This document shows positions 1 to 64,000 of a stretch of 64,000 nt of DNA, piece after piece. The notes beneath the pieces were generated by a model. It saw only the letters and a program-made list of their open reading frames with translations, searched no databases and was not told the DNA's origin. This DNA is from Rhodobacter sp. CZR27 (lineage in GTDB: Bacteria > Pseudomonadota > Alphaproteobacteria > Rhodobacterales > Rhodobacteraceae): NCBI RefSeq assembly GCF_002407205.1, contig NZ_CP023548.1, forward strand, positions 396,501 to 460,500, given 5' to 3'. Each line of letters begins with the position of its first letter. Positions within the stretch are counted from its first letter, which is position 1. A program made the translations under genes and the position numbers.

Positions 1-94
1 GTTCAAGGTCGGCGACGTCGTCCGCATCGAGGAATGCGCGCCCATCTCGAAGACCAAACGCTGGAAGGTCGTCACCGAAGCCGTTTCGGCCTGA
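1..94 (+). CDS. rpsQ: 30S ribosomal protein S17, 3' end (partial)
   Basis: The first 94 bases encode the last 30 residues of an open frame (reading from base 2) that ends in TGA at 92-94. The residues [19 protein letters not shown] are the conserved C-terminal beta-barrel strand of S17, an early-binding 16S rRNA protein. Its position directly before rplN is the standard order of the S10/spc ribosomal cluster. The N-terminal part lies outside the window. Confidence 0.95.
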
Positions 95-166
95 GTTGAC
101 CTTTCCGTCTGAACGAAACCCTGGGGCCGCGGGATCAAGCGGTCCCCAAAGGTCGGGAGAAACCAA

Positions 167-535
167 ATGATCCAGATGCAGACCAATCTGGATGTTGCTG
201 ACAACTCGGGCGCTCGCCGGGTTCAGTGCATCAAGGTTCTGGGTGGTTCCCACCGCCGCTACGCCAGCGTCGGCGACATCATCGTGGTGTCGGTCAAGGA
301 AGCCATCCCGCGCGGTCGCGTGAAGAAGGGCGATGTCCGCAAGGCCGTCGTCGTGCGCACCGCCAAGGAAGTCCGTCGTGAGGACGGCACCACCATCCGC
401 TTCGACCGCAACGCCGCCGTCATCCTGAACAACCAGGGCGAACCGGTCGGCACCCGTATCTTCGGGCCGGTCGTGCGCGAACTGCGTGCCAAGAACTTCA
501 TGAAAATCATCTCGCTGGCTCCGGAGGTGCTCTGA
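167..535 (+). CDS. rplN: 50S ribosomal protein L14
   Basis: L14 sits at the subunit interface of the 50S ribosome and contacts 16S rRNA in bridges. The 122-aa product matches the family length (123 in E. coli). It starts with the typical [17 protein letters not shown] segment, and the [11 protein letters not shown] strand is seen near residue 40. The start ATG follows a GGGAGAAACC ribosome-binding site. Its last base is the first base of the rplX start (TGATG), so the two are translationally coupled. First gene of the spc-type segment after rpsQ. Confidence 0.98.
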
Positions 536-840
536 TGGCCGCCAAGCTGAAGAAGGGCGACAAGGTCGTCGTGCTCGCCGGCAAGGACAAGGGCAAGCAG
601 GGTGAGATCACCACGGTGATGCCGAAGGCCAACAAGGCCATCGTCGACGGCGTGAACCTCGCCATCCGTCACACCAAGCAGACCCCGACCTCGCAGGGCG
701 GCCGCATCGCCAAGGCGATGCCGATCGACCTGTCGAACCTCGCGCTGCTCGATGCCAACGGCAAGGCGACCCGCGTCGGCTTCCGCATGGAAGGCGAGCA
801 GAAGGTCCGCTACGCCAAGACCACGGGGGACGTCATCTGA
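535..840 (+). CDS. rplX: 50S ribosomal protein L24
   Basis: L24 is an assembly-initiator protein that binds the 5' domain of 23S rRNA near the exit tunnel. The 101-aa product (104 in E. coli) has the KOW motif at about residues 6-24 ([17 protein letters not shown]). The ATG overlaps the rplN stop by one base, and its own TGA overlaps the rplE ATG in the same way, giving a tightly coupled string L14-L24-L5. Confidence 0.98.
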
Positions 841-1400
841 TGCTCGACCAGACCAACTACACCCCGCGGCTCAAGACTGCCTATGCCAGCACCGTTCGCG
901 CGGCGCTGAAGGAGCAGTTCGGCTACAAGAACGACATGCAGATCCCGCGTCTGGACAAGATCGTCCTGAACATGGGCGTCGGCGAAGCGGTCAAGGACAC
1001 CAAGAAGGTGAAGACCGCTGCGGAAGAGCTGTCGCTGATCGCCGGCCAGAAGGCCGTCATCACCCACGCCAAGAAGTCGATCGCCGGCTTCCGCGTGCGC
1101 GAGCTGATGCCGCTCGGCTGCAAGGTCACCCTGCGCGGCGACCGCATGTACGAATTCCTCGACCGTCTGATCACGATCGCGCTGCCCCGCGTCCGCGACT
1201 TCCGCGGCGTCAAGGGCAACTCGTTCGACGGGCGCGGCAACTACGCGATGGGCCTGAAAGAGCAGTTCGTGTTCCCCGAGATCAACTTCGACAAGGTCGA
1301 CGAGGTTCTCGGCATGGACATCATTATCTGCACCACCGCGAAGACCGACGCGGAAGCGAAGGCGCTGTTGAAGCAGTTCAACATGCCGTTCATCAGCTGA
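840..1400 (+). CDS. rplE: 50S ribosomal protein L5
   Basis: L5 binds 5S rRNA and forms part of the central protuberance of the 50S subunit. The 186-aa protein is near the family norm (179 in E. coli). It carries the signature [13 protein letters not shown] at about residues 38-50 and the [17 protein letters not shown] loop region around residues 120-140. Start overlaps the rplX stop (TGATG). Followed after 17 bases by rpsN with a GGGAGAGAGA ribosome-binding site. Confidence 0.98.
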
Positions 1401-1417
1401 TCGCGGGAGAGAGAGAT

Positions 1418-1723
1418 ATGGCAAAGAAATCCATGATCGAACGCGAGGTCAAGCGCGCGAAGATGGTGCAGAAGTATGCTGCCAAGCGCGCCTCGCTGAA
1501 AGAGATCACCACCAATGCGGACCTGCCGATGGAGCAGCGCTTCAAGGCGCAGCTCAAGCTGGCGGAACTGCCCCGCAACTCGTCGGCGACGCGGATCCAC
1601 AACCGCTGCCAGCTGACGGGCCGCCCGCATGCGTTCTACCGCAAGCTGAAACTCTCGCGGATCATGCTGCGTGAACTGGCCTCGTTCGGCCAGATCCCCG
1701 GCATGGTGAAGTCGAGCTGGTAA
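1418..1723 (+). CDS. rpsN: 30S ribosomal protein S14, zinc-free form
   Basis: S14 is a late-assembling head protein of the 30S subunit. The 101-aa length and the C-terminal block [14 protein letters not shown] mark the long form that lacks the paired CxxC zinc ribbon; only one Cys remains in that loop. An open frame extends upstream, but the ATG at 1418 is preceded by GGGAGAGAGA and gives the canonical start MAKKSMIER, so it is the right start. Spacing to rpsH is 12 bases. Confidence 0.97.
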
Positions 1724-1735
1724 GGAGATCGGGAT

Positions 1736-2134
1736 ATGTCGATGAACGATCCGCTCGGCGATATGCTGACCCGCATCCGCAACGCGCAGCTGCGCGGCAA
1801 GTCCACCGTCTCGACGCCGGCCTCCAAGCTGCGCGCCTGGGTGCTGGACGTGCTTCAGGCCGAGGGCTACATCCGCGGCTACGAGAAGAAGGAAACCGAG
1901 AACGGCCAGGGCGAACTGGTCATCTCGCTGAAGTACTTCGAAGGCACCCCGGTGATCCGCGAACTCAAGCGCGTGTCGAAGCCCGGCCGCCGCGTCTACA
2001 TGGCCACCAAGGACCTTCCGAGCGTCCGCAATGGCTTGGGCGTCTCCATCATCTCCACGCCGAAAGGCGTCATGTCCGATGCGAGCGCCCGCTCCGCCAA
2101 TGTTGGCGGCGAAGTGCTCTGCACCGTGTTCTGA
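1736..2134 (+). CDS. rpsH: 30S ribosomal protein S8
   Basis: S8 binds the central domain of 16S rRNA; in E. coli it is also the translational repressor of the spc operon. The 132-aa product (130 in E. coli) begins with the conserved [16 protein letters not shown] segment and ends with GGEVLCTVF, the family's typical C-terminus, including the [12 protein letters not shown]-binding region. A GGAGATCGGGAT sequence precedes the ATG. I did not find an obvious S8-like operator, but none was searched for computationally. Confidence 0.98.
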
Positions 2135-2144
2135 GGAGGGTCAA

Positions 2145-2678
2145 ATGTCTCGTATTGGCAAGAAGCCCGTTCCGCTGCCGAAAGGCGTGACGGCCTCGGT
2201 CTCGGGTCAGTCGATAGAAGTGAAGGGCCCGAAGGGCACCCGCAGCTTCCTCGCGACCGACGACGTGACGATCGCCCTCGAAGAGGGTGTGGTCCGCGTG
2301 ACGCCGCGCGGCACCTCGAAGCGTGCGCGTCAGCAGTGGGGCATGGTCCGGTCGCAGGTCGAGAACCTGGTGATCGGCGTGACCACCGGCTTCAAGAAGG
2401 AGCTGGAGATCACCGGCGTGGGTTACCGCGCCGCGATGGCCGGCAATGTCCTGAAACTGTCGCTCGGCTACAGCCACGACGTCAACTTCGAGGTTCCGGC
2501 CGGCGTGACCGTTGCCACCCCGAAGCAGACCGAGATCACGATTGAGGGCATCGACCAGCAGCTCGTCGGTCAGGTTGCGGCGAACATCCGCGAGTGGCGG
2601 CGTCCCGAGCCCTACAAGGGCAAGGGCATCCGCTACAAGGACGAGTTCATCTTCCGCAAGGAAGGCAAGAAGAAGTAA
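2145..2678 (+). CDS. rplF: 50S ribosomal protein L6
   Basis: L6 lies near the sarcin-ricin loop of 23S rRNA and the factor-binding site. The 177-aa length equals the usual one. It starts [15 protein letters not shown] and ends in the signature [16 protein letters not shown] (about residues 154-169). The frame is open further upstream through rpsH, but the ATG at 2145 has an ideal GAGGAGGGTCAA ribosome-binding site ten bases after the rpsH stop. Confidence 0.98.
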
Positions 2679-2689
2679 GGGGCGCGAAA

Positions 2690-3049
2690 ATGGCGAACAC
2701 GAAAAGAGAGCTGTTCCTCAAGCGCCGCCTGCGCGTCCGGAACAAACTGAAAGCGTCGGCGAACGGGCGTCTGCGCCTGTCCGTCCATCGTTCGAGCAAG
2801 AACATCAGCGCGCAGCTGATCGACGACGCGAACGGCGTGACGCTGGCCGCGGCCTCGACCCTGGAAAAGGATCTGGGCTTCTTCGGCAAGAACAACGTCG
2901 AGGCGTCGGCGGCCGTGGGCCGTGCGATCGCCGAGCGGGCGAAGGCAGCCGGGATCGAAGCATGCTACTTCGACCGTGGCGGTTTCCTCTTTCACGGGAA
3001 GATCAAGGCTCTGGCCGACGCTGCCCGTGAAGGCGGCCTGAAGTTCTGA
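2690..3049 (+). CDS. rplR: 50S ribosomal protein L18
   Basis: L18 binds 5S rRNA together with L5. The 119-aa protein (117 in E. coli) has a basic N-terminus ([17 protein letters not shown]) followed by the [17 protein letters not shown] strand and the C-terminal [24 protein letters not shown] block that is diagnostic for L18. ATG at 2690 follows AAGGGGCGCGAAA. Lies 11 bases after rplF and 11 before rpsE. Confidence 0.98.
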
Positions 3050-3060
3050 GGAGTAAGACG

Positions 3061-3627
3061 ATGGCAGAGAGAGAGAACCGCCGGGACCGCCGCGACGATC
3101 GTGCGCCGCGCGAGGAAACCCCGGAATTCGCCGATCGTCTGGTGGCGATCAACCGCGTGTCCAAGACCGTGAAGGGCGGCAAGCGCTTCGGCTTTGCGGC
3201 TCTGGTCGTGGTCGGTGACCAGCGCGGCCGCGTCGGCTTCGGCAAGGGCAAGGCCAAGGAAGTGCCGGAGGCGATCCGCAAGGCCACCGAGCAGGCGAAG
3301 CGGCAGATGATCCGCGTCGCCCTGCGGGACGGCCGGACGCTGCACCACGACATGGAAGGCCGCCACGGCGCCGGCAAGGTCGTGATGCGGGCCGCCGTTC
3401 CTGGGACCGGCATCATCGCCGGTGGCCCGATGCGCGCCGTGTTCGAGATGCTGGGGCTTCAGGACGTCGTGGCGAAGTCGCTCGGCTCGCAGAACCCCTA
3501 CAACATGATCCGCGCCACGATGGATGGCCTCAAGCGGGAATCGAGCCCCCGTCAAGTCGCGCAGCGTCGCGGCAAGAAGGTTGCCGAGATCCTGAAGAAG
3601 CCTGAAGCCGAAGTGGCGGAAGCGTAA
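3061..3627 (+). CDS. rpsE: 30S ribosomal protein S5
   Basis: S5 contributes to decoding accuracy at the mRNA entry site. The 188-aa product is about 20 residues longer than E. coli S5 because of a charged N-terminal extension ([15 protein letters not shown]) and a C-terminal tail, as is common in alphaproteobacteria. The double-stranded RNA-binding signature [14 protein letters not shown] lies at about residues 40-53, with [12 protein letters not shown] after it. A GAGGAGTAAGACG ribosome-binding site precedes the ATG. Confidence 0.98.
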
Positions 3628-3639
3628 GGAGCCCGGACC

Positions 3640-3828
3640 ATGGCGAAAACGATCATCGTGAAGCAGGTCCGGTCGGCTGCCCGCCGCCCGGCCGTCCAGA
3701 CCGCTGTCCTCAAGGGGCTCGGTCTGAACAAGATGCACCGCACCCGGGAACTGGAAGACACGCCGTCGATCCGCGGCATGGTCGCCAAGATCCCGCATCT
3801 GGTGGAGATCATCGAGGAGCGCGGCTGA
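3640..3828 (+). CDS. rpmD: 50S ribosomal protein L30
   Basis: L30 is a small peripheral 50S protein. The 62-aa product matches the bacterial short form, with [15 protein letters not shown] at the start and the [19 protein letters not shown] block in the middle. It is the last gene of this transcription segment: a strong hairpin follows within 25 bases, and the next ribosomal gene (rplO) only starts 370 bases later, behind its own promoter-like sequence. Confidence 0.97.
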
Positions 3829-3850
3829 GCTGCGCCTTCGTGAAGCACTG

Positions 3851-3885
3851 GACGCCCCGGCTGGTCCGGGGCGTCTTGCATTTCG
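3851..3885 (+). terminator. terminator-like hairpin after rpmD
   Basis: A perfect 10-bp inverted repeat (GACGCCCCGG at 3851-3860, CCGGGGCGTC at 3866-3875) with a 5-base loop is followed by the T-rich TTGCATTT. It lies 22 bases after the rpmD stop. It could end or reduce transcription from the upstream part of the ribosomal cluster. Seen in sequence; the strength of termination is inferred. Confidence 0.7.
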
Positions 3886-3908
3886 GCCGCCTGCGGGAGG
3901 GGCGCGTG

Positions 3909-4058
3909 ATGTGGACGGCGATTCTCGCGCTGCTGGTCGGACTTCAGGGGGCGGCGGCGGTTTCGGCTCCGGCCCATGGCGGCGGTTGCCGCAAGAGTTC
4001 GCCCCCGGGCCAGTGTTGCCACATGGACCGCAAGCGGGGAGAGGTGCATTGCCACTGA
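3909..4058 (+). CDS. small secreted Cys/His-rich peptide (CCH...HCH motif)
   Basis: A 49-aa product with a clear signal peptide (MWTAILALLVGLQGAAAVSA, cleavage likely after ASA-like residues around 20) and a mature part of under 30 residues containing four Cys and four His. It ends in the arrangement CRKSSPPGQCCH then VHCH, which resembles the small exported YHYH/CCH-type peptides of proteobacteria. The ATG at 3909 follows GGGAGGGGCG; a GTG at 3840 would add residues overlapping the terminator hairpin and is less likely. Placed between rpmD and rplO, an unusual site. Function unknown; metal binding or a disulfide fold are plausible inferences. Confidence 0.6.
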   Translation: MWTAILALLVGLQGAAAVSAPAHGGGCRKSSPPGQCCHMDRKRGEVHCH

Positions 4059-4076
4059 GCGAAGCTCTTTCCGCCC

Positions 4077-4105
4077 TTGATCCACGGCGGCCAAGAGACT
4101 ATAGG
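4077..4105 (+). promoter_or_regulatory. sigma70-type promoter for rplO-secY-adk
   Basis: A TTGATC -35 hexamer (4077-4082) and a TATAGG -10 hexamer (4100-4105) are separated by exactly 17 bases. The site lies just after the small peptide gene and about 93 bases before the rplO start. Together with the hairpin after rpmD it would make rplO-secY-adk a separately driven unit. Read by eye; no start-site data. Confidence 0.6.
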
Positions 4106-4197
4106 CGTCCGGCGGCCCGAGGGCCGCTTCCAAGCAAGAAATGCCGTGTTCCCTCCATCCGTCGCTGGCGGAGGGGTTCCGGCCAGGAGATAGCGAC

Positions 4198-4680
4198 ATG
4201 AAACTGAACGAACTCCGCGACAACGAAGGCGCAGCCCGCAAGAAGAAGCGCGTGGCGCGCGGCCCGGGCTCGGGCAAGGGCAAGACTGCCGGCCGTGGTA
4301 TCAAGGGCCAGAAATCGCGTTCGGGCGTGGCTCTGGGTGGCTACGAAGGCGGCCAGATGCCGCTCTACCGGCGTCTGCCGAAGCGCGGCTTCTCGAAGCC
4401 GAACCGCAAGGAATATGCGGTGGTCAACCTGGGCCTGATCCAGAAGTTCGTCGACGCCGGCAAGCTCGACGCCAGCCAGCCGATCGACGAGAATGCGATC
4501 GTGGCCGCGGGCGTGACCTCGCACAAGCGCGATGGCATCCGCGTTCTCGCCAAGGGCGAGATCACCGCGAAGCTGACCCTCACCGTGACCGGCGCCTCGA
4601 AATCGGCGGTCGAAGCGGTCGAGAAGGCCGGCGGCTCGGTCACGCTGACCGCGCCGGCTGCGGCGGCGAGCGCAGAATAA
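4198..4680 (+). CDS. rplO: 50S ribosomal protein L15
   Basis: L15 is a core assembly protein of the 50S subunit. The 160-aa product (144 in E. coli) begins [12 protein letters not shown], followed by the glycine/lysine-rich extension ([22 protein letters not shown]) that reaches into the rRNA. An Ala-rich C-terminal tail accounts for the extra length. The frame is open 57 bases upstream, but ATG 4198 follows CAGGAGATAGCGAC and yields the canonical N-terminus. Next gene is secY, the normal neighbour. Confidence 0.97.
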
Positions 4681-4727
4681 GGTTGTGACTGCGCCTCCGG
4701 GCGCATAAATGACCTGACAGTTTTCCC

Positions 4728-4760
4728 GCGCCGCCGACCCGGAGAACGGATCGGCGGCGC
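4728..4760 (+). promoter_or_regulatory. hairpin in the secY leader
   Basis: A 10-bp perfect inverted repeat (GCGCCGCCGA at 4728-4737, TCGGCGGCGC at 4751-4760) with a 13-base loop ends four bases before an in-frame ATG (4765) and 19 bases before the preferred secY ATG (4780). A smaller hairpin with a TCCG loop lies at 4690-4705. The larger stem would mask the upstream ATG context, which supports use of the downstream start. Confidence 0.45.
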
Positions 4761-4779
4761 CGTCATGAAAGAGACGGGC

Positions 4780-6138
<1,359 letters not shown>

Positions 6139-6148
6139 GGGAAGAGTG

Positions 6149-6802
6149 ATGGTGAACGTGATACTTCTGGGTCCGCCCGGTGCGGGGAAGGGGACCCAGG
6201 CGAAACGGCTCGAGGAGAGCCGCGGCATGGTGCAGCTGTCGACCGGCGACATGCTGCGCGAGGCGAAGACCAGCGGCTCGGACATGGGCCGCCGCGCCGC
6301 CGAGGTGATGGACCGGGGCGAGCTGGTCACGGATGACATCGTGATCGGCCTGATCCGCGAGAAGCTCTCCACGCCCGCTGCCGGGGGCTTCATCTTCGAC
6401 GGCTTCCCGCGCACGCTGGCGCAGGCCGATGCGCTGGGGGAGCTTCTGGCCCAGATGGGGCAGGGCCTCGATGCGGTGATCGAGATGCAGGTGGACGACG
6501 CGGCGCTGGTCGCGCGCATCACCGGCCGCTATTCCTGCGGCAACTGCGGTGCGGTCTATCACGACGAGACGAAGCCCACCGCGCAGGAGGGTGTCTGCGA
6601 CGTCTGCGGCTCGTCCGACCTGCGCCGGCGTGCCGATGACACCGAGGAGGCGCTGTCGAAGCGGCTCATGGAATACTACAAGAAGACCTCTCCGCTGATC
6701 GGCTACTATTACGCCAAGGGGCAGCTGTCGTCGGTCGATGGCCTGGCCGAGATGGACGAGGTTTCCGCTGCGATCTCGAAGGTTCTTGACAAGCGGGGGT
6801 GA
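6149..6802 (+). CDS. adk: adenylate kinase with Cys4 zinc-type LID
   Basis: Catalyses ATP + AMP to 2 ADP. The 217-aa long-type kinase has the P-loop GPPGAGKGT at residues 7-15, the TGDMLR motif, and FDGFPRT around residue 82. The LID carries CGNC and CDVC pairs (about residues 130-156), the four-cysteine zinc-binding form typical of Gram-positives and some proteobacteria, in place of the hydrogen-bonded LID of E. coli. ATG 6149 follows GAGGGAAGAG; a GTG three bases earlier is in frame. Cotranscribed with secY by position. Confidence 0.96.
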
Positions 6803-6816
6803 CTTTGCATCTGCCC

Positions 6817-6845
6817 TTGACGGGCGGAGCAAAACCCCATAGATC
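6817..6845 (+). promoter_or_regulatory. possible promoter before rpsM
   Basis: TTGACG (6817-6822) and TAGATC (6840-6845) are 17 bases apart in the 176-base space between adk and rpsM. The -35 is good and the -10 is weak. A second, partial stem (CCGGAGC at 6903-6909 with GCTCCGG at 6918-6924) lies downstream in the leader. The site could give the rpsM-rpsK-rpoA-rplQ segment separate transcription. Confidence 0.4.
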
Positions 6846-6978
6846 ACGGCGTCCCGAAGGGGAATCGGCCGCGGACGGCGAGTCTGTCCCGCGGCTGCAA
6901 GTCCGGAGCGACTGCCGGCTCCGGTGGTTGTGAAAAAAGGTCCTGGAATTACGGGACCGCAACATAAGGAAGAAACGT

Positions 6979-7347
6979 TTGGCACGTATTGCTGGCGTCA
7001 ACATCCCGACCGCGAAACGGGTTCCGATCGCGCTCACCTACATCACGGGCATCGGCCCCTTCATCGCGGAACAGATCTGCGAGGCCGTGGGCATCGACCG
7101 CGCCCGCCGCGTGAACGATCTTTCCGACGCCGAAGTGCTGGCGATCCGCGAATACATCGACGCGAACTGCACGGTCGAAGGCGACCTGCGTCGTGAGACC
7201 TCGATGAACATCAAGCGTCTGATGGACCTCGGCTGCTACCGCGGCCTGCGTCACCGTCGTGGCCTGCCGGTCCGCGGCCAGCGCACCCACACCAACGCCC
7301 GCACCCGCAAGGGCCCGGCGAAAGCCATCGCTGGCAAGAAGAAATAA
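6979..7347 (+). CDS. rpsM: 30S ribosomal protein S13 (TTG start)
   Basis: S13 lies in the head of the 30S subunit and forms bridges to the 50S. The 122-aa product starts [15 protein letters not shown] and contains the HTN-rich [18 protein letters not shown] signature at about residues 92-109. The initiating codon is TTG, fixed by homology because the conserved N-terminus begins exactly there and AAGGAAG lies five to ten bases upstream. Start of the alpha segment S13-S11-RpoA-L17; rpsD is absent here, as is usual in alphaproteobacteria. Confidence 0.97.
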
Positions 7348-7360
7348 GGGGCGCTGAGAC

Positions 7361-7750
7361 ATGGCACGTGACAAGACCCGCATGAAGCGCAAGGAGCGCA
7401 AGAACATCGCCGCCGGCGTTGCTCATGTGAACTCCTCGTTCAACAACACCAAGATCCTGATCTCTGACGTGCAGGGCAACGCGATCTCGTGGTCGTCGGC
7501 CGGCACGATGGGCTTCAAGGGCTCGCGCAAGTCGACCCCCTACGCCGCCCAGATGGCGGCCGAGGATGCGGCCAAGAAGGCGCAGGAACACGGCATGAAG
7601 ACCATCGAGGTCGAAGTGCAGGGTCCGGGCTCGGGCCGCGAATCGGCTTTGCGCGCGCTGGCCGCCGCCGGCCTCAACATCACCTCGATCCGCGACGTGA
7701 CGCCGATGGCGCACAACGGCTGCCGTCCGCCGAAGCGTCGGCGCGTCTGA
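7361..7750 (+). CDS. rpsK: 30S ribosomal protein S11
   Basis: S11 is a platform protein next to the E site. The 129-aa length is standard. The sequence shows [18 protein letters not shown] near residue 20 and the C-terminal [17 protein letters not shown], both diagnostic. ATG follows AAGGGGCGCTGAGAC, 13 bases after rpsM. Confidence 0.98.
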
Positions 7751-7764
7751 TCGCAGATCCATCG

Positions 7765-7796
7765 GATCGGGCCGTGCCATCTGGCGCGGCCCGATC
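7765..7796 (+). terminator. hairpin between rpsK and rpoA
   Basis: A 10-bp perfect inverted repeat (GATCGGGCCG at 7765-7774, CGGCCCGATC at 7787-7796) with a 12-base loop lies 15 bases after rpsK. It has no run of T (GACTTGTTC follows), so it is more likely a processing, pausing or partial-termination element than a full stop; rpoA starts 70 bases later. Confidence 0.5.
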
Positions 7797-7865
7797 GACT
7801 TGTTCAGATCCTCGGGCGTTGCCGGCTTACGGACATGGGCTGGCGACAGGTATGGAGGCAAACGC

Positions 7866-8882
7866 ATGATCCACAAGAACTGGGCCGAGCTGATCAAGCC
7901 GACGCAGCTGGTCGTCAAGCCGGGTGCCGATCCGGCGCGCGTCGCCACCGTGGTCGCCGAACCGCTTGAGCGCGGCTTCGGCCTGACGCTGGGCAACGCG
8001 CTGCGCCGCGTGCTGCTGTCGTCGCTGCAGGGCGCCGCCATTACCTCCGTCCAGATCGACAACGTCCTGCACGAGTTCTCGAGCGTCGCGGGCGTCCGCG
8101 AGGACGTGACCGACATCGTGCTGAACCTCAAGGGCGTCTCCATCAAGATGGAAGTCGAGGGGCCGAAGCGCCTGTCGATCTCGGCCAAGGGGCCGGGCGT
8201 GGTGACCGCCGGTGACATCTCGGAATCGAATGGCATCGAGATCCTGAACAAGGATCACGTGATCTGCCACCTCGACGAGGGCGCGGACGTGTTCATGGAA
8301 CTCACCGTGAACACCGGCAAGGGCTATGTCGCCGCCGACAAGAACCGTCCCGAGGACGCTCCGATCGGTCTGATCCCGATCGACGCGATCTACTCGCCGG
8401 TGAAGAAGGTGAGCTATGAGGTCACGCCGACCCGCGAGGGCCAGGTGCTCGACTACGACAAGCTGACCATGCGCGTCGAGACGGACGGCGGCCTGACCCC
8501 GGAAGATGCGGTGGCCTATGCCGCGCGCATCCTGCAGGACCAGCTGTCGATCTTCGTGAACTTCGAGGAGCCGGAATCGGCCACCCGCCACGATGTCGAG
8601 GACGGGCTGGAGTTCAACCCGCTGCTTCTCAAGAAGGTGGACGAGCTGGAACTGTCGGTCCGCTCGGCCAACTGCCTGAAGAACGACAACATCGTCTACA
8701 TCGGCGACCTGATCCAGAAGACGGAAGCCGAGATGCTGCGCACGCCGAACTTCGGCCGCAAGTCGCTGAACGAGATCAAGGAAGTTCTCTCGGGCATGGG
8801 CCTCCACCTCGGCATGGACGTCGAGGACTGGCCGCCGGAGAACATCGAAGACCTCGCCAAGCGCTTCGAAGACCAGTTCTGA
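7866..8882 (+). CDS. rpoA: DNA-directed RNA polymerase subunit alpha
   Basis: RpoA dimerises to nucleate RNA polymerase; its C-terminal domain contacts UP elements and activators. The 338-aa protein has the N-terminal domain with the [13 protein letters not shown] signature (about residues 41-53), a linker around residue 235-250, and a helix-hairpin-helix C-terminal domain with [18 protein letters not shown] near residue 293. ATG 7866 follows TATGGAGGCAAACGC; an upstream in-frame start would add 22 non-conserved residues. Confidence 0.98.
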
Positions 8883-8981
8883 GGGCGGGGCGTCACGCCC
8901 CCTCTCGACACCTGGGCAATCCCGCCCCAACGAAGCCCGTCGCTACGCACGAAGGGCAAGACAAAGCATTAGGAGACCATC

Positions 8982-9401
8982 ATGCGTCACGCCCGCGGCT
9001 ACCGCCGCCTGAACCGCACCCACGAGCACCGCAAGGCGCTGTTCGCCAACATGGCCGGCTCGCTGATCGAGCACGAGCAGATCAAGACGACCCTGCCGAA
9101 GGCCAAGGAACTGCGCCCGATCATCGAGAAGCTGGTCACGCTCGCCAAGCGCGGCGACCTGCACGCCCGCCGTCAGGCTGCGGCCCAGCTCAAGGAAGAC
9201 CGCCACGTCGAGCGGCTCTTCGCGATCCTCGGGCCGCGCTACGCCGAGCGCGCCGGTGGCTATGTCCGCGTCCTGAAGGCCGGCTTCCGCTATGGCGACA
9301 TGGCCCCGATGGCGATCATCGAGTTCGTCGACCGCGACCCGAACGCCAAGGGCGCTGCCGACAAGGCGCGCACGGCTGCCGAGGAAGCGCTCGAGGAGTG
9401 A
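8982..9401 (+). CDS. rplQ: 50S ribosomal protein L17
   Basis: L17 lies at the bottom of the 50S subunit near the tunnel exit. The 139-aa product starts [32 protein letters not shown] (the family signature) and ends in an Ala/Glu-rich tail, making it about 12 residues longer than E. coli L17. Preceded by TAGGAGACCATC. It is the last gene of the ribosomal cluster and is followed by a classic terminator. Confidence 0.98.
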
Positions 9402-9430
9402 CTTCGGACGACACGTCCGCTTGATCAGAA

Positions 9431-9466
9431 AGGCCCGCCTCTTCGGATGGCGGGCCTATTTCTTTT
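9431..9466 (+). terminator. intrinsic terminator of the ribosomal cluster
   Basis: AGGCCCGCC (9431-9439) pairs perfectly with GGCGGGCCT (9449-9457), loop of nine bases, followed by ATTTCTTTT. This is a textbook rho-independent terminator 30 bases after the rplQ stop and marks the end of the ribosomal transcription unit. Confidence 0.88.
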
Positions 9467-9678
9467 CGGACCCTTCGAATTGGTCCGCTTCAGTCAAACG
9501 TATGGGATTTCCGCCAAAGACGAGTTGCAGGCAGCCGGATTCACCATTGGAAAAGAACGGGGTTTGCTTCATCACTGCACTGCAATAAACTCGCAAAGGA
9601 TCGGTTAAGAAGTGCCATCACCTGCGAATTGTTATCGCCATTGTCCATAACTGGGATTCGTTGCAGATTGTTTCCGAA

Positions 9679-10290
9679 ATGAAGATCAATTCGAAACCCG
9701 ATATCGAAATCAGCCAGATGAAACGCCTCGCGCCTGCGGGCTACTTCATCGGCCTCCACATCCGCTTCGCGTCCCCCCTGATCGTCCTGCAATCCTACCG
9801 CGAGGACTGGATCGAATATTACACCGAGCATGGATTCGTCCTGCATGATCCGGCGATCATCTGGGCCATCGGGGAAACCGGAATTCGGCGGTGGAGCGAT
9901 CTCGGTTTGCCCGATCCGAAAGGAATCTTTTCCGCGGCCCGGGAATTCGGCCTGAAATTTGGCTGCACGGTTTCCTGGGGTCCCGCCCGCTCGCGCAGCA
10001 TTGGAAATTTCGCGCGTACGGATCGGGAATTCACCGATGGGGAGATGTCGGATCTGTTTGCCTCATTCCAGCGGTTGCATGATCTGACGCTGCCGACCGA
10101 GGAATTGACCCAGCCGCAGATCGAGGCGCTGCGCTGCATCGCCAATGGCGACCGGCATGTCGCGGCGGCCGCCAAGCTCGGCATCTCGGAGAGCGCGCTG
10201 AAGGCCCGGATTGCAAGCGCGCGTGCGCGGCTTGGCGCCCGCACCACCGCCGAGGCGATCCAGCGCGCCAAGGACTATCGCCTCATCTGA
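9679..10290 (+). CDS. solo LuxR-family autoinducer-binding regulator
   Basis: A 203-aa regulator with an N-terminal autoinducer-binding domain (residues about 20-135) and a LuxR-type helix-turn-helix (about 140-200; LTQPQIEALRCIANGD then AAKLGISESALKARI). Residues that contact acyl-homoserine lactone in TraR/LuxR are recognisable: the W and Y of DWIEYY, the DP of LHDPAI, and the W of RRWSDL. No luxI is in the window. The start is uncertain: TTG 9661, ATG 9679 and ATG 9718 are all in frame and none has a strong ribosome-binding site. The product is shorter than typical LuxR (about 240). Local GC is clearly lower than around it. Confidence 0.82.
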   Translation: MKINSKPDIEISQMKRLAPAGYFIGLHIRFASPLIVLQSYREDWIEYYTEHGFVLHDPAIIWAIGETGIRRWSDLGLPDPKGIFSAAREFGLKFGCTVSWGPARSRSIGNFARTDREFTDGEMSDLFASFQRLHDLTLPTEELTQPQIEALRCIANGDRHVAAAAKLGISESALKARIASARARLGARTTAEAIQRAKDYRLI

Positions 10291-10344
10291 CGCTTGCGCC
10301 GGCGCAGGCGCGGCTTACATATCGCCGCGTCCGATGAGGTTTGC

Positions 10345-11733
10345 ATGCGCCTGCCAGTCCTGTTTGCCGTCCCGATTCTTGCGACGCTTCTGCCGCTGGC
10401 CGTTCCGGCCGAGACCCGGGTGCCCGCCTCCGCCTCCGAGATCGCGCTGAGCTTCGCCCCGGTCGTGCGCGAGGCCGCCCCGGCGGTGGTCAACATCTAC
10501 GCCACCCGCGTGGTCGAGCAGCGCGTCAGCCCCTTCGCCGCCGATCCCTTCTTCGACCGCTTCTTCCGCGATCTCGGCCGGCGGCAGCCGCGGGTGCAGA
10601 ACTCGCTCGGCTCGGGGGTGATCGTTTCGGCGGATGGCATCGTGGTGTCGAACTACCATGTGGTCGGGCAGGCCGATGCGATCCGGGTCGTGCTGAACGA
10701 TCGCCGCGAATACGAGGCCGAGGTGATGCTGGCCGACGAGGACAGCGACCTCGCGGTGCTGCGCCTCTCCGATGCGGCGGACCTGCCGTTCCTGCCGCTG
10801 CGCGATTCGGACGGCGTCGAGGTGGGCGAGCTGGTGCTGGCGATCGGCAACCCGTTCGGGGTGGGCCAGACGGTCTCGCAGGGCATCGTGTCCGGGCTGG
10901 CGCGGTCGGGGCTGTCGATCGACGGCGGGCGCGGCTACTTCATACAGACGGATGCCGCGATCAACCCCGGCAACTCGGGGGGCGCGCTGGTCGACACGGC
11001 GGGCCGGCTGCTCGGCATCAACACCGCGATCCTGACCCAGTCTGGCGGCTCGAACGGGATCGGCTTCGCCATTCCCGCCAACCTCGTCCGCAGTTTCCTG
11101 GCGCAGGCCGAGGCGGGCGAGGAGCGGTTCCGGCGGCCCTGGGCCGGCGTGAACGGGCAGGCGGTCGATGCCGCCATGGCCGATGCGATGGGGCTGCCGC
11201 GCCCGGAAGGCGTGGTGCTGACCGAGCTCGACGCGGCGAGCCCCTTCCGGAAGGCGGGGCTTCGCGCGGGCGACGTGGTTCTGATGATTGGCGGCCAGCG
11301 CACCGACAGCCCGCAGGAGGTGATGTTCCGCCTCTCGGCCATGGGGATCGGCGCCACGGCCCGCGTGACCTATCTGCGCGACGGCGACGAACGCGAGGCC
11401 GAGGTGGCGTTGATCGCCCCACCGGACGATCCCCCGCGCGAGACGCTGACCCTGCGCGAGTCGGTGCTGGCCGGCCTGACGGTGGAGCGGATCAATCCCG
11501 CGGTCAGCGCCGAACTGGGCCTGCCGCTGGCGGCCGAAGGCGTGGTGGTGCGCGACGCCGAAAGCTTTGCCGCGCGGGCCGGCCTGCGCCCGGGCGACCT
11601 GCTGCTCGAGATCAACGGCCGAAGGATCGAGCGTCCGCGCGACGTGCTGATCGCCTCGCGCGATAACGCCCGCTGGTGGCAGGTGGACATCCTGCGCGAG
11701 GGGCAGCCGCTGCGTCTGCGCTTCCGGCTGTGA
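10345..11733 (+). CDS. periplasmic Deg/HtrA serine protease with two PDZ domains
   Basis: A 462-aa envelope protease. Signal peptide at residues 1-22; trypsin-like domain with catalytic His105 (SNYHVVG), Asp135 (EDSDLAVL) and Ser211 (NPGNSGGAL); two PDZ domains at about 270-360 and 375-460. DegP/DegQ/DegS-type proteins of this layout degrade or hold misfolded exported proteins. The Q-linker and length fit DegQ better than DegS (which has one PDZ). The upstream open frame begins with an Arg-rich stretch unlikely to be translated; ATG 10345 gives the clean signal peptide. Followed 38 bases later by rarA. Confidence 0.9.
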   Translation: MRLPVLFAVPILATLLPLAVPAETRVPASASEIALSFAPVVREAAPAVVNIYATRVVEQRVSPFAADPFFDRFFRDLGRRQPRVQNSLGSGVIVSADGIVVSNYHVVGQADAIRVVLNDRREYEAEVMLADEDSDLAVLRLSDAADLPFLPLRDSDGVEVGELVLAIGNPFGVGQTVSQGIVSGLARSGLSIDGGRGYFIQTDAAINPGNSGGALVDTAGRLLGINTAILTQSGGSNGIGFAIPANLVRSFLAQAEAGEERFRRPWAGVNGQAVDAAMADAMGLPRPEGVVLTELDAASPFRKAGLRAGDVVLMIGGQRTDSPQEVMFRLSAMGIGATARVTYLRDGDEREAEVALIAPPDDPPRETLTLRESVLAGLTVERINPAVSAELGLPLAAEGVVVRDAESFAARAGLRPGDLLLEINGRRIERPRDVLIASRDNARWWQVDILREGQPLRLRFRL

Positions 11734-11771
11734 CGCTTTCCCCCGCGGCGCGGCCGGCGTAGGCTCGGCCC

Positions 11772-13085
11772 ATGTCCGACGATCTCTTCGACCGACCCTC
11801 CGCCCCCGCCGCCGATGCGCCGCGCCCGCTCGCCGACCGGCTGCGGCCGAAGGCGCTGGCCGAGGTGATCGGGCAGGAAAAGGTGCTGTCGCCCGAGGGG
11901 CCGCTGGGCGCGATGCTCGCCTCGGGGAGCCTGTCGTCGCTGATCCTCTGGGGGCCGCCGGGGGTCGGCAAGACCACGATCGCGCGGCTTCTGGCGAAGG
12001 AGACCGACCTGGCCTTCGTGCAGATCTCGGCCATCTTCACCGGCGTGCCGGACCTGCGGAAGGTGTTCGAGGCGGCGCGGCTGCGCCGGACCAACGGGCA
12101 GGGGACGCTGCTCTTCGTCGACGAGATCCACCGCTTCAACAAGGCGCAGCAGGACGGCTTCCTGCCGCACATGGAGGACGGTACGATCCTCCTCGTCGGC
12201 GCCACGACCGAGAACCCCTCGTTCGAGCTGAACGCCGCGCTCATGTCGCGCGCGCAGGTGATCGTGCTGGAACGGCTGAGCCTCGCCGATCTGGAGCGTC
12301 TGGCCCAGCGGGCCGAGCACGAGCTGGGCCGGGCCCTGCCGCTGGACGGCCCGGCGCGCGAGGCGCTGCTCGAGATGGCGGACGGCGACGGGCGGGCGCT
12401 TCTGAACCTTGTCGAGCAGGTGATGGCCTGGAAGGTCAAGGGCCACCTCGACCGCGACCAGCTGGCAACGCGGCTGATGCGGCGGGCCGCGAAATACGAC
12501 AAGTCCGGCGAGGAGCATTACAACCTCATCTCGGCACTGCACAAATCCGTGCGGGGTTCGGATCCGGATGCGGCCCTCTACTGGTTCGCCCGGATGCTGG
12601 AGGGCGGCGAGGACCCGCGCTTCCTGGCCCGCCGCATAACCCGCATGGCGGTCGAGGACATCGGCCTTGCCGATCCGCAGGCGCAGGGGATCTGTCTCGA
12701 GGCGTGGCAGACCTACGAACGCCTCGGCTCGCCCGAGGGCGAACTCGCGCTGGCCGAGGCGCTGGTCTATCTCGCGCTCAGCCCGAAATCGAACGCGGTC
12801 TATACCGCCTACAAGGCCGCACGGGCGGCGGCGCGGCAGACCGGATCGGAGCCGCCGCCCAAGCATATCCTGAACGCGCCGACGAAGATGATGAAGGAGA
12901 TCGGCTATGGCGCGGGCTACGCCTACGACCATGACGCCGAGGACGGCTTTTCGGGTCAGAACTACTTCCCTGAGGGGATGAAGCGCCCCGTCTGGTATCT
13001 GCCGCAGGAACGCGGCTTCGAGCGGGAACTGAAGAAGCGCGTCGACTATTTCGCCAAGCTGCGTGCGAGGCGGCAGGGCGGTTGA
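11772..13085 (+). CDS. rarA: replication-associated recombination protein RarA (MgsA)
   Basis: A 437-aa AAA+ ATPase that acts at stalled replication forks. Walker A GPPGVGKTT at residues 61-69, Walker B LLFVDEIHRF with DE at 117-118, sensor-1 region GATTENPSFELN near residue 146, and the C-terminal tetramerisation part with KHILNAPTKMMKE-like sequence. Length matches the family (447 in E. coli). Lies between the Deg protease and crcB on the same strand; these three are probably cotranscribed, but nothing shows a joint function. Confidence 0.95.
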   Translation: MSDDLFDRPSAPAADAPRPLADRLRPKALAEVIGQEKVLSPEGPLGAMLASGSLSSLILWGPPGVGKTTIARLLAKETDLAFVQISAIFTGVPDLRKVFEAARLRRTNGQGTLLFVDEIHRFNKAQQDGFLPHMEDGTILLVGATTENPSFELNAALMSRAQVIVLERLSLADLERLAQRAEHELGRALPLDGPAREALLEMADGDGRALLNLVEQVMAWKVKGHLDRDQLATRLMRRAAKYDKSGEEHYNLISALHKSVRGSDPDAALYWFARMLEGGEDPRFLARRITRMAVEDIGLADPQAQGICLEAWQTYERLGSPEGELALAEALVYLALSPKSNAVYTAYKAARAAARQTGSEPPPKHILNAPTKMMKEIGYGAGYAYDHDAEDGFSGQNYFPEGMKRPVWYLPQERGFERELKKRVDYFAKLRARRQGG

Positions 13086-13116
13086 CAAAGGTGGACGCGG
13101 GGAACAGAGAGGCGCG

Positions 13117-13494
13117 ATGATCAGCTCGCTTCTTCAAGTGGCGCTGGGTGGCGCCCTCGGCGCCTCGGCGCGCTACCTCACCAACATCGCCTCGATGAGG
13201 TTGTTCGGCTCGGGCTTTCCCATCGGGACCGTCTTCGTCAACGTCCTGGGCTCGTTCCTGATGGGCGTGCTGGTGGTCGTGCTGGCACACAAGGGCGGCA
13301 ACCGCTGGGCGCCCTTCCTGATGACCGGCATCCTCGGCGGATTCACCACCTTCTCGGCCTTCTCGCTGGATGCCGCGACGCTTTACGAGCGCGGGGAGCT
13401 GGGCCTTGCGGCGGTCTATGTGGTGGTAACGGTCAGTCTGTCATTGGTCGCGCTGTTCGCCGGGATGGCGACGATGCGGGGGGTGTTCGCATGA
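13117..13494 (+). CDS. crcB: fluoride ion channel/exporter CrcB (Fluc)
   Basis: A 125-aa membrane protein with four hydrophobic helices. The signatures GGALGASARYL near residue 10, NVLGSFLMG near residue 41 and TGILGGFTTFSAFS around residue 70 are those of Fluc fluoride channels, which act as antiparallel dimers to expel F-. The ATG at 13117 follows GAGAGGCGCG. No fluoride riboswitch is apparent in the 31 bases before it. The stop overlaps the rluC start (ATGA). Confidence 0.94.
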   Translation: MISSLLQVALGGALGASARYLTNIASMRLFGSGFPIGTVFVNVLGSFLMGVLVVVLAHKGGNRWAPFLMTGILGGFTTFSAFSLDAATLYERGELGLAAVYVVVTVSLSLVALFAGMATMRGVFA

Positions 13495-14534
13495 GCAACG
13501 GGGTCCAGCTGCTGACGGTCACGGAGGACGAGGGCGAGCAGCGTCTTGACCGCTGGTTCAAGCGCCGCTTCCCGCATCTGACGCAGGGCGCGGTCGAGAA
13601 GATGTGCCGCACCGGGCAGATCCGGGTGGATGGCGCGCGCGCCAAGGCCTCGGACCGCGTTGCCGAGGGCATGGAGATCCGCGTGCCGCCGCTGCCCGAT
13701 CCGAACGCCCCCCGGCCCGAGGCGCCGAAGGTCACGAAGTCCGACGAGCAGATGATCCAGGACTGCGTGATCTATCGCGACAACGACATCATCGTGCTGA
13801 ACAAGCCGGCGGGCCTGCCCTCGCAGGGCGGCTCGGGGCAGGGCGACCGGCATGTGGACGGGCTGACCGAGGCGCTGAAGTTCGGCTACAAGGAGCGGCC
13901 CAAGCTGGTGCACCGCCTCGACAAGGATACGTCGGGCGTGCTGGTTCTGGCGCGCACCGACCGGGTGGCGCGGGCGCTGTCCGAGGCGTTCCGCCACCGC
14001 AACACCCGCAAGATCTACTGGGCGCTGGTCGCGGGCGTGCCCAGCCCCAAGCAGGGCTCGATCAAGTATGCGCTGATGAAGGCGCCGGGGCATGGCCGCG
14101 GCGGAGAGGGCGAGAAGATGCTCTGCATCCACCCCGCCAAGGTCGGCGACTACCCCGAGGCGAAGCGGGCGCAGACCGACTTCTTCACGCTCTGGTTCCT
14201 CGGCACCCGCTGCGCCTGGATGGCGCTGTCGCCGATCACCGGCCGCACGCACCAGTTGCGCGCGCACATGGCCGAACTCGGACACCCCATCGTCGGCGAC
14301 GGCAAGTATGGCGGCTCGGGCCAGGAGAATCCCGGTGATGGCTGGGGGGCGCAGCTGGGCGGCGAGATCAGCCGCAAGCTGCACCTGCATGCCCGGAGCC
14401 TGACCATCGAGCATCCGATCCGGAAGGAGCCGATGACCTGCACCGCGCCCCTGCCGCCGCACATGGCCAAGACGTGGAAGCTCCTGGACTGGAAGGAAGG
14501 CGACGTGCCGGAAGATCCGTTCGGAGGGAAGTGA
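13491..14534 (+). CDS. rluC: 23S rRNA pseudouridine synthase, RluC type
   Basis: A 347-aa pseudouridine synthase of the RluA/C/D family. N-terminal S4 RNA-binding domain (about residues 15-65; RLDRWFKRRFPHL), then a catalytic domain with the HRLDKDTSGVLVLAR motif (catalytic Asp144), and a C-terminal GRTHQLRAHMA motif. RluC modifies U955, U2504 and U2580 of 23S rRNA in E. coli; the exact target here is inferred. ATG overlaps the crcB stop by four bases, and its TGA overlaps the next ATG, so the three genes are translationally coupled. Confidence 0.9.
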   Translation: MSNGVQLLTVTEDEGEQRLDRWFKRRFPHLTQGAVEKMCRTGQIRVDGARAKASDRVAEGMEIRVPPLPDPNAPRPEAPKVTKSDEQMIQDCVIYRDNDIIVLNKPAGLPSQGGSGQGDRHVDGLTEALKFGYKERPKLVHRLDKDTSGVLVLARTDRVARALSEAFRHRNTRKIYWALVAGVPSPKQGSIKYALMKAPGHGRGGEGEKMLCIHPAKVGDYPEAKRAQTDFFTLWFLGTRCAWMALSPITGRTHQLRAHMAELGHPIVGDGKYGGSGQENPGDGWGAQLGGEISRKLHLHARSLTIEHPIRKEPMTCTAPLPPHMAKTWKLLDWKEGDVPEDPFGGK

Positions 14535-15241
14535 TGGCTGGCTGGGCGTTGAAGCGCTTCTGGACCGAGGCAAGGGTCGAGGAGCGGGACGGGGGCTTCT
14601 CGGTCACCCTGGACGGGCGCGAGGTGAAGACGCCGGGCAAGCGCGCGCTGGTCGTGCCGACGCGCGGCCTCGCCGAGGCCATCGCCGAGGAATGGCGCGC
14701 GCAGGATCGCGAGGTCCGGCCCGAGACGATGCCCTTCACCCGCTCTGCCAATTCCGCGCTCGACAAGGTGGCCCCCCAGTTCGACGAGGTGACCGGGCTT
14801 CTCGCCGCCTATGGCGAGACCGACCTGATCTGCTACCGCGCCGTGGCGCCCGCGGCGCTGGTCGCGCGGCAGAAGGCTGGGTGGGACCCGCTGCTCGACT
14901 GGGCGTCCGAGGCCCTTGCGGCGCCCCTCCACGCCACGCAGGGCGTCGTGCCCGAGGCCCAGCCCGCCGACAGCCTGTCCCGCCTTTCGGAGCGGGTCCG
15001 CGGCCTTTCCGCCTTCCAGATCGCGGCCTTCCACGATCTCGTGGCGATCTCCGGCTCGCTCGTGCTGGCCTTCGCGGTGGCCGAGGGTCGATTGAGCGCC
15101 GAAGAGGCCTGGACGCTCTCGCGCATCGACGAGACCTGGCAGGCGAGCCAGTGGGGCGAGGACGAGGAGGCCGCCGCGGCAGAGGCGCTGCGCAAGGCCG
15201 CCTTCCTGCATGCGGCGCGATTCTTCGCCTTGTGCGGGTGA
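14534..15241 (+). CDS. ATP12-family F1-ATPase assembly chaperone
   Basis: A 235-aa protein of the ATP12 family, which in mitochondria binds the F1 alpha subunit before assembly and is kept in alphaproteobacteria. Seen: the N-terminal LDGREVKTPGKRALVVPT block (about residues 29-46), ANSALDKV at about 75-82, TDLICYRA at about 96-103, and SGSLVLAFAVAEG near residue 172. The ATG overlaps the rluC stop (TGATG). ATP synthase genes are not in the window. Family assignment is from recognised motifs. Confidence 0.88.
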   Translation: MAGWALKRFWTEARVEERDGGFSVTLDGREVKTPGKRALVVPTRGLAEAIAEEWRAQDREVRPETMPFTRSANSALDKVAPQFDEVTGLLAAYGETDLICYRAVAPAALVARQKAGWDPLLDWASEALAAPLHATQGVVPEAQPADSLSRLSERVRGLSAFQIAAFHDLVAISGSLVLAFAVAEGRLSAEEAWTLSRIDETWQASQWGEDEEAAAAEALRKAAFLHAARFFALCG

Positions 15242-15246
15242 CAATC

Positions 15247-15344
15247 GGCCGGCAGGGGCGGCCTCTCGTCGCAACTTTGCACATTTGATTCGCAACAGGG
15301 TGAATTCGCTGCGAAAATGGCTACTTCGCCGGTTTGACTTGACG
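15247..15344 (+). promoter_or_regulatory. bztA upstream region: hairpin, TTCGC(A) repeats, -35-like pair
   Basis: The 228 bases before bztA hold a short GGCCG/CGGCC stem (15247-15263) that may end the rluC-ATP12 unit, a TTCGCA/TGCGAA inverted pair (15289-15294 and 15310-15315) with a perfect TTCGC-T-GCGAA palindrome inside (15305-15315), and two overlapping -35-like hexamers TTGACT and TTGACG (15334-15344). No convincing -10 follows either hexamer. The palindrome is a candidate operator for nitrogen or amino acid control; the regulator is unknown. Confidence 0.35.
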
Positions 15345-15469
15345 TTTGAAACGCCTTCGGTCGACACTGGCGTCCACCGTGGAGATGGTATCCTCCACAC
15401 GAGACGTCCTCGCTCACCGGGGATCAAAAATCCGCCTGAGAACCTGGCGGCATTCAGGAAGAGGTACGC

Positions 15470-16486
15470 ATGAAACAATCCGTTTTTCTTGGCACGCTGA
15501 CCGTGGCGGGCCTTGCTGCCGGCATCGCCTCGGCAGCGACGCTCGACGACGTGAAGGCGCGGGGCGAGCTGAATTGCGCTGTCTCCACCGGTCTGACCGG
15601 CTTCTCCCTCCCCGATGCCAACGGCAACTGGACCGGCTTCGACGTCTCGTTCTGCCGCGCGGTTGCCGCGGCCGTGCTGGGTGACGGAAGCAAGGTCAAG
15701 TTCGTGCCCACCACCGGCCAGACCCGCTTCACCGCGCTCGCCTCGGGCGAGGTCGACCTGCTGGCCCGCAACTCCACCTGGACCTTCTCGCGCGACACCG
15801 ACCTCAAGCTCGATTTCGTCGGCGTGAACTACTACGACGGCCAGGGCTTCATGGTGCGCAAGGATCTGGGCGTGACCTCGGCCAAGGAACTCGATGGCGC
15901 CACCGTCTGCATCCAGACCGGCACCACGACCGAACTGAACCTCGCCGACTGGTTCAAGGTCAACAACCTCTCCTATACCCCCGTCGCGGTCGAGACCAAC
16001 GCCGAGGGCGAGCAGCAGTATGCCGCCGGCGCCTGTGATGCCTACACCACCGACGCCTCGGGCCTTGCCGCGACCCGCGCGGCCTTCGCCGATCCGGAAA
16101 ATCACATCATCCTCCCCGAGATCATCTCGAAGGAGCCGCTGGGGCCGGCCACGCGCCATGGCGACAATGAATGGACCGACATCGTCCGCTGGACGCTGAA
16201 CGCGCTGATCGCCGCCGAGGAATACGGCGTGACCTCGGCCAACATGGAGGAGCTTGCCGCTTCCTCGCCGAACCCGGAGATCCGCCGCCTGCTCGGCGTC
16301 GAGGGTGACCTCGGGCCGATGATCCGGCTGGACAAGGACTGGGCCAAGCGCGCGATCGCGGTGGGCGGCAACTACGGCGAGATCTTCGCCGCGACCATCG
16401 GCGAGGCGACCCCGATCGGCCTCGCGCGCGGCCTGAATGCGCAATGGACGCAGGGCGGCCTGCTCTACGCTCCGCCGTTCCGCTGA
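15470..16486 (+). CDS. bztA: glutamate/glutamine/aspartate/asparagine ABC transporter, binding protein
   Basis: A 338-aa periplasmic binding protein of SBP family 3. Signal peptide MKQSVFLGTLTVAGLAAGIA at residues 1-20 with cleavage after ASA; LNCAVSTGLTGFS at the start of lobe 1, the GFDVSFCRAVAAAV motif near residue 63, and QTGTTTELNLADWF near residue 149. Sequence and gene order match BztA of Rhodobacter capsulatus (AapJ in rhizobia), which binds acidic amino acids and their amides. A hairpin follows the stop, before the permease genes. Confidence 0.93.
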   Translation: MKQSVFLGTLTVAGLAAGIASAATLDDVKARGELNCAVSTGLTGFSLPDANGNWTGFDVSFCRAVAAAVLGDGSKVKFVPTTGQTRFTALASGEVDLLARNSTWTFSRDTDLKLDFVGVNYYDGQGFMVRKDLGVTSAKELDGATVCIQTGTTTELNLADWFKVNNLSYTPVAVETNAEGEQQYAAGACDAYTTDASGLAATRAAFADPENHIILPEIISKEPLGPATRHGDNEWTDIVRWTLNALIAAEEYGVTSANMEELAASSPNPEIRRLLGVEGDLGPMIRLDKDWAKRAIAVGGNYGEIFAATIGEATPIGLARGLNAQWTQGGLLYAPPFR

Positions 16487-16494
16487 CCGGACAG

Positions 16495-16521
16495 GGGGCG
16501 CTCCGCAAGGGGCGCCCCTTT
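16495..16521 (+). terminator. intercistronic hairpin after bztA
   Basis: GGGGCGC (16495-16501) pairs with GCGCCCC (16512-16518) around a 10-base loop, followed by TTTCC. Placed 8 bases after the bztA stop and 123 bases before bztB. Such hairpins after binding-protein genes commonly protect the upstream message from 3' decay and cut read-through, giving more binding protein than permease. Function inferred from position. Confidence 0.65.
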
Positions 16522-16640
16522 CCGACAGAACCCGCCGCCGAAGGCAGGCGAGGCATCAACGATCGGACTGCGAGGGGCGCAACGACGCCAGCCCGCCGGG
16601 ACAATCCGGCCCCGCTTTCCGGACAATGGGGAAACACCGC

Positions 16641-17903
16641 ATGGCCAATGTCGCCGAGGTGCCGAAAGACAGCTTTCGGCTCAGCATGCTGCTATACGAT
16701 ACGCGGTATCGTTCGCTTACCATCCAGGTCTTCGTCTTCTTCCTGTTCATGGCCGGCGCCGCCTGGCTGGTGGACAACACCGTGCGCAACCTCGAGGCAC
16801 TGGGCAAGGATTTCGACTACAGCTTCCTGTGGAACCGCGCCGGCTATGACATCAGCCAGCGGCTGGTCGAATACACCAATGACAGCACGCATGGTCGTGC
16901 GATGCTGGTCGGGCTGCTCAACACGCTTCTGATCGCGCTGCTCGGCTGCATCGCCGCCACGGTTATCGGCGTGATCGTCGGCGTTCTCAGGCTGTCGAAG
17001 AACTGGCTCGTCGGGCGGCTGATGACCGTCTATGTCGAGGTCTTCCGCAACGTCCCGCTGCTGCTGTGGATCCTGCTGATCTACGCCGTCTTCACCGAGG
17101 CGACGCCGGCGCCCAATGCCTTCCGCCCGAACCCCGAGACGGGCGTGGCGAACCAGTCGATGTTCCTCGACGCCATCGCCATCACCAACCGCTATACCGC
17201 GATGCCGAACCCGGTGTTCAGCCGCGAGCTGGGCTGGCTGGACCTCGGGCTGTTCTACGTCAATCTCGACGTGCTCGCAGTGATGGCGGCCGTGGTCATC
17301 GGCTGGTTCCTGAACCGCATGGTGAAGGCGCGCGCCACCCGTATCCAGGAAGCCACCGGCGTTCGCCCGGCGACCTGGTGGACCTCGCTCCTGCTGCTGG
17401 TGGGCCTGCCGGTCGCGGTGCTGCTGGCGCTCGGGTTCCATCTGGAATTTCCCACGCTCAAGGGCTTCAACTTCACCGGCGGGCTGAACGTGTCGAACTC
17501 GTTCATGGCGCTGTGGCTGGCGCTGTCGCTCTATACCGGCGCCTTCATCGCCGAGATCGTGCGCGCGGGCATCCTCGCCATCTCGCGCGGCCAGTCCGAG
17601 GCCGCCTTCGCGCTCGGCCTGCGCCCGGCGCGGACGATGAACCTCGTGATCCTGCCGCAGGCGCTCAGGGTCATCATCCCGCCGCTGATCTCGCAATACC
17701 TGAACCTGACCAAGAACTCCTCGCTCGCCATCGCGGTGGGCTACCTCGACCTGAGGGGCACGCTGGGCGGCATCACGCTGAACCAGACGGGGCGCGAGCT
17801 TGAGTGCGTGCTCTTGATGATGCTGATCTACCTTGCCATCAGCCTCGTCATCTCGGGCGTGATGAACGTCTACAACGCCTCCGTGAAGCTGAAGGAGCGC
17901 TGA
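16641..17903 (+). CDS. bztB: Bzt ABC transporter permease, first subunit
   Basis: A 420-aa inner-membrane permease of the HisMQ type. About eight hydrophobic segments are visible, with a long periplasmic insert between the first helices, and the EAA loop ISRGQSEAAFALGLRP near residue 315 that contacts the ATPase BztD. ATG 16641 has GGGGAAA eight bases upstream; ATG 16626 is in frame but less well placed, and a longer upstream frame runs through the hairpin and is not expected to be translated. Pairs with BztC. Confidence 0.92.
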   Translation: MANVAEVPKDSFRLSMLLYDTRYRSLTIQVFVFFLFMAGAAWLVDNTVRNLEALGKDFDYSFLWNRAGYDISQRLVEYTNDSTHGRAMLVGLLNTLLIALLGCIAATVIGVIVGVLRLSKNWLVGRLMTVYVEVFRNVPLLLWILLIYAVFTEATPAPNAFRPNPETGVANQSMFLDAIAITNRYTAMPNPVFSRELGWLDLGLFYVNLDVLAVMAAVVIGWFLNRMVKARATRIQEATGVRPATWWTSLLLLVGLPVAVLLALGFHLEFPTLKGFNFTGGLNVSNSFMALWLALSLYTGAFIAEIVRAGILAISRGQSEAAFALGLRPARTMNLVILPQALRVIIPPLISQYLNLTKNSSLAIAVGYLDLRGTLGGITLNQTGRELECVLLMMLIYLAISLVISGVMNVYNASVKLKER

Positions 17904-17904
17904 G

Positions 17905-19233
17905 ATGAGCGAGACCCACGCCCAGACCGTGCCCTTCGTCCGCGAGACCATGCTGCCGCCCGAGGCGCCCCCGGTTGCCGAAGCCGGCGTGATCCGCTGG
18001 CTGCGGCTGAACCTGTTCTCCGGGCCGCTGAACATCCTGCTCACCATCGTCGGGGTCTTCCTGCTCTGGTATCTGCTGCACGGGATCGTGCCGTGGCTGG
18101 CGCGCTCGGTCTGGGTGGCCGACAACCTGAGCCAGTGCCGGCAGATCATCACCGAGCGCTGGGGCGAGGGCGTTACCGGCGCATGCTGGGCGGTGATCCG
18201 CGAGCGCTGGACCCAGTTCCTGTATGGCTTCTACCCGAACCACCTCTACTGGCGCCCAACGCTGGCCTTCGTGCTGCTGTTCGTGGCGCTGGCCCCGGTG
18301 CTGTTCCTGCGCCTGCCGCGGGGGATGCTGTGGTTCAGCCTCGCCTTTCCCTTCATCGGCTTCTGGCTGCTCTGGGGCGGCTCGGTCTTCCTGCCGGTTA
18401 CGGCGGCGGCCGGCTTCGCCCTCGGGTGGCTCGCCTATCGCCTGCTGTCCCGGTTCGGCAGCATCGTGGCGGTGGCGGGTGCCATCCTCGTGCCGATCCT
18501 CTGGTGGCTCTTCGTTGCGGGCGACGTGTCGCGGGACCTGACGGGCCTAGTCGGGCGGGTGGCGCCCTTCTGGCTGGAGCCCGTTCGCTCCGACAAGTTC
18601 GGCGGCTTCCTGCTCGCCGTGACCATCGGCATCTCGGGCATCACGCTGTCGCTGCCGCTGGGTATCGTGCTGGCGCTGGGCCGGCGGTCGGACATGCTGC
18701 TCGTCAAGCTGCTCTCGGTCTCGTTCATCGAGTTCATCCGCGGCGTGCCGCTGATCACGCTGCTGTTCACGGCCTCGCTGCTGCTGAACTACTTCCTGCC
18801 GCCGGGCACGACCTTCGACATCATCCTGCGCGTCATCATCATGGTGACCCTCTTCGCCGCGGCCTACATCGCCGAGGTGATCCGCGGCGGCCTTGCCGCG
18901 CTGCCCCGCGGCCAGTACGAGGCCGCCGATGCGCTCGGCCTCGACTACTGGAAGGCGCAGCGGCTGATCGTCCTGCCGCAGGCGCTGAAGATCTCGATCC
19001 CCGGCATCGTCTCGACCTTCATCGGCCTGTTCAAGGACACGACGCTGGTGGTCTTCGTGGGGCTTCTCGATCCCTTGAAGGGCATCACCGACGCCGTCCG
19101 CGCCTCGACCGACTGGAAGGGCATCTACTGGGAGCCCTACATCTTCGTCGGCCTGATCTTCTTCGCCTTCAACTTCGCCATGTCGCGCTACTCGATGTAT
19201 CTCGAGCGCCGGCTGAAGACCGACCACCGATAG
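17905..19233 (+). CDS. bztC: Bzt ABC transporter permease, second subunit
   Basis: A 442-aa permease partner of BztB. The N-terminal half has several hydrophobic segments typical of BztC/AapM; the C-terminal half is the conserved BPD_transp_1 domain with [17 protein letters not shown] and the EAA loop [17 protein letters not shown] at about residues 332-348. Start lies one base after the bztB stop. With BztB it forms the heterodimeric channel. Confidence 0.92.
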
Positions 19234-19243
19234 GAGCCCGTCC

Positions 19244-20032
19244 ATGTCCGAGGCCATCGACCGCAAGATCGACCGCAGCCACATGCAGGTGAGCGACGAG
19301 GTCGCGATCCAGATCAGCCAGATGAACAAGTGGTACGGCAGCTTCCACGTCCTGCGCGACGTGAACATGACCGTCCACAAGGGCGAGCGGATCGTGATCT
19401 GCGGCCCCTCCGGTTCGGGGAAGTCCACGCTGATCCGCTGCATCAACCGGCTCGAGGAACACCAGTCCGGCCAGATCGTGGTGGACGGGATCGAGCTGAC
19501 CTCCGACCTCAAGAACATCGACAAGGTGCGCTCCGAGGTCGGGATGGTGTTCCAGCACTTCAACCTGTTCCCGCACCTGACGATCCTGGAAAACTGCACG
19601 CTGGCGCCGATCTGGGTGCGCAAGACCCCCAAGAAGGAAGCCGAGGAGGTGGCGATGCACTTCCTCCGCAAGGTCAAGATCCCCGAGCAGGCCCACAAGT
19701 TCCCGGGCCAGCTGTCGGGCGGCCAGCAGCAGCGGGTGGCCATCGCCCGCTCGCTCTGCATGAAGCCGCGCATCATGCTCTTCGACGAGCCGACATCGGC
19801 GCTCGACCCCGAGATGATCAAGGAGGTGCTCGACACCATGATCGAGTTGGCCGAGGAGGGGATGACCATGCTCTGCGTGACGCACGAGATGGGCTTCGCG
19901 CAGGCCGTGGCGAACCGGGTCATCTTCATGGACCAGGGCCAGATCGTCGAGCAGAACGAGCCGGGCGAGTTCTTCCGCAACCCGCGCAGCGAGCGGACGA
20001 AGCTGTTCCTGAGCCAGATTCTCGGCCACTGA
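19244..20032 (+). CDS. bztD: Bzt ABC transporter ATP-binding protein
   Basis: A 262-aa ATPase. Walker [10 protein letters not shown] at about residues 54-62, Q-loop [14 protein letters not shown] signature [14 protein letters not shown] near residue 157, Walker [15 protein letters not shown], and the switch histidine in VTHEMGFA. It belongs to the polar amino acid (GlnQ/AapP) branch. The [19 protein letters not shown] start of the fold is preceded by about 20 extra residues. Ribosome-binding site AGGAGCCCGTCC; the operon ends in a strong terminator 28 bases on. Confidence 0.95.
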
Positions 20033-20059
20033 GGGCGACCACCCCGCGCCTGCCAAAAG

Positions 20060-20095
20060 AAAGGGCGTCGCTGACCCAAGCGGCGCCCTTTCGGC
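20060..20095 (+). terminator. intrinsic terminator of bztABCD
   Basis: A 12-bp stem with one G-T pair (AAAGGGCGTCGC at 20060-20071 with GCGGCGCCCTTT at 20080-20091) and an 8-base loop closes the operon 28 bases after bztD. The 3' arm ends in TTT followed by CGG, and the A-rich 5' flank makes it usable on both strands. Confidence 0.8.
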
Positions 20096-20255
20096 TTCAT
20101 TGCCCGGAAATCCGGCTGTTTGTCCGGCAGCCGGGCCGCGCGCCTGCGACCGCGGGCACCCGCGCGCCGGTGGCCCCGCTTGCTATCGTTCCCTTCGGGA
20201 GGAGCGTCGCCCGATCCGTCTCCGGCGGAGGGGCGCTTTCAGAGGGACAAGTCAC

Positions 20256-20624
20256 ATGGCCAACATCACCTTCTCGTCGCCGATCATGCACGAGGACCTC
20301 ACCGTCTATGCGGTTGCGGGCGATACCAAGACGATCCTGGCGGTTGCCGAGGAGCACAAGGTTCCGATCCCGTTCGAGTGCAAGGATGGCAACTGCGCCT
20401 CATGCCTGATCGAGGTGACCTACAAGGATCCCTCGATGCGCAAGGGCATCGACCTGACCGAGAAGGAGAAGGCCAAGCTGAAGGAACTGGGCAGGATCAC
20501 CGCGAAGGAGATCGAGGATGCCGAAGTGCTCGACCTGCCGCCGCGCTATCGCCTCGCCTGCCAGTTCATCGCCCGCGACGAGGACGTGACCGTGGCCTTC
20601 ACCGGCGCCCCCGGCGGCGCCTGA
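20256..20624 (+). CDS. 2Fe-2S ferredoxin
   Basis: A 122-aa plant-type ferredoxin. Cluster ligands are in C-x4-C-x2-C (ECKDGNCASC, about residues 41-50) plus a distant Cys in LACQF near residue 104. The spacing to the last Cys is longer than in plant ferredoxins because of an inserted lysine-rich segment (EKEKAKLKELG), a feature I associate with the FdxD-like ferredoxins of purple bacteria, though that link is a recollection of the family and not proven here. Start ATG 20256 follows AGAGGGACAAG. Single gene between the bzt terminator and the creatinase leader; electron partner unknown. Confidence 0.88.
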   Translation: MANITFSSPIMHEDLTVYAVAGDTKTILAVAEEHKVPIPFECKDGNCASCLIEVTYKDPSMRKGIDLTEKEKAKLKELGRITAKEIEDAEVLDLPPRYRLACQFIARDEDVTVAFTGAPGGA

Positions 20625-20696
20625 GACCGTCCCGAGAGCCGCGACGCGTTCTGCCGCTTGACAGAAGGCCGGCCGCGAGGGAATGAAATGACAACG

Positions 20697-20718
20697 CCCG
20701 CGCCCTTCGGGGTGCGGG
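20697..20718 (+). terminator. UUCG-capped hairpin after the ferredoxin gene
   Basis: A 9-bp stem with one G-T pair (CCCGCGCCC with GGGGTGCGG-G) is closed by an extra-stable C(TTCG)G tetraloop. There is no T run behind it. It may end the ferredoxin message or form the 5' part of the creatinase leader: a perfect TTGACA lies just upstream at 20658-20663, although no good -10 accompanies it. Confidence 0.5.
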
Positions 20719-20733
20719 TCTGCCGGGCAGAAC

Positions 20734-20887
20734 CCGGACATGGAACAGCGCACGCGGCGATGGCGTCGACGCGAGGAGGGGGCGACCCCTCCGGTGCTTG
20801 CGGGGGGTCAGCCTCCCGTGTCCGTCCTGTACGCCGGGACTCTTTCGGGGTCCCCTTCCACGCGGACCCCTTGTGATGAGGTCCGAT
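20734..20887 (+). promoter_or_regulatory. structured leader with mutually exclusive hairpins before creatinase
   Basis: A closing stem CGGACA (20735-20740)/TGTCCG (20819-20824) encloses a GNRA-capped perfect hairpin (GGAGGGG-GCGA-CCCCTCC, 20775-20792) and a GGGGGG/CCTCCC hairpin (20802-20817). Downstream, three stems compete: GGGAC/GTCCC (20837-20854 region), GGGGTCC (20847-20853)/GGACCCC (20864-20870), and CGGACC (20863-20868)/GGTCCG (20880-20885). The last stem buries the AGG before the creatinase ATG (20888). This is the layout of an aptamer plus a translational switch; no known riboswitch consensus was recognised, and GC-rich DNA yields chance stems. Confidence 0.4.
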
Positions 20888-22093
20888 ATGGAACGTCCCG
20901 AAAACTACCGCTGCCACAACGGCCAGAAGGCCGCGCTGCCCTTCGCCGTAGAGGAATACGAGGCGCGGCTTGCCGGCCTGCGCGACCTGATGGAGCTGCA
21001 CGCGCTCGACGCCGTGGTGCTCACCTCGATGCACAACGTGGCCTATTACTCGGGCTTCCTCTACTGCTCGTTCGGACGGCCCTATGCCTGCGTGGTGACG
21101 CCCACCGACTGCGTGACCGTTTCCGCGGGCATCGACGCCGGCCAGCCGTGGCGGAGGAGCGCGGGGGACAACATCACCTACACCGACTGGCAGCGCGACA
21201 ACTTCTGGCGCACGGTCGCAGGTGTCACCGGCACCGGCAAGGCCATCGGCTGCGAGGCCGATCACCTGACCATGGTGCAGGCCGAGAAGCTCAACGTCTT
21301 CCTCAAGCCCTCGCGCGGCATGGACATCGCCCCCGGCACCATGGCGCAGCGCATGCTCAAGTCGCCCGCCGAGATCGCCCTGATCCGGCAGGGCGCACAG
21401 GTGGCCGATGTCGGCGGCTACGCCATCCGCGACGCGGTGAAGGTCGGCGCGACCGAGATCGAGATCGCCATCGCCGGCCGCGACGCGATGGAGCGCGAGA
21501 TCGCCAGGCGCTTCCCCGAGGCCGAGTATCGCGACACCTGGGTCTGGTTCCAGTCGGGCCTGAACACCGACGGCGCGCACAACCCGGTGACGAACCGCGC
21601 GCTTCAGCGCGGCGACATCCTCTCGCTCAACTGCTTCCCGATGATCTCGGGCTATTACACCGCGCTGGAACGCACGCTTTTCGTCGGTGAGGTGGACCCG
21701 GCCAGCCTGAAGATCTGGGAGGCCAACGTCGCCGCCCATGAATACGGCATGAGCCTCCTGAAGCCGGGCGCCTCCTGCGCCGAGATCACCGCGAAGATCA
21801 ACACCCTCTTCGCCGAGCGCGACCTGCTGCAATACCGGACCTTCGGCTATGGCCACTCGTTCGGCGTGCTCTCGCACTACTACGGGCGCGAGGCGGGGCT
21901 GGAACTGCGCGAGGACATCGAGACGGTGCTGGAGCCGGGCATGGTGATCTCGATGGAGCCGATGCTGACGCTCACCGAGGGGCAGCCCGGGGCGGGCGGC
22001 TACCGCGAGCACGACATCCTGGTGATCACCGAGGACGGCAACGAGAACATCACGGGCTACCCCTACGGCCCGGGTTTCAACGTCGTCGGCTGA
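20888..22093 (+). CDS. creatinase (creatine amidinohydrolase)
   Basis: Hydrolyses creatine to sarcosine and urea (EC 3.5.3.3). The 401-aa product matches creatinase length (403 in Pseudomonas putida) and carries long stretches typical of it: FLYCSFGRPYA near residue 57, DAGQPWRR, WFQSGLNTDGAHNPVT with the catalytic His231, GYYTALERTLF and GAGGYREHDIL with acidic residues that bind the guanidinium group. The fold is the pita-bread/M24 aminopeptidase type without metal. ATG 20888 chosen over ATG 20876 because TGAGG lies eight bases before it. Neither creatininase nor sarcosine oxidase is next to it. Confidence 0.92.
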   Translation: MERPENYRCHNGQKAALPFAVEEYEARLAGLRDLMELHALDAVVLTSMHNVAYYSGFLYCSFGRPYACVVTPTDCVTVSAGIDAGQPWRRSAGDNITYTDWQRDNFWRTVAGVTGTGKAIGCEADHLTMVQAEKLNVFLKPSRGMDIAPGTMAQRMLKSPAEIALIRQGAQVADVGGYAIRDAVKVGATEIEIAIAGRDAMEREIARRFPEAEYRDTWVWFQSGLNTDGAHNPVTNRALQRGDILSLNCFPMISGYYTALERTLFVGEVDPASLKIWEANVAAHEYGMSLLKPGASCAEITAKINTLFAERDLLQYRTFGYGHSFGVLSHYYGREAGLELREDIETVLEPGMVISMEPMLTLTEGQPGAGGYREHDILVITEDGNENITGYPYGPGFNVVG

Positions 22094-22126
22094 CGGTCCT
22101 GCCGGCGGGCAACCGCCCCAGGTGAT

Positions 22127-22147
22127 CCCCGGGCGCCACGCCCGGGG
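22127..22147 (+). terminator. hairpin after creatinase
   Basis: CCCCGGGC (22127-22134) pairs with GCCCGGGG (22140-22147) around a 5-base loop, 33 bases after the creatinase stop, with AGATTCCT behind it. A strong GC stem but only a poor T tract. Confidence 0.6.
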
Positions 22148-22222
22148 AGATTCCTCGCCTTCGGGACTTGACGCAGGGCGCCTGCCATGTCCGATCTTGT
22201 CAGGCAGCATTCCTGACGTGGG

Positions 22223-22987
22223 TTGACCGTGACCGGACGCATTCTCTCCCTGGCCCTCTTCGCGCTTCTTCCGTTCCTCGCCGCCTGCGCGTCCGCTCCC
22301 GCGCCGATGCCGCCACAGGATCATCCGCTCTATCCCGGCATCCAGGATGGCGAGTTCTTCATCCAGCCGGTGCCGACGCGCTACCTCACGCCTGATACGG
22401 TGCGGCAGGAAGTGCCCTACGCCGGCTCCGAGAAGCCCGGGACCATCGTGGTCGACAGCTATGCGCGGCGGCTCTACTTCGTGACCGAGGAGGGCAAGGC
22501 GATGCGCTACGCCATTGCCGTGGGCCGTCAGGGCCTTGCGTTCCGCGGAAATGCCAAGGTCGGGCGCAAGCGCGAGTGGCCGTCGTGGCAGCCGACGCTG
22601 AACATGCTGCGGACCCAGCCCGAGATGTATCGTCCCTATGCCGCCGGCCTGCCCGGAGGGCTCGAGAATCCGCTTGGCGCGCGCGCGCTCTATCTCTACC
22701 GCGGCGGTCGGGACACCATGTTCCGCATCCATGGCACGGTGCAGAACTCGTCGATCGGGCACGCCACTTCGGCCGGCTGCATCCGCCTGTTCAATCAGGA
22801 CGCCATCGACCTCTACAACCGGACGAACATCGGCACGCCGGTCAAGGTGCGCTCCGAATCGGAGTCGCTGGCGCTGGAGGGGCCGTTCCACGACGACGAA
22901 TACGGTCGCGCCACCCCCGGCACTGCGGAGGCGCTGACCGCCGAGGAGGAGATCCTGCTGTCCGGTGTCCCGGCCACCGCCCGCTGA
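22223..22987 (+). CDS. L,D-transpeptidase (YkuD) lipoprotein
   Basis: A 254-aa envelope protein. Lipoprotein signal with lipobox LAAC (Cys22). The YkuD catalytic domain spans about residues 73-210 and shows His170 and the active-site motif SAGCIRLF with Cys186. Such enzymes make 3-3 cross-links in peptidoglycan or attach proteins to it. The start is not ATG: TTG 22223 or GTG 22229 are possible, differing by two residues. A C-terminal tail of about 40 residues follows the domain. Confidence 0.88.
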   Translation: MTVTGRILSLALFALLPFLAACASAPAPMPPQDHPLYPGIQDGEFFIQPVPTRYLTPDTVRQEVPYAGSEKPGTIVVDSYARRLYFVTEEGKAMRYAIAVGRQGLAFRGNAKVGRKREWPSWQPTLNMLRTQPEMYRPYAAGLPGGLENPLGARALYLYRGGRDTMFRIHGTVQNSSIGHATSAGCIRLFNQDAIDLYNRTNIGTPVKVRSESESLALEGPFHDDEYGRATPGTAEALTAEEEILLSGVPATAR

Positions 22988-23184
22988 GACGCCGCCGAAG
23001 GCCGCGTTCCGACTCCCCGGCCGGGTCTGTTCCGGAACGCGCCGCGGCTTCCGCGCTGCACCGGCAGAGGTCGGAGCCCCGCCGGGTCGCATCGTCGGCC
23101 CGCCGGGCGATCAGGTCGGCCGGCGCCTGCCCGTCAGGCCGGCTGCGTCGCGAAGCGGGGCGGCAGGTGCGGGGCCCTCCGGCC

Positions 23185-23526
23185 TCAGAGCCGGATGACA
23201 TAGTCCTTCAGCGTGGTCTCCAGCACCTCCCACGTGCCTTCGAACCCGGGCCGGATGATCCAGCTGTCACCGGCTTCCAGCACGACCCGGCTGCCGTCCC
23301 CGGCCGTCAGGACCGAGCGGCCCTCGAGGATGCGGACATATTCCCATTCGGCATAGCTCACGCGCCACTTGCCGGGCGTGGACTGCCAGAGACCGCACCA
23401 GAGGCCGTCGCGCTCCTCGACGTTCCAGGTGGTGTGGACCGGATCGCCCGCGATCACCCGGTCGGAATCGGGCCGCTCCACCTCGGGGGTGATGCCGTCG
23501 CGGGTCAGTCTGGCGATGAGGGTCAT
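23185..23526 (-). CDS. cupin-domain protein (Cupin_3/DUF861 type)
   Basis: A 113-aa single-cupin protein. The run [18 protein letters not shown] and [19 protein letters not shown] resembles the Cupin_3 family, to which ureidoglycine aminohydrolase also belongs. The metal-binding His of classical cupins are not obvious; Glu and Tyr/Trp residues take those places. The ATG at 23526 follows CAGGAGACAG; the frame is open much further upstream, but that extension overlaps panB's leader and is not conserved in look. Substrate unknown. Convergent with the transpeptidase gene. Confidence 0.75.
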
Positions 23527-23723
23527 GGCTGTCTCCTGTCGGGTCGCCGCCAGCATCGCCGGCCGCGGGCCGGGGTCAAGGGTCCGAAGACGCCTGCCAC
23601 GCTGCCCCGACCCTTGCGCGCATCGCGGTCCGCGCCGCGGGGCGCGGGAAGGATCTGCTGGCCCTTCCGGCACTTGGCCATTATATCCGGAGCCGACGGT
23701 TCCTCTGGGGGGAGAGAATAGCG

Positions 23724-24560
23724 ATGAGCGCGAGCAGCCCCGTCCGCCCGGTGATGGCGGCCGACATCCTGGCACGGAAGGGAGGCGAGCCGATCGTCTG
23801 CCTCACGGCCTACACGACGCCGATGGCGCGGCTGGTGGATGCGCATTGCGACATCACGCTGGTGGGCGACAGCCTCGGCATGGTGGTGCACGGCCTGCCC
23901 TCGACGCTGGGCGTGACGATGGAGATGATGATCCTGCACGGCCAGGCCGTCGCCCGCGGGATCTCGCGCTCCATGCTGGTGATCGACATGCCCTTCGGCA
24001 GCTACGAGGAAGGCCCGGCGCAAGCCTTCGCCAGCGCCCGCCGCCTGATGGCCGAGACCGGCTGCACCGCCGTGAAGCTGGAGGGCGGGCGGCACATGGC
24101 CGAGACGATCCGCTTCCTCGTCGAGCGTGGCATCCCGGTCATGGCGCATGTCGGCCTGACGCCGCAGGCGGTCAACTCGCTGGGCGGCTACAAGGTGCAG
24201 GGCCGCGGCGCGGACGCCGAGCGCGTCATGGCGGATGCGCAGGCGGTGGCCGAGGCGGGCGCCTTCTCGGTGGTGCTCGAGAAGGTGCCGGACGGGCTCT
24301 CCCGCCGGATCACCGAGGCGCTCGCGATCCCCACCATCGGCATCGGCGCCTCGGCCGGCTGCGACGGACAGGTTCTGGTGCTGGACGACATGCTGGGTCT
24401 CTTTACCGAGTTCCGGCCGAAGTTCGTGAAACGCTACGGTGATCTGGGGAAGGCCGCCGACGAGGCCATCGCCGCCTATGCCGCCGAGGTCCGTGCCCGG
24501 CGCTTCCCCGGCCCCGAGCATGTCTTTCCCGACGAATTGCCGAAGGGGGACGGCCGGTGA
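23724..24560 (+). CDS. panB: 3-methyl-2-oxobutanoate hydroxymethyltransferase
   Basis: First committed step to pantothenate: adds a hydroxymethyl group from 5,10-methylene-THF to ketoisovalerate. The 278-aa product shows [13 protein letters not shown] near residue 27, [11 protein letters not shown] at about 47-57, GGYKVQGRG and [21 protein letters not shown] near residue 205-225. Ribosome-binding site GGGGAGAGAATAGCG. Its TGA overlaps the panC start, so both are made together. panD is not in the window. Confidence 0.97.
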
Positions 24561-25399
24561 TGCCGCAGGTGCTGCGGACGGTGGCCGAGGTGCGCGCCCG
24601 CGTCTCGGGCTGGAAATGGGCGGGCGAAAGCGTCGGCGTGGTGCCGACCATGGGCGCGTTGCATGAAGGCCACCTGAGCCTTGCCCGCAGCGCGCGCGCC
24701 GCCTGCGACCGGGTGGTCGTGACGATCTTCGTCAACCCGAAGCAGTTCAACAGCGCCGCCGATCTGGAGAAATATCCCCGCACCGAGGAGCGCGACGCGG
24801 CTCTGCTCGCAGCCGTCGGCGTCGATGCGATCTTTGCCCCCGCGCCCGAGGAGGTCTATCCGCCGGGCTTCGCCACCTCGGTCTCGGTCGCCGGCGTCAG
24901 CGAACCGCTGGAGGGTGCGCATCGGCCCGGCCATTTCGATGGCGTGGCGACGGTCGTGGCAAAGCTCTTCGGCATGACGATGGCCGACCGCGCCTTCTTC
25001 GGCGAGAAGGACTGGCAGCAGCTGATGGTGGTCCGGCGGCTGGTGGCCGATCTGAACATCCCCGTAGAGATCATCGGCTGCCCCACGGTGCGCGAGGCGG
25101 ACGGCCTTGCCATGTCCTCGCGCAACGTCCGCCTGTCCGAAAAGGGCCGCGCCTTGGCCCCGGCGCTGCATCGCGCCATGCAGGAGGCGGCCCAGGCGAT
25201 GCGCGCCGGCACCGCGGCTCCGCAGGCGCTGGACGCGGCACGCGCCGCTGTCCTGACGGCAGGATACGAGGCGGTGGATTATCTGGAGCTGCGCTCGGCC
25301 GACCTGCTGCAGCCGATGGAGCGGCTGAACGGCGACGGCCGGCTGCTCGCGGCAGCCACGCTGGAAGGCGTGCGGCTGATCGACAACATTCCAGTGTAG
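24560..25399 (+). CDS. panC: pantoate-beta-alanine ligase
   Basis: Joins pantoate and beta-alanine with ATP to give pantothenate. The 279-aa product has the nucleotidyltransferase motif [14 protein letters not shown] at about residues 28-41, FVNPKQFN, and [14 protein letters not shown] around residue 149, with the second signature [11 protein letters not shown] 24560 overlaps the panB TGA by one base; the GTG three bases earlier is an alternative. Confidence 0.97.
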
Positions 25400-25421
25400 C
25401 CCGCAGTCCCGCGATCCCGAT

Positions 25422-26705
25422 TCAGCCGCGGGCCTGCCCTTGCCCCAGCAGATCGGCGAGGGTCAACGCCATGACCTTCGCGCTGTCCAGCATGTCCTGG
25501 ATGCCGATCCACTCGTCGGGCTGGTGCGCCAGACGCAGCAGGCCCGGACCATAGGCGATGCAGTTCTTCAGCTTGCCGATCCGGTCGATGTGCTTCTGGT
25601 CATAGGTGCCGGGCGAGACGACGAATTCAGCCTGTCGCGCCAGCACCCGCTCGATCGCTGCGGCGGTCGAGCGCACCACCGGCGCCTCGCGATCGGTCAT
25701 CGTCGGGTGCACCTCGAACAGGTCGCGGATCTCGAAGGCGAAGCCGGGGCGGGTCTCGGCAAGGCGCTCCGCGAGCCCGCGCAACTCGGCCTTCACCGCG
25801 CCGAGGTCTTCCTCGATCATCACCCGGCGGTCGATCACGATCCGGCAGCGGTCGGCGACGCAGGGCGCGGGCAAGCCGGTGTAGCCCGGCTCGGGCTCCG
25901 GCTCGCCGCCGTGGATCGAGTTGATGTTGAGCGTCGGCTGGCGCGCGCCCTCGGGCGTGACCGGCATTTCCGTGAGGCGGGTGGCGAGGATCGGATAAAG
26001 CCGGTCCTCGATCTCGGCCAGCAGCGCGCCCATGTGGCGGATGGCGCTGTCACCGAGGAAGGGCATCGAGCCATGCGCGATCCGGCCCTTCGTCTCGATC
26101 TCGGCCCACCAGACGCCACGATGGCCGAGGCAGATGCGGTCCTTGTGCAAGGGCTCGGGGATCAGGACGTGCTGGACATGGGCGAAGCGGCCGTGCTCGG
26201 CCAGCCACGCCACGCCGCCGAAGCCACCCGACTCCTCGTCCGCCGTGGCGGAAATCTCGATCGAGCCGGCGAAGTCGGGGCAGGCGGCAAGGAACGCCTC
26301 GGCCGCGATCACCGAGGCCGCAAGGCCGCCCTTCATGTCGCAGGACCCACGGCCGTAAAGCCGGTCGCCCTCGACCTCGCCGCCGAACGGATCGCGGGTC
26401 CAGCCGTGGCCCACCTCGACCACGTCGTGATGCGAGTTGAAATGCACGCAGTCGCCGGGCCGGGCGCCCTCCCGCCGTGCTATCAGGTTCCAGCGCGGAT
26501 GGGCCTCCGAATCGCCCGGTGCGCCGACGGCCCGGATCAACTCCACCTCGAACCCGGGCGCGAGGCGTGCCGCCAGGATCTCGCAGATCTCGCGGTAGTT
26601 CCGCCCCGGCGGGTTCAGCGTCGGGATGCGCACGAGATCCCGCGCGAGCGCCACCAGCGCCTCGCGACGGCCTTCGACTTCCGCGATCAGGCGAGCATCC
26701 TCCAT
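25422..26705 (-). CDS. M20-family amidohydrolase (ArgE/DapE-like)
   Basis: A 427-aa metallopeptidase-fold deacylase. Metal ligands are recognisable: HHD in NSHHDVVEVG, GRGSCDMKGG and the catalytic/ligand pair in DEESGG. A lid/dimerisation domain lies around residues 205-330. The family removes acyl groups from amino acids (acetylornithine, succinyl-diaminopimelate and others); the true substrate cannot be told. The start ATG 26705 is preferred over a TTG 36 bases earlier. It is convergent with panC and divergent from the next small gene. Confidence 0.85.
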   Translation of the reverse strand: MEDARLIAEVEGRREALVALARDLVRIPTLNPPGRNYREICEILAARLAPGFEVELIRAVGAPGDSEAHPRWNLIARREGARPGDCVHFNSHHDVVEVGHGWTRDPFGGEVEGDRLYGRGSCDMKGGLAASVIAAEAFLAACPDFAGSIEISATADEESGGFGGVAWLAEHGRFAHVQHVLIPEPLHKDRICLGHRGVWWAEIETKGRIAHGSMPFLGDSAIRHMGALLAEIEDRLYPILATRLTEMPVTPEGARQPTLNINSIHGGEPEPEPGYTGLPAPCVADRCRIVIDRRVMIEEDLGAVKAELRGLAERLAETRPGFAFEIRDLFEVHPTMTDREAPVVRSTAAAIERVLARQAEFVVSPGTYDQKHIDRIGKLKNCIAYGPGLLRLAHQPDEWIGIQDMLDSAKVMALTLADLLGQGQARG

Positions 26706-26823
26706 TGCTGGGAGCTTGGCAGGACCGCCGCCCGTTGGCAACGGCGCGTCCTTCTGCCCGCTACCGCGACCATGCGCCCTGCGCTAGAACGGCGCAGCGA
26801 CCCCTCGCACCACGGAGGATGGC

Positions 26824-27093
26824 ATGATCCTGGGTTTCCTTCGCCTCGCCCTTCTGGGTCTCGTGGTGCAGACGGTGATCTTCCTGCTGCTTTCGGTCTA
26901 CATCAACTCGCTGCATCGCGAGAAGCTCGAGAAGGAATACGACGCGGGGGATGGTTCGGGCGAGCGCGAGGACTATATCGAGACAGGCATGATGGACTTT
27001 CGCCGCAGCCTGCGGGCCAGGCTGGTGCTTTTCGTCTACATCGTGCCGCAGGTTTTGTTCGTGGTCCTGTTCTGGATCCACAATTTCTCGTGA
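26824..27093 (+). CDS. small membrane protein upstream of DUF1523 gene
   Basis: An 89-aa protein with two hydrophobic helices (about residues 3-25 and 66-86) separated by a charged loop (SLHREKLEKEYDAGDGSGERED). Ribosome-binding site GGAGGATGGC. It lies seven bases before the DUF1523 gene and is likely cotranscribed. I do not recognise a family beyond this neighbourhood; both termini are probably on the same side of the membrane. Confidence 0.75.
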   Translation: MILGFLRLALLGLVVQTVIFLLLSVYINSLHREKLEKEYDAGDGSGEREDYIETGMMDFRRSLRARLVLFVYIVPQVLFVVLFWIHNFS

Positions 27094-27100
27094 GGTTGTC

Positions 27101-27757
27101 ATGCGTTACGCAAAGTGGACGGCTCTGGCGCTGGTGGCGCTGCTGATCGCGGCCTTCCTGCACTACACCCTGCCTCAGCACGACATCGTGCGCATCGTCG
27201 GCACCAACACCCAGCGCATGGATCTGGGTGAGAACAGCTTCTTCTTCGCCGCGCCCGATGCGGGCACCAACGTGGCCAACGCCGGCAGCCGCGACGTGAA
27301 GTTCATCCAGGCGGTGTTTCCCAACGGCAAGACGATGGTCTACCGCAACGAGGATACCGGCTGGGGCTGGCCGCCCTACTTCAAGGTCAACAGCTTCGAC
27401 GTTCAGGCCAAGGCCACCGACCTGACCTCGACCAGCGGCACCCCGCAATGGGTCTCGATCACCCATTACGGCTGGCGGAACCAGTTGTTCACGATCTTTC
27501 CGAACGCGTTGAACCTGAAGCCGGTCGCGGGGCCGGACACGACGATCATTCCGTGGTTCAACATCCTGTTCTTCCTGACCCTCGGACTGATCGCCTTCAT
27601 GATCTACAAGATGTGGATGCAGTTCCGCGAGCGCACGATCGATCCGGCGCTGGAGGATATCGAGGATGCCTGGGACTCCCAGACCCAGCGGGCGCGCAAG
27701 CAGGCAAGGACCAGCGCGGGGCGTTTCCGCGCCTGGCTGAACTCGCTGCGCAACTGA
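27101..27757 (+). CDS. DUF1523 membrane protein
   Basis: A 218-aa protein with an N-terminal signal-anchor helix (about residues 5-24), a periplasmic domain with HDIVRIVGTNTQRMD and the GWGWPPYFKVNS block, a second helix at about residues 150-168 (WFNILFFLTLGLIAFMIYK), and a charged cytoplasmic tail. This arrangement is that of the DUF1523 family found in Rhodobacterales. Function unknown. Starts GAGG-TTGTC-ATG directly behind the 89-aa membrane gene and ends before a strong terminator. Confidence 0.8.
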   Translation: MRYAKWTALALVALLIAAFLHYTLPQHDIVRIVGTNTQRMDLGENSFFFAAPDAGTNVANAGSRDVKFIQAVFPNGKTMVYRNEDTGWGWPPYFKVNSFDVQAKATDLTSTSGTPQWVSITHYGWRNQLFTIFPNALNLKPVAGPDTTIIPWFNILFFLTLGLIAFMIYKMWMQFRERTIDPALEDIEDAWDSQTQRARKQARTSAGRFRAWLNSLRN

Positions 27758-27778
27758 GGCGCGCCGGATGACAGGCGG

Positions 27779-27809
27779 GGCGCCGGGGATGCCCCGGCGC
27801 CTTTCGTTT
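27779..27809 (+). terminator. intrinsic terminator after the DUF1523 gene
   Basis: GGCGCCGGGG (27779-27788) and CCCCGGCGCC (27792-27801) form a perfect 10-bp stem with a 3-base loop, followed by TTTCGTTT. The plus-strand T tract shows it serves the DUF1523 unit; it also lies just past the pheT stop on the other strand. Confidence 0.85.
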
Positions 27810-30226
27810 CAGGCCCGGAGCGTGCCGCCCGTGGCCTTCGAGACCTTATCCACGATCTTCGCAGACACCGCCTCGATGTCCTTTTCGGTCAGCGTCTTGT
27901 CGACAGGCTGGAGGCGGACGGTGATGGCGAGCGACTTCTTGCCCGCGCCCATCTGCGCCTCGGCCTTCTCGCCGGCGAACTGGTCGAAGACGCGCACGCT
28001 TTCGATCAGGGTCTTGTCGGCCCCTTGCGCTGCGTTCACCAGCGCCAGCGCCTCGACGCCCTGATCCACCACGAAGGCGAAGTCGCGCTCGACCGCCTGC
28101 AGGTCCGAAAGCTTCAGCGCCGGCCGGGTCGGGGTCTTGACCTTCGGCAGCGGCACGTTGGCAATGAGCAGGGTGAAGGCGACCGCCGGCCCCTTCACGT
28201 CCATCTCGCGCAGGACCTTCGGATGCAGCTCGCCGAAGGTGGCCAGCACGTTCGGACCGAGGCCGATCACGCCCGACCGCCCCGGGTGCCACCACGAGGC
28301 GACCTTGCGGGTGATCTGCATCTTCGCGGGAGCGCCAACCGCCGCCAGAACCGCCTCGGCATCCGCCTTGGCGTCATAGACATCCACCGGCCGGCGCGAG
28401 CCGAAGGGATCGCGCGGGGCCGAAGCGCCGACCAGAAGGCCGGTCGCCTGCAGATGCTGCTCGCCCGGCTCGCCGCCGTGGAAGGCGGGGCCGATCTCGC
28501 ACAGCGCCACGTCCATGAAGCCGCGCGCCTGATTGCGCGCTGCGGCCCGCAGCAGGCCCGGCAGCAGGTCGGGGCGCAGGTGGGTCATCTCGGACGAGAT
28601 CGGGTTCTCGACCCGCACCGCCTCGGACCCGCCGCCGAAGAGCGCGGCCGCGCCCTCGTCGATGAAGCTGTAGGTCACGCATTCGTTGTAGCCGAGCGCC
28701 GCCAGCGTCCGCCGCGCCGCCTGCTCGCGCACCTGAAGCGGCGTGAGGATCGGCTTCGGCACGCCGGCCTGCGCGCGGGGAAGAGGCTTGCCTTCCAGTT
28801 TCGTCAGCGAGGCGACGCGGGCGATCTCTTCGACCAGATCGGCCTCGCCCTGCACGTCGGGGCGCCACGAGGGGGGCGAGGCCATGTCGCCCTGAAGCGT
28901 GAAGCCAAGCGCCTCCAGCGTCGCGCGCTGCTCGGCCTCGGGGATCTCCATGCCGACGAGGCTGACCACCCGCTTCGCGTCGAAGCGATAGGCGCGCGAG
29001 GTATCCGGCACCGCGCCGTCCATCACCACCTCGGACGGCTCGCCGCCGCAGAGGTCGAGGATCATCCGCGTCGCAAGTTCCAGCCCCGGCAGCGCGAAGG
29101 CCGGATCGACGCCGCGCTCGAACCGGTAGCGGGCATCCGAGGTGATCTTCAGCACCCGGCCGGTCGCGGCAATGGTGATCGGGTCCCAGAGAGCGGATTC
29201 AAGGAAGACGTCGGTGGTCGTCTCGGTGCAGCCCGAAAGCTCGCCGCCCATGATCCCCGCCAGCGACTCGGGCTGCTCGTCGTCGGAGATGAGCATCTGC
29301 CCGGCGCGCAGCGTGTAGGTCTTGCCGTCGAGCGCCAGCAGTTCCTCGCCCCCTTGGGCGGCGTGGATGCGCAGGTCGCCCTTGACCTTCGCCACGTCGA
29401 AGACGTGGAGCGGACGGTTCAGCCCGATGGTGAAGTAGTTGGTGATGTCCACTAGCGCCGAGATCGGCCGCAGGCCGATCGCCTTCAGCCGGTCCTGCAG
29501 CCACTCGGGCGAGGGGCCGTTCTTCACGCCGCGGATGGTGCGCCCGGCAAAAAGCGGGCAGCCCTTGGCCTTCAGCTCCTCGCTGATCGTGACGCCGACG
29601 GGCGAGGGGAAGCGGCCCGGGACGGGCTCCACCACGAGCGGCTTCAGCCGGCCCAGCCCACGCGCAGCCAGATCGCGCGCGAGGCCGCGGACGCCGAGGC
29701 CATCGGGCCGGTTCGGCGTGATCTTCACCTCGATCACCGGATCGTTCAGCCCGCGATAGTCGATGAAGCGGACGCCCAGCGGCGCATCCGCCGGCAGGTC
29801 GATGATGCCGTCATGGTCGTCCGAGAGCATCAGTTCACGCTCGGAGCACAGCATCCCGTTCGACTCGACGCCGCGGATGACGCCCGGCTTCAGGTCGACG
29901 CCGGTGCCGGGCACATGTGTGCCGACCGGGGCGAAGACGCCGATCAGGCCGGTTCGCGCGTTCGGCGCGCCGCAGACCACCTGCACCTCCTGCGAGGGCG
30001 CCTCCGGCCCGTTCGGCCAGGTCTCGACCCGGCAGAGCCGCAGGCGGTCGGCGTTCGGATGCGGCTGGGCCTCGATCACGCGGCAGATGCGGAAGGCGCC
30101 GAGCGTCTTCGCGGGGTCCTCGATGCCCTCGACCTCGTGCCCGAGATCGGTCAGCGCGGTCGCGATCTCGTCGACAGGGGCCTCGGTCTCGAGGTGATCC
30201 TTCAGCCAGGACAGGGTGAATTTCAT
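27809..30226 (-). CDS. pheT: phenylalanyl-tRNA synthetase beta subunit
   Basis: The 805-aa beta chain of the (alpha-beta)2 enzyme. Domains in order: N-terminal core and tRNA-binding (EMAP-like) domain with PHPNADRLRLC near residue 56, B3/B4 editing domain (about 205-390), B5 helix-turn-helix region (about 400-470), catalytic-like core, and a C-terminal FDX-ACB anticodon-binding domain (about 710-805). ATG 30226 gives the canonical MKFTLSWLKDHL; a longer upstream frame is spurious. Unlike most bacteria it is not directly adjacent to pheS. Confidence 0.97.
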   Translation of the reverse strand: MKFTLSWLKDHLETEAPVDEIATALTDLGHEVEGIEDPAKTLGAFRICRVIEAQPHPNADRLRLCRVETWPNGPEAPSQEVQVVCGAPNARTGLIGVFAPVGTHVPGTGVDLKPGVIRGVESNGMLCSERELMLSDDHDGIIDLPADAPLGVRFIDYRGLNDPVIEVKITPNRPDGLGVRGLARDLAARGLGRLKPLVVEPVPGRFPSPVGVTISEELKAKGCPLFAGRTIRGVKNGPSPEWLQDRLKAIGLRPISALVDITNYFTIGLNRPLHVFDVAKVKGDLRIHAAQGGEELLALDGKTYTLRAGQMLISDDEQPESLAGIMGGELSGCTETTTDVFLESALWDPITIAATGRVLKITSDARYRFERGVDPAFALPGLELATRMILDLCGGEPSEVVMDGAVPDTSRAYRFDAKRVVSLVGMEIPEAEQRATLEALGFTLQGDMASPPSWRPDVQGEADLVEEIARVASLTKLEGKPLPRAQAGVPKPILTPLQVREQAARRTLAALGYNECVTYSFIDEGAAALFGGGSEAVRVENPISSEMTHLRPDLLPGLLRAAARNQARGFMDVALCEIGPAFHGGEPGEQHLQATGLLVGASAPRDPFGSRRPVDVYDAKADAEAVLAAVGAPAKMQITRKVASWWHPGRSGVIGLGPNVLATFGELHPKVLREMDVKGPAVAFTLLIANVPLPKVKTPTRPALKLSDLQAVERDFAFVVDQGVEALALVNAAQGADKTLIESVRVFDQFAGEKAEAQMGAGKKSLAITVRLQPVDKTLTEKDIEAVSAKIVDKVSKATGGTLRA

Positions 30227-30376
30227 CGGCGCGCCCCTCGGAATTGGTTGCGGATGGGCCTTAGCGCAATCGGGCGGCAAGGGGAAGGCCGGGGTTTCCC
30301 CGCGGGAAACGTGCTGTTCCGCCGCCGCGGATCCGGCGTCAACCTTTTGTCCACAAGATCGCTTTAGCTGACGGAC

Positions 30377-30523
30377 ATGGAAGACTGGATGCACCCTCCG
30401 CCCGACCGCCCGCGCAGCAATGTGCCCCGCATGTGCGTTCTCATGGCGCTCATGGCGCTGGTCTGGCTGAACTGTCCGGAGGGAGATGGAGAGCCGCCGC
30501 CAGCCGAGGTGCCGGCGCGGTAG
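30377..30523 (+). CDS. possible 48-aa protein between pheT and the membrane gene
   Basis: An open frame of 48 codons with a Pro/Arg N-terminus (HPPPDRPRSNVPR), one short hydrophobic stretch (MCVLMALMALVWL) and a Pro-rich tail. It lies on the plus strand between two minus-strand genes, and an inverted repeat (CGGGCTG...CAGCCCG, 30523-30553) follows its stop. There is no good ribosome-binding site, so the evidence is weak; it could be a single-pass membrane peptide or chance. Confidence 0.3.
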   Translation: MEDWMHPPPDRPRSNVPRMCVLMALMALVWLNCPEGDGEPPPAEVPAR

Positions 30524-30558
30524 CGGGCTGCCCGGCACGTGCCGGACAGCCCGTTGGA

Positions 30559-31269
30559 TCAGAGATGGAAGGCCGGCAGCTTCGGAAGCGTCAGTTCCGG
30601 CAGGCTGAACCGGGGCATCGTCAGCTCCGGCAGGTTGGCCGAGACGGCCGCCCAGTCGATGTAGGTCGAGAGATAGCCCGCCGTCAGCAGCAGAAGCACC
30701 GCGAGCAGCGAGCGGAAGCCGAAGGCCGAGAAGCGGAAGGCGAGTTCCTTGTTGAACAGGTCCTCGATCAGCTGGTCCTGCAGCCGGCGCGCGGCGGTGG
30801 CGTCATCGACCGAGTTGGTCAGCACCTTCTGCGCGGCCACCTGATCGACCTGCGCGACGCCGAGCGCAAGGCGCAGCACGAAGGGGATGCAGCAGACCGC
30901 GATGGCGATCAGCAGGAGCCGCCCGACCTGCCAGCTCGGCAGTGTGAAGGCGAGCGTGAGGACCGCGCCCAGCACCACGGCCCAGAGTGCGACCAGCGTC
31001 GCGCTGCGGATCTCGACCTTGCGGAGGAAGGCCTGCAGCACCTCCTGCGCCTCGGGGCTGCGATCGGTGATGTTGCCGGGCGATGTCGCCTGAAGCTGCG
31101 CATAGAGCTGGAAGCGCTTGCGCCACATCGGGAAGCGTGCGGAGCGGGGGTATTCGGGATAACGGAACTGGCGGCGCAGTTCGAGATAGTAGACCGCGGC
31201 GAAGTACCAGACGACGAGCGTCGCCGCGATGACGTTCTGGATGGTTACGATGTGTTGGACGGTGTACAT
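30559..31269 (-). CDS. membrane protein with LPELT-type repeat tail
   Basis: A 236-aa protein I do not recognise. Hydrophobic segments occur at about residues 14-34, 95-112, 116-137 and 182-203. The C-terminus repeats a short unit (NLPELTMPRF, then SLPELTLPKL), giving a Pro/Leu-rich tail. The ATG at 31269 has AAGGG seven bases upstream. The gene lies between pheS and pheT in the same orientation, so it is likely carried on the pheST message. Confidence 0.75.
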   Translation of the reverse strand: MYTVQHIVTIQNVIAATLVVWYFAAVYYLELRRQFRYPEYPRSARFPMWRKRFQLYAQLQATSPGNITDRSPEAQEVLQAFLRKVEIRSATLVALWAVVLGAVLTLAFTLPSWQVGRLLLIAIAVCCIPFVLRLALGVAQVDQVAAQKVLTNSVDDATAARRLQDQLIEDLFNKELAFRFSAFGFRSLLAVLLLLTAGYLSTYIDWAAVSANLPELTMPRFSLPELTLPKLPAFHL

Positions 31270-31302
31270 GACCGGACCCTTTACCAAGATCCGGTCAGGG
31301 TA

Positions 31303-32385
31303 TCAGCGCGACAGCCCACCTGCCAGATCGGGCATGTCCAGAGCGGCAAAGCCATAGTGACGCAGCCAGCGCAGGTCGCTTTCGAAGAAGGCCCGCAGAT
31401 CGGGGATGCCGTATTTCAGCATGGCGATGCGGTCGATCCCCATGCCGAAGGCAAATCCCTGCCATTCGTCGGGGTTCACCCCCGCCGCCGCCAGCACCTT
31501 CGGATGCACCATGCCGCTGCCGAGGATCTCCAGCCAGCCGTCGCCCTCGCCGATCTTCAGCTGTCCGCCCTCCCACGAGCAGCGGATGTCCACCTCGGCC
31601 GAGGGCTCGGTGAAGGGGAAGTGCGAGGCGCGGAAGCGCAGCTCGACCGAGGGCACCTCGAAGAAGGCGCGGCAGAATTCTTCCAACACCCACTTGAGGT
31701 TGGCCATCGAGATGTCGCGGTCGATCGCAAGCCCCTCGACCTGATGGAACATCGGCGTGTGGGTCTGGTCCATGTCCATGCGATAGACGCGGCCCGGGGC
31801 GATCACCCGGATGGGAGCGCCCTGCGCCTGCATGGCGCGGATCTGCACCGGCGAGGTATGGGTGCGCAGCACATGCGGCGGGCGGGCATCGCCCTCGGCC
31901 CGCGCCATGAAGAAGGTGTCATGCTCCTGCCGGGCGGGATGCTCGGGCGGGATGTTCAGCGCGTCGAAGTTGAACCAGTCGCTTTCGACCTGAGGGCCTT
32001 CCGCCACGGCAAAGCCCATGTCGGCGAAGATCGCGGTCAGTTCGGCCATCACCTGCGACACGGGATGGATCGTGCCCATCCGGCGCGGGCGGCCCGGCAG
32101 CGTCACGTCGAGCCATTCGGTCTTCAGTCGCGCATCCAGCGCCGCATCGGCCAGCCCGGCCTTGCGGGCGCGCAGGCTCGCGTCGATCTCGTCGCGCAGG
32201 CGGTTGAGGGCGGCGCCGACCGTGCTGCGCTCTTCCGGCGTCATCTGGCCCAGCTCGCGCATCTTCAGGCTGATCTCGCCCTTCTTGCCCAGCGCGGCAA
32301 GGCGGACCTCCTCGAGCGCAGCCTCGTCGGAGGCGGCGGCGATGGCCTCGATGTATTTGCCTCTGAGCGTGTCGAGCGCGGTCAT
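31303..32385 (-). CDS. pheS: phenylalanyl-tRNA synthetase alpha subunit
   Basis: The catalytic 360-aa subunit of PheRS (327 in E. coli). N-terminal coiled-coil tRNA-binding part ([21 protein letters not shown]), then the class II core with [19 protein letters not shown] (about residue 118), motif 2 around [17 protein letters not shown], and motif 3 with [14 protein letters not shown] near residue 330. ATG 32385 gives a normal N-terminus; the open frame runs further. Preceded on the same strand by rplT, 135 bases upstream, behind a terminator. Confidence 0.97.
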
Positions 32386-32468
32386 GGTCAGTCTCCGGTG
32401 CGGGTGACGGGGTGCTACCCAGAGAGGGGCGGTTTGTCCAGAGCGGGGCGGGGACAACCCCCGGACAT

Positions 32469-32497
32469 GGAAAAGCCCCGCGCGAGCGGCGGGGCTT
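32469..32497 (-). terminator. intrinsic terminator after rplT
   Basis: Read on the minus strand, AAGCCCCGC (32497-32489) pairs with GCGGGGCTT (32481-32473) and is followed by TTCC. It lies about 25 bases after the rplT stop, separating rpmI-rplT from pheS, which probably depends on read-through or its own promoter. Confidence 0.75.
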
Positions 32498-32520
32498 CCC
32501 GAAAGCGGAAATGGGCGGCC

Positions 32521-32883
32521 TCAGGCCAGCGCGGCCTTTGCCTGCGCGGCGATGGCGTTGAACGCCTCCGGCTCGTGCACGGCGAGATCGGCGAGAACCT
32601 TGCGGTCCACCTCGATCCCGGCTTTCGCCAGACCGTTGATGAAGCGCGAATAGGTCATCTCGAGGTCGAACAGGCGGACGGCGGCGTTGATCCGCTGGAT
32701 CCACAGCGCGCGGAAGTTGCGCTTGCGGGCCTTGCGGTCGCGGGTCGCATACTGGTTCGCCTTGTCGACGGCCTGCGTCGCGGTGCGGAAGTTGGTGGAG
32801 CGGGCGGCATAGTAGCCCTTCGCCTGCTTGATGACCTTGCGGTGACGGGCGTGGGTGACCTTGCCGGACTTGACGCGGGACAT
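32521..32883 (-). CDS. rplT: 50S ribosomal protein L20
   Basis: L20 is needed for early 50S assembly and, in many bacteria, represses its own operon. The 120-aa product is standard (118 in E. coli). It starts [17 protein letters not shown] and has the [15 protein letters not shown] segment near residue 25 and [21 protein letters not shown] near residue 85. It follows rpmI by 12 bases with an AGGAGAGC ribosome-binding site. Confidence 0.98.
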
Positions 32884-32895
32884 GTGAAGCTCTCC

Positions 32896-33096
32896 TTACC
32901 GGTCGTAGGGCATGTATTTCTTGACGATCTTCGCGTCCGAGTCGCACAGGACCATCGTCCCGGTCACGTCGCGGATGAATTTCGTCGAGCGCTTGATCAT
33001 GCCGTGGCGCTTGCCGGCCGGGCCGGCCTTCACCTTGCCGGTGGCGGTGAAGCTGAAGCGCTTCTTCGCCGCGGACTTGGTCTTCATCTTGGGCAT
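32896..33096 (-). CDS. rpmI: 50S ribosomal protein L35
   Basis: L35 is a small basic 50S protein. The 66-aa product reads [20 protein letters not shown], the family signature, and ends in KKYMPYDR. The ATG at 33096 has AGGAG six bases upstream; an ATG two codons earlier would sit inside that site. infC, the usual preceding gene, is not here: the upstream neighbour is a small membrane gene. Confidence 0.96.
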
Positions 33097-33205
33097 TTCC
33101 ATCTCCTCTTGCGAGCGGTTCTGGCACGACTCGGCATGCCACTTCGGCCGGCCGTGCGGGTGAGTGGCGCCCTATAGGCGGGGGAGGGCCGCGGTGCAAG
33201 CGGAT

Positions 33206-33430
33206 TCAGTTCAGGAACCGGCCGATCACGTTCGAGAACACCTGCGGGATGTCGGCCAGTTCATAGCCGCCCGGGCGGGCCTGCAGCGCTACGGCGACAG
33301 CCGTCCCAGCCAGCAGCAGGCCCACGGCGCCCGCGCGCGGCGGGCGGCCGTCGTTCAGCGCCGACAGCGTCGAGGGGATGGCGACTGCGCCGAGGACGAG
33401 GCCCGTGACGAGAAGGAGTTCGCTGTCCAA
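33206..33430 (-). CDS. small two-helix membrane protein
   Basis: A 74-aa product with two hydrophobic segments (about residues 4-20 and 34-50) and a C-terminal part PGGYELADIPQVFSNVIGRFLN. No family recognised. The start is taken as TTG 33430 because GGGGAGA lies seven bases before it; a TTG 24 bases upstream is the alternative. It lies 43 bases after pyk on the same strand, so it is probably the second gene of the pyk unit. Confidence 0.6.
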   Translation of the reverse strand: MDSELLLVTGLVLGAVAIPSTLSALNDGRPPRAGAVGLLLAGTAVAVALQARPGGYELADIPQVFSNVIGRFLN

Positions 33431-33473
33431 AGCCGTCTCCCCGCTTTCTGCCAAGGGCCTGCCCGGGCGCAGG

Positions 33474-34919
33474 TTATTCGGGATCGACGCTGTAAATCAA
33501 TCGTTCGTCGCAGGGGGCCACGCGAAGGATGTTGGTCGTGCCCCTGACGTTGAAGGGAACGCCCGCCACCACGGCGATCTGCTCATGCTCCTGAGCGAAG
33601 CCGTCGGCCAGCGCCGCCCGCGCCGCGCAGATCACCGCGCCCTTGAAGCGTTCCTGCGGCTCGGTCACCACGCAATGTGTGCCCCAGGTCAGCGCGAGCC
33701 GCCGCGCGGTCTCGATCAGCGGGGTCAGCGCTAGGATCGGCACCCGCGGACGTTCGCGCGCGACCAGCGAGACGGTCTTGCCAGTCTGGGTGAAGCAGCA
33801 GATGGCCTTGATCGGCGTGGTCTCGGCGATCTCGCGCGCGGCGGCCACGATGGCATCGGCCACGCTGGCCCGCTTGGCGGTGCGGCTCGCCTCGATGATG
33901 TCGCGATAGACGGGATCGTTCTCGACCGAGATGGCGGTGTTGTTCATCGTCATCACCGCCTCGATCGGATACGAGCCGGCGGCGGATTCGGCCGAGAGCA
34001 TCACCGCATCGGCGCCCTCGTAGATCGCCGTCGCCACGTCCGAAACCTCGGCGCGCGTGGGCATCGGCGAATCGATCATCGACTCGAGCATCTGGGTCGC
34101 CACGATCACCGGCTTGGCCGCCGCCCGCGCCCCGCGCACAAGGCGCTTCTGGATCGGCGGCACCGCCTGCACGGGCAGCTCGACCCCAAGGTCGCCGCGC
34201 GCGACCATGATGCCGTCGGACACCGCAAGGATGGCCTCGAAGGCATTCACCGCCGCGGGCTTCTCGATCTTCGACAGGATGGCCGCCCGGCCGCGGGCAA
34301 GGCTGCGCGCCTCCTCGACGTCCTCGGGGCGCTGCACGAACGAGAGCGCCAGCCAGTCCACGCCCAGTTCGCAGGCGAATTCCAGGTCGCGCCGGTCCTT
34401 CTCGGACAGCGCGGCGAGCGGCAGCAGCACGTCGGGCACGTTCACGCCCTTGCGGTTCGAGATCGTCCCGCCCACCGTCACGATGCAGTCGGCATGATCG
34501 GGGCTGCAGTCCTTGACCTGCAGGCGGATCTTGCCGTCATTGACCAGAAGCGTGGCGCCGGGTTCCAAGGCCGCGAAGATCTCGGGATGCGGCAGGTTCA
34601 CCCGCTGCGCCGTTCCGGGCGTCGGATCGAGGTCCAGCCGGAACATCGACCGGTCCTCCAGTTCCTCGGAGCCGTTGGCGAAGACGCCGACGCGCAGCTT
34701 CGGCCCCTGCAGGTCGGCAAGGATGCCGATGGGCGTGCCGGTCTCGGCCTCGATCTGGCGAATGATGGCGTGCCGCGCGCGGATGTCGTCATGCGAACCG
34801 TGGCTCATGTTGAGCCGGAACACGTCGGCGCCTGCCTCGAAAAGCGCGCGGATGGTGGCGTGGTCGTTGGAGGCCGGGCCCAGGGTGGCCACGATCTTTA
34901 CATTGCGAAGGCGTCTCAT
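33474..34919 (-). CDS. pyk: pyruvate kinase
   Basis: Converts phosphoenolpyruvate and ADP to pyruvate and ATP. The 481-aa product has the N-terminal KIVATLGPASND, the barrel motifs RLNMSHGSHDD and LADLQGPKLRVG, the active-site signature AILSKIEKPAAVNAFE around residue 220 with Lys and Glu, MVARGDLGVELP, and ATQMLESMIDSPMPTRAEV. The C-terminal allosteric domain ends near the stop. ATG 34919 yields the usual start MRRLRNVKIV; an open frame upstream is not conserved. Confidence 0.96.
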   Translation of the reverse strand: MRRLRNVKIVATLGPASNDHATIRALFEAGADVFRLNMSHGSHDDIRARHAIIRQIEAETGTPIGILADLQGPKLRVGVFANGSEELEDRSMFRLDLDPTPGTAQRVNLPHPEIFAALEPGATLLVNDGKIRLQVKDCSPDHADCIVTVGGTISNRKGVNVPDVLLPLAALSEKDRRDLEFACELGVDWLALSFVQRPEDVEEARSLARGRAAILSKIEKPAAVNAFEAILAVSDGIMVARGDLGVELPVQAVPPIQKRLVRGARAAAKPVIVATQMLESMIDSPMPTRAEVSDVATAIYEGADAVMLSAESAAGSYPIEAVMTMNNTAISVENDPVYRDIIEASRTAKRASVADAIVAAAREIAETTPIKAICCFTQTGKTVSLVARERPRVPILALTPLIETARRLALTWGTHCVVTEPQERFKGAVICAARAALADGFAQEHEQIAVVAGVPFNVRGTTNILRVAPCDERLIYSVDPE

Positions 34920-35061
34920 GCTGCCTCGTTTCCTCAAAGTTCCATCGATGTCGTGGTGGGCCGTCATCTCTATGGCCCAAAGCCCGGGGCGCGGCAACTG
35001 GCGCTTTTTCCTGTTGCGGCTTAAACGGTGGGTCTGACAGCCTCGTGACAGGGAGACCCGG

Positions 35062-35799
35062 ATGAGCGCCTTCGAGATCGTCGGAGCGGACCGCCCGTCG
35101 CGCTGGCTGGTGACCTGCGATCATGCCTCGAACCGGGTGCCGCCCGAGGTCGCCGGCGGCGACCTGGGCCTGCCGCCCGAGGAGATGGGGCGCCACATCG
35201 CCTATGACGTCGGTGCCGCGGGCGTGGCGCGCGAGCTGGCTGCGCGGCTCGACGGTCCTTGCGTGCTTTCCACCTTCTCGCGGCTGGTGATCGACCCGAA
35301 CCGGGGCGAGATGGACCCGACGCTGGTGATGCGGCTCTATGACGGCACGATCATCCCCGCGAACCGCCATGTCGATGCGGCCGAGGTTGAACGGCGGCTC
35401 GACCTGCTGCACCGGCCCTACCATGCCGCGCTGGCGCGTCTGGCGGCGCGGCGGGCGGATACGGTGATCGTGGCGATCCATTCCTTCACGCCGCGGCTGC
35501 AGGGCCGTGGCCCGCGGCCCTGGCATGTAGGCGTGCTGCATTCGCATCTCGACAGCGCCTTCAGCCTTGCGCTGATCGCGCGGCTGCGGGAGGAGCCCGA
35601 CCTCTGCGTGGGGGACAACGAGCCCTATCTCGGCCACCTGCCAGGCGACTCGATCGACCGTCACGCCCTGCAGCGCGGGCGGCTGAACACGCTGATCGAG
35701 CTGCGCCATGACCTGATCCGCGAGGAGGCGGAGCAGGTCGCCTGGGCCGCGCGGCTGGCGCCGATCCTGCAGGAGGTTCTGGCCGGCTTCCCGGAATGA
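35062..35799 (+). CDS. N-formylglutamate amidohydrolase-family protein
   Basis: A 245-aa hydrolase. The start LVTCDHASNRVPPE and the later IHSFTPRLQG, HVGVLHS and GDNEPYLGH segments are those of the FGase family (HutG of the Pseudomonas type), which releases glutamate from N-formylglutamate. Homologues often act on other N-acyl amino acids. Ribosome-binding site AGGGAGACCCGG. No other hut genes are present. It sits next to the D-amino acid operon, where a role in acyl-glutamate hydrolysis is conceivable but unproven. Confidence 0.85.
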   Translation: MSAFEIVGADRPSRWLVTCDHASNRVPPEVAGGDLGLPPEEMGRHIAYDVGAAGVARELAARLDGPCVLSTFSRLVIDPNRGEMDPTLVMRLYDGTIIPANRHVDAAEVERRLDLLHRPYHAALARLAARRADTVIVAIHSFTPRLQGRGPRPWHVGVLHSHLDSAFSLALIARLREEPDLCVGDNEPYLGHLPGDSIDRHALQRGRLNTLIELRHDLIREEAEQVAWAARLAPILQEVLAGFPE

Positions 35800-35844
35800 C
35801 AGGGGGCGGCCGAAGCCGCCCCGGGTCGCGCCGATGCCGGTCAG

Positions 35845-36705
35845 TCAGACGGCTGCCTTGAGGCTTTCGTCCAGATAGATCTCGCGCAGGCGGGCGGCGA
35901 CCGAACCCGGCTTGCCGGTGCCGACCGGCTTGCCGTCGATCTCGACCACCGGCATCACGAAGGCCGAGGCGGAGGTGAAGAAGGCCTCGTCCGCCGCCTG
36001 CGCCTCGTCGATGGTGAAGGGGCGTTCCTCAACCTCCATCTGCGCCTCGCGGGCGAAGCGCAGGACGGCGGCGCGGGTGATGCCGTGCAGGATGTCGTTG
36101 CCGAGGTGGCGGGTGATGATCTTGCCACCCTTCACGATATAGACGTTGTTCGAGGTGCCCTCGGTCACCATGCCGTCCTCGACGAACCAGGCGTCATCGA
36201 CATGGGCCTTCTTGGCCGCCATCTTGGCCATCGACGGGTAGAGGAGTTGCACCGTCTTGATGTCGCGCCGGCCCCAGCGGATGTCGGGGATCGAGATGAC
36301 CTTGATGCCGACCTTCGCCACCGGGTTTGCGGCAAGGCCGGGCTTCGACTGCGTGAAGAGCACCACGGTCGGCTTCGTGTCCGCCGGCGGGAAGGCAAAG
36401 TCGCGGTCGCCCGGATTGCCGCGGGTGATCTGGAGATAGACCATCCCCTCGTCGATCGCGTTCTTCGCCACCAGTTCGCGGTGGATCGCCAGCAGCTCGT
36501 CCGCGCTCATAGGCATCGCCATGTCCAGCTCGCCCAGCGACCGCGCGAGGCGCTCGGCGTGGCCCGCGAAGTCGATCAGCTTGCCCGCGAGGACCGAGGT
36601 CACCTCGTAGACGCCATCGGCCATGAGAAAGCCCCGGTCGAAGATCGAGACCTTGGCCTCTTCCTCGGGAAGATACTCCCCGTTCACATAGACGATGCGG
36701 CTCAT
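35845..36705 (-). CDS. D-amino acid transaminase
   Basis: A 286-aa fold-type IV PLP enzyme that interconverts D-amino acids and keto acids (typically D-Ala + 2-oxoglutarate to pyruvate + D-Glu). Seen: VSIFDRGFLMADGVYEV near residue 19, catalytic Lys150 in RRDIKTVQLLYP, and TEGTSNNVYIV for phosphate binding. These fit D-amino acid transaminase better than branched-chain transaminase, which has a different substrate loop. It follows dgcA by two bases, so the genes are cotranscribed and very likely share a D-glutamate/D-alanine pathway. Confidence 0.88.
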   Translation of the reverse strand: MSRIVYVNGEYLPEEEAKVSIFDRGFLMADGVYEVTSVLAGKLIDFAGHAERLARSLGELDMAMPMSADELLAIHRELVAKNAIDEGMVYLQITRGNPGDRDFAFPPADTKPTVVLFTQSKPGLAANPVAKVGIKVISIPDIRWGRRDIKTVQLLYPSMAKMAAKKAHVDDAWFVEDGMVTEGTSNNVYIVKGGKIITRHLGNDILHGITRAAVLRFAREAQMEVEERPFTIDEAQAADEAFFTSASAFVMPVVEIDGKPVGTGKPGSVAARLREIYLDESLKAAV

Positions 36706-36707
36706 GC

Positions 36708-37670
36708 TTAACCCCAGAGTTCGGCGGATGGCGGGTGAATGCCGGCCTCGTCGAAGACCAGCGGATGCTCGCGGTCTTCGGCCAGAAGCAGCGGCCCGTC
36801 AAGGTCGACATAAGCCGCACCCTGCGCCACCAGCACGGCCGGCGCCATGGCAAGCGACGATCCGACCATGCAGCCGACCATCAGGCCATAGCCCTCGGCC
36901 AGGGCTGCATCCTTCAGCGCCAGCGCCTCGGTCAGGCCGCCGGTCTTGTCGAGCTTGATGTTCACGACATCGTATTTGCCCTTCAGCCCGGCCAGCGAGT
37001 GCCGGTCGTGGCAGGATTCGTCGGCGCAGACCGGCAGGGGGCGGGCAATCTCGGCCAGAAGGTCGTCCTGACCGGCCGGCAGCGGCTGCTCGACCAGCGC
37101 CACGCCCAGACGGATCAGATGCGGCGCCAGATCGACATAGACCTCGGCGGTCCACCCTTCGTTGGCATCGACGATGATCCGGGTCGAGGGCGCGCCCGCC
37201 CGCACCGCCTCGAGCCGGGGCATGTCGTCGGGCGTGCCGAGCTTGATCTTCAGCAGCGGGCGATGCGCGTTCCGCGCCGCCGCGGCGCGCATGTTGTCGG
37301 GCGTATCCAGCGACAGGGTGAAGGCCGTGACCTGCGGCACCGGTGCGGGCAGGCCCAGCAGCTGCCAGACCCGCTTGCCGCTGTCCCTGGCTTCGAGATC
37401 CCACAGCGCGCAATCCACCGCGTTGCGGGCCGCCCCCGCGGGCAACAGGCCTTGCAGGTCGGCGCGGGTGAGGTTCTCGGGCAGGGTCGCGATCTGGTCG
37501 GCCACGCTCTCCAGCGTCTCGCCATAACGGGCATAGGGGACGCATTCGCCGCGGCCCGTCACGCCGCCGCGGGTGACATGGATGGTCAGCACCCGGGCCT
37601 CGGTGCGCGAGCCGCGCGAGATTGTGAAGACCTCGGCGAGGCGGAAGCTCTCGGGGGTGACGGTGATCAT
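36708..37670 (-). CDS. dgcA: enolase-superfamily N-acyl-D-glutamate racemase/dipeptide epimerase (DgcA type)
   Basis: A 320-aa MR/MLE-type protein. Catalytic lysines K141 and K143 (the KxK pair of LKIKLG), metal ligands D168 (VDANEGW), E194 (VEQPLP) and D217 (CADES), and K239 (VNIKLDKTGG) are all present, as in L-Ala-D/L-Glu epimerases. Its place directly after a DUF1611 gene matches the DgcN-DgcA pair, in which DgcA racemises N-acetyl-D-glutamate. The gene symbol rests on this pairing; without it the safe name is dipeptide epimerase. ATG 37670 has GGAGGAGCCCC upstream. Confidence 0.75.
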   Translation of the reverse strand: MITVTPESFRLAEVFTISRGSRTEARVLTIHVTRGGVTGRGECVPYARYGETLESVADQIATLPENLTRADLQGLLPAGAARNAVDCALWDLEARDSGKRVWQLLGLPAPVPQVTAFTLSLDTPDNMRAAAARNAHRPLLKIKLGTPDDMPRLEAVRAGAPSTRIIVDANEGWTAEVYVDLAPHLIRLGVALVEQPLPAGQDDLLAEIARPLPVCADESCHDRHSLAGLKGKYDVVNIKLDKTGGLTEALALKDAALAEGYGLMVGCMVGSSLAMAPAVLVAQGAAYVDLDGPLLLAEDREHPLVFDEAGIHPPSAELWG

Positions 37671-37707
37671 GGGGCTCCTCCGGCCGATGCGTCGTTCGCG
37701 GGGCATG

Positions 37708-37762
37708 GCCCGCTGCCGCCCCGGCCGCGCCGCGATGCGGTCGGCGCCGCCGGGCAGCGGGC
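37708..37762 (-). repeat. long intercistronic hairpin between dgcN and dgcA
   Basis: GCCCGCTGCC at 37708-37717 and GGCAGCGGGC at 37753-37762 are perfect 10-bp arms around a 35-base GC-rich interior that can fold further. The element sits in the 97 bases between the dgcN stop and dgcA start, so it would be in the shared message. A role in differential stability or expression is inferred. Confidence 0.6.
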
Positions 37763-37767
37763 GGAGG

Positions 37768-38769
37768 CTACACCGCCATCAGCGCATCCACCAGCCGGCC
37801 GGCGCCGTGGCGGAACGGATCGACGGTCGGCAGGCCGGTGCGGGCCTCGATCTCGGTGCAGCAGGCCAGTGCCTCGGCATCCGACAGGGCCGCCGTGTTG
37901 ATCGCGCAGCCCACCGCCACACAGGCCGGATTGGCTACCCGTGCCATGGCCAGCGCGGCATCGCGGACCTGCTCGATCGTGGGCAGCTTGTAGTCGGGCA
38001 GGCCGCGCATGTGGGCGCGCGTCGGCTCGTGGCAGATGATCAGCGCGTCGGGCTGCCCGCCATGGATCAGCGCGAGCGTCACGCCCGAATAGCTGACGTG
38101 GAACAGCGAGCCCTGGCCCTCGATCAAGTCCCAGTGGTCGGGATCGTTGTCGGGCGTCAGCCACTCGATCGAGCCGGCCATGAAATCCGCGACCACCGCA
38201 TCCAGCGGCACCCCGTCGCCGGTGATCAGGATGCCGGTCTGCCCCGTCGCGCGGAAGGTGGCATTCAGCCCGCGTGCCCGCATCTCCTTGTCCACGCACA
38301 GCGCGGTATACATCTTGCCGATCGAGCAGTCGGTGCCCACGGCCAGCATCCGCTTGCCGCGGCGCTTGCGGCCGTTGGCGATGGGATAGTCCACCTCGGG
38401 CACCCGCACGTCATGCAGCTGCCGCCCGGTCGCCCGCGCCACCGCCGCAAGATCCTCCTCGTCGCGCAGCAGGTTGTGCAGGCCCGAGGCGAGGTCAAAG
38501 CCTTCTTCCAGCGCCGCCACCAGCACCTTCTTCCACGCGGGCGAGATCACCCCGCCGCGGTTCGCCACGCCGATCACCAGCGTCCTGCAGCCCGCGGCCT
38601 TCGCCTCGGCCAGCGTCATGTCGGGCAGGCCGAGATCGGCCTTGCAGCCCTCCATCCGGAACTGCCCCAGCGCGAACTCGGGGCGCCAGTCCTTGATCCC
38701 CTGCGCGACCTTTGCCGCCAGCGCGTCCGGCGCATCGCCGAGAAAGAGCAGGTAGGGGGTCTGGATCAT
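37768..38769 (-). CDS. dgcN: DUF1611 protein, D-glutamate N-acetyltransferase (DgcN type)
   Basis: A 333-aa protein of the DUF1611 family. It has an N-terminal part, a P-loop-like AVGTDCSIGKMYTA at about residues 143-156, and a C-terminal part with IEGQGSLFHVSYSG and HEPTRAHMRGLP. DUF1611 members paired with an enolase-superfamily racemase were described as DgcN, which acetylates D-glutamate before DgcA racemises it. That role is taken from the family and the neighbours, not shown here. First gene of the operon; ATG 38769 chosen, ATG 38778 possible. Confidence 0.75.
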   Translation of the reverse strand: MIQTPYLLFLGDAPDALAAKVAQGIKDWRPEFALGQFRMEGCKADLGLPDMTLAEAKAAGCRTLVIGVANRGGVISPAWKKVLVAALEEGFDLASGLHNLLRDEEDLAAVARATGRQLHDVRVPEVDYPIANGRKRRGKRMLAVGTDCSIGKMYTALCVDKEMRARGLNATFRATGQTGILITGDGVPLDAVVADFMAGSIEWLTPDNDPDHWDLIEGQGSLFHVSYSGVTLALIHGGQPDALIICHEPTRAHMRGLPDYKLPTIEQVRDAALAMARVANPACVAVGCAINTAALSDAEALACCTEIEARTGLPTVDPFRHGAGRLVDALMAV

Positions 38770-38917
38770 CGAAGGCATCCTTGCGTCTGGGTCGGCGCGA
38801 TGATGCGCGACGAGCGGCGGAATTGCATCGCATTCTCTGCGTCTGGTGCCGAGATTGACGCAATGTTCTTCGGCGCCGAGCTGCAGGTGACGAATTTTCT
38901 TTCCAGATGCCATGGCC

Positions 38918-38997
38918 TTGCGCAAGCTCTGCCTCTTGCTGCGGCTGCATTCTGCGAATGCGAAAGGCGCTTGCGCGCCACTGCGCAATAATATAAC
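38918..38997 (+). promoter_or_regulatory. mcl1 promoter with TTGCGCAA-type repeats
   Basis: In the 270-base divergent space, TATAAC (38992-38997) forms a good -10 with CTTGCG (38970-38975) as -35 at 16 bases. Overlapping it are the arms TTGCGC (38971-38976) and GCGCAA (38983-38988), and a separate perfect palindrome TTGCGCAA lies at 38918-38925. Such repeats resemble the TTTGCAAA sites of ScfR-family regulators (PccR, RamB) that control short-chain acyl-CoA metabolism. The link is inferred. Confidence 0.45.
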
Positions 38998-39039
38998 CAA
39001 ATGCCACAAGATGAAGAAACTTCCTTGCCGAGAGAACGC

Positions 39040-39996
39040 ATGAGCTTCCGCATCCAGCCTACGCCGCCCGCCCGTCCCAACCGCTGCCAGTTGTTCGGGC
39101 CCGGCTCGCGGCCTGCTCTGTTCGAGAAGATGGCGGCCTCGGCGGCGGATGTCATCAACCTCGACCTCGAGGATTCGGTGGCGCCCGACGACAAGCCGCA
39201 GGCGCGCGCCAACATCATCGAGGCGATCAACACGCTCGACTGGCGCCGCAAGTATCTCTCGGTCCGCATCAACGGCCTCGACACGCCGTTCTGGTATCGC
39301 GACGTGGTGGACCTGCTGGAGCAGGCGGGCGAACGACTCGACCAGATCATGATTCCCAAGGTGGGCTGTGCGGCGGATGTCTATGCCGTCGATGCGCTGG
39401 TGACCGCCATCGAGCGCGCCAAGGGCCGCATGAAGCCCGTCAGCTTCGAGGTCATCATCGAATCGGCCGCCGGCATCGCCCATGTCGAGGAGATCGCGGC
39501 CTCCTCGCCCCGCCTGCAGGCCATGAGCCTCGGCGCGGCCGACTTCGCGGCCTCGATGGGGATGCAGACGACCGGCATCGGCGGCACGCAGGAAAACTAC
39601 TACATGCTGCACGAGGGCGCGAAGCACTGGTCCGACCCGTGGCACTGGGCGCAGGCGGCCATCGTCGCGGCCTGCCGCACGCACGGCATCCTGCCGGTGG
39701 ACGGACCCTTCGGCGACTTCTCGGACGATGAGGGCTTCCGCGCCCAGGCCCGCCGTTCGGCGACCCTCGGCATGGTGGGCAAGTGGGCGATCCACCCCAA
39801 GCAGGTGGCGCTGGCGAACGAGGTATTCACCCCCTCCGAAAAGGCGGTGACCGAGGCGCGGGAAATTCTCTCTGCGATGGAGGCCGCCAAGGCCCGCGGC
39901 GAGGGAGCGACGGTCTACAAGGGAAGACTCGTTGACATAGCGTCCATCAAACAGGCAGAAGTGATTGTGAGACAGGCGGAAATGATCTCAGCCTGA
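39040..39996 (+). CDS. mcl1: L-malyl-CoA/beta-methylmalyl-CoA lyase
   Basis: A 318-aa enzyme of the CitE/HpcH family that cleaves beta-methylmalyl-CoA to glyoxylate and propionyl-CoA and handles L-malyl-CoA in the ethylmalonyl-CoA pathway of acetate assimilation. Length and the opening MSFRIQPTPPARPNRCQLFG agree with Mcl1 of Rhodobacter sphaeroides. Metal/substrate residues are visible in LDLEDSVAPDDK (about 41-52) and FEVIIESAAGI (about 143-153). ATG 39040 follows GAGAGAACG; an upstream ATG at 39001 would add 13 unlikely residues. Terminator 57 bases on. Confidence 0.93.
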   Translation: MSFRIQPTPPARPNRCQLFGPGSRPALFEKMAASAADVINLDLEDSVAPDDKPQARANIIEAINTLDWRRKYLSVRINGLDTPFWYRDVVDLLEQAGERLDQIMIPKVGCAADVYAVDALVTAIERAKGRMKPVSFEVIIESAAGIAHVEEIAASSPRLQAMSLGAADFAASMGMQTTGIGGTQENYYMLHEGAKHWSDPWHWAQAAIVAACRTHGILPVDGPFGDFSDDEGFRAQARRSATLGMVGKWAIHPKQVALANEVFTPSEKAVTEAREILSAMEAAKARGEGATVYKGRLVDIASIKQAEVIVRQAEMISA

Positions 39997-40053
39997 GACA
40001 TACCGGCGCTGCGGCAAGTTGGGAGGCAAACCGTAGCAAGACGGGAGGACGCG

Positions 40054-40085
40054 CGCCCCGGACCCCGGTCCGGGGCGTTGCTGTT
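40054..40085 (+). terminator. intrinsic terminator of mcl1
   Basis: CGCCCCGGAC (40054-40063) and GTCCGGGGCG (40068-40077) form a 10-bp stem with a CCCG loop, followed by TTGCTGTTG. It lies 57 bases after mcl1 and 10 bases from the end of the convergent gene. Confidence 0.8.
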
Positions 40086-40086
40086 G

Positions 40087-40551
40087 TCAGGTCAGCGGAA
40101 CGCAGATGTCGGTCACCAGCTGGTCCGAGGGCGTGTCCATCGAGGCGTTGCGGTAGATCTCCAGCACCGGCCCCTCGGCCTGGGTCTCGCGGTTCTCCGG
40201 CAGCCACCGCGTGAACAGGTAGCGATAGGCGTCGGCCAGCCCTGAATAGGGGCCGGTGTAGCGCAGCACGGCATGGCGACCCCCGCTCAGCCGCAACTCC
40301 TGCAGGGGCGCGGCAATGTCCATCCCGGCGGGCACGTCGATGCCGGCATGGCTGTGCAGCGTGCCCGCAGGCGCCAGAACGGGATTGTCCCAATAGACCC
40401 CGACCATGCAGCCGGCGCGGTCCAGAAGCCCGCGCTCCTCCAGGATCTGGCAGGTCTGGCCCAGGGTGCAGCCGATTTCCTCGAAGGACCCGGCATGCAG
40501 CAGGGCCGCAAGCCGGCGGGGGGCCTTGTCGCGAATTTGCACGGGATACAT
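40087..40551 (-). CDS. GyrI-like small-molecule-binding protein
   Basis: A 154-aa protein of the GyrI/SbmC (AraC effector-binding) type. The IRDKAPRRLAALLHAGSFEEIG start, the HSHAGIDVP segment and the PENRETQAEGPVLEIYRN C-terminal part fit the duplicated SHS2-like fold, here without an attached DNA-binding domain. Members bind hydrophobic or toxic compounds or hydrolyse cyclopropanoid toxins. ATG 40551 follows GAGGAGCAAGG; upstream frame not conserved. Confidence 0.78.
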   Translation of the reverse strand: MYPVQIRDKAPRRLAALLHAGSFEEIGCTLGQTCQILEERGLLDRAGCMVGVYWDNPVLAPAGTLHSHAGIDVPAGMDIAAPLQELRLSGGRHAVLRYTGPYSGLADAYRYLFTRWLPENRETQAEGPVLEIYRNASMDTPSDQLVTDICVPLT

Positions 40552-40781
40552 GGCCTTGCTCCTCAACTCGTCACGGACAGCAACCTCATGTTGCGCCAGA
40601 ATTTCGCCCGTCCTCGTGTGGCACTTTGACCGGGCGGCGCCGCGGGCGCGCATCAGCCGGTTGACGTTGCGTCAGATGCGCCATCCGCGGCCGGCGCCTG
40701 CGGCGGCGCGTCCCGGCCGGCTTGTTGCATTTGTCCCCGCCGGGCTGCATATACCGTGCCGGTCCGCACGGAGTGTCCGCG

Positions 40782-41741
40782 ATGAACTATCTCGAATTCG
40801 AAAAGCCGCTCTCGGAGATCGAGGGCAAGGCCGAGGAACTGCGCGCCCTGGCCCGGGGCAACAAGGAGATGGACGTCGAGAAGGAAGCGGCCGCGCTCGA
40901 CAAGAAGGCCGAGACGCTGCTGAAGGACCTCTACAAGGATCTCTCGCCCTGGCGGAAATGCCAGGTCGCGCGGCACCCGGACCGGCCGCACTGCAAGGAT
41001 TACATCGAGGGGCTGTTCACCGACTACACCCCGCTCGCGGGTGACCGGAACTTCGCCGACGACCATGCCATCATGGGGGGGCTTGCGCGGTTCAACGACA
41101 ACCCGGTGGTGGTGATCGGGCAGGAGAAGGGCCACGACACCAAGACCCGCATCGAACGCAACTTCGGCATGGCCCGCCCCGAGGGCTATCGCAAGGCGAT
41201 CCGCCTGATGGACCTTGCGCACCGCTTCAAGCTGCCGGTCATCACGCTGGTCGACACCCCCGGCGCCTATCCCGGCAAGGGCGCGGAAGAGCGCGGGCAG
41301 GCCGAGGCCATCGCACGCGCCACGCAGAAATGCCTGGAGATCGGCGTGCCGCTGGTGACGGTGGTAATCGGCGAGGGCGGCTCGGGCGGGGCCGTGGCGC
41401 TGGCGACCGCGAACCGGATCGCGATGCTGGAACATTCCGTCTATTCGGTGATCTCGCCCGAGGGCTGCGCCTCGATCCTGTGGAAGGACGCCGAGAAGAT
41501 GCGCGAGGCCGCCGAGGCGCTGCGCCTGACCGCGCAGGACCTGCACAAGCTGGGCGTCATCGACCGCATCATCAAGGAACCGCTGGGCGGCGCACAGCGC
41601 GGCCGCCGCGAGACCGTCGAGGCGGTCGGCAAGGCCGTCGAGATGATGCTGAAGGAGCTGATCGGCCGCAAGCCGGAGTGGCTGATCAGGGACCGCCGCA
41701 ACAAGTTCCTCGACATGGGGTCGAAGGGTCTGGCTGCGTGA
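40782..41741 (+). CDS. accA: acetyl-CoA carboxylase carboxyltransferase subunit alpha
   Basis: With AccD it transfers the carboxyl group from carboxybiotin to acetyl-CoA, the first step of fatty acid synthesis. The 319-aa length is exact for the family. Seen: [48 protein letters not shown] (about 126-138), [19 protein letters not shown] and [15 protein letters not shown] 40782 has GGAG 8 bases upstream. Its stop overlaps the next gene's GTG start. Confidence 0.97.
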
Positions 41742-42052
41742 GCGCCTGGCTGCTCGTGCTGCTGGCCGGTCTGCTGGAGACCGGCTGGGCGCTGGGCCTG
41801 AAATACTCGGACGGCTTCACCCGGCCGGTGCCGAGCGTGCTGACGCTGATCGGCGCGGTGGCCAGCTTCTGGCTCTTGAGCCTTGCCATGAAGAGCCTGC
41901 CGGTCGGCACCGCCTATGCGGTCTGGGTGGGCATCGGCGCCGTCGGGACGGCGCTGCTGGCCATGGCGCTGTTCGGCGAGCCTGCCTCGCCGCTGCGGAT
42001 CGCAGGGATCGGGCTGATCGTGGCGGGCATCGTCGCGCTGAAGCTTGCCTGA
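41738..42052 (+). CDS. SMR-family guanidinium exporter (SugE/Gdx type)
   Basis: A 104-aa four-helix small multidrug resistance protein. The essential glutamate lies in [13 protein letters not shown] at residue 14. The helix-3/4 segments [17 protein letters not shown] and the [13 protein letters not shown] end fit the SugE/Gdx branch, whose members export guanidinium. Start GTG 41738 overlaps the accA stop (GTGA), so its translation is coupled to accA and there is no room for a guanidine riboswitch. Confidence 0.88.
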
Positions 42053-42116
42053 ACCGTTCCGGTAAGCGGAAAGTAACCCTCCTCTGCAAGCGTGTCGCGC
42101 AGCAGCGGAGGCCTGT

Positions 42117-42734
42117 ATGTTCCTGAGAAGTGCAAAGAGGGGTGCACCTCCCGTCTTCCGGTGGGTGGCCGAGGAGGCGCGGGACGGGACCGATCCCGCG
42201 GCGGGGTTTCCGGCCGGGGCGCGGGTGCTGACCGCCGACGGGCCGCGCGCCCTGCGCAGCCTCCGGCCGGGCGACCGGGTCTGGTCGCCCGGCGACGGCT
42301 TCCTTCCCGTGCTGGCCGTCGAGCGGCACATCCTGCGGCCGGAGCCCTTGGCCGATCCGCGCGGCTGGCCGGTCAGGGTCGCGCCGGATGCGCTGGGCAA
42401 GGGCGTGCCGGAGCGGGCTCTGCTGCTGTCTCCGGCGCAGCGGATCTGCCTGAAGGGGAGGGCCGACGCGCCTCACGCGCCCCCGTCCGTGGTTCTGGTG
42501 CCCATCCTCGCGCTGGTCAACGGGTCGAGCATCGCGCAGCGTCCGCCGGACGGCCCGGTTCCCGCCGTCCGCTTCCTGCTCGGCGCACAGAGTATCGTGC
42601 CGGTCGAGGGGCTTCCGTGCGAGGCGCCGCGCCGTCGCCGCCTGTTCGGTCTCGATCCGCTTGCGTTCTGGCCGACGTCGGCCGCGGGTGACCCGCCGCG
42701 GGGCGGATCGTCCGGAACTCGGGCGCGGCCCTGA
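42117..42734 (+). CDS. Hint-domain protein lacking the catalytic Cys
   Basis: A 205-aa protein with a Hint (hedgehog/intein) domain from about residue 30: GFPAGARVLTADGPRAL, LRPGDRVWSPGDGFLPV, and LLLSPAQRICLKG. Rhodobacterial Hint proteins usually start this domain with a Cys and have SPQHR in the last motif; here Gly/Phe stands in place of Cys and Gln in place of His, so self-cleavage is unlikely. The C-terminus is Pro/Arg-rich. ATG 42117 follows GCGGAGGCCTGT. Function unknown. Confidence 0.75.
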   Translation: MFLRSAKRGAPPVFRWVAEEARDGTDPAAGFPAGARVLTADGPRALRSLRPGDRVWSPGDGFLPVLAVERHILRPEPLADPRGWPVRVAPDALGKGVPERALLLSPAQRICLKGRADAPHAPPSVVLVPILALVNGSSIAQRPPDGPVPAVRFLLGAQSIVPVEGLPCEAPRRRRLFGLDPLAFWPTSAAGDPPRGGSSGTRARP

Positions 42735-42813
42735 AGCCGGAACGGGAAAGGACCACCGTCGCGCGCCGACGTCCTGATCCGGGCAGCCGCGGAAGACCCG
42801 TCGGCGGCGCACC

Positions 42814-43776
42814 TCAGTCGAAGGTGCCCATCGCCCGTCCGAACAGCATGAAGGCGCGCGCGGTGCGGGTCTCGGCCATCTCGATGATCTCGGCATCGCT
42901 CGCCTGAGGCGCGAAATGCGAGAACGTGCGGTCGAAGGCACGCAGGAAGTGGTGCGCCGCATCGCGGAACACCGGATCCTCGCGCATCCGCGTCGAGACG
43001 AGCGCCAGCGCATCCTTGTCGTGGATCCCGCCGAGGTCCGAGATCGTCTTGCCGCGCTCGCCCGTGGCGAAGCGGCGCCAGATCTCCGGCCGGGCGCGAT
43101 CGGGCGACAGATCCTCCATGAACAGGCCGAGCTGGCTCAGCAGCGTCAACACGTCCTGCGCCGCCCGCACGAGCTTGGCCGAGGACGGATCCTCGAGCGC
43201 GCGCCGGAGCGCGCGGAAGCCCGCGCGATCCTCGGCCGTCTCGGGGAAGTTCAGGGCGCGCACCAGATCGGCCACGCTCAACGGCGCGCGGGTGCGCGGA
43301 CGGCCCAGCGCAAGCGCCGGCTGGTCCTCGGCCGCGCGGGGGGCGGCGGGCACGTCCTCGACGGGCGGGGCACAAAGCTCGGCCAGCCGCAGTTCAAGCT
43401 GATGCTGCGCCGTGGCCAGATCCTCGACCCGCTTCTCCAGCGCGACGCGGGCCGCGCCGCCCTGCTGGCTTGCGATATGCGCCTTGCGCATTGCATCGAC
43501 CGCCACGCCGAGCCGCTCGTTCTCGGACCGCAGCACCCGGATGGTGCGCAGGAACAGCACCATGGCGACCGTCAGGCCCAGCGGCAGCAGCACTGCGAGA
43601 ATCGCCAGCGCATGGGCGAAGAAGCCACCTTCGCCGCCCACCATCAGGTGCAGGGCGACACCCAGCGTCCAGAGCAGCCCCACCCCGCCGACCGCCGCCT
43701 CGGCCGGCGTGAGCGCGGCCAGCCGCTCGCGCGCGTAAAGACCCAGATCGAGAGGCTTGTCGTGAGGGTCGGTCAT
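42814..43776 (-). CDS. membrane-anchored coiled-coil protein behind greA
   Basis: A 320-aa protein of no family I recognise. Two hydrophobic helices (about residues 27-46 and 53-75), a likely coiled coil (about 80-135, RSENERLGVAVDAMRKAH then LEKRVEDLATAQHQLELRLAEL), a Pro-rich linker and a C-terminal helical domain (from about 165). A 1663-codon open frame covers it on this strand, but only the part from ATG 43776 has coding character in keeping with the family neighbourhood. Eight bases after greA, so cotranscribed. Confidence 0.75.
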   Translation of the reverse strand: MTDPHDKPLDLGLYARERLAALTPAEAAVGGVGLLWTLGVALHLMVGGEGGFFAHALAILAVLLPLGLTVAMVLFLRTIRVLRSENERLGVAVDAMRKAHIASQQGGAARVALEKRVEDLATAQHQLELRLAELCAPPVEDVPAAPRAAEDQPALALGRPRTRAPLSVADLVRALNFPETAEDRAGFRALRRALEDPSSAKLVRAAQDVLTLLSQLGLFMEDLSPDRARPEIWRRFATGERGKTISDLGGIHDKDALALVSTRMREDPVFRDAAHHFLRAFDRTFSHFAPQASDAEIIEMAETRTARAFMLFGRAMGTFD

Positions 43777-43784
43777 GCGCGGCC

Positions 43785-44255
43785 TCAGACGAAGCGGACC
43801 GAGACCACCTCGTAGCCGCGCTCGCCGCCCGGCGTCTTCACCTCGATCGAATCCCCCTCGTCCTTGCCGATCAGGGCCCGGGCGAGCGGCGACTTGATGT
43901 TGAGCAGGCCGTTCTCGATGTCGGCCTCGGCCTCGCCGACGATCTGGTAGGTCCGCTCTTCCTCGGTCTCCTCGTCGAGGATCGTGACCGTGGCGCCGAA
44001 CTTGATCGAGCCGGAAAGCTTCGTCGGATCGATCACCTCGGCCAGCGACAGGATCGCTTCCAGCTCCTTGATCCGGCCTTCGATGAAGCTCTGCTTCTCG
44101 CGCGCGGCGTGGTATTCGGCGTTCTCCGAAAGATCGCCATGCTCGCGCGCCTCGGCGATGGCGCGGATGACGGCCGGGCGCTCCACGGTCTTGAGCGTCT
44201 TGAGTTCGTCGTCGAGCGCGTTGAAGCCCGCGCGGGTCATCGGGATCTTTTCCAT
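43785..44255 (-). CDS. greA: transcription elongation factor GreA
   Basis: GreA rescues backtracked RNA polymerase by stimulating transcript cleavage. The 156-aa product has the N-terminal coiled coil ([17 protein letters not shown]; the tip acidic residues lie in the [20 protein letters not shown] region, about residues 36-55) and the C-terminal FKBP-like domain with [18 protein letters not shown] near residue 122. Standard length (158 in E. coli). Confidence 0.96.
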
Positions 44256-44535
44256 CGGCCTTCACCCAAAAAACAGAAAGCCACGGCCCGGGCAGGGCCA
44301 TGACCTCGAATGGTTGTCTTTCCCGCACCTGAGCCGATGGGGCGCCCAAATGCAAGAGGGCGCTTGTCTGGGCGGCGTCGCACCGCGCAACCGCAGCATT
44401 TGTCGCGGCATCGCGGCGAGCCGGCCGCGGCGTCACGATTGACCTTGCGTCCTCCATGTTGCAAGACCGGTTGACTGCCTTGACAGCCTTATCCAGCCGG
44501 GTGACCGCGCCCAGAGCCCGCCAGAGGACCGCCTG

Positions 44536-46191
44536 ATGACCGACCAGATCACCCGCGAGCAGATGGAATATGATGTCGTGATCGTGGGGGCTGGACCCGC
44601 GGGCCTTTCGGCGGCGATCCGGCTGAAGCAGCTTGATCCCGACCTGTCGGTGGTGCTGCTGGAAAAAGGCTCCGAAGTGGGCGCGCACATCCTGTCGGGC
44701 GCGGTGCTGGACCCGACCGGGCTGAACGCGCTGATCCCGGACTGGAAGGAGAAGGGCGCCCCGCTGAACACCCCGGTGACCGAGGACCACTTCTTCCTGC
44801 TCACGCCCGCGGGCCAGCACATGCTGCCCAGCTGGCCGGTGCCGAAGCTGATGGACAACCACGGCAACTACGTCGTCTCGATGGGCAATGTCTGCCGCTG
44901 GATGGCGACGCAGGCCGAGGAACTGGGTGTCGAGATCTTCCCGGGCATGTCCTGCTCGGAGCTGGTCTATGGCGAGAATGGCGAGGTCCGCGGCGTGGTC
45001 GCGGGCGAGTTCGGCAAGCAGTCGGATGGCACTCCCGGCCCGAACTACGAGCCGGGGATGGAGCTTCTGGGCAAGTATGTCCTGCTGGCCGAGGGCGTGC
45101 GCGGGTCGCTCTCGAAGCAGGTGATGGAGAAGTTCGACCTTCGCAAGGGCTATGGGCCGCAGAAATACGGCCTCGGCATGAAGGAGATCTGGGAGATCGA
45201 TCCCAAGAAGCACAAGCCCGGCCGGATCTGGCACACGATGGGCTGGCCCTTGGGCAAGAACGCGGGCGGCGGCTCGTTCATCTACCATGCCGAGAACAAC
45301 CAGGTCTTCATCGGCCTCGTGGTGCACCTGAACTACGAGAACCCGCACCTCTATCCCTACGCCGAGTTCCAGCGCTTCAAGCACCACCCGATGGTGGCCG
45401 AGCTGCTGAAGGGCGGCAAGCGCGTGGCCTATGGCGCGCGGGCGATCAGCGAGGGCGGCTTCCAGTCGCTGCCGAAGATGGTCTTCCCGGGCGGCGCGCT
45501 GCTCGGCTGCTCGGCCGGCATGGTCAACGTGCCGCGCATCAAGGGCAACCACAACGCGATGCTTTCGGGCAAGGCCGCGGCCGAGGCCGCCCATGCCGCG
45601 ATCAAGGAGGGCCGTCAGGGCGACGAACTGACCTCCTACGAGAAGGAGGTCCGCAAGGGCCCCATCGGGCAGGACCTGTGGAAGGTGCGCAACGTCAAGC
45701 CGATCTGGTCGCATCTGGGGCTTTACGCCTCGATGGCGCTGGGCGGGCTGGACATGTGGACGAACAGCCTGTTCGGCTTCTCGGTCTTCGGCACGATGAA
45801 GCACCACAAGGACGATGCGCGCGACACGCAGCCCGCGAAGTTCCACGCGCCGATCGACTATCCGAAGCCTGATGGCGTGCTGTCCTTCGACCGGCTGACG
45901 AACGTGGCCTTCTCCTTCACCAATCACGAGGAAAGCCAGCCGGCGCATCTGAAGCTGAAGGACCCGTCGATCCCGATCGCGGTCAACCTGCCGACCTTCG
46001 CCGAACCCGCTCAGCGCTACTGCCCGGCGGGCGTCTACGAGGTGGTGAGCGAGGCCGGGCGCGAACCGCGCTTCGTGATCAACTTCCAGAACTGCGTGCA
46101 CTGCAAGACCTGCGACATCAAGGACCCCAGCCAGAACATCGTGTGGACGACCCCGCAGGGTGGCGACGGCCCGAACTATCCGAACATGTGA
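44536..46191 (+). CDS. etfQO: electron transfer flavoprotein-ubiquinone oxidoreductase
   Basis: Passes electrons from acyl-CoA dehydrogenases, via ETF, to the quinone pool. The 551-aa protein has the FAD motif VIVGAGPAGLSAA (about residues 15-27), a central membrane-associated ubiquinone-binding part, and a C-terminal 4Fe-4S domain with CPAGVYE and the C-x2-C-x2-C set NCVHCKTCD near residue 518. The same enzyme in R. sphaeroides is a known model of human ETFDH. etfAB are not in the window; an acyl-CoA dehydrogenase lies at 56 kb. Confidence 0.96.
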   Translation: MTDQITREQMEYDVVIVGAGPAGLSAAIRLKQLDPDLSVVLLEKGSEVGAHILSGAVLDPTGLNALIPDWKEKGAPLNTPVTEDHFFLLTPAGQHMLPSWPVPKLMDNHGNYVVSMGNVCRWMATQAEELGVEIFPGMSCSELVYGENGEVRGVVAGEFGKQSDGTPGPNYEPGMELLGKYVLLAEGVRGSLSKQVMEKFDLRKGYGPQKYGLGMKEIWEIDPKKHKPGRIWHTMGWPLGKNAGGGSFIYHAENNQVFIGLVVHLNYENPHLYPYAEFQRFKHHPMVAELLKGGKRVAYGARAISEGGFQSLPKMVFPGGALLGCSAGMVNVPRIKGNHNAMLSGKAAAEAAHAAIKEGRQGDELTSYEKEVRKGPIGQDLWKVRNVKPIWSHLGLYASMALGGLDMWTNSLFGFSVFGTMKHHKDDARDTQPAKFHAPIDYPKPDGVLSFDRLTNVAFSFTNHEESQPAHLKLKDPSIPIAVNLPTFAEPAQRYCPAGVYEVVSEAGREPRFVINFQNCVHCKTCDIKDPSQNIVWTTPQGGDGPNYPNM

Positions 46192-46195
46192 GCGG

Positions 46196-46224
46196 TTGAC
46201 ATTTGCGCGAGCCTTTGCGTTCCG
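46196..46224 (+). promoter_or_regulatory. possible promoter before the TPR gene
   Basis: A perfect TTGACA (46196-46201) lies four bases past the ETF-QO stop, 95 bases before the next start. The -10 position 17 bases on (GTTCCG) is poor, so activity would need an activator or a relaxed sigma factor. Confidence 0.3.
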
Positions 46225-46290
46225 GTCCCGCGCGCATTGCCTTGCCCCTGCGGCACGGCTAGCGTTGCCGGAAACCGGAGGCGAACATCC

Positions 46291-47994
46291 ATGGCGAACT
46301 TCCTGACGCGTCCCGTCCTGGCCCTGGCGCTCGCCGGGCTTCTGCCTGCGGCGACGCTGGCGCAGGATGGCGACGCGGGCGCCTATCTCGCTGCCCGTGT
46401 CGCGGCCGCCAGCAGCGATTATCGCGCGGCCAGCGACTGGTTCACGCGGGCGCTGGCGGACGATCCGGCCAATCAGGCCCTCGTCGAGGGCGCGCTGATC
46501 TCGGCCTTTTCGCTGGGCGAGATCGACAAGGCCGTGCCGCTGGCCAACCGGCTCGTCGAGGCCAAGGCGCCGAGCCAGCCCGCGGCGCTGGTGCTTTTGG
46601 CCGACCGGGCGCAGCGGCAGGATTTCGAGGCGATCCTGAAGGGCGGGCCGACCGGCCTTGGTCCGCTGGTGGACAAGCTCGCCATGGCCTGGGCGGCGCT
46701 CGGCGCCGGCCGGATGTCCGAGGCGCTGGCCGCCTTCGACGGGATCGCGCAGGCGGGGGACGGGCTGGAAGCCTTCGGCCTCTACCACAAGGCGCTGGCG
46801 CTGGCGGCGGCCGGCGATTTCGAGGGGGCGGACGCGATCCTCACCGGCAGCGACGGCAGGACGCTGCACGTGATGCGCCGCGGCTCGATCGCCCATGCGC
46901 AGATCCTCAGCCAGCTCGACCGGAACGCCGATGCCATCGCCATGCTCGACCGCAGCTTCGGCGCCGATGCCGATGCGGGCATCGACGCGCTGAAGGCCCG
47001 GCTGGGTGCTGGCGAAAAGCTGACCTACGACGTGGCGCGCAACGCGACCGAGGGCATGGCCGAGATCTTCTTCACCCTCGCCGGTGCGCTGAGCGGCGAG
47101 GGCGACGACGGCTCGACCCTGCTTTATGCCCGCACGACGATCCACCTGCGGCCCGACCATACCGAGGCGCTGCTGCTCACGGCGCAGATCCTTGACAACG
47201 AGGGGCAGCACCAGCTGGCCTCCGAGACCTACGCCCGCATCCCGACCTCGGACCCGATGTTCTTCGTGGCCGAGATCGGGCGCGCCGATGCGCTGCGCGC
47301 CGACGGCAAGACCGAGGCCTCGCTGGAGGTGCTGCAGGGCCTTGCGCGCAGCCGGGCCGACCTGATGCAGGTTCATCTGGCGCTGGGCGACGCGCTGCGC
47401 CGGGAAGAGCGCTATGCCGATGCCGTGGCCGCCTATGACGCGGCCATCGCCCGGGTCGAGGCGCCCGAGCGCCAGCACTGGCCGCTCTATTACAGCCGCG
47501 GCATCTGCCACGAGCGCCTGTCGCACTGGGCCGAGGCCGAGGCCGACTTCCGCAAGGCGCTGGCGCTGAACCCGGACGAGCCGCAGGTCCTGAACTACCT
47601 CGGCTATTCCTTCGTCGACCGGGGGCAGAACCTCGAGGAGGCGCTGTCGATGATCGAGCGTGCCGTCGCCGCCCGGCCCGAAAGCGGCTATATCATCGAC
47701 AGCCTCGCCTGGGCCTACTTCCGCCTCGGCCGCTATCAGGATGCGGTGGAGCCGATGGAGAAGGCCTCGCTGCTCGAACCTGTCGATCCGATCGTCACCG
47801 ACCATCTGGGCGATGTCTATTGGGCCGTAGGGCGCAAGCTCGAGGCCCGCTTCCAGTGGCGCCGCGCGCTGTCCTTCGACCCCGAGGAAAAGGAGGCCGA
47901 GCGCATCCGCCGCAAGCTTGCGGTCGGACTCGATGCGCTTCTGGCCGAGGAAGGCGCAAAACCGTTATCTGTTGCCGAAAGTGCGAATGACTGA
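46291..47994 (+). CDS. exported TPR-repeat protein
   Basis: A 567-aa protein with a signal peptide ([21 protein letters not shown] region, cleavage after LAQ-type residues near 25) and about ten TPR helices pairs, with clear repeats in the C-terminal half ([60 protein letters not shown]). Such proteins scaffold envelope complexes. ATG 46291 follows GGAGGCGAACATCC. The stop overlaps ispE by eight bases, so the two are coupled, a pairing common in Rhodobacterales. Partner unknown. Confidence 0.85.
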
Positions 47995-48823
47995 AGCCTT
48001 TGCCCAAGCCAAGATCAACCTGACCCTGCATGTCACCGGCCAGCGGCCGGACGGCTATCATCTGCTCGATTCGCTCGTCGTCTTTGCCGAGGTGGGCGAT
48101 ACCGTCCGCGCCGAGGCCGCCGAGGAGTTGACGCTCGAGATCACCGGGCCGCAGGCTGGCAACCTGCCGGTGTCTGACGACAACCTCGTGCTGCGGGCCG
48201 CGCGTGCCATGGGCGGGCAGGGGGCGCGGCTCACGCTGGAAAAGCGCCTGCCGGTGGCCTCGGGCATCGGTGGCGGTTCGGCCGATGCCGCGGCGACGCT
48301 GAAGGCGCTGGCCGAATTGTGGGACGCGCCGCTGCCCGAGCCTGCGGCGGTGCTGAAGCTGGGCGCGGACGTTCCCGTCTGCCTCGAGGGCCGCGCGGTG
48401 CGGATGTCGGGCGTGGGCGAAGTGCTGAGCCCGCTCGATCACCCGCTTCCGCAGGCCTGGCTGGTGCTGGCCAACCCCGGCGTCTCTGTGCCCACGCCCC
48501 CGGTGTTCAAGGCGCTGGCCCGCCGGGACAACCCGCCGATGCCAAAGGTGCTGCCCGCCTGTGGCTCGGCCGAGGAACTGGCCACCTTCCTTGATGCGAT
48601 GCGGAACGATCTGGAGGCGCCGGCCGTTAGCCTCGCGCCCGAGATCGCCGAGACGAAGGCGGAACTGTCGTCGCTGCCGGGCTGCCTGCTGGCCCGGATG
48701 TCGGGCTCGGGCGCGACCTGCTTCGGACTATTCGCGGATGAGGGCGGGGCGCGTGCGGGCGCCGAGAAGCTTCGGAGCCGCCGCCCCACATGGTGGGTGG
48801 AGCCTGCCCGGATGATCGGCTGA
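47987..48823 (+). CDS. ispE: 4-diphosphocytidyl-2-C-methyl-D-erythritol kinase
   Basis: Phosphorylates CDP-ME in the MEP pathway of isoprenoid synthesis. The 278-aa GHMP kinase has [21 protein letters not shown] at the start (split here at the family motif), the ATP-binding [15 protein letters not shown] around residue 88-102, and a C-terminal [12 protein letters not shown]. Its ATG overlaps the TPR gene stop by eight bases. Provides precursors for carotenoids, quinones and (bacterio)chlorophyll; the decaprenyl synthase gene is adjacent. Confidence 0.95.
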
Positions 48824-48861
48824 GGCAGGCCGGCCGCCGGAGGTGATCCGGCGGCGCGCTC

Positions 48862-49863
48862 TCAGGCGATGCGTTCGACGACGAAATCCGCCAGATCGTG
48901 CAGCATGTCGCGCAGCGGATGCGCCGGCAGCTTCGTCAGCGAGTCCCGCGCCACCGCGACCCAGTGCAGCGCGTCCTGACGCGCGGCTTCCATCGAGCCG
49001 TGACGGGTCATGATCGCATGCGCCTCGGCGAAGTCGCCCTCGCGCTGGTCACCCTTCTCGATCACGCGCTGCCAGAAGGCGCGCTCGGCCTCGTCAGCCT
49101 TGGCCACGGCCTTGATGACCGGCAGGGTCAGCTTGCGCTCGCGGAAGTCGTCGCCGGTGTTCTTGCCGATCTGGGCATCCACGCCGCCGTAGTCGAGCAG
49201 GTCGTCCACGATCTGGAAGGCGATCCCCAGCGCGTCGCCATAGGCGTGCAGGGCGTCCACCTGCTCGTCCGACACGCCCGCCACCACGCCGCCGACCTCG
49301 GTTGCCGCCGCGAACAGCGCCGCCGTCTTGCCGCGGACCACCTGCAGGTAGATGTCCTCGGTCGTGCGCAGGTCCTGCGCCGCGGTCAGCTGCAGCACCT
49401 CGCCTTCCGAGATCGTGGCCGAAGCGTTGGCGAGGATGTCCATCACGCGCAGCGACCCGGTCTCGACCATCAGCTGGAAGCTGCGGGCAAAGAGGTAGTC
49501 GCCGACCAGAACCGAGGACTTGTTGTCCCACAGGAGGTTGGCGGTCGGCTTGCCGCGGCGGCGGTGGCTTTCGTCCACCACGTCGTCATGCAACAGCGTC
49601 GCCGTGTGGATGAACTCGACCGTGGCCGCCAGATGGATGTGATAGGGGCCGTCATAGCCACACATCCGCGCGGCGGCCAGCGTCAGCAGCGGGCGGAGCC
49701 GCTTGCCGCCGGCTTCGACCAGATGGGCCGTCACCTCGGGGATGCGGGGCGCGTGTTTCGAGGCCATCCGCTCGCGGATCAGCGCGTTGACGGCTGCCAT
49801 GTCCCCGGCGAGCCAAGTGGCGAGCCGTTCGTGCGGCTTTTGCGAAACCTCGTCCAATCCCAT
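48862..49863 (-). CDS. long-chain polyprenyl diphosphate synthase (decaprenyl/solanesyl type)
   Basis: Makes the isoprenoid side chain of ubiquinone. The 333-aa trans-prenyltransferase has the first Asp-rich motif DDVVD at residues 93-97, the second DDLLD at 220-224, and the GGKRLRPLL start motif near residue 52. Small residues (Ala/Val) at positions upstream of DDVVD fit a long-chain product; Rhodobacter has Q10, so decaprenyl diphosphate is inferred. Divergent from the DUF2007 gene. Confidence 0.9.
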   Translation of the reverse strand: MGLDEVSQKPHERLATWLAGDMAAVNALIRERMASKHAPRIPEVTAHLVEAGGKRLRPLLTLAAARMCGYDGPYHIHLAATVEFIHTATLLHDDVVDESHRRRGKPTANLLWDNKSSVLVGDYLFARSFQLMVETGSLRVMDILANASATISEGEVLQLTAAQDLRTTEDIYLQVVRGKTAALFAAATEVGGVVAGVSDEQVDALHAYGDALGIAFQIVDDLLDYGGVDAQIGKNTGDDFRERKLTLPVIKAVAKADEAERAFWQRVIEKGDQREGDFAEAHAIMTRHGSMEAARQDALHWVAVARDSLTKLPAHPLRDMLHDLADFVVERIA

Positions 49864-49917
49864 CCCGATCCTGCAACCTGCTCGACAAACCGACGCGTTG
49901 CCGACAATGTCCCCGAC

Positions 49918-50133
49918 ATGAAGGAACTGTTACGCACGACCGATCCGACGATCATCGCCTTCGCCACCGCGCTCCTTCAGGGCGAGGATATAGACGCCTT
50001 TCCGGTGGACGTCCACATGAGCGTCCTCGAAGGCTCGATCGGCATATTGCCGCGGCGGCTGTTTGTCTCTCTCGATGATTGGGACCGCGCCTGCCGCGTG
50101 ATGGCCGACAACGGCATCGAGACCACTCCCTGA
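49918..50133 (+). CDS. DUF2007-type small protein
   Basis: A 71-aa product: MKELLRTTDPTIIAFATALLQGEDIDAF then HMSVLEGSIGILPRRLFV. The DPxxIxxxxxLL...GI pattern is that of DUF2007 ('putative signal transducing protein'), a small alpha/beta domain of unknown role. Its TGA overlaps the ATG of the methyltransferase (TGATG), so the two are coupled. The start sits 54 bases from the divergent prenyl synthase gene, with the promoters of both in that gap. Confidence 0.8.
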   Translation: MKELLRTTDPTIIAFATALLQGEDIDAFPVDVHMSVLEGSIGILPRRLFVSLDDWDRACRVMADNGIETTP

Positions 50134-50894
50134 TGTTCGCGCCTGACGAGCTGACCGACGACGGCTTCCTGGGCGGCCGGCTTCGGGTGCTGCAACCCCG
50201 GCGCGGCTACCGGGCCGCGACCGATCCGGTGCTGCTGGCGGCGGCCGTCCCGGCTGAGCCGGGGCAGAGCGTGCTCGAGCTTGGCTGCGGGGTGGGGGTG
50301 GCGAGCCTCTGCCTCGCCGCGCGGGTGCCGGAGCTGCGGCTGGCGGGGCTGGAGCTTCAGCCGGCCTATGCCGCGCTCGCGCGCGAGAACGCGGCGCGGA
50401 ACGGGGTGGCGCTCGAGGTGGTCGAGGGTGACCTGGCCCGGATGCCCGCACCGCTGCGGGCGAGCTTCGACCATGTCATCGCCAACCCGCCCTATTACCC
50501 GGCGGGCGGCGGGACCGGGGCCGCCGACCCCGGCCGCGAGCGCGCGATGCGCGAGGCGACGCCGCTCGGGCTGTGGATCGGGGCCGGCATCCGGCGCCTT
50601 GCGCCCCGCGGCATTTTGTCGCTGATCTTCGGGGCGGATCGCCTGCCGGATGCGCTGGCCGCTCTTGATGCGCGCATGGGTTCGACGGTGGTGCTGCCAC
50701 TTCAGGCGCGTGCCGGGCGCGAGGCCAAGAGAGTGATCCTCCAGTCCCGCAAGGGCGGCAAGGGCACGTTCCGCCTGCTGCCCCCCTTCGTGCTGCACGA
50801 GGGCGACCGCCACGACGGCGACCGCGAAAGCTTCACGCCTCCGGCCGCGCAGATCCTTCGCGGCGGCGGCGTTTTCCCGTTCAGGTTGATCTAG
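50133..50894 (+). CDS. TrmN6-like tRNA adenine N6-methyltransferase
   Basis: A 253-aa SAM-dependent methyltransferase. SAM motif LELGCGVGVASL at about residues 48-59 and the N6-adenine/glutamine motif NPPY at 118-121. The opening DGFLGGRLRVLQPRRGYRAATDPVLLAA is typical of TrmN6 (YfiC), which modifies A37 of tRNA1Val in E. coli. Other NPPY methyltransferases (for example PrmC, RsmC) have extra domains absent here. Confidence 0.85.
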   Translation: MFAPDELTDDGFLGGRLRVLQPRRGYRAATDPVLLAAAVPAEPGQSVLELGCGVGVASLCLAARVPELRLAGLELQPAYAALARENAARNGVALEVVEGDLARMPAPLRASFDHVIANPPYYPAGGGTGAADPGRERAMREATPLGLWIGAGIRRLAPRGILSLIFGADRLPDALAALDARMGSTVVLPLQARAGREAKRVILQSRKGGKGTFRLLPPFVLHEGDRHDGDRESFTPPAAQILRGGGVFPFRLI

Positions 50895-50992
50895 CCCTGC
50901 GCGAAGCTCCGCCAAAGGGCCCGAGTTTGCGTGACACGACTCGTCCTTTGTGATGAACTCGTGACACTCGGATCATGCACAGGAGGACGAGA

Positions 50993-51160
50993 ATGACTGT
51001 CGCTTCGCATCTGCAGGAACTGCGCCGCAAGCACGAGACCCTCTCGGAAAGCGTGGAGAAAGCTCAGCGAAACCCTGCCGTCGACGCCCTGAAGATCTCC
51101 GAGATGAAGAAACAGAAGTTGAGGCTCAAGGAAGAAATCAACCGCCTCTCCCAGGCCTGA
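50993..51160 (+). CDS. DUF465 (YdcH-type) small protein
   Basis: A 55-aa helical-hairpin protein (HLQELRRKHETLSESVEKAQ, then ISEMKKQKLRLKEEINRLSQ), the full DUF465 pattern. Members are abundant cytoplasmic proteins of unknown role. ATG 50993 follows AGGAGGACGAGA. Two hairpins close the gene. Confidence 0.88.
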   Translation: MTVASHLQELRRKHETLSESVEKAQRNPAVDALKISEMKKQKLRLKEEINRLSQA

Positions 51161-51169
51161 CGCGTGCCC

Positions 51170-51218
51170 GGCGCTGGCGGACCGCCAGCGCCCCCTGCCG
51201 GAGCGGCGCCGGCTTTTT
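51170..51218 (+). terminator. double hairpin and T tract after the DUF465 gene
   Basis: GGCGCTGGCG (51170-51179) pairs with CGCCAGCGCC (51183-51192); right after it GCCGG (51197-51201) pairs with CCGGC (51209-51213), followed by TTTTT (51214-51218). The second stem with its T run is a real rho-independent terminator. Confidence 0.82.
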
Positions 51219-51255
51219 CTGCCGCAGGTTGAATCCCCCGCACAGCAGCCGGTTT

Positions 51256-51283
51256 GCGCGCGCGGAATGTCCTCCGCGCGCGC
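51256..51283 (-). terminator. hairpin after phbB
   Basis: An 11-bp perfect stem (GCGCGCGCGGA at 51256-51266, TCCGCGCGCGC at 51273-51283) with a 6-base loop lies 10 bases past the phbB stop on the minus strand. No T run follows on that strand (AAACC). A strong stem likely to end or protect the phbB message. Confidence 0.6.
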
Positions 51284-51292
51284 CGGGTCGTG

Positions 51293-52018
51293 TCAGACGA
51301 AATACTGGCCGCCGTTGGCGGTGATGGTGGAGCCGGTGATGAAGCCCGCATCGTCCGAGGCCAGGAACACCACGCAGCGCGCGATCTCTTCCGGCTCGCC
51401 CAGGCGGCCCACCGGGATCTGCGGGATGATGCGCTCGTTCAGCACCTTCTCGTCGATCGCGCGGACCATCTCGGTGCCGATGTAGCCCGGGCAGATCGCG
51501 TTCACGGTGATGCCGGCGCGTGCGCCTTCCTGCGCCAGCGCCTTGGTGAAGCCCAGATCGCCCGCCTTCGCCGCGGAATAGTTCGCCTGGCCGGCCTGGC
51601 CCTTCTGGCCGTTGATCGACGAGATGTTGATGATGCGGCCGAACTTGCGGTCGCGCATCCCCGACCAGAGCGGATGGGTCATGTTGAACAGGCCCGAGAG
51701 GTTGGTGTCCATCACCTCTTTCCACTGCGCGACGGTCATCTTGTGGAACATCGCGTCGCGGGTGATGCCGGCGTTGTTGACCAGCACGGCGACCGGGCCA
51801 AGTTCGGCCTCGACCTGCGCAATGCCGGCGGCGCAGGCGTCGTAGTCGGCCACCGACCACTTGTAGGTCTTGATGCCGGTCTCGGCGGTGAACTTCTGCG
51901 CGGCCTCGTCATTGCCGGCATAGTTCGCGGCGACGGTATAGCCCGCGTTCTTCAGCGCGATCGAGATGGCGGCGCCGATGCCGCGCGAACCGCCGGTGAC
52001 CAAAGCAACTTTCGACAT
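51293..52018 (-). CDS. phbB: acetoacetyl-CoA reductase
   Basis: NADPH-dependent second step of polyhydroxybutyrate synthesis. The 241-aa short-chain dehydrogenase has TGGSRGIG at residues 8-15, the NNAG motif, catalytic Ser/Tyr/Lys in INISSINGQ and ANYSAAKAG, and the C-terminal GSTITANGGQYFV. The first gene on this strand is phbA, 98 bases upstream, behind a strong hairpin. Ribosome-binding site TGAGGAGGAATC is very strong. Confidence 0.95.
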   Translation of the reverse strand: MSKVALVTGGSRGIGAAISIALKNAGYTVAANYAGNDEAAQKFTAETGIKTYKWSVADYDACAAGIAQVEAELGPVAVLVNNAGITRDAMFHKMTVAQWKEVMDTNLSGLFNMTHPLWSGMRDRKFGRIINISSINGQKGQAGQANYSAAKAGDLGFTKALAQEGARAGITVNAICPGYIGTEMVRAIDEKVLNERIIPQIPVGRLGEPEEIARCVVFLASDDAGFITGSTITANGGQYFV

Positions 52019-52069
52019 GATTCCTCCTCAGCAAGACTGCTTGTGAAAGACTGTTATCCAAACGAAATA

Positions 52070-52103
52070 GGGGGCGCAATAAAATTGCGCCCCCGTTTTC
52101 TGC
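52070..52103 (-). terminator. hairpin between phbA and phbB
   Basis: GGGGGCGCAAT (52070-52080) and ATTGCGCCCCC (52084-52094) form a perfect 11-bp stem with an AAA loop. On the minus strand it is followed by TATTTCGTTT and on the plus strand by GTTTTC, so it can work as a terminator in either direction. It stands inside the phbA-phbB unit. Confidence 0.8.
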
Positions 52104-52116
52104 AACTGCGAAAGGA

Positions 52117-53292
52117 TCAGGGACGCTCAAGGCACATGGCGACGCCCATGCCGCCGCCGATGCAGAGCGTGGCGAGGCCGCGCCTCGCGTCGCGCCGCTT
52201 CATCTCGAACAGCAGCGTGTTCAGGATGCGCGCGCCCGACGCGCCGATCGGGTGGCCGATGGCGATGGCGCCGCCGTTCACGTTCACGATCGAGGGATCC
52301 CAGCCCATGTCCTTGTTCACCGCGCAGGCCTGCGCCGCGAAGGCTTCGTTGGCTTCCACCAGATCGAGGTCGCCGACCTTCCAGCCCGCCTTTTCCAGCG
52401 CCTTGCGGCTGGCGTGGATCGGACCGACGCCCATGATCGACGGATCAAGACCGGCCGTGGCATAGGAGGCGATGCGGGCGAGGGGGGTGAGCCCGCGCTT
52501 CTCGGCCTCTTCCGCGCTCATCACCAGCACCATCGCGGCGCCGTCGTTGATGCCAGAGGCATTGGCGGCAGTCACCGTGCCGTCCTTGGTGAAGGCCGGG
52601 CGCAGCTTCGCCATCGCGTCCAGCGTCGCGCCGTGGCGGATGTACTCGTCGGCGTCCACCGTCACGTCGCCCTTCCGGGTCTTGATCACGAAGGGCACGA
52701 TCTCGTCGGCGAACTTGCCGGCCTTCTGCGCCGCCTCGGCCTTGTTCTGGCTGGCGACGGCAAATTCGTCCTGCATGTCGCGGCTGATCTGCCACTGCGC
52801 GGCGACGTTCTCGGCGGTCTGGCCCATGTGATAGCCGTTGAAGGCGTCCCACAGCCCGTCCTTGATCATCGAGTCGATGAAGCTCAGGTCGCCCATCTTC
52901 TGGCCGGCGCGCAGATGCGCGACATGGGGGGCGAGGCTCATGTTCTCCTGCCCGCCCGCGATGACGATCGAGGCATCGCCCAGCTGGACGTGCTGCGCCG
53001 CCAGCGCCACCGAGCGAAGGCCCGAGCCGCAGACCTGGTTGATGCTCCAGGCGGCGCTTTCCTTCGGCAGCCCGGCGCGGATATGCGCCTGACGGGCCGG
53101 GTTCTGGCCCTGGCCGGCGGTCAGCACCTGGCCGAGGATCGTCTCGCTGACCTCGGCCTTGTCGATCCCCGCGCGGGCGATCACGGCCTCGATGACGGCG
53201 GCGCCGAGTTCGTGCGCGGGCGTGTTCGCGAAGGCGCCATTGAAGCTCCCGACGGCCGTGCGCGCCGCCGAGACGATTACCACGTTGGTCAT
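52117..53292 (-). CDS. phbA: acetyl-CoA acetyltransferase (beta-ketothiolase)
   Basis: Condenses two acetyl-CoA to acetoacetyl-CoA. The 391-aa thiolase has the acyl-enzyme Cys88 ([10 protein letters not shown]), His347 ([10 protein letters not shown]) and Cys377 (TLCIGGGMG). Length and motifs are those of biosynthetic PhaA/PhbA thiolases. ATG 53292 gives [15 protein letters not shown], the usual start. With phbB downstream it supplies 3-hydroxybutyryl-CoA; phbC is elsewhere. Confidence 0.96.
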
Positions 53293-53413
53293 GTCCGTTC
53301 CTCTCCCTGAACCCGATGCCGGCAGAGGGGCTTCTCCGCCGCTTCGCAGAAATTGGGTAAGCACCGAGGGGGCCGAGCGCAAGATCTTTGCGCCCGAACC
53401 GGCGAGAAGGGGG

Positions 53414-54241
53414 TCAGGCGGTCATGCGCTGGTTGACCGGCTCCCACGCGGGCTGGGTGTGCGGAGCGCCGAACAGATAGCCCTGCAGGCAGTCCACGCC
53501 GGCCCGGCGCAGCCATTCGGCCTCTTCCGTCGTCTCGACCGATTCCGCGACCGTGAACATGTCGAAGTGCCGCGCGACCGAGAGCATGGCCTGGGTCAGA
53601 ACCTGGTTGTCCGCATCGGCGTGGATGTTGCGGATGAACTGGCCGTCGATCTTGATGATGTCGAAGAAGAAATCCTTGAGGTAGCGGAAGGCGGTGAAGC
53701 CGGCGCCGAAATCGTCAAGCGCGAAAGAGATCCCCTCGCGCTGCAGCTCGTCCATGAAGGCGATCACCAGTTCCGGCACCTGCATGGCCGAGCTTTCCGT
53801 GATCTCGAGGATCAGCCGCTCGCCCAGCGTCGGGTTCGATCGCAGCCCCGCCTTCAGCGTCGACATCCAGCGCGTGTAGCCGATCGAGCGGGCGGACATG
53901 TTGATCGACAGCCGCAGGCCCGGATTGCGCGCCAGCGCCGAAAGACCCATGCCGAGCGCGGCGCAATCGATCAGGCGGCCGAGTTCCTGCGTCTCGATCG
54001 CTGCCATGAAGTCCCGCGCCGGGATGTTGCGACCGGTTTCGTCCAGCACGCGGATCAGCCCCTCGTGGAACACGCTCCGCGTCACGTCCCGCGCGAGCAC
54101 CACCGGCTGCCAGGCCAGCGCCAGCCGCTCCGCCCGCAGCGCCTGTTCCACCATGCGCAGGGTCTGCCTGTCGATCTCATCCATGGCGAAGTCGAGGGGC
54201 GTGCCGACTGGCGGTGCCTCCGGCCTGCGTTGCTGAGCCAT
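53414..54241 (-). CDS. EAL-domain cyclic-di-GMP phosphodiesterase
   Basis: A 275-aa stand-alone EAL protein. Catalytic residues are recognisable: the metal-binding Glu of EGLIR (in place of EALLR), Asn of INMSARS, Glu of LEITES, the DDFGAG pair, Lys of IIKID, Glu of VAESVET and Gln of QGYLFG. All known ligands seem present, so hydrolysis of c-di-GMP to pGpG is likely. No GGDEF, PAS or membrane segment is attached. ATG 54241 follows GGAAGAA. Divergent from tag. Confidence 0.88.
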
Positions 54242-54330
54242 TTCTTCCGCCTTCACTGCCCGAATCCGATGACAGACTGCCGCCACAACCGTAAAGGAAA
54301 AGTTCAGATTGGCATTGATATCCTTCGGAT

Positions 54331-54918
54331 ATGATCCCCATGCGTTGCCCCTGGTGCGGGACCGACCCGCTCTACATGGACTATCACGACCGCGAATGGG
54401 GCGTTCCCGAGCGCGATGCCCGCGCGCTTTGGGAGAAGCTGGTTCTCGACGGGTTTCAGGCGGGCCTCGCCTGGATCACCATCCTGAGAAAGCGCGACGC
54501 CTTCCGCGCGGCCTTCGCGGGGTTCGAGCCGGCCACCATCGCCGCCTGGGGTGAACCCGAGGTGGCGCGCCTGCTGTCTGACGCCGGCATCGTCCGGCAC
54601 CGTGGCAAGATCGAGGCGACCATCGGCAACGCCCGCGCCTTCCTTGCCATCGAGGAGCGCGAGGGGTTTGCGGACTTCCTGTGGAAGCATGTCGAGGGGA
54701 GCCCGGTGCAGAACCGCTTTGCCAGCATGGCCGAGGTCCCGACCGAGACGGCCGCGGCACGCGCCATGTCGAAGGACCTGAAGGCGCAGGGCTTCCGCTT
54801 CTGCGGGCCGACCATCGTCTATGCCTTCATGCAGGCGACCGGCATGGTGAACGACCACCTCGTGACCTGCCCCGCCCATGCCCGCTGCGCGGCGCTGGGC
54901 CAGCCCGGGACGTCCTGA
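54331..54918 (+). CDS. tag: DNA-3-methyladenine glycosylase I
   Basis: Excises 3-methyladenine from alkylated DNA. The 195-aa product shows MRCPWCGTDPLYMDYHDREWG at the start (family signature, split here), KRDAFRAAFAGF, and the zinc-binding DHLVTCPAHARC end, with Cys and His in the positions of the E. coli zinc ligands. ATG 54331 or ATG 54340 are both possible. Confidence 0.95.
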   Translation: MIPMRCPWCGTDPLYMDYHDREWGVPERDARALWEKLVLDGFQAGLAWITILRKRDAFRAAFAGFEPATIAAWGEPEVARLLSDAGIVRHRGKIEATIGNARAFLAIEEREGFADFLWKHVEGSPVQNRFASMAEVPTETAAARAMSKDLKAQGFRFCGPTIVYAFMQATGMVNDHLVTCPAHARCAALGQPGTS

Positions 54919-54966
54919 AACGTGCCGTTGCCGGATTGAACTGAAGGGGGCGGCGGCCGGGATGGC

Positions 54967-55905
54967 CTAGGGGCGCGGCGCCGCGGCGCGCCGCAGCCGG
55001 TCGTTGATCGCCCGGCCCAGCCCCTTTTCCGGAATCGGCGCCACGGCAATGGGGCGGCCCAGCCTGTCCGCCTCGCGCAGCAGGTGGAAGAGGTTCGCCG
55101 CCGCCTCGACCAGATCGCCCGAAGGCGAGAGGTTCAGCGTGCCGCCCGAGTGACCGAAGCCCAGATAGGTCTCGCCTTCCGCCGGGCTGGTCACGCCCAG
55201 CCGCAGCGCCACCGCGGGCGCGTAATGCGACGCGAGTTGGCCGGGCGCAGTGGGACGCTCGGCGCTGCCGCCGCTGGCGAGGCGCTGGCCAAGGCACTCC
55301 TCGAGCGCCTCGAGGGGCAGGCCGCCGGGGCGCAGCAGGCGCGGCGGCCCGTCGAGGCCGAGGATGGTCGATTCCACGCCGACCTCGCAGGCTCCGCCGT
55401 CCAGCACCGCCTCGATCCGGCCTGCGAGACCCTCGATCACATGGGCGGCGCGGGTCGGGCTGACCCGGCCGGAGGGGTTGGCGGAAGGCGCGGCGAGCGG
55501 GCCGCCGAAGGCGCGCAGAAGTTCGCGCGCCAGCGGATGGGCAGGAACCCGGATCGCGACCGAAGGGAGGCCGGCCGTCACCAGCGGCGACAGCGGCGCC
55601 TCGCCCAGCGGCAGGACCAGCGTGAGCGGCCCGGGCCAGAAAGCCCCCGCCAGCCGCTCGGCCGCGTCGTCGAAGCGCGCGTAGCGGCGGGCGGTCTCAA
55701 GGTCCGGCAGATGCACGATCAGCGGGTTGAAGCGCGGGCGCCCCTTGGCCTCGAAGATCCGCGCCACCGCAAGGTCCGAGCGCGCGTCGCCGCCGAGGCC
55801 ATAGACCGTCTCGGTCGGGAAGGCCACCAGCCCGCCGTCGCCCAGGATGCGGGCGGCGTCGGCGATGCCTTCGGGCGTCGCGGGCAGCAGGCGGGTCTCG
55901 GTCAT
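54967..55905 (-). CDS. threonylcarbamoyl-AMP synthase, Sua5 type
   Basis: First step of t6A37 tRNA modification: makes threonylcarbamoyl-adenylate from Thr, bicarbonate and ATP. The 312-aa protein has the YrdC domain (about residues 10-190) with FPTETVYGLGGDA, KGRPRFNPLIVH and APSANPSGRVSPT, then the extra SUA5 domain (about 220-310; APGQLASHYAP). ATG 55905 gives a sensible start; the longer frame is not conserved. Confidence 0.93.
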   Translation of the reverse strand: MTETRLLPATPEGIADAARILGDGGLVAFPTETVYGLGGDARSDLAVARIFEAKGRPRFNPLIVHLPDLETARRYARFDDAAERLAGAFWPGPLTLVLPLGEAPLSPLVTAGLPSVAIRVPAHPLARELLRAFGGPLAAPSANPSGRVSPTRAAHVIEGLAGRIEAVLDGGACEVGVESTILGLDGPPRLLRPGGLPLEALEECLGQRLASGGSAERPTAPGQLASHYAPAVALRLGVTSPAEGETYLGFGHSGGTLNLSPSGDLVEAAANLFHLLREADRLGRPIAVAPIPEKGLGRAINDRLRRAAAPRP

Positions 55906-56012
55906 CGGCGTGACGCAGCGTTGAGCTTGAGGACAGGGGCGCGTAAGGTAGGCTTCCGGTGACTTATCCGCGTCCCGGCCCTTTGCCAAGGCGCGCCTTC
56001 CCGGAGGACCCC

Positions 56013-57701
56013 ATGCCCTATCGCGCCCCGCTGGCCGACTTCCGCTTCCTTCTGCGCCATGTGGTCGGGCTGGATCAGGTCGCCGCCACCGACCGTTTCG
56101 CCGAAGCCACCCCAGAGATTGTCGAGGCCGTGCTGTCCGAAGCCGGCAAGCTGTGCGAGGAGGTGCTCGCGCCGCTGCAACGGCCGGGCGATCTGCACCC
56201 GGCGCGGCTGGAGAACGGCGTCGTCCGCACGTCGCCGGGCTTTGCCGAGGGCTATCGCGCCATTGCCGAGGGCGGCTGGGTGGGGATTTCGGCCGATCCC
56301 GCCCATGGCGGCATGGGCCTGCCGCTGACCGTGACGACGGCGGTGAACGAGATGATGGCCGGCGCCTGCCTGTCGCTGCATCTGAACCCGCTGCTGACCC
56401 AGGGCCAGATCGAGGCGCTGGAGCATCATGCCTCGGACGAGATCAAGGCGCTTTACCTGCCCCGGCTGATCTCGGGCGAGTGGAACGGCACGATGAACCT
56501 GACGGAGCCGCAGGCCGGTTCGGATGTCGGCGCGGTCAGGACGCGGGCAGAGCCGCTGGGCGACGGCAGCCATGCCATCACCGGGCAGAAGATCTACATC
56601 ACCTGGGCCGACAGCGATTTCCTTGCCAACACCTGCCATCTCGTGCTGGCGCGCCTGCCCGACGGCCCGCCCGGCACCCGGGGCATCAGCCTCTTCATGG
56701 TGCCGAAGTTCATCCCCGATGCCGATGGCAACCCGGGGCAGCGGAACAGCCTGAGCGTCGTGAGCCTCGAGGACAAGCTGGGCCTGCACGGCTCGCCCAC
56801 GGCGGTCATGCAGTTCGATGCCGCCCGGGGCTGGCTGGTGGGCGCGCCGCACAAGGGAATGGCGGCGATGTTCACCATGATGAACAACGCCCGCCTCGGC
56901 GTGGGCGTGCAGGGCGTGGGCGTGGCCGAGGCCGCGACGCAGGCGGCCGTGGCCTATGCGCTGGAGCGCCGGCAGGGCGGATCGGGGACGATCATCGAGC
57001 ATGCCGACGTGCGCCGGATGCTCGCCGTGATGAAGGCCGAGACCTTCTCGGCCCGCGCCATCGCGCTTGCCTGCGCGGTCGCGCTCGACATGGCGCGCGC
57101 GACGGGTTCGGCCGAGTGGCAGGCGCGGGCCGCGCTGCTGACGCCGATCGCCAAGGCCTACGGCACGGATGTCGGGATCGAGGTCGCCTCGATGGGCGTG
57201 CAGGTCCATGGCGGGACCGGCTTCATCGAGGGCACGGGTGCCGCGCAATACCTGCGCGACGTGCGGGTGACGGCGATCTACGAGGGCACCAACGGCATCC
57301 AGGCGATGGATCTGGTGGGCCGCAAGATGATGGACGGCGGCGAGGCCGCGTTCCGCCTGCTGCAGGAGATCGAGGATGCGGCCGAGACGGCGCGGCACAG
57401 CCTGCCGGACCTCGCCAACGACGTCTGGGCCGCGACCGAGGCGCTGCGCGAGGCGACCGAGGCGCTGGTCGCGCAGGAGATGCAGGACCGCTACGCCGGA
57501 GCCGTGCCCTATCTGCGCGCCTTCGCCCGGGTGCTGGGTGCCCACTTCCACCTGACGGCCGCCATCGCCGAGCGGGCGCGCGAGCCGCTGGCCCGCGTGG
57601 CGATCCGCCGGCTGCTGCCCGAGCACGCGGCGCTTCTGGCGCAGGTGCGCGAGGGGGCGGCCGGGCTCTATGCCCTTTCCGCCGAGGATCTCGCGGCGTG
57701 A
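56013..57701 (+). CDS. acyl-CoA dehydrogenase (long, DmdC-like)
   Basis: A 562-aa FAD enzyme, longer than classical acyl-CoA dehydrogenases (about 380) by a C-terminal extension. Seen: NLTEPQAGSDVGAVRT near residue 155, ITGQKIYITW, HGSPTAVMQFD, GVQVHGGTGFIEGTGAAQYLRD and the YEGTNGIQAMDLVGRK block with the catalytic-base Glu region. Such long enzymes include 3-methylmercaptopropionyl-CoA dehydrogenase (DmdC) and relatives; the true substrate is unknown. ATG 56013 follows GGAGGACCCC. Coupled to the MBL gene; electrons would go to ETF and ETF-QO. Confidence 0.85.
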   Translation: MPYRAPLADFRFLLRHVVGLDQVAATDRFAEATPEIVEAVLSEAGKLCEEVLAPLQRPGDLHPARLENGVVRTSPGFAEGYRAIAEGGWVGISADPAHGGMGLPLTVTTAVNEMMAGACLSLHLNPLLTQGQIEALEHHASDEIKALYLPRLISGEWNGTMNLTEPQAGSDVGAVRTRAEPLGDGSHAITGQKIYITWADSDFLANTCHLVLARLPDGPPGTRGISLFMVPKFIPDADGNPGQRNSLSVVSLEDKLGLHGSPTAVMQFDAARGWLVGAPHKGMAAMFTMMNNARLGVGVQGVGVAEAATQAAVAYALERRQGGSGTIIEHADVRRMLAVMKAETFSARAIALACAVALDMARATGSAEWQARAALLTPIAKAYGTDVGIEVASMGVQVHGGTGFIEGTGAAQYLRDVRVTAIYEGTNGIQAMDLVGRKMMDGGEAAFRLLQEIEDAAETARHSLPDLANDVWAATEALREATEALVAQEMQDRYAGAVPYLRAFARVLGAHFHLTAAIAERAREPLARVAIRRLLPEHAALLAQVREGAAGLYALSAEDLAA

Positions 57702-58732
57702 CGGCCCAGATCCGCACGCCGTTCGACCTGCCGCCCGAGGAGGGCTCGGCCATCCCTCTGGCCGAGGGCGTGCTGTGGCTGCGCCTGCCGCTGCCGATGC
57801 AGCTCGATCACGTCAATGTCTTCGCGCTGGATGACGGCGACGGCTGGACGCTGGTGGATACCGGCTTCGACAGCCGCCGCGGCCGCGCCATCTGGCAGCG
57901 GCTGATGGACGGGCCGCTGGGCGGCCGCCCGATCCGGCGGGTGATCGTCACACACTACCACCCGGACCACGTGGGCCTCGCCGGCTGGTTCCAGTCGATG
58001 GGGGCGGAACTGGTCTGCACGCGGACCTCGTGGCTCTATGCCCGGATGCTGACGCTGGACGTGCAGCCGGTGCCCACGGCCGAGACGCTGGCCTACTGGC
58101 GTCGGGCGGGCATGCCGGCCGAGATGCTGGCCCGCCGCGCGACCGAGCGGCCGTTCAACTTCGCCGATGTGGTGGCGCCCATGCCGCAGGGCTTCTCGCG
58201 CATCGTGGATGGCGACATCCTGACCGCCGGCGGGCGGCGCTGGGTCGTCCGGGTCGGTCACGGCCATGCCCCGGAACATGCAACGCTCTGGAGCCTCGAC
58301 GACCGGCTGGTGCTGGGCGGCGACCAGCTTCTCCCCGGCATCTCGGCCAACATCGGCGTCTATGCCTCGGAGCCGGAGGCGGATCCGCTGGCCGACTGGC
58401 TCGCCTCGTGCCGGGCGTTCCGCGAGCATGCGCGCGACGACCTGCTGATCCTGCCGGGCCACAAGCTGCCCTTCACCGGACTGCCGCTCCGCCTGCGGCA
58501 GATGATCGAGAACCACGAGGGCGCGCTCGACCGGTTGCGCGAGCATCTGGCGGAACCGCGGACCGCGGCCGAGTGTTTCATCCCGCTCTTCGGACGCGAG
58601 ATCGTGGGCGGCGCCTATGACATGGCACTGGTCGAGGCGGTGGCGCACATGAACCACCTCTGGCACCGCGGCGAGGTCATCCGGCGGCCGGACGCGGACG
58701 GCGCGTGGATCTGGCAGCGGGCGGACGCCTGA
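57698..58732 (+). CDS. MBL-fold hydrolase
   Basis: A 344-aa metallo-beta-lactamase-fold protein with the metal motif THYHPDH at residues 85-91, further ligands in GHGHAPEH and GGDQLLP, and ILPGHKLPF. A C-terminal helical extension (RQMIENHEGALDRLREHL) resembles LACTB2-like winged-helix tails. Start GTG 57698 overlaps the dehydrogenase stop (GTGA), so the genes are coupled and it may act as a thioesterase or hydrolase on the same acyl-CoA intermediates; this is inference. Confidence 0.82.
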   Translation: MTAQIRTPFDLPPEEGSAIPLAEGVLWLRLPLPMQLDHVNVFALDDGDGWTLVDTGFDSRRGRAIWQRLMDGPLGGRPIRRVIVTHYHPDHVGLAGWFQSMGAELVCTRTSWLYARMLTLDVQPVPTAETLAYWRRAGMPAEMLARRATERPFNFADVVAPMPQGFSRIVDGDILTAGGRRWVVRVGHGHAPEHATLWSLDDRLVLGGDQLLPGISANIGVYASEPEADPLADWLASCRAFREHARDDLLILPGHKLPFTGLPLRLRQMIENHEGALDRLREHLAEPRTAAECFIPLFGREIVGGAYDMALVEAVAHMNHLWHRGEVIRRPDADGAWIWQRADA

Positions 58733-58872
58733 CCTCTTGCGGGCCACGACCGCCCGCAGGCGTCGCGGCGACGGGGCAGGGCGGGCCGGGTCCTCGCGGC
58801 ACCCGGTCGAGCAGGCGTGACAGCGGAAAGGAATTCGGATAGATGTCTGACACTCACAAGGGACCCGGACCG

Positions 58873-59028
58873 ATGGCCGACCATTCGCACGCCGATCATG
58901 GGCATGTGCCCGGAACCATGGACATCACCCAGCAGGAGAAGACCTTCGTCGGCTTCATCCGCATGGTGACCTGGGGTGCGGTCATCATCTTCTGCGTCCT
59001 GATCTTCCTCGCCCTCGCCAACGCCTGA
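58873..59028 (+). CDS. aa3-type cytochrome c oxidase subunit IV
   Basis: A 51-aa single-helix subunit: MADHSHADHGHVPGTMDI then TFVGFIRMVTWGAV and a hydrophobic helix VIIFCVLIFLALAN. It closely resembles the subunit IV of the R. sphaeroides aa3 oxidase, which also starts with an MADHSH segment. ATG 58873 is chosen on that basis (GGGACCCGG upstream); ATG 58843 would add ten residues and also has an AAGGA site. The other oxidase genes are not in the window. Confidence 0.8.
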   Translation: MADHSHADHGHVPGTMDITQQEKTFVGFIRMVTWGAVIIFCVLIFLALANA

Positions 59029-59060
59029 TCCCCGCCGGGGCGACGTCTCCAGGACCTTCC

Positions 59061-59675
59061 ATGCGAACCATCCTACCTTGCGTCGCCCTGCTGGCGCTTG
59101 CCGCCTGCGGCGGCGCCGAACCGAAATGGGCCCCGGAGGCCGAGGTCACCCGCGCGCATTTCGTCTCGGGCGAGCCCGCCTCGATCACGCTCTACACGGT
59201 GACGCGCGTCAAGGGCGGCGGGGGGGCGCATTCCGGCCTGCTCATCAACGGCTCGCAGGTGGTGATGTTCGACCCCGCCGGCACCTGGCACCATCCGCGG
59301 CTGCCCGAACGGAATGACGTCCACTTCGGCGTCACGCCGAAGGTCGTCGATTTCTACATCGACTACCACGCGCGCGAGACCTTCGACGTGCACGAGCAGA
59401 CGGTGCAGGTCTCGGCCGAGATGGCGGAAACGGTGATGCGGCGCGCCATGGCCTATGGCGCGGTGCCCAAGGCGCAATGCGCGCGGTCGATCTCGAGCAT
59501 CCTGAACGGCACGCCGGGCCTCGAGTCGATCGGCGTGACCTGGTTTCCGAACCGGCTGATGGCCGAGTTCGGCCAGTTGCCGGGCGTGGAGACCCGGACG
59601 ATCCGGGACGACGATGCTGACGACAACCACGGCGTGCTGATCGTGCAGCAGGGCGATCCCCGCCTCGCCTACTGA
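59061..59675 (+). CDS. lipoprotein of unknown function
   Basis: A 204-aa protein with a lipoprotein signal peptide and lipobox LAAC (Cys16). The mature part has VTRVKGGGGAHSGLLIN, FDPAGTWHHPRLPERND and a C-terminal GVTWFPNRLMAEFG segment. The HSGLLI and later DYHARE pattern hints at a papain/NlpC-like or Rhodobacteral DUF fold, but I do not recognise it surely. Lies 32 bases after the oxidase subunit gene. Confidence 0.7.
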   Translation: MRTILPCVALLALAACGGAEPKWAPEAEVTRAHFVSGEPASITLYTVTRVKGGGGAHSGLLINGSQVVMFDPAGTWHHPRLPERNDVHFGVTPKVVDFYIDYHARETFDVHEQTVQVSAEMAETVMRRAMAYGAVPKAQCARSISSILNGTPGLESIGVTWFPNRLMAEFGQLPGVETRTIRDDDADDNHGVLIVQQGDPRLAY

Positions 59676-59680
59676 CGGGA

Positions 59681-60013
59681 TCAGAGCGCCATCAGCCAGG
59701 GCGTGAGGTAGAGCACCGCCGCCCCTGCGAAGATCGCGGCAAAGACGTTGCGGGACAGCAGGCCGACCCCCACCGTCGCCACCGCCGCGGCAAGGCGCGC
59801 CGGGTCGGTCTCGCCCCCCGTCGCTGGCGGCCAGAGCACGAGCGGCGCCACCAGCCCCGGCAGCACCGCAACCGGCGTGTAGCGCAGGAGGCGCAGTGCC
59901 CAGACCGGCAACTGGCGGCTGCCGATCATCCCGAGGAACGAGAAGCGCATCAGGAACGTGCCGAGGCCCAGCACGATCATCACGATCCAGACCTGCAGGG
60001 TGTTCTCGATCAT
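59681..60013 (-). CDS. azlD: branched-chain amino acid exporter, small subunit (AzlD)
   Basis: A 110-aa membrane protein with four hydrophobic segments, opening IENTLQVWIVMIVLGLGTFL and MRFSFLGMIG, the AzlD pattern. Works with AzlC to export branched-chain amino acids or analogues. ATG 60013 overlaps the azlC stop (ATGA). Confidence 0.88.
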   Translation of the reverse strand: MIENTLQVWIVMIVLGLGTFLMRFSFLGMIGSRQLPVWALRLLRYTPVAVLPGLVAPLVLWPPATGGETDPARLAAAVATVGVGLLSRNVFAAIFAGAAVLYLTPWLMAL

Positions 60014-60717
60014 GCCGCGCGCCTCCGCTCGGTCCAGGCCTCGACCTGCGCGCCGGTCACCATGGCCGCCACGGCGGCGATCAGCAGCCCGCCGTTGTAG
60101 GGCACGAAGGCCAGCGCCAGCGCCAGGGCCACCGAAACCCCCGCGGCCGCCACATGCGCCGCTGTGCGCAGAAGTGGCGCGATCATGGCGAGGAAGGTGA
60201 TGGGCACCGCGAAATCCAGCGCGAACTCGGGCGGGATCGCCGTGCCGACCTTTGCGCCGACATAGGTCGAGACATACCAGAGCGGGCAGACCGGCAGCAC
60301 CGTGCCGAAGAAGAAGGCGATCTTCTCTCCAAGGCTCATCTCCGGGTTGCGGTCGTATTCGATCATCGAGGCCGCGTAGGTCTGGTCGACCAGGAAATAG
60401 GCCATCACGGCCCGCATCCCGACCGGGGCCTTCCCCAGATGCGGTGTAAGCGAGGCGGAATACATCGCCATGCGCAGGTTCACCGCGAGCGAAGTCGCAA
60501 GGATGATCACCGTCGGCGCGTGATCGGCCAGCATCTGCACCGCGGCGAACTGCGCCGCCCCGGCGATGACGATGATCGAGAAGCCCATGACTTCGACGAT
60601 GTCGAGCCCCGCCTCGGTGCCCACGACGCCGAACAGCAGGCCGAACGGCCCGATGACGAGCGCGAAGGGGGCAGAGGACCAGATGCCGCGCAGGACGGCG
60701 GCTCGACGAACGGACAT
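60010..60717 (-). CDS. azlC: branched-chain amino acid exporter, large subunit (AzlC)
   Basis: A 235-aa membrane protein of the AzlC (LIV-E) family: PFALVIGPFGLLFGVV near residue 17, GAAQFAAVQMLAD around residue 53, NLRMAMYSASLTPHL near residue 79, and several helices to the C-terminus. Translationally coupled to azlD. Divergent from mobA. Confidence 0.9.
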   Translation of the reverse strand: MSVRRAAVLRGIWSSAPFALVIGPFGLLFGVVGTEAGLDIVEVMGFSIIVIAGAAQFAAVQMLADHAPTVIILATSLAVNLRMAMYSASLTPHLGKAPVGMRAVMAYFLVDQTYAASMIEYDRNPEMSLGEKIAFFFGTVLPVCPLWYVSTYVGAKVGTAIPPEFALDFAVPITFLAMIAPLLRTAAHVAAAGVSVALALALAFVPYNGGLLIAAVAAMVTGAQVEAWTERRRAA

Positions 60718-60794
60718 GGCAGGGAACCTTCGGGTTTACGGCCGCGCCCGGACGGCTTACGGCTTCTGGCCGGGCGATGCAATCGGAGGCGCGG

Positions 60795-61376
60795 ATGAGA
60801 CTCTTCGGGCTGATCCTGGCCGGCGGAGAAGGCCGGCGGATGGGCGGAACCGACAAGGCGCTGCTGCCGCTGGCGGGCCGGCCGCTGCTGGCCCATGCCG
60901 TCGATCGCCTCGCGCCGCAGGTCGAGGAACTGGCGATCAGCGCCAATGGCGACCCCGCGCGATTCGCGCGCTTCGGCCTGCCGGTCCTGGCCGACGCGCG
61001 GCCGCAGGGGCCGATGTCGGGGGTGCTTGCGGGCCTGCGCTGGGCCGCGGCGCGCGGCGCCGATGCGCTGGTGACGGTGCCGGTGGATACGCCGTTCTTT
61101 CCCTGCGATCTGGCGCCGCGCCTGTGGATGGCCGGCGATGGCGGAGCCGCCGTCGCGGAAGCGGGCGGGCGGCTGCATCCGGCTTGCGCGCTCTGGCCGG
61201 TCGGGGTGGCCGACGATCTCGAGGCCTGGCTTGCCGCCGGAGAGGCGAAGGTCATGGCCTTCGCGGCGCGGCATGCGGCCGCACGGGCTGGATTTCCGGA
61301 CGCGAACGCCTTCCTCAACCTGAACGCGCCGGAGGATCTGGCGCAGGCCGAATCGATGCTGCGGAACGGGGAATGA
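60795..61376 (+). CDS. mobA: molybdenum cofactor guanylyltransferase
   Basis: Attaches GMP to molybdopterin to form MGD, used by DMSO reductase-family enzymes. The 193-aa product has the nucleotide motif LILAGGEGRRMGGTDKAL (about residues 6-23), the ADARPQGPMSGVLAGL block and the metal-binding VPVDTPFFP. ATG 60795 has GGAGG five bases upstream; ATG 60777 is in frame but poorer. Overlaps mobB by four bases. Confidence 0.93.
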   Translation: MRLFGLILAGGEGRRMGGTDKALLPLAGRPLLAHAVDRLAPQVEELAISANGDPARFARFGLPVLADARPQGPMSGVLAGLRWAAARGADALVTVPVDTPFFPCDLAPRLWMAGDGGAAVAEAGGRLHPACALWPVGVADDLEAWLAAGEAKVMAFAARHAAARAGFPDANAFLNLNAPEDLAQAESMLRNGE

Positions 61377-62731
61377 GGGTTTACGGAATCATCGGCTGGA
61401 AGGACGCCGGCAAGACCAGCCTGATGGAGCGGCTGGTGGGCGCGATCATCGCGCGCGGCTTCAGCGTCTCGACGGTCAAGCATGTCCACCACGAGGTGGA
61501 CCTAGACCAGCCGGGCAAGGACACCTGGCGCCACCGCGCGGCCGGAGCGTCGGAGGTCGTGCTGGCCTCGGCCGACCGCTTCGCGCTGATGCGCGAGCAC
61601 CGCGGACCCGAGCCGGGGCTGGCGGCGATCCTGTCCCGGATGGCGCCGGTCGATCTGGTGCTGGTCGAGGGCTACAAGTCCGAGCCGCATCCCAAGATCG
61701 AGGTCTTCCGCGCAGCGGCCGGGCACGAGCCGATCCAGCCGCAGGACCCTTGGGTGCGGGCGGTCGCCGCCGATTGCCCGCTGTCGCTGCCCGTCCCGGT
61801 GCTCGACCTCGACGACGTGGGGGCGGTGGCGGATTTCGTGCTGGCCGAGACCGGCCTCGTCCGCACCGGCTTCGACACGGTGATCGCGGTGGACTGGTCG
61901 GGCGCCTCGGTGCCCTCGCCGAGGAAGCCCTCGTCGGATGCGATCTGGATCGGCGTGGCGAGCCCGCTGGGCGAGACGGTGAGCTATCACCGCACCCGTG
62001 CCGATGCCGAGGCGCATCTGAACGACCTCTTCGCCTTCGAGCTTGCGGCGGGGCGGCGGGTGCTGGCCGGCTTCGACTTCCCCTTCGGCTATCCGGAAGG
62101 CTTCGCGCCGAAGCTTGCGGGCGAGCGGTGGGCGCCCGCGCTCTGGGACTGGCTCGAGGCGCGGATCGAGGACGCGCCCGACAACGCCAACAACCGCTTC
62201 CAGCTGGCCGCCGGGATCAACGCGGCCTTCGAGGGGGCAGGGCCGTTCTGGGGCCGACCCGCGGGGATGGAGCTTGCCGACCTGCCCGACCGCAAGACCT
62301 GCGACCACGCCGCGCTGGGCATCGCCGAGCGGCGGCGCGTGGAACTGGCGGTGCCGAAGGCGCATCCGGTCTGGAAGCTCTACACCACCGGCTCGGTCGG
62401 CTCGCAGGCGCTTCTGGGCCTGCCGGTCATCGCGCGCCTCCGCCGCCGCTTCCATGCCGCCGCCTGGCCGTTCGAGCCCGCCACCGCGCCGCTGGTCGTG
62501 GCCGAGATCTACCCCTCGCTCCTCGGGCCGCAGATCACCAAGGCCACCCGCGACGGCGAGATCAAGGATTCGGCGCAGGTGCGTCTGATGGCGCGGGCGC
62601 TGTGGCGGATGTCGCGCGACGGCTCGCTGGGCGATCTGCTCGAGGACGTGCCCGACTGGCCCGGCCGCGCCGAGGAGGGCTGGATCCTCGGGGCCGGCCA
62701 TGCCGATCAGCTGCGGCTTTCCCTGATATGA
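61373..62731 (+). CDS. mobB: MobB GTPase fused to an RNase H-like (DUF429-type) domain
   Basis: A 452-aa fusion. Residues 1-160 are MobB: P-loop GWKDAGKT at 8-15, KHVHHEVDLDQPGKDTWRH and LVLVEGYKSEPHPKIEVF, which bind GTP and assist MobA. From about residue 167 a second domain starts with VIAVDWSGAS, followed by FDFPFGYPEGF, DLPDRKTCD, VVAEIYPSLLG and a C-terminal KDSAQVRLMARALW. The acidic DWSGA start and FDFPFG suggest an RNase H fold like DUF429. Length is more than twice that of E. coli MobB (about 175). Overlaps mobA and the GNAT gene by four bases each. Confidence 0.85.
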   Translation: MRVYGIIGWKDAGKTSLMERLVGAIIARGFSVSTVKHVHHEVDLDQPGKDTWRHRAAGASEVVLASADRFALMREHRGPEPGLAAILSRMAPVDLVLVEGYKSEPHPKIEVFRAAAGHEPIQPQDPWVRAVAADCPLSLPVPVLDLDDVGAVADFVLAETGLVRTGFDTVIAVDWSGASVPSPRKPSSDAIWIGVASPLGETVSYHRTRADAEAHLNDLFAFELAAGRRVLAGFDFPFGYPEGFAPKLAGERWAPALWDWLEARIEDAPDNANNRFQLAAGINAAFEGAGPFWGRPAGMELADLPDRKTCDHAALGIAERRRVELAVPKAHPVWKLYTTGSVGSQALLGLPVIARLRRRFHAAAWPFEPATAPLVVAEIYPSLLGPQITKATRDGEIKDSAQVRLMARALWRMSRDGSLGDLLEDVPDWPGRAEEGWILGAGHADQLRLSLI

Positions 62732-63315
62732 GGATCAGCCTGCATCACGGCCTGCCGGCCGCGCAGCGGCACACGGCGGCCCGGCTCTACTGGCAGGCCT
62801 TCGGCGGCAAGCTCGACAAGGTTATGGGTCCCGAGCCGCGGGCGCTGGCCTTCCTTGAGCGGGTCATGCGCGAGGACCATGCCATCGCGGCGCTGGATGA
62901 CGACGGGCGCCTGCTGGGCCTTGCCGGCTTCAAGACGCCGCGCGGCGGCTTCGCCGGCGGCACCAGTGCCGACATGCGGGCCGTCTATGGCGCCTGGGGC
63001 GGCACCTGGCGCGCGATGATCCTGCGCCTGCTGCAGGGCGAGGTGGACAACGACCGCTTCCTGCTGGACGGCATCTGCGTCGAGCGCGAGATGCGCTCTC
63101 ATGGCATCGGCACGGCCCTTCTGGGCGAGATCTGCGCCGAGGCGATCCGGCGCGGCTATACGGCGGTCCGTCTGGATGTGATCGATTCGAACTGGCGCGC
63201 CCGGGCGCTCTACGAGCGGCTGGGTTTCGTGGCGGTCAGCGCGCATGGCATCGGCGCGCTGCGCCATGTCTTTGGCTTCACCAGCGCGATCACCATGGTG
63301 CGCCGGGTGCGCTGA
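62728..63315 (+). CDS. GNAT-family acetyltransferase
   Basis: A 195-aa GNAT. The acetyl-CoA loop EREMRSHGIGTALLGEI lies around residues 116-132, with VIDSNWRARALYERLGF as the typical C-terminal motif. The N-terminal part LYWQAFGGKLDKVMGPEPRA is shared by a group of proteobacterial GNATs of unknown substrate. Coupled to mobB (ATGA), but no functional link is evident. Confidence 0.85.
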   Translation: MRISLHHGLPAAQRHTAARLYWQAFGGKLDKVMGPEPRALAFLERVMREDHAIAALDDDGRLLGLAGFKTPRGGFAGGTSADMRAVYGAWGGTWRAMILRLLQGEVDNDRFLLDGICVEREMRSHGIGTALLGEICAEAIRRGYTAVRLDVIDSNWRARALYERLGFVAVSAHGIGALRHVFGFTSAITMVRRVR

Positions 63316-63334
63316 ACCGCAGCCCGGGCGCCCG

Positions 63335-64000
63335 TCAGGCGCCCCGGGCCTCGGCGATCAGCCGGTTCGAGGCTGCCTCGATCGCGGACTCCAGCTCGAC
63401 CATGAAGGTGGCCGGCGTGTGGCCCGGCGCGATCGGCGGCAGGAACTCGATCACCGCCGTCCCGGGCTTGCGGAACACGCCATGCCGCGGCCAGAACACG
63501 CCGACGTTGGTCGCGACCGGATGGCAGTCCTGCTCGAGCTGGCCATACAGCACCGCGGTGCCCATCTTGTAGGGCTTCTCGTCCCCCGGCGCCACGCGGG
63601 TGCCCTGCGGATAGATGATCAGCTGGCCCGGCTGCTCGCGGCCCTTGGCCACGTCGGCCATCATCTTCTTGATCGCCGCCCCGCGCTTGCCGCGATCCAC
63701 GGGGATGAACCCGGCGCGCAGCGCGTGCCAGCCCATCAGGGGGATCCAGCCCAGCTCCTTCTTCATGATGAAGCGCGCCGCGGGCAGCACCGAGACTAGG
63801 GTGATCGAATCGAGGAAGCTCTGGTGCTTCGAGGCGATCAGCACGGCGCCGGTCGGCACCTCGCCGCGGACCTCTGTCTTCAGCCCGACGATCCAGCGCG
63901 CCGTGAAGCGGACCCAGCGCCCGAAGACCTGCATCCAGACCAGCGCCCACTTGCGGTCGAGCATCACCAGCGGCGTGAAGGCCAGCGCGATGACGATCAT
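63335..64000 (-). CDS. plsC: 1-acyl-sn-glycerol-3-phosphate acyltransferase (partial at window edge)
   Basis: Makes phosphatidic acid from lysophosphatidic acid in the inner membrane. The 221 residues visible include the catalytic HQSFLD (H-x4-D) at about 59-64, the second block GFIPVDRGKRG, and IYPQGTR, where Gln replaces the usual Glu of PEGTR. An ATG lies exactly at the last bases of the window (64000) in a hydrophobic stretch (MIVIALAFTPLVML), so the true start may be further out. Confidence 0.88.
   Translation of the reverse strand: MIVIALAFTPLVMLDRKWALVWMQVFGRWVRFTARWIVGLKTEVRGEVPTGAVLIASKHQSFLDSITLVSVLPAARFIMKKELGWIPLMGWHALRAGFIPVDRGKRGAAIKKMMADVAKGREQPGQLIIYPQGTRVAPGDEKPYKMGTAVLYGQLEQDCHPVATNVGVFWPRHGVFRKPGTAVIEFLPPIAPGHTPATFMVELESAIEAASNRLIAEARGA

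Follow-up and report, generated by a model that had tools for sequence, protein, structure and literature searches.

Does the DNA upstream of the creatinase gene of Rhodobacter sp. CZR27 encode an RNA that controls this gene, and if so, what might that RNA sense? The gene lies at 20888..22093 (401 aa plus stop) of the window, that is, the whole stretch of 64,000 nt analysed here (contig NZ_CP023548.1, positions 396,501 to 460,500); it and the leader features described below are on the forward strand. The best PDB matches of its product were three creatine amidinohydrolase sequences (7yto, 1chm, and 1kp0; E 9e-154 to 2e-152), and its Pfam domains were Peptidase_M24 and Creatinase_N. The leader spans the interval from the end of a ferredoxin-like frame (20624) to the creatinase start (20888). 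The leader is GC-rich. A sequence-only reading had proposed a riboswitch in it (20690-20890), and all of the sequence features that it quoted are present there, including a closing stem (CGGACA 20735-20740 / TGTCCG 20819-20824), a perfect GCGA-capped (GNRA) hairpin (20775-20792), and a second hairpin (20801-20818). The predicted fold of 20690-20900 had an energy of -111.1 kcal/mol; shuffled versions averaged -99.7 kcal/mol (sd 4.7), giving z -2.45, and 2 of 200 folded as well. Taken alone, this is weak evidence.

The conserved part of the leader was located by comparison among relatives. The creatinase protein was searched in 198 genomes of the family, 135 of which matched at E <= 1e-80 (139 matches), and the best 30 loci, the window's own included, were picked by protein similarity, independently of any motif. 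All 30 carried CGATGGCGTCG, a spacer, and then CCTGNACGCCNGG in the upstream leader (hereafter, the strict motif). In the window, the first part forms hairpin HP1 (20753..20773), whose stem (20753-20756/20770-20773 and 20758-20760/20766-20768) is interrupted by a G.A mismatch (20757/20769) seen directly in the sequence and whose conserved loop region is GAUGGCGUC (20759-20767), the motif shared by the 30 closest loci. The second part forms hairpin HP2 (GUCCUGNACGCCNGGAC, 20824..20840), in which a GUCC/GGAC stem (20824-20827/20837-20840) closes a loop with ACGCC (20831-20835). The spacer between them (20774..20823) contains the GNRA and second hairpins and is not conserved; the core-to-core spacing of HP1 and HP2 ranged from 21 to 67 nt (median 38) in 140 sequences. 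The leader holds structure above chance, but the sequence-only reading misplaced the aptamer: it pointed to the closing stem and the two hairpins within, and listed neither HP1 nor HP2. An exact 6-bp counterpart of the closing stem was found in 2 of 146 leaders, the two being of a single genus, against a shuffled mean of 1.54, and the stem was rejected on this count as the base of an aptamer; a perfect 6-bp GNRA hairpin occurred in the spacer of 1 of the 146. Exact duplicates were removed, and L143, L208-L211, and the model-search loci L151-L188 omitted, before these two counts and before the 140-sequence covariation, promoter, and second-platform counts given below. A multi-copy repeat element was rejected because the leader matches its own genome once.

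For covariation analysis, 100 chosen loci were searched and 102 matches were aligned, the alignment (A2) being fitted to the structure of the model. HP1 and HP2 comprised seven and four pairs, with 90.5 and 95.8% of cells paired and five and two pairs changed on both sides, respectively. The covariation score was 0.315; shuffles gave 0.134, and sliding gave no more than 0.098. The seven pairs with changes on both sides were reached by 24 of 500 shuffles. RNAalifold recovered both hairpins from this structure-fitted alignment, minus pair 4:24 and plus pairs 12:16 and 91:97 within the loops. In a tree-aware test, whose nulls were home-made, heavy-tailed imitations of R-scape and not R-scape itself, the top six of 1485 column pairs were all proposed pairs (E <0.005 for one, 0.06 for another, and >0.8 for the rest). 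Similarly, the top five of 1176 column pairs in the 140 gap-free, model-free sequences were proposed pairs, with two HP1 pairs at E <0.05 and the best HP2 pair at E 0.92. L256, a divergent member scoring 32.3 bits, has U-A in place of C-G at an HP2 pair that did not vary among the 102. Overall, covariation backs HP1 clearly and HP2 more weakly. The earlier proposal was staked on conserved or covarying stems upstream of creatinase orthologues, and the outcome favours an element there. Chance stems in GC-rich DNA would fit the composition of the leader and the unconserved closing stem and GNRA hairpin, and they have next to no probability as the explanation; for HP1 and HP2 this reading is already contradicted by conservation, covariation, and gene association, as well as by the scores within the window's own genome, where the leader reached 55.9 bits and the next place 23.5 bits (the window sequence being a member of the model). 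Matches in this genome at or below 23.5 bits were taken as chance.

The sequences GAUGGCGUC in HP1 and CC, G, ACGCC, and GG in HP2 were invariant in all 102 aligned members, an invariance that is partly by construction because some members were found by pattern or model. Within HP1, GGCGU (20762..20766) is the perfect complement of the ACGCC of HP2 (20831-20835), and the two loops may form a kissing pair. The two strands never vary and therefore carry no covariation support, so the kissing pair is a proposal, and the RNAalifold pairs 12:16 and 91:97 count against it. The conserved HP1/HP2 unit is, whichever ligand it may have, a well-supported structured RNA unmatched in Rfam 15.

The distribution of the motif was surveyed with a covariance model (R1), which matched 125 of the 198 family genomes at E <= 0.001, at 139 places. 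Among these places, 116 preceded a co-directional creatinase match, at a median distance of 54 nt; the distance was at most 125 nt in 115 cases, and the creatinase match of the exception (531 nt) begins at residue 135. With laxer filters, the motif was also present at three of the other 23 creatinase matches (G144, G079, and G089; 50.4, 37.3, and 32.3 bits, respectively), and a fourth was doubtful (G063, 22.6 bits). Five others at contig edges or in fragments were excluded from this check, and the motif was absent at the 14 remaining matches tested, which were mostly 46-59% identical, two of them (G014 and G029) at 64-65%. At a threshold of 1e-4, R1 matched 12 of 385 genomes of the class and 24 of 398 of the phylum, seven and five of which, respectively, belonged to other families. 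Of the 27 loci read in these searches, all but the weak L255 preceded creatinase. An exact-pattern scan of named genomes gave at least 119 stretches, and the matches listed upstream of creatinase added Granulosicoccus, a Granulosicoccaceae bacterium, Rhizobiales, Salaquimonas, Thalassospira, and SAR116; stretches without the trailing GG were dismissed as chance, many of them lying within genes of unrelated bacteria. When GG was required, the strict pattern occurred at 100 places among the matches listed (L001, the same place as L002, being excluded), of which 30 were the family loci, 90 were upstream of creatinase, and 61 had been taken into an earlier alignment. The other ten comprised a creatinase cut by a contig end (L132), five places before EamA-like genes (L038, L044, L051, the second of L103, and L138), two before amidinotransferase-like genes (L042 and L094), one before a beta-lactamase-family protein (the first of L103), and L143, which was dropped as chance. 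The counts from the named and unnamed collections are not additive because they overlap (L051 and L190, with the same sequence, are apparently one place). Taken together, the motif appears to occur in Rhodobacteraceae and to be scattered in other alpha- and gammaproteobacteria.

The genes at the 23 R1 places not counted as creatinase bear on the ligand. Seven were amidinotransferase-like (L192, L193, L196-L199, and L204) and eight were EamA-like (L190, L191, L200, L202, L203, and L205-L207); the motif also headed a Rieske-type gene (L195), an SDR gene followed by a beta-lactamase-like gene (L201), and two creatinases that were broken or cut (L189 and L194). The L193 protein was closest to human L-arginine:glycine amidinotransferase (E 3e-83), the L191 protein matched Pfam EamA, and the L103 protein matched Pfam Beta-lactamase and META; the remaining gene names were assigned by eye. 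By reading, no sugE/Gdx-type small exporter was found among these 23. A further match of 37 bits (L208:239-317, +), with an altered HP1 loop (GATGGCGGC) and an intact HP2, lies 329 nt before a CoxG-like gene, and L209, L210, and L211 (28.6, 27.6, and 26.7 bits), in which the HP2 loop was missing by eye, were taken as chance. At L103:656-734, the motif precedes the beta-lactamase/META protein and is followed by an EamA-like gene with its own motif, and at L201:3525-3605 it precedes the SDR gene and then a protein similar to that of L103. With few exceptions, the other genes under the motif concern guanidino compounds or transport; the Rieske-type, SDR with beta-lactamase-like, and CoxG-like genes are without evident creatine link. 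The presence of amidinotransferase-like and EamA-like genes strengthens both the riboswitch reading and the guess of a guanidino ligand made from the window sequence. The same RNA might instead be a riboswitch that responds to sarcosine, glycine, arginine, urea, guanidine, or a different guanidino acid. The enzyme that the L193 protein most resembles, L-arginine:glycine amidinotransferase, acts on arginine and glycine, and the EamA-like, Rieske-type, and SDR/beta-lactamase-like genes have unassigned substrates. We nevertheless consider another ligand unlikely, given that creatinase follows 116 of the 139 family matches and each further class or phylum locus read except the weak L255, and that an inducer would usually be the substrate.

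The position of the motif relative to possible promoters was examined with a simple consensus score. In 95 of 144 leaders, the end of the best promoter-like site fell 10-19 nt 5' of the HP1 core, compared with 12.9 in shuffles, so an RNA start at HP1 is probable in most such leaders. No such site was present at this distance in the window or in the sister leader L003, and the best site of the window leader by the same score was the weak TTGACA-N18-AATGAA (20658..20687). A transcript start downstream of 20824 had been named as fatal to the switch; the relatives speak, indirectly, for a start at HP1, and the window itself lacks this signal. Most relatives have a near palindrome close to where transcription is predicted to begin, as would also be expected if the inverted repeat CGATGGCGTCG, just 3' of the promoter, were the DNA operator of a transcription regulator. 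This is very improbable, since the outer arms differ in sequence yet stay complementary, a second conserved part, HP2, follows at varying distance, and the arms downstream link HP2 to the ribosome-binding site. The window also contains a strong hairpin without a U-run, CCCGCGCCC-UUCG-GGGUGCGGG (20697-20718), located between the ferredoxin-like gene and HP1; it is perhaps the end of the upstream transcript and lies outside the conserved element.

Downstream of the HP2 loop, the window contains four arms: a (20836..20842), the 3' arm of HP2 with the bases that follow; b (GGGGUCCC, 20847..20854), which could pair with a (OFF) or c (ON); c (CGGACCCC, 20863..20870), which could pair with b (ON) or d (OFF); and d (GAGGUCCG, 20878..20885), which holds the ribosome-binding GAGG and would be sequestered by c in the OFF form. 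The three mutually exclusive stems described by the sequence-only reading are indeed present, namely, a:b (20836-20842 with 20848-20854, seven pairs), b:c (20847-20853 with 20864-20870), and c:d (20863-20868 with 20880-20885, six pairs), the last adjoining GAGG (20878-20881). The stem a:b was read in the window, and the counts across relatives cover b:c and c:d in 35 hand-picked leaders of the window type (32 of 34 candidates, all but L126 and L253, plus L003, L015, and L073). A b:c run of six to seven pairs was found in 34 of the 35, with some compensatory changes; against shuffles of their own linker, 24 of the 35 were at or below 0.05 and the rest up to 0.31. A c:d run of at least four pairs was found in 32 of the 35, as a raw count without shuffle control.

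Other leaders use different arms. In a second platform type, the 3' arm of HP2 pairs directly with the Shine-Dalgarno stretch GGAGGGUC: among 28 leaders chosen by a GGAGG-TC pattern, 22 showed runs of 7-11 pairs (including L061, which is of the second and window types both), 20 were at or below 0.05 against shuffles, and the GACCUC/GAGGUC forms vary together. Of the six misfits, five belong to the GGGAUCUUGCUUUG group. A third arrangement was recognised by eye in nine amidinotransferase leaders, in which HP2 is mutually exclusive with a hairpin CUUUCAAUC-GGGA-GAUUGAAGG or a close variant of it; UCUCCC is able to pair with GGGAGA and also with the ribosome-binding region (GCCUCC/GGAGGC in L192, GCUCC/GGAGC in L199, and CUCUCC/GGAGAG in L042); L193 and L196 fit less well. 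One platform type (GGGAUCUUG) falls outside the switch scheme. In L062, L091, L229, L242, and L246, the platform GGGAUCUUGCUUUGYCG is accompanied by a long hairpin far from the start codon.

Because HP2 is exclusive with the stems that lead to hiding of the ribosome-binding site, the leader reads as a translational ON switch; on this reading, formation of HP2 would leave the ribosome-binding site free in each platform design. Forced folds of the window gave -71.7 (ON) and -71.1 kcal/mol (OFF), and the free minimum (-77.8 kcal/mol) contained a:b and c:d without HP1; HP1, HP2, and c:d together reached -76.5 kcal/mol, better than the ON fold. These energies are not decisive, so the switch is unproven by secondary structure, and folding order or tertiary and ligand energy would be needed. 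The translational switch proposed earlier is nonetheless well supported, the element being conserved, covarying, near the start codon, and joined to alternative stems. Two hallmarks of riboswitches were found, namely, a conserved structured 5'-leader element before functionally related genes and, as judged from sequence, an expression platform whose alternative structures are tied to a candidate aptamer.

We therefore favour, with a probability of roughly two in three, a cis-acting riboswitch of a class unmatched by Rfam 15, in which a small guanidino compound stabilises the HP1-HP2 loop-loop fold. Bound by a small molecule such as creatine, the leader RNA would probably switch on creatinase and other genes for guanidino compounds. 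For an ON switch that mostly precedes creatinase, creatine is the simplest ligand and guanidinoacetate the next, as we infer. In the ligand-bound form, HP2 would retain its GGGAC arm and b would pair with c, leaving the ribosome-binding site free for translation of creatinase. In the ligand-free form, GGGAC would leave HP2 and pair with b, and c would pair with the ribosome-binding region, turning translation off. Weighing against this reading are the G.A mismatch in HP1 of the window, the creatinase matches that lack the motif, the low energy of the fold that combines HP1, HP2, and c:d, the platform type outside the scheme, and the motif-headed genes without evident creatine link. The invariant loops and alternative stems are silent on what binds, and a protein or small RNA acting on the same conserved RNA and the same alternative stems would likewise make a translational switch. 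This seems quite unlikely, as unlinked genes in several orders would require a co-distributed binder and creatinase was the only constant neighbour found by ORF clustering of 67 loci, although neither argument is strong. Returning to the guanidino-sensing riboswitch, the odds appear evenly balanced that it is the first natural riboswitch for creatine (or guanidinoacetate), with a compact kissing-hairpin aptamer and several translational platforms, inducing creatinase, amidinotransferase, and carrier.

A creatine riboswitch was not found in open-access PMC text (partly the best matches only), a scope outside which most subscription papers, preprints, and supplements fall, and a term search for 'creatin' or 'guanidino' returned nothing from the main text of the ligand review PMC9971707. 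Searches with Rfam 15 returned no family at the gathering threshold across the window and none up to E 5 within 20600-20950. Guanidine families were absent from the matches up to E 10 at L006 and L019 and from those at gathering in the window and at 13 loci, as far as the Rfam copy contains guanidine models. A known Rfam family was rejected for want of a match. Guanidine-II (mini-ykkC) RNAs consist of two small hairpins with interacting loops, both of them ACGR. The leader resembles them in having two small hairpins and, as proposed here, interacting loops, but its loops are unlike each other (GAUGGCGUC and CUGNACGCC): ACGR in both loops was not found, the HP1 loop being GAUGGCGUC and the HP2 loop containing ACGC, and there was no Rfam match.

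The nearest known architecture appears to be that of guanidine-IV (GGAM-1 / mepA) and Gd4v, which have two hairpins, a loop-loop pseudoknot, and highly conserved loop nucleotides, turn genes on via an intrinsic terminator upon ligand binding, and precede sugE/Gdx, MATE, GNAT, or transaminase genes (PMC9788692, PMC7736828, PMC11611296). The leader would share with them two hairpins, conserved loops, ON control, and guanidino chemistry, as proposed from the sequence, and its loops are likewise complementary, yet invariant in 102/102. In contrast to their terminator, the platform here covers the ribosome-binding site: the stems end at that site, and no U-run followed HP2 or a:b in the window. The genes also differ, being creatinase, amidinotransferase-like, and EamA-like. 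On these published descriptions, the two are set apart by control mode and genes rather than by consensus alignment. The SAM/SAH riboswitch, a small pseudoknotted RNA of Rhodobacterales lying upstream of metK (PMC2864571, PMC7367207), differs in that creatinase instead of metK is downstream here and no Rfam match was found. The leader RNA is thus a candidate riboswitch class. If the reading is correct, it would represent a class for a ligand type unnamed in the main text of the ligand review (PMC9971707), and bacteria would sense an animal-associated metabolite directly by RNA. It would also suggest functions for EamA-like carriers and bacterial amidinotransferase-like enzymes, offer a creatine sensor, and provide a natural comparison with guanidine-IV on how loop-loop aptamers recognise the guanidino group.

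Two kinds of variation within the motif were also observed. The HP2 position after ACGCC (20836 in the window) was G in 73, C in 27, and A in 2 of the 102 members, with C in the EamA leaders read and G in the amidinotransferase leaders; this base could mark two ligand or platform subtypes. In the creatinase leader L217:1260-1430 (-), HP2 is intact and HP1 is replaced by a longer stem (CCGCGCCAC/GTGGCGCGG) whose large loop keeps GGGCGG, and this leader may carry a degenerate or variant aptamer.
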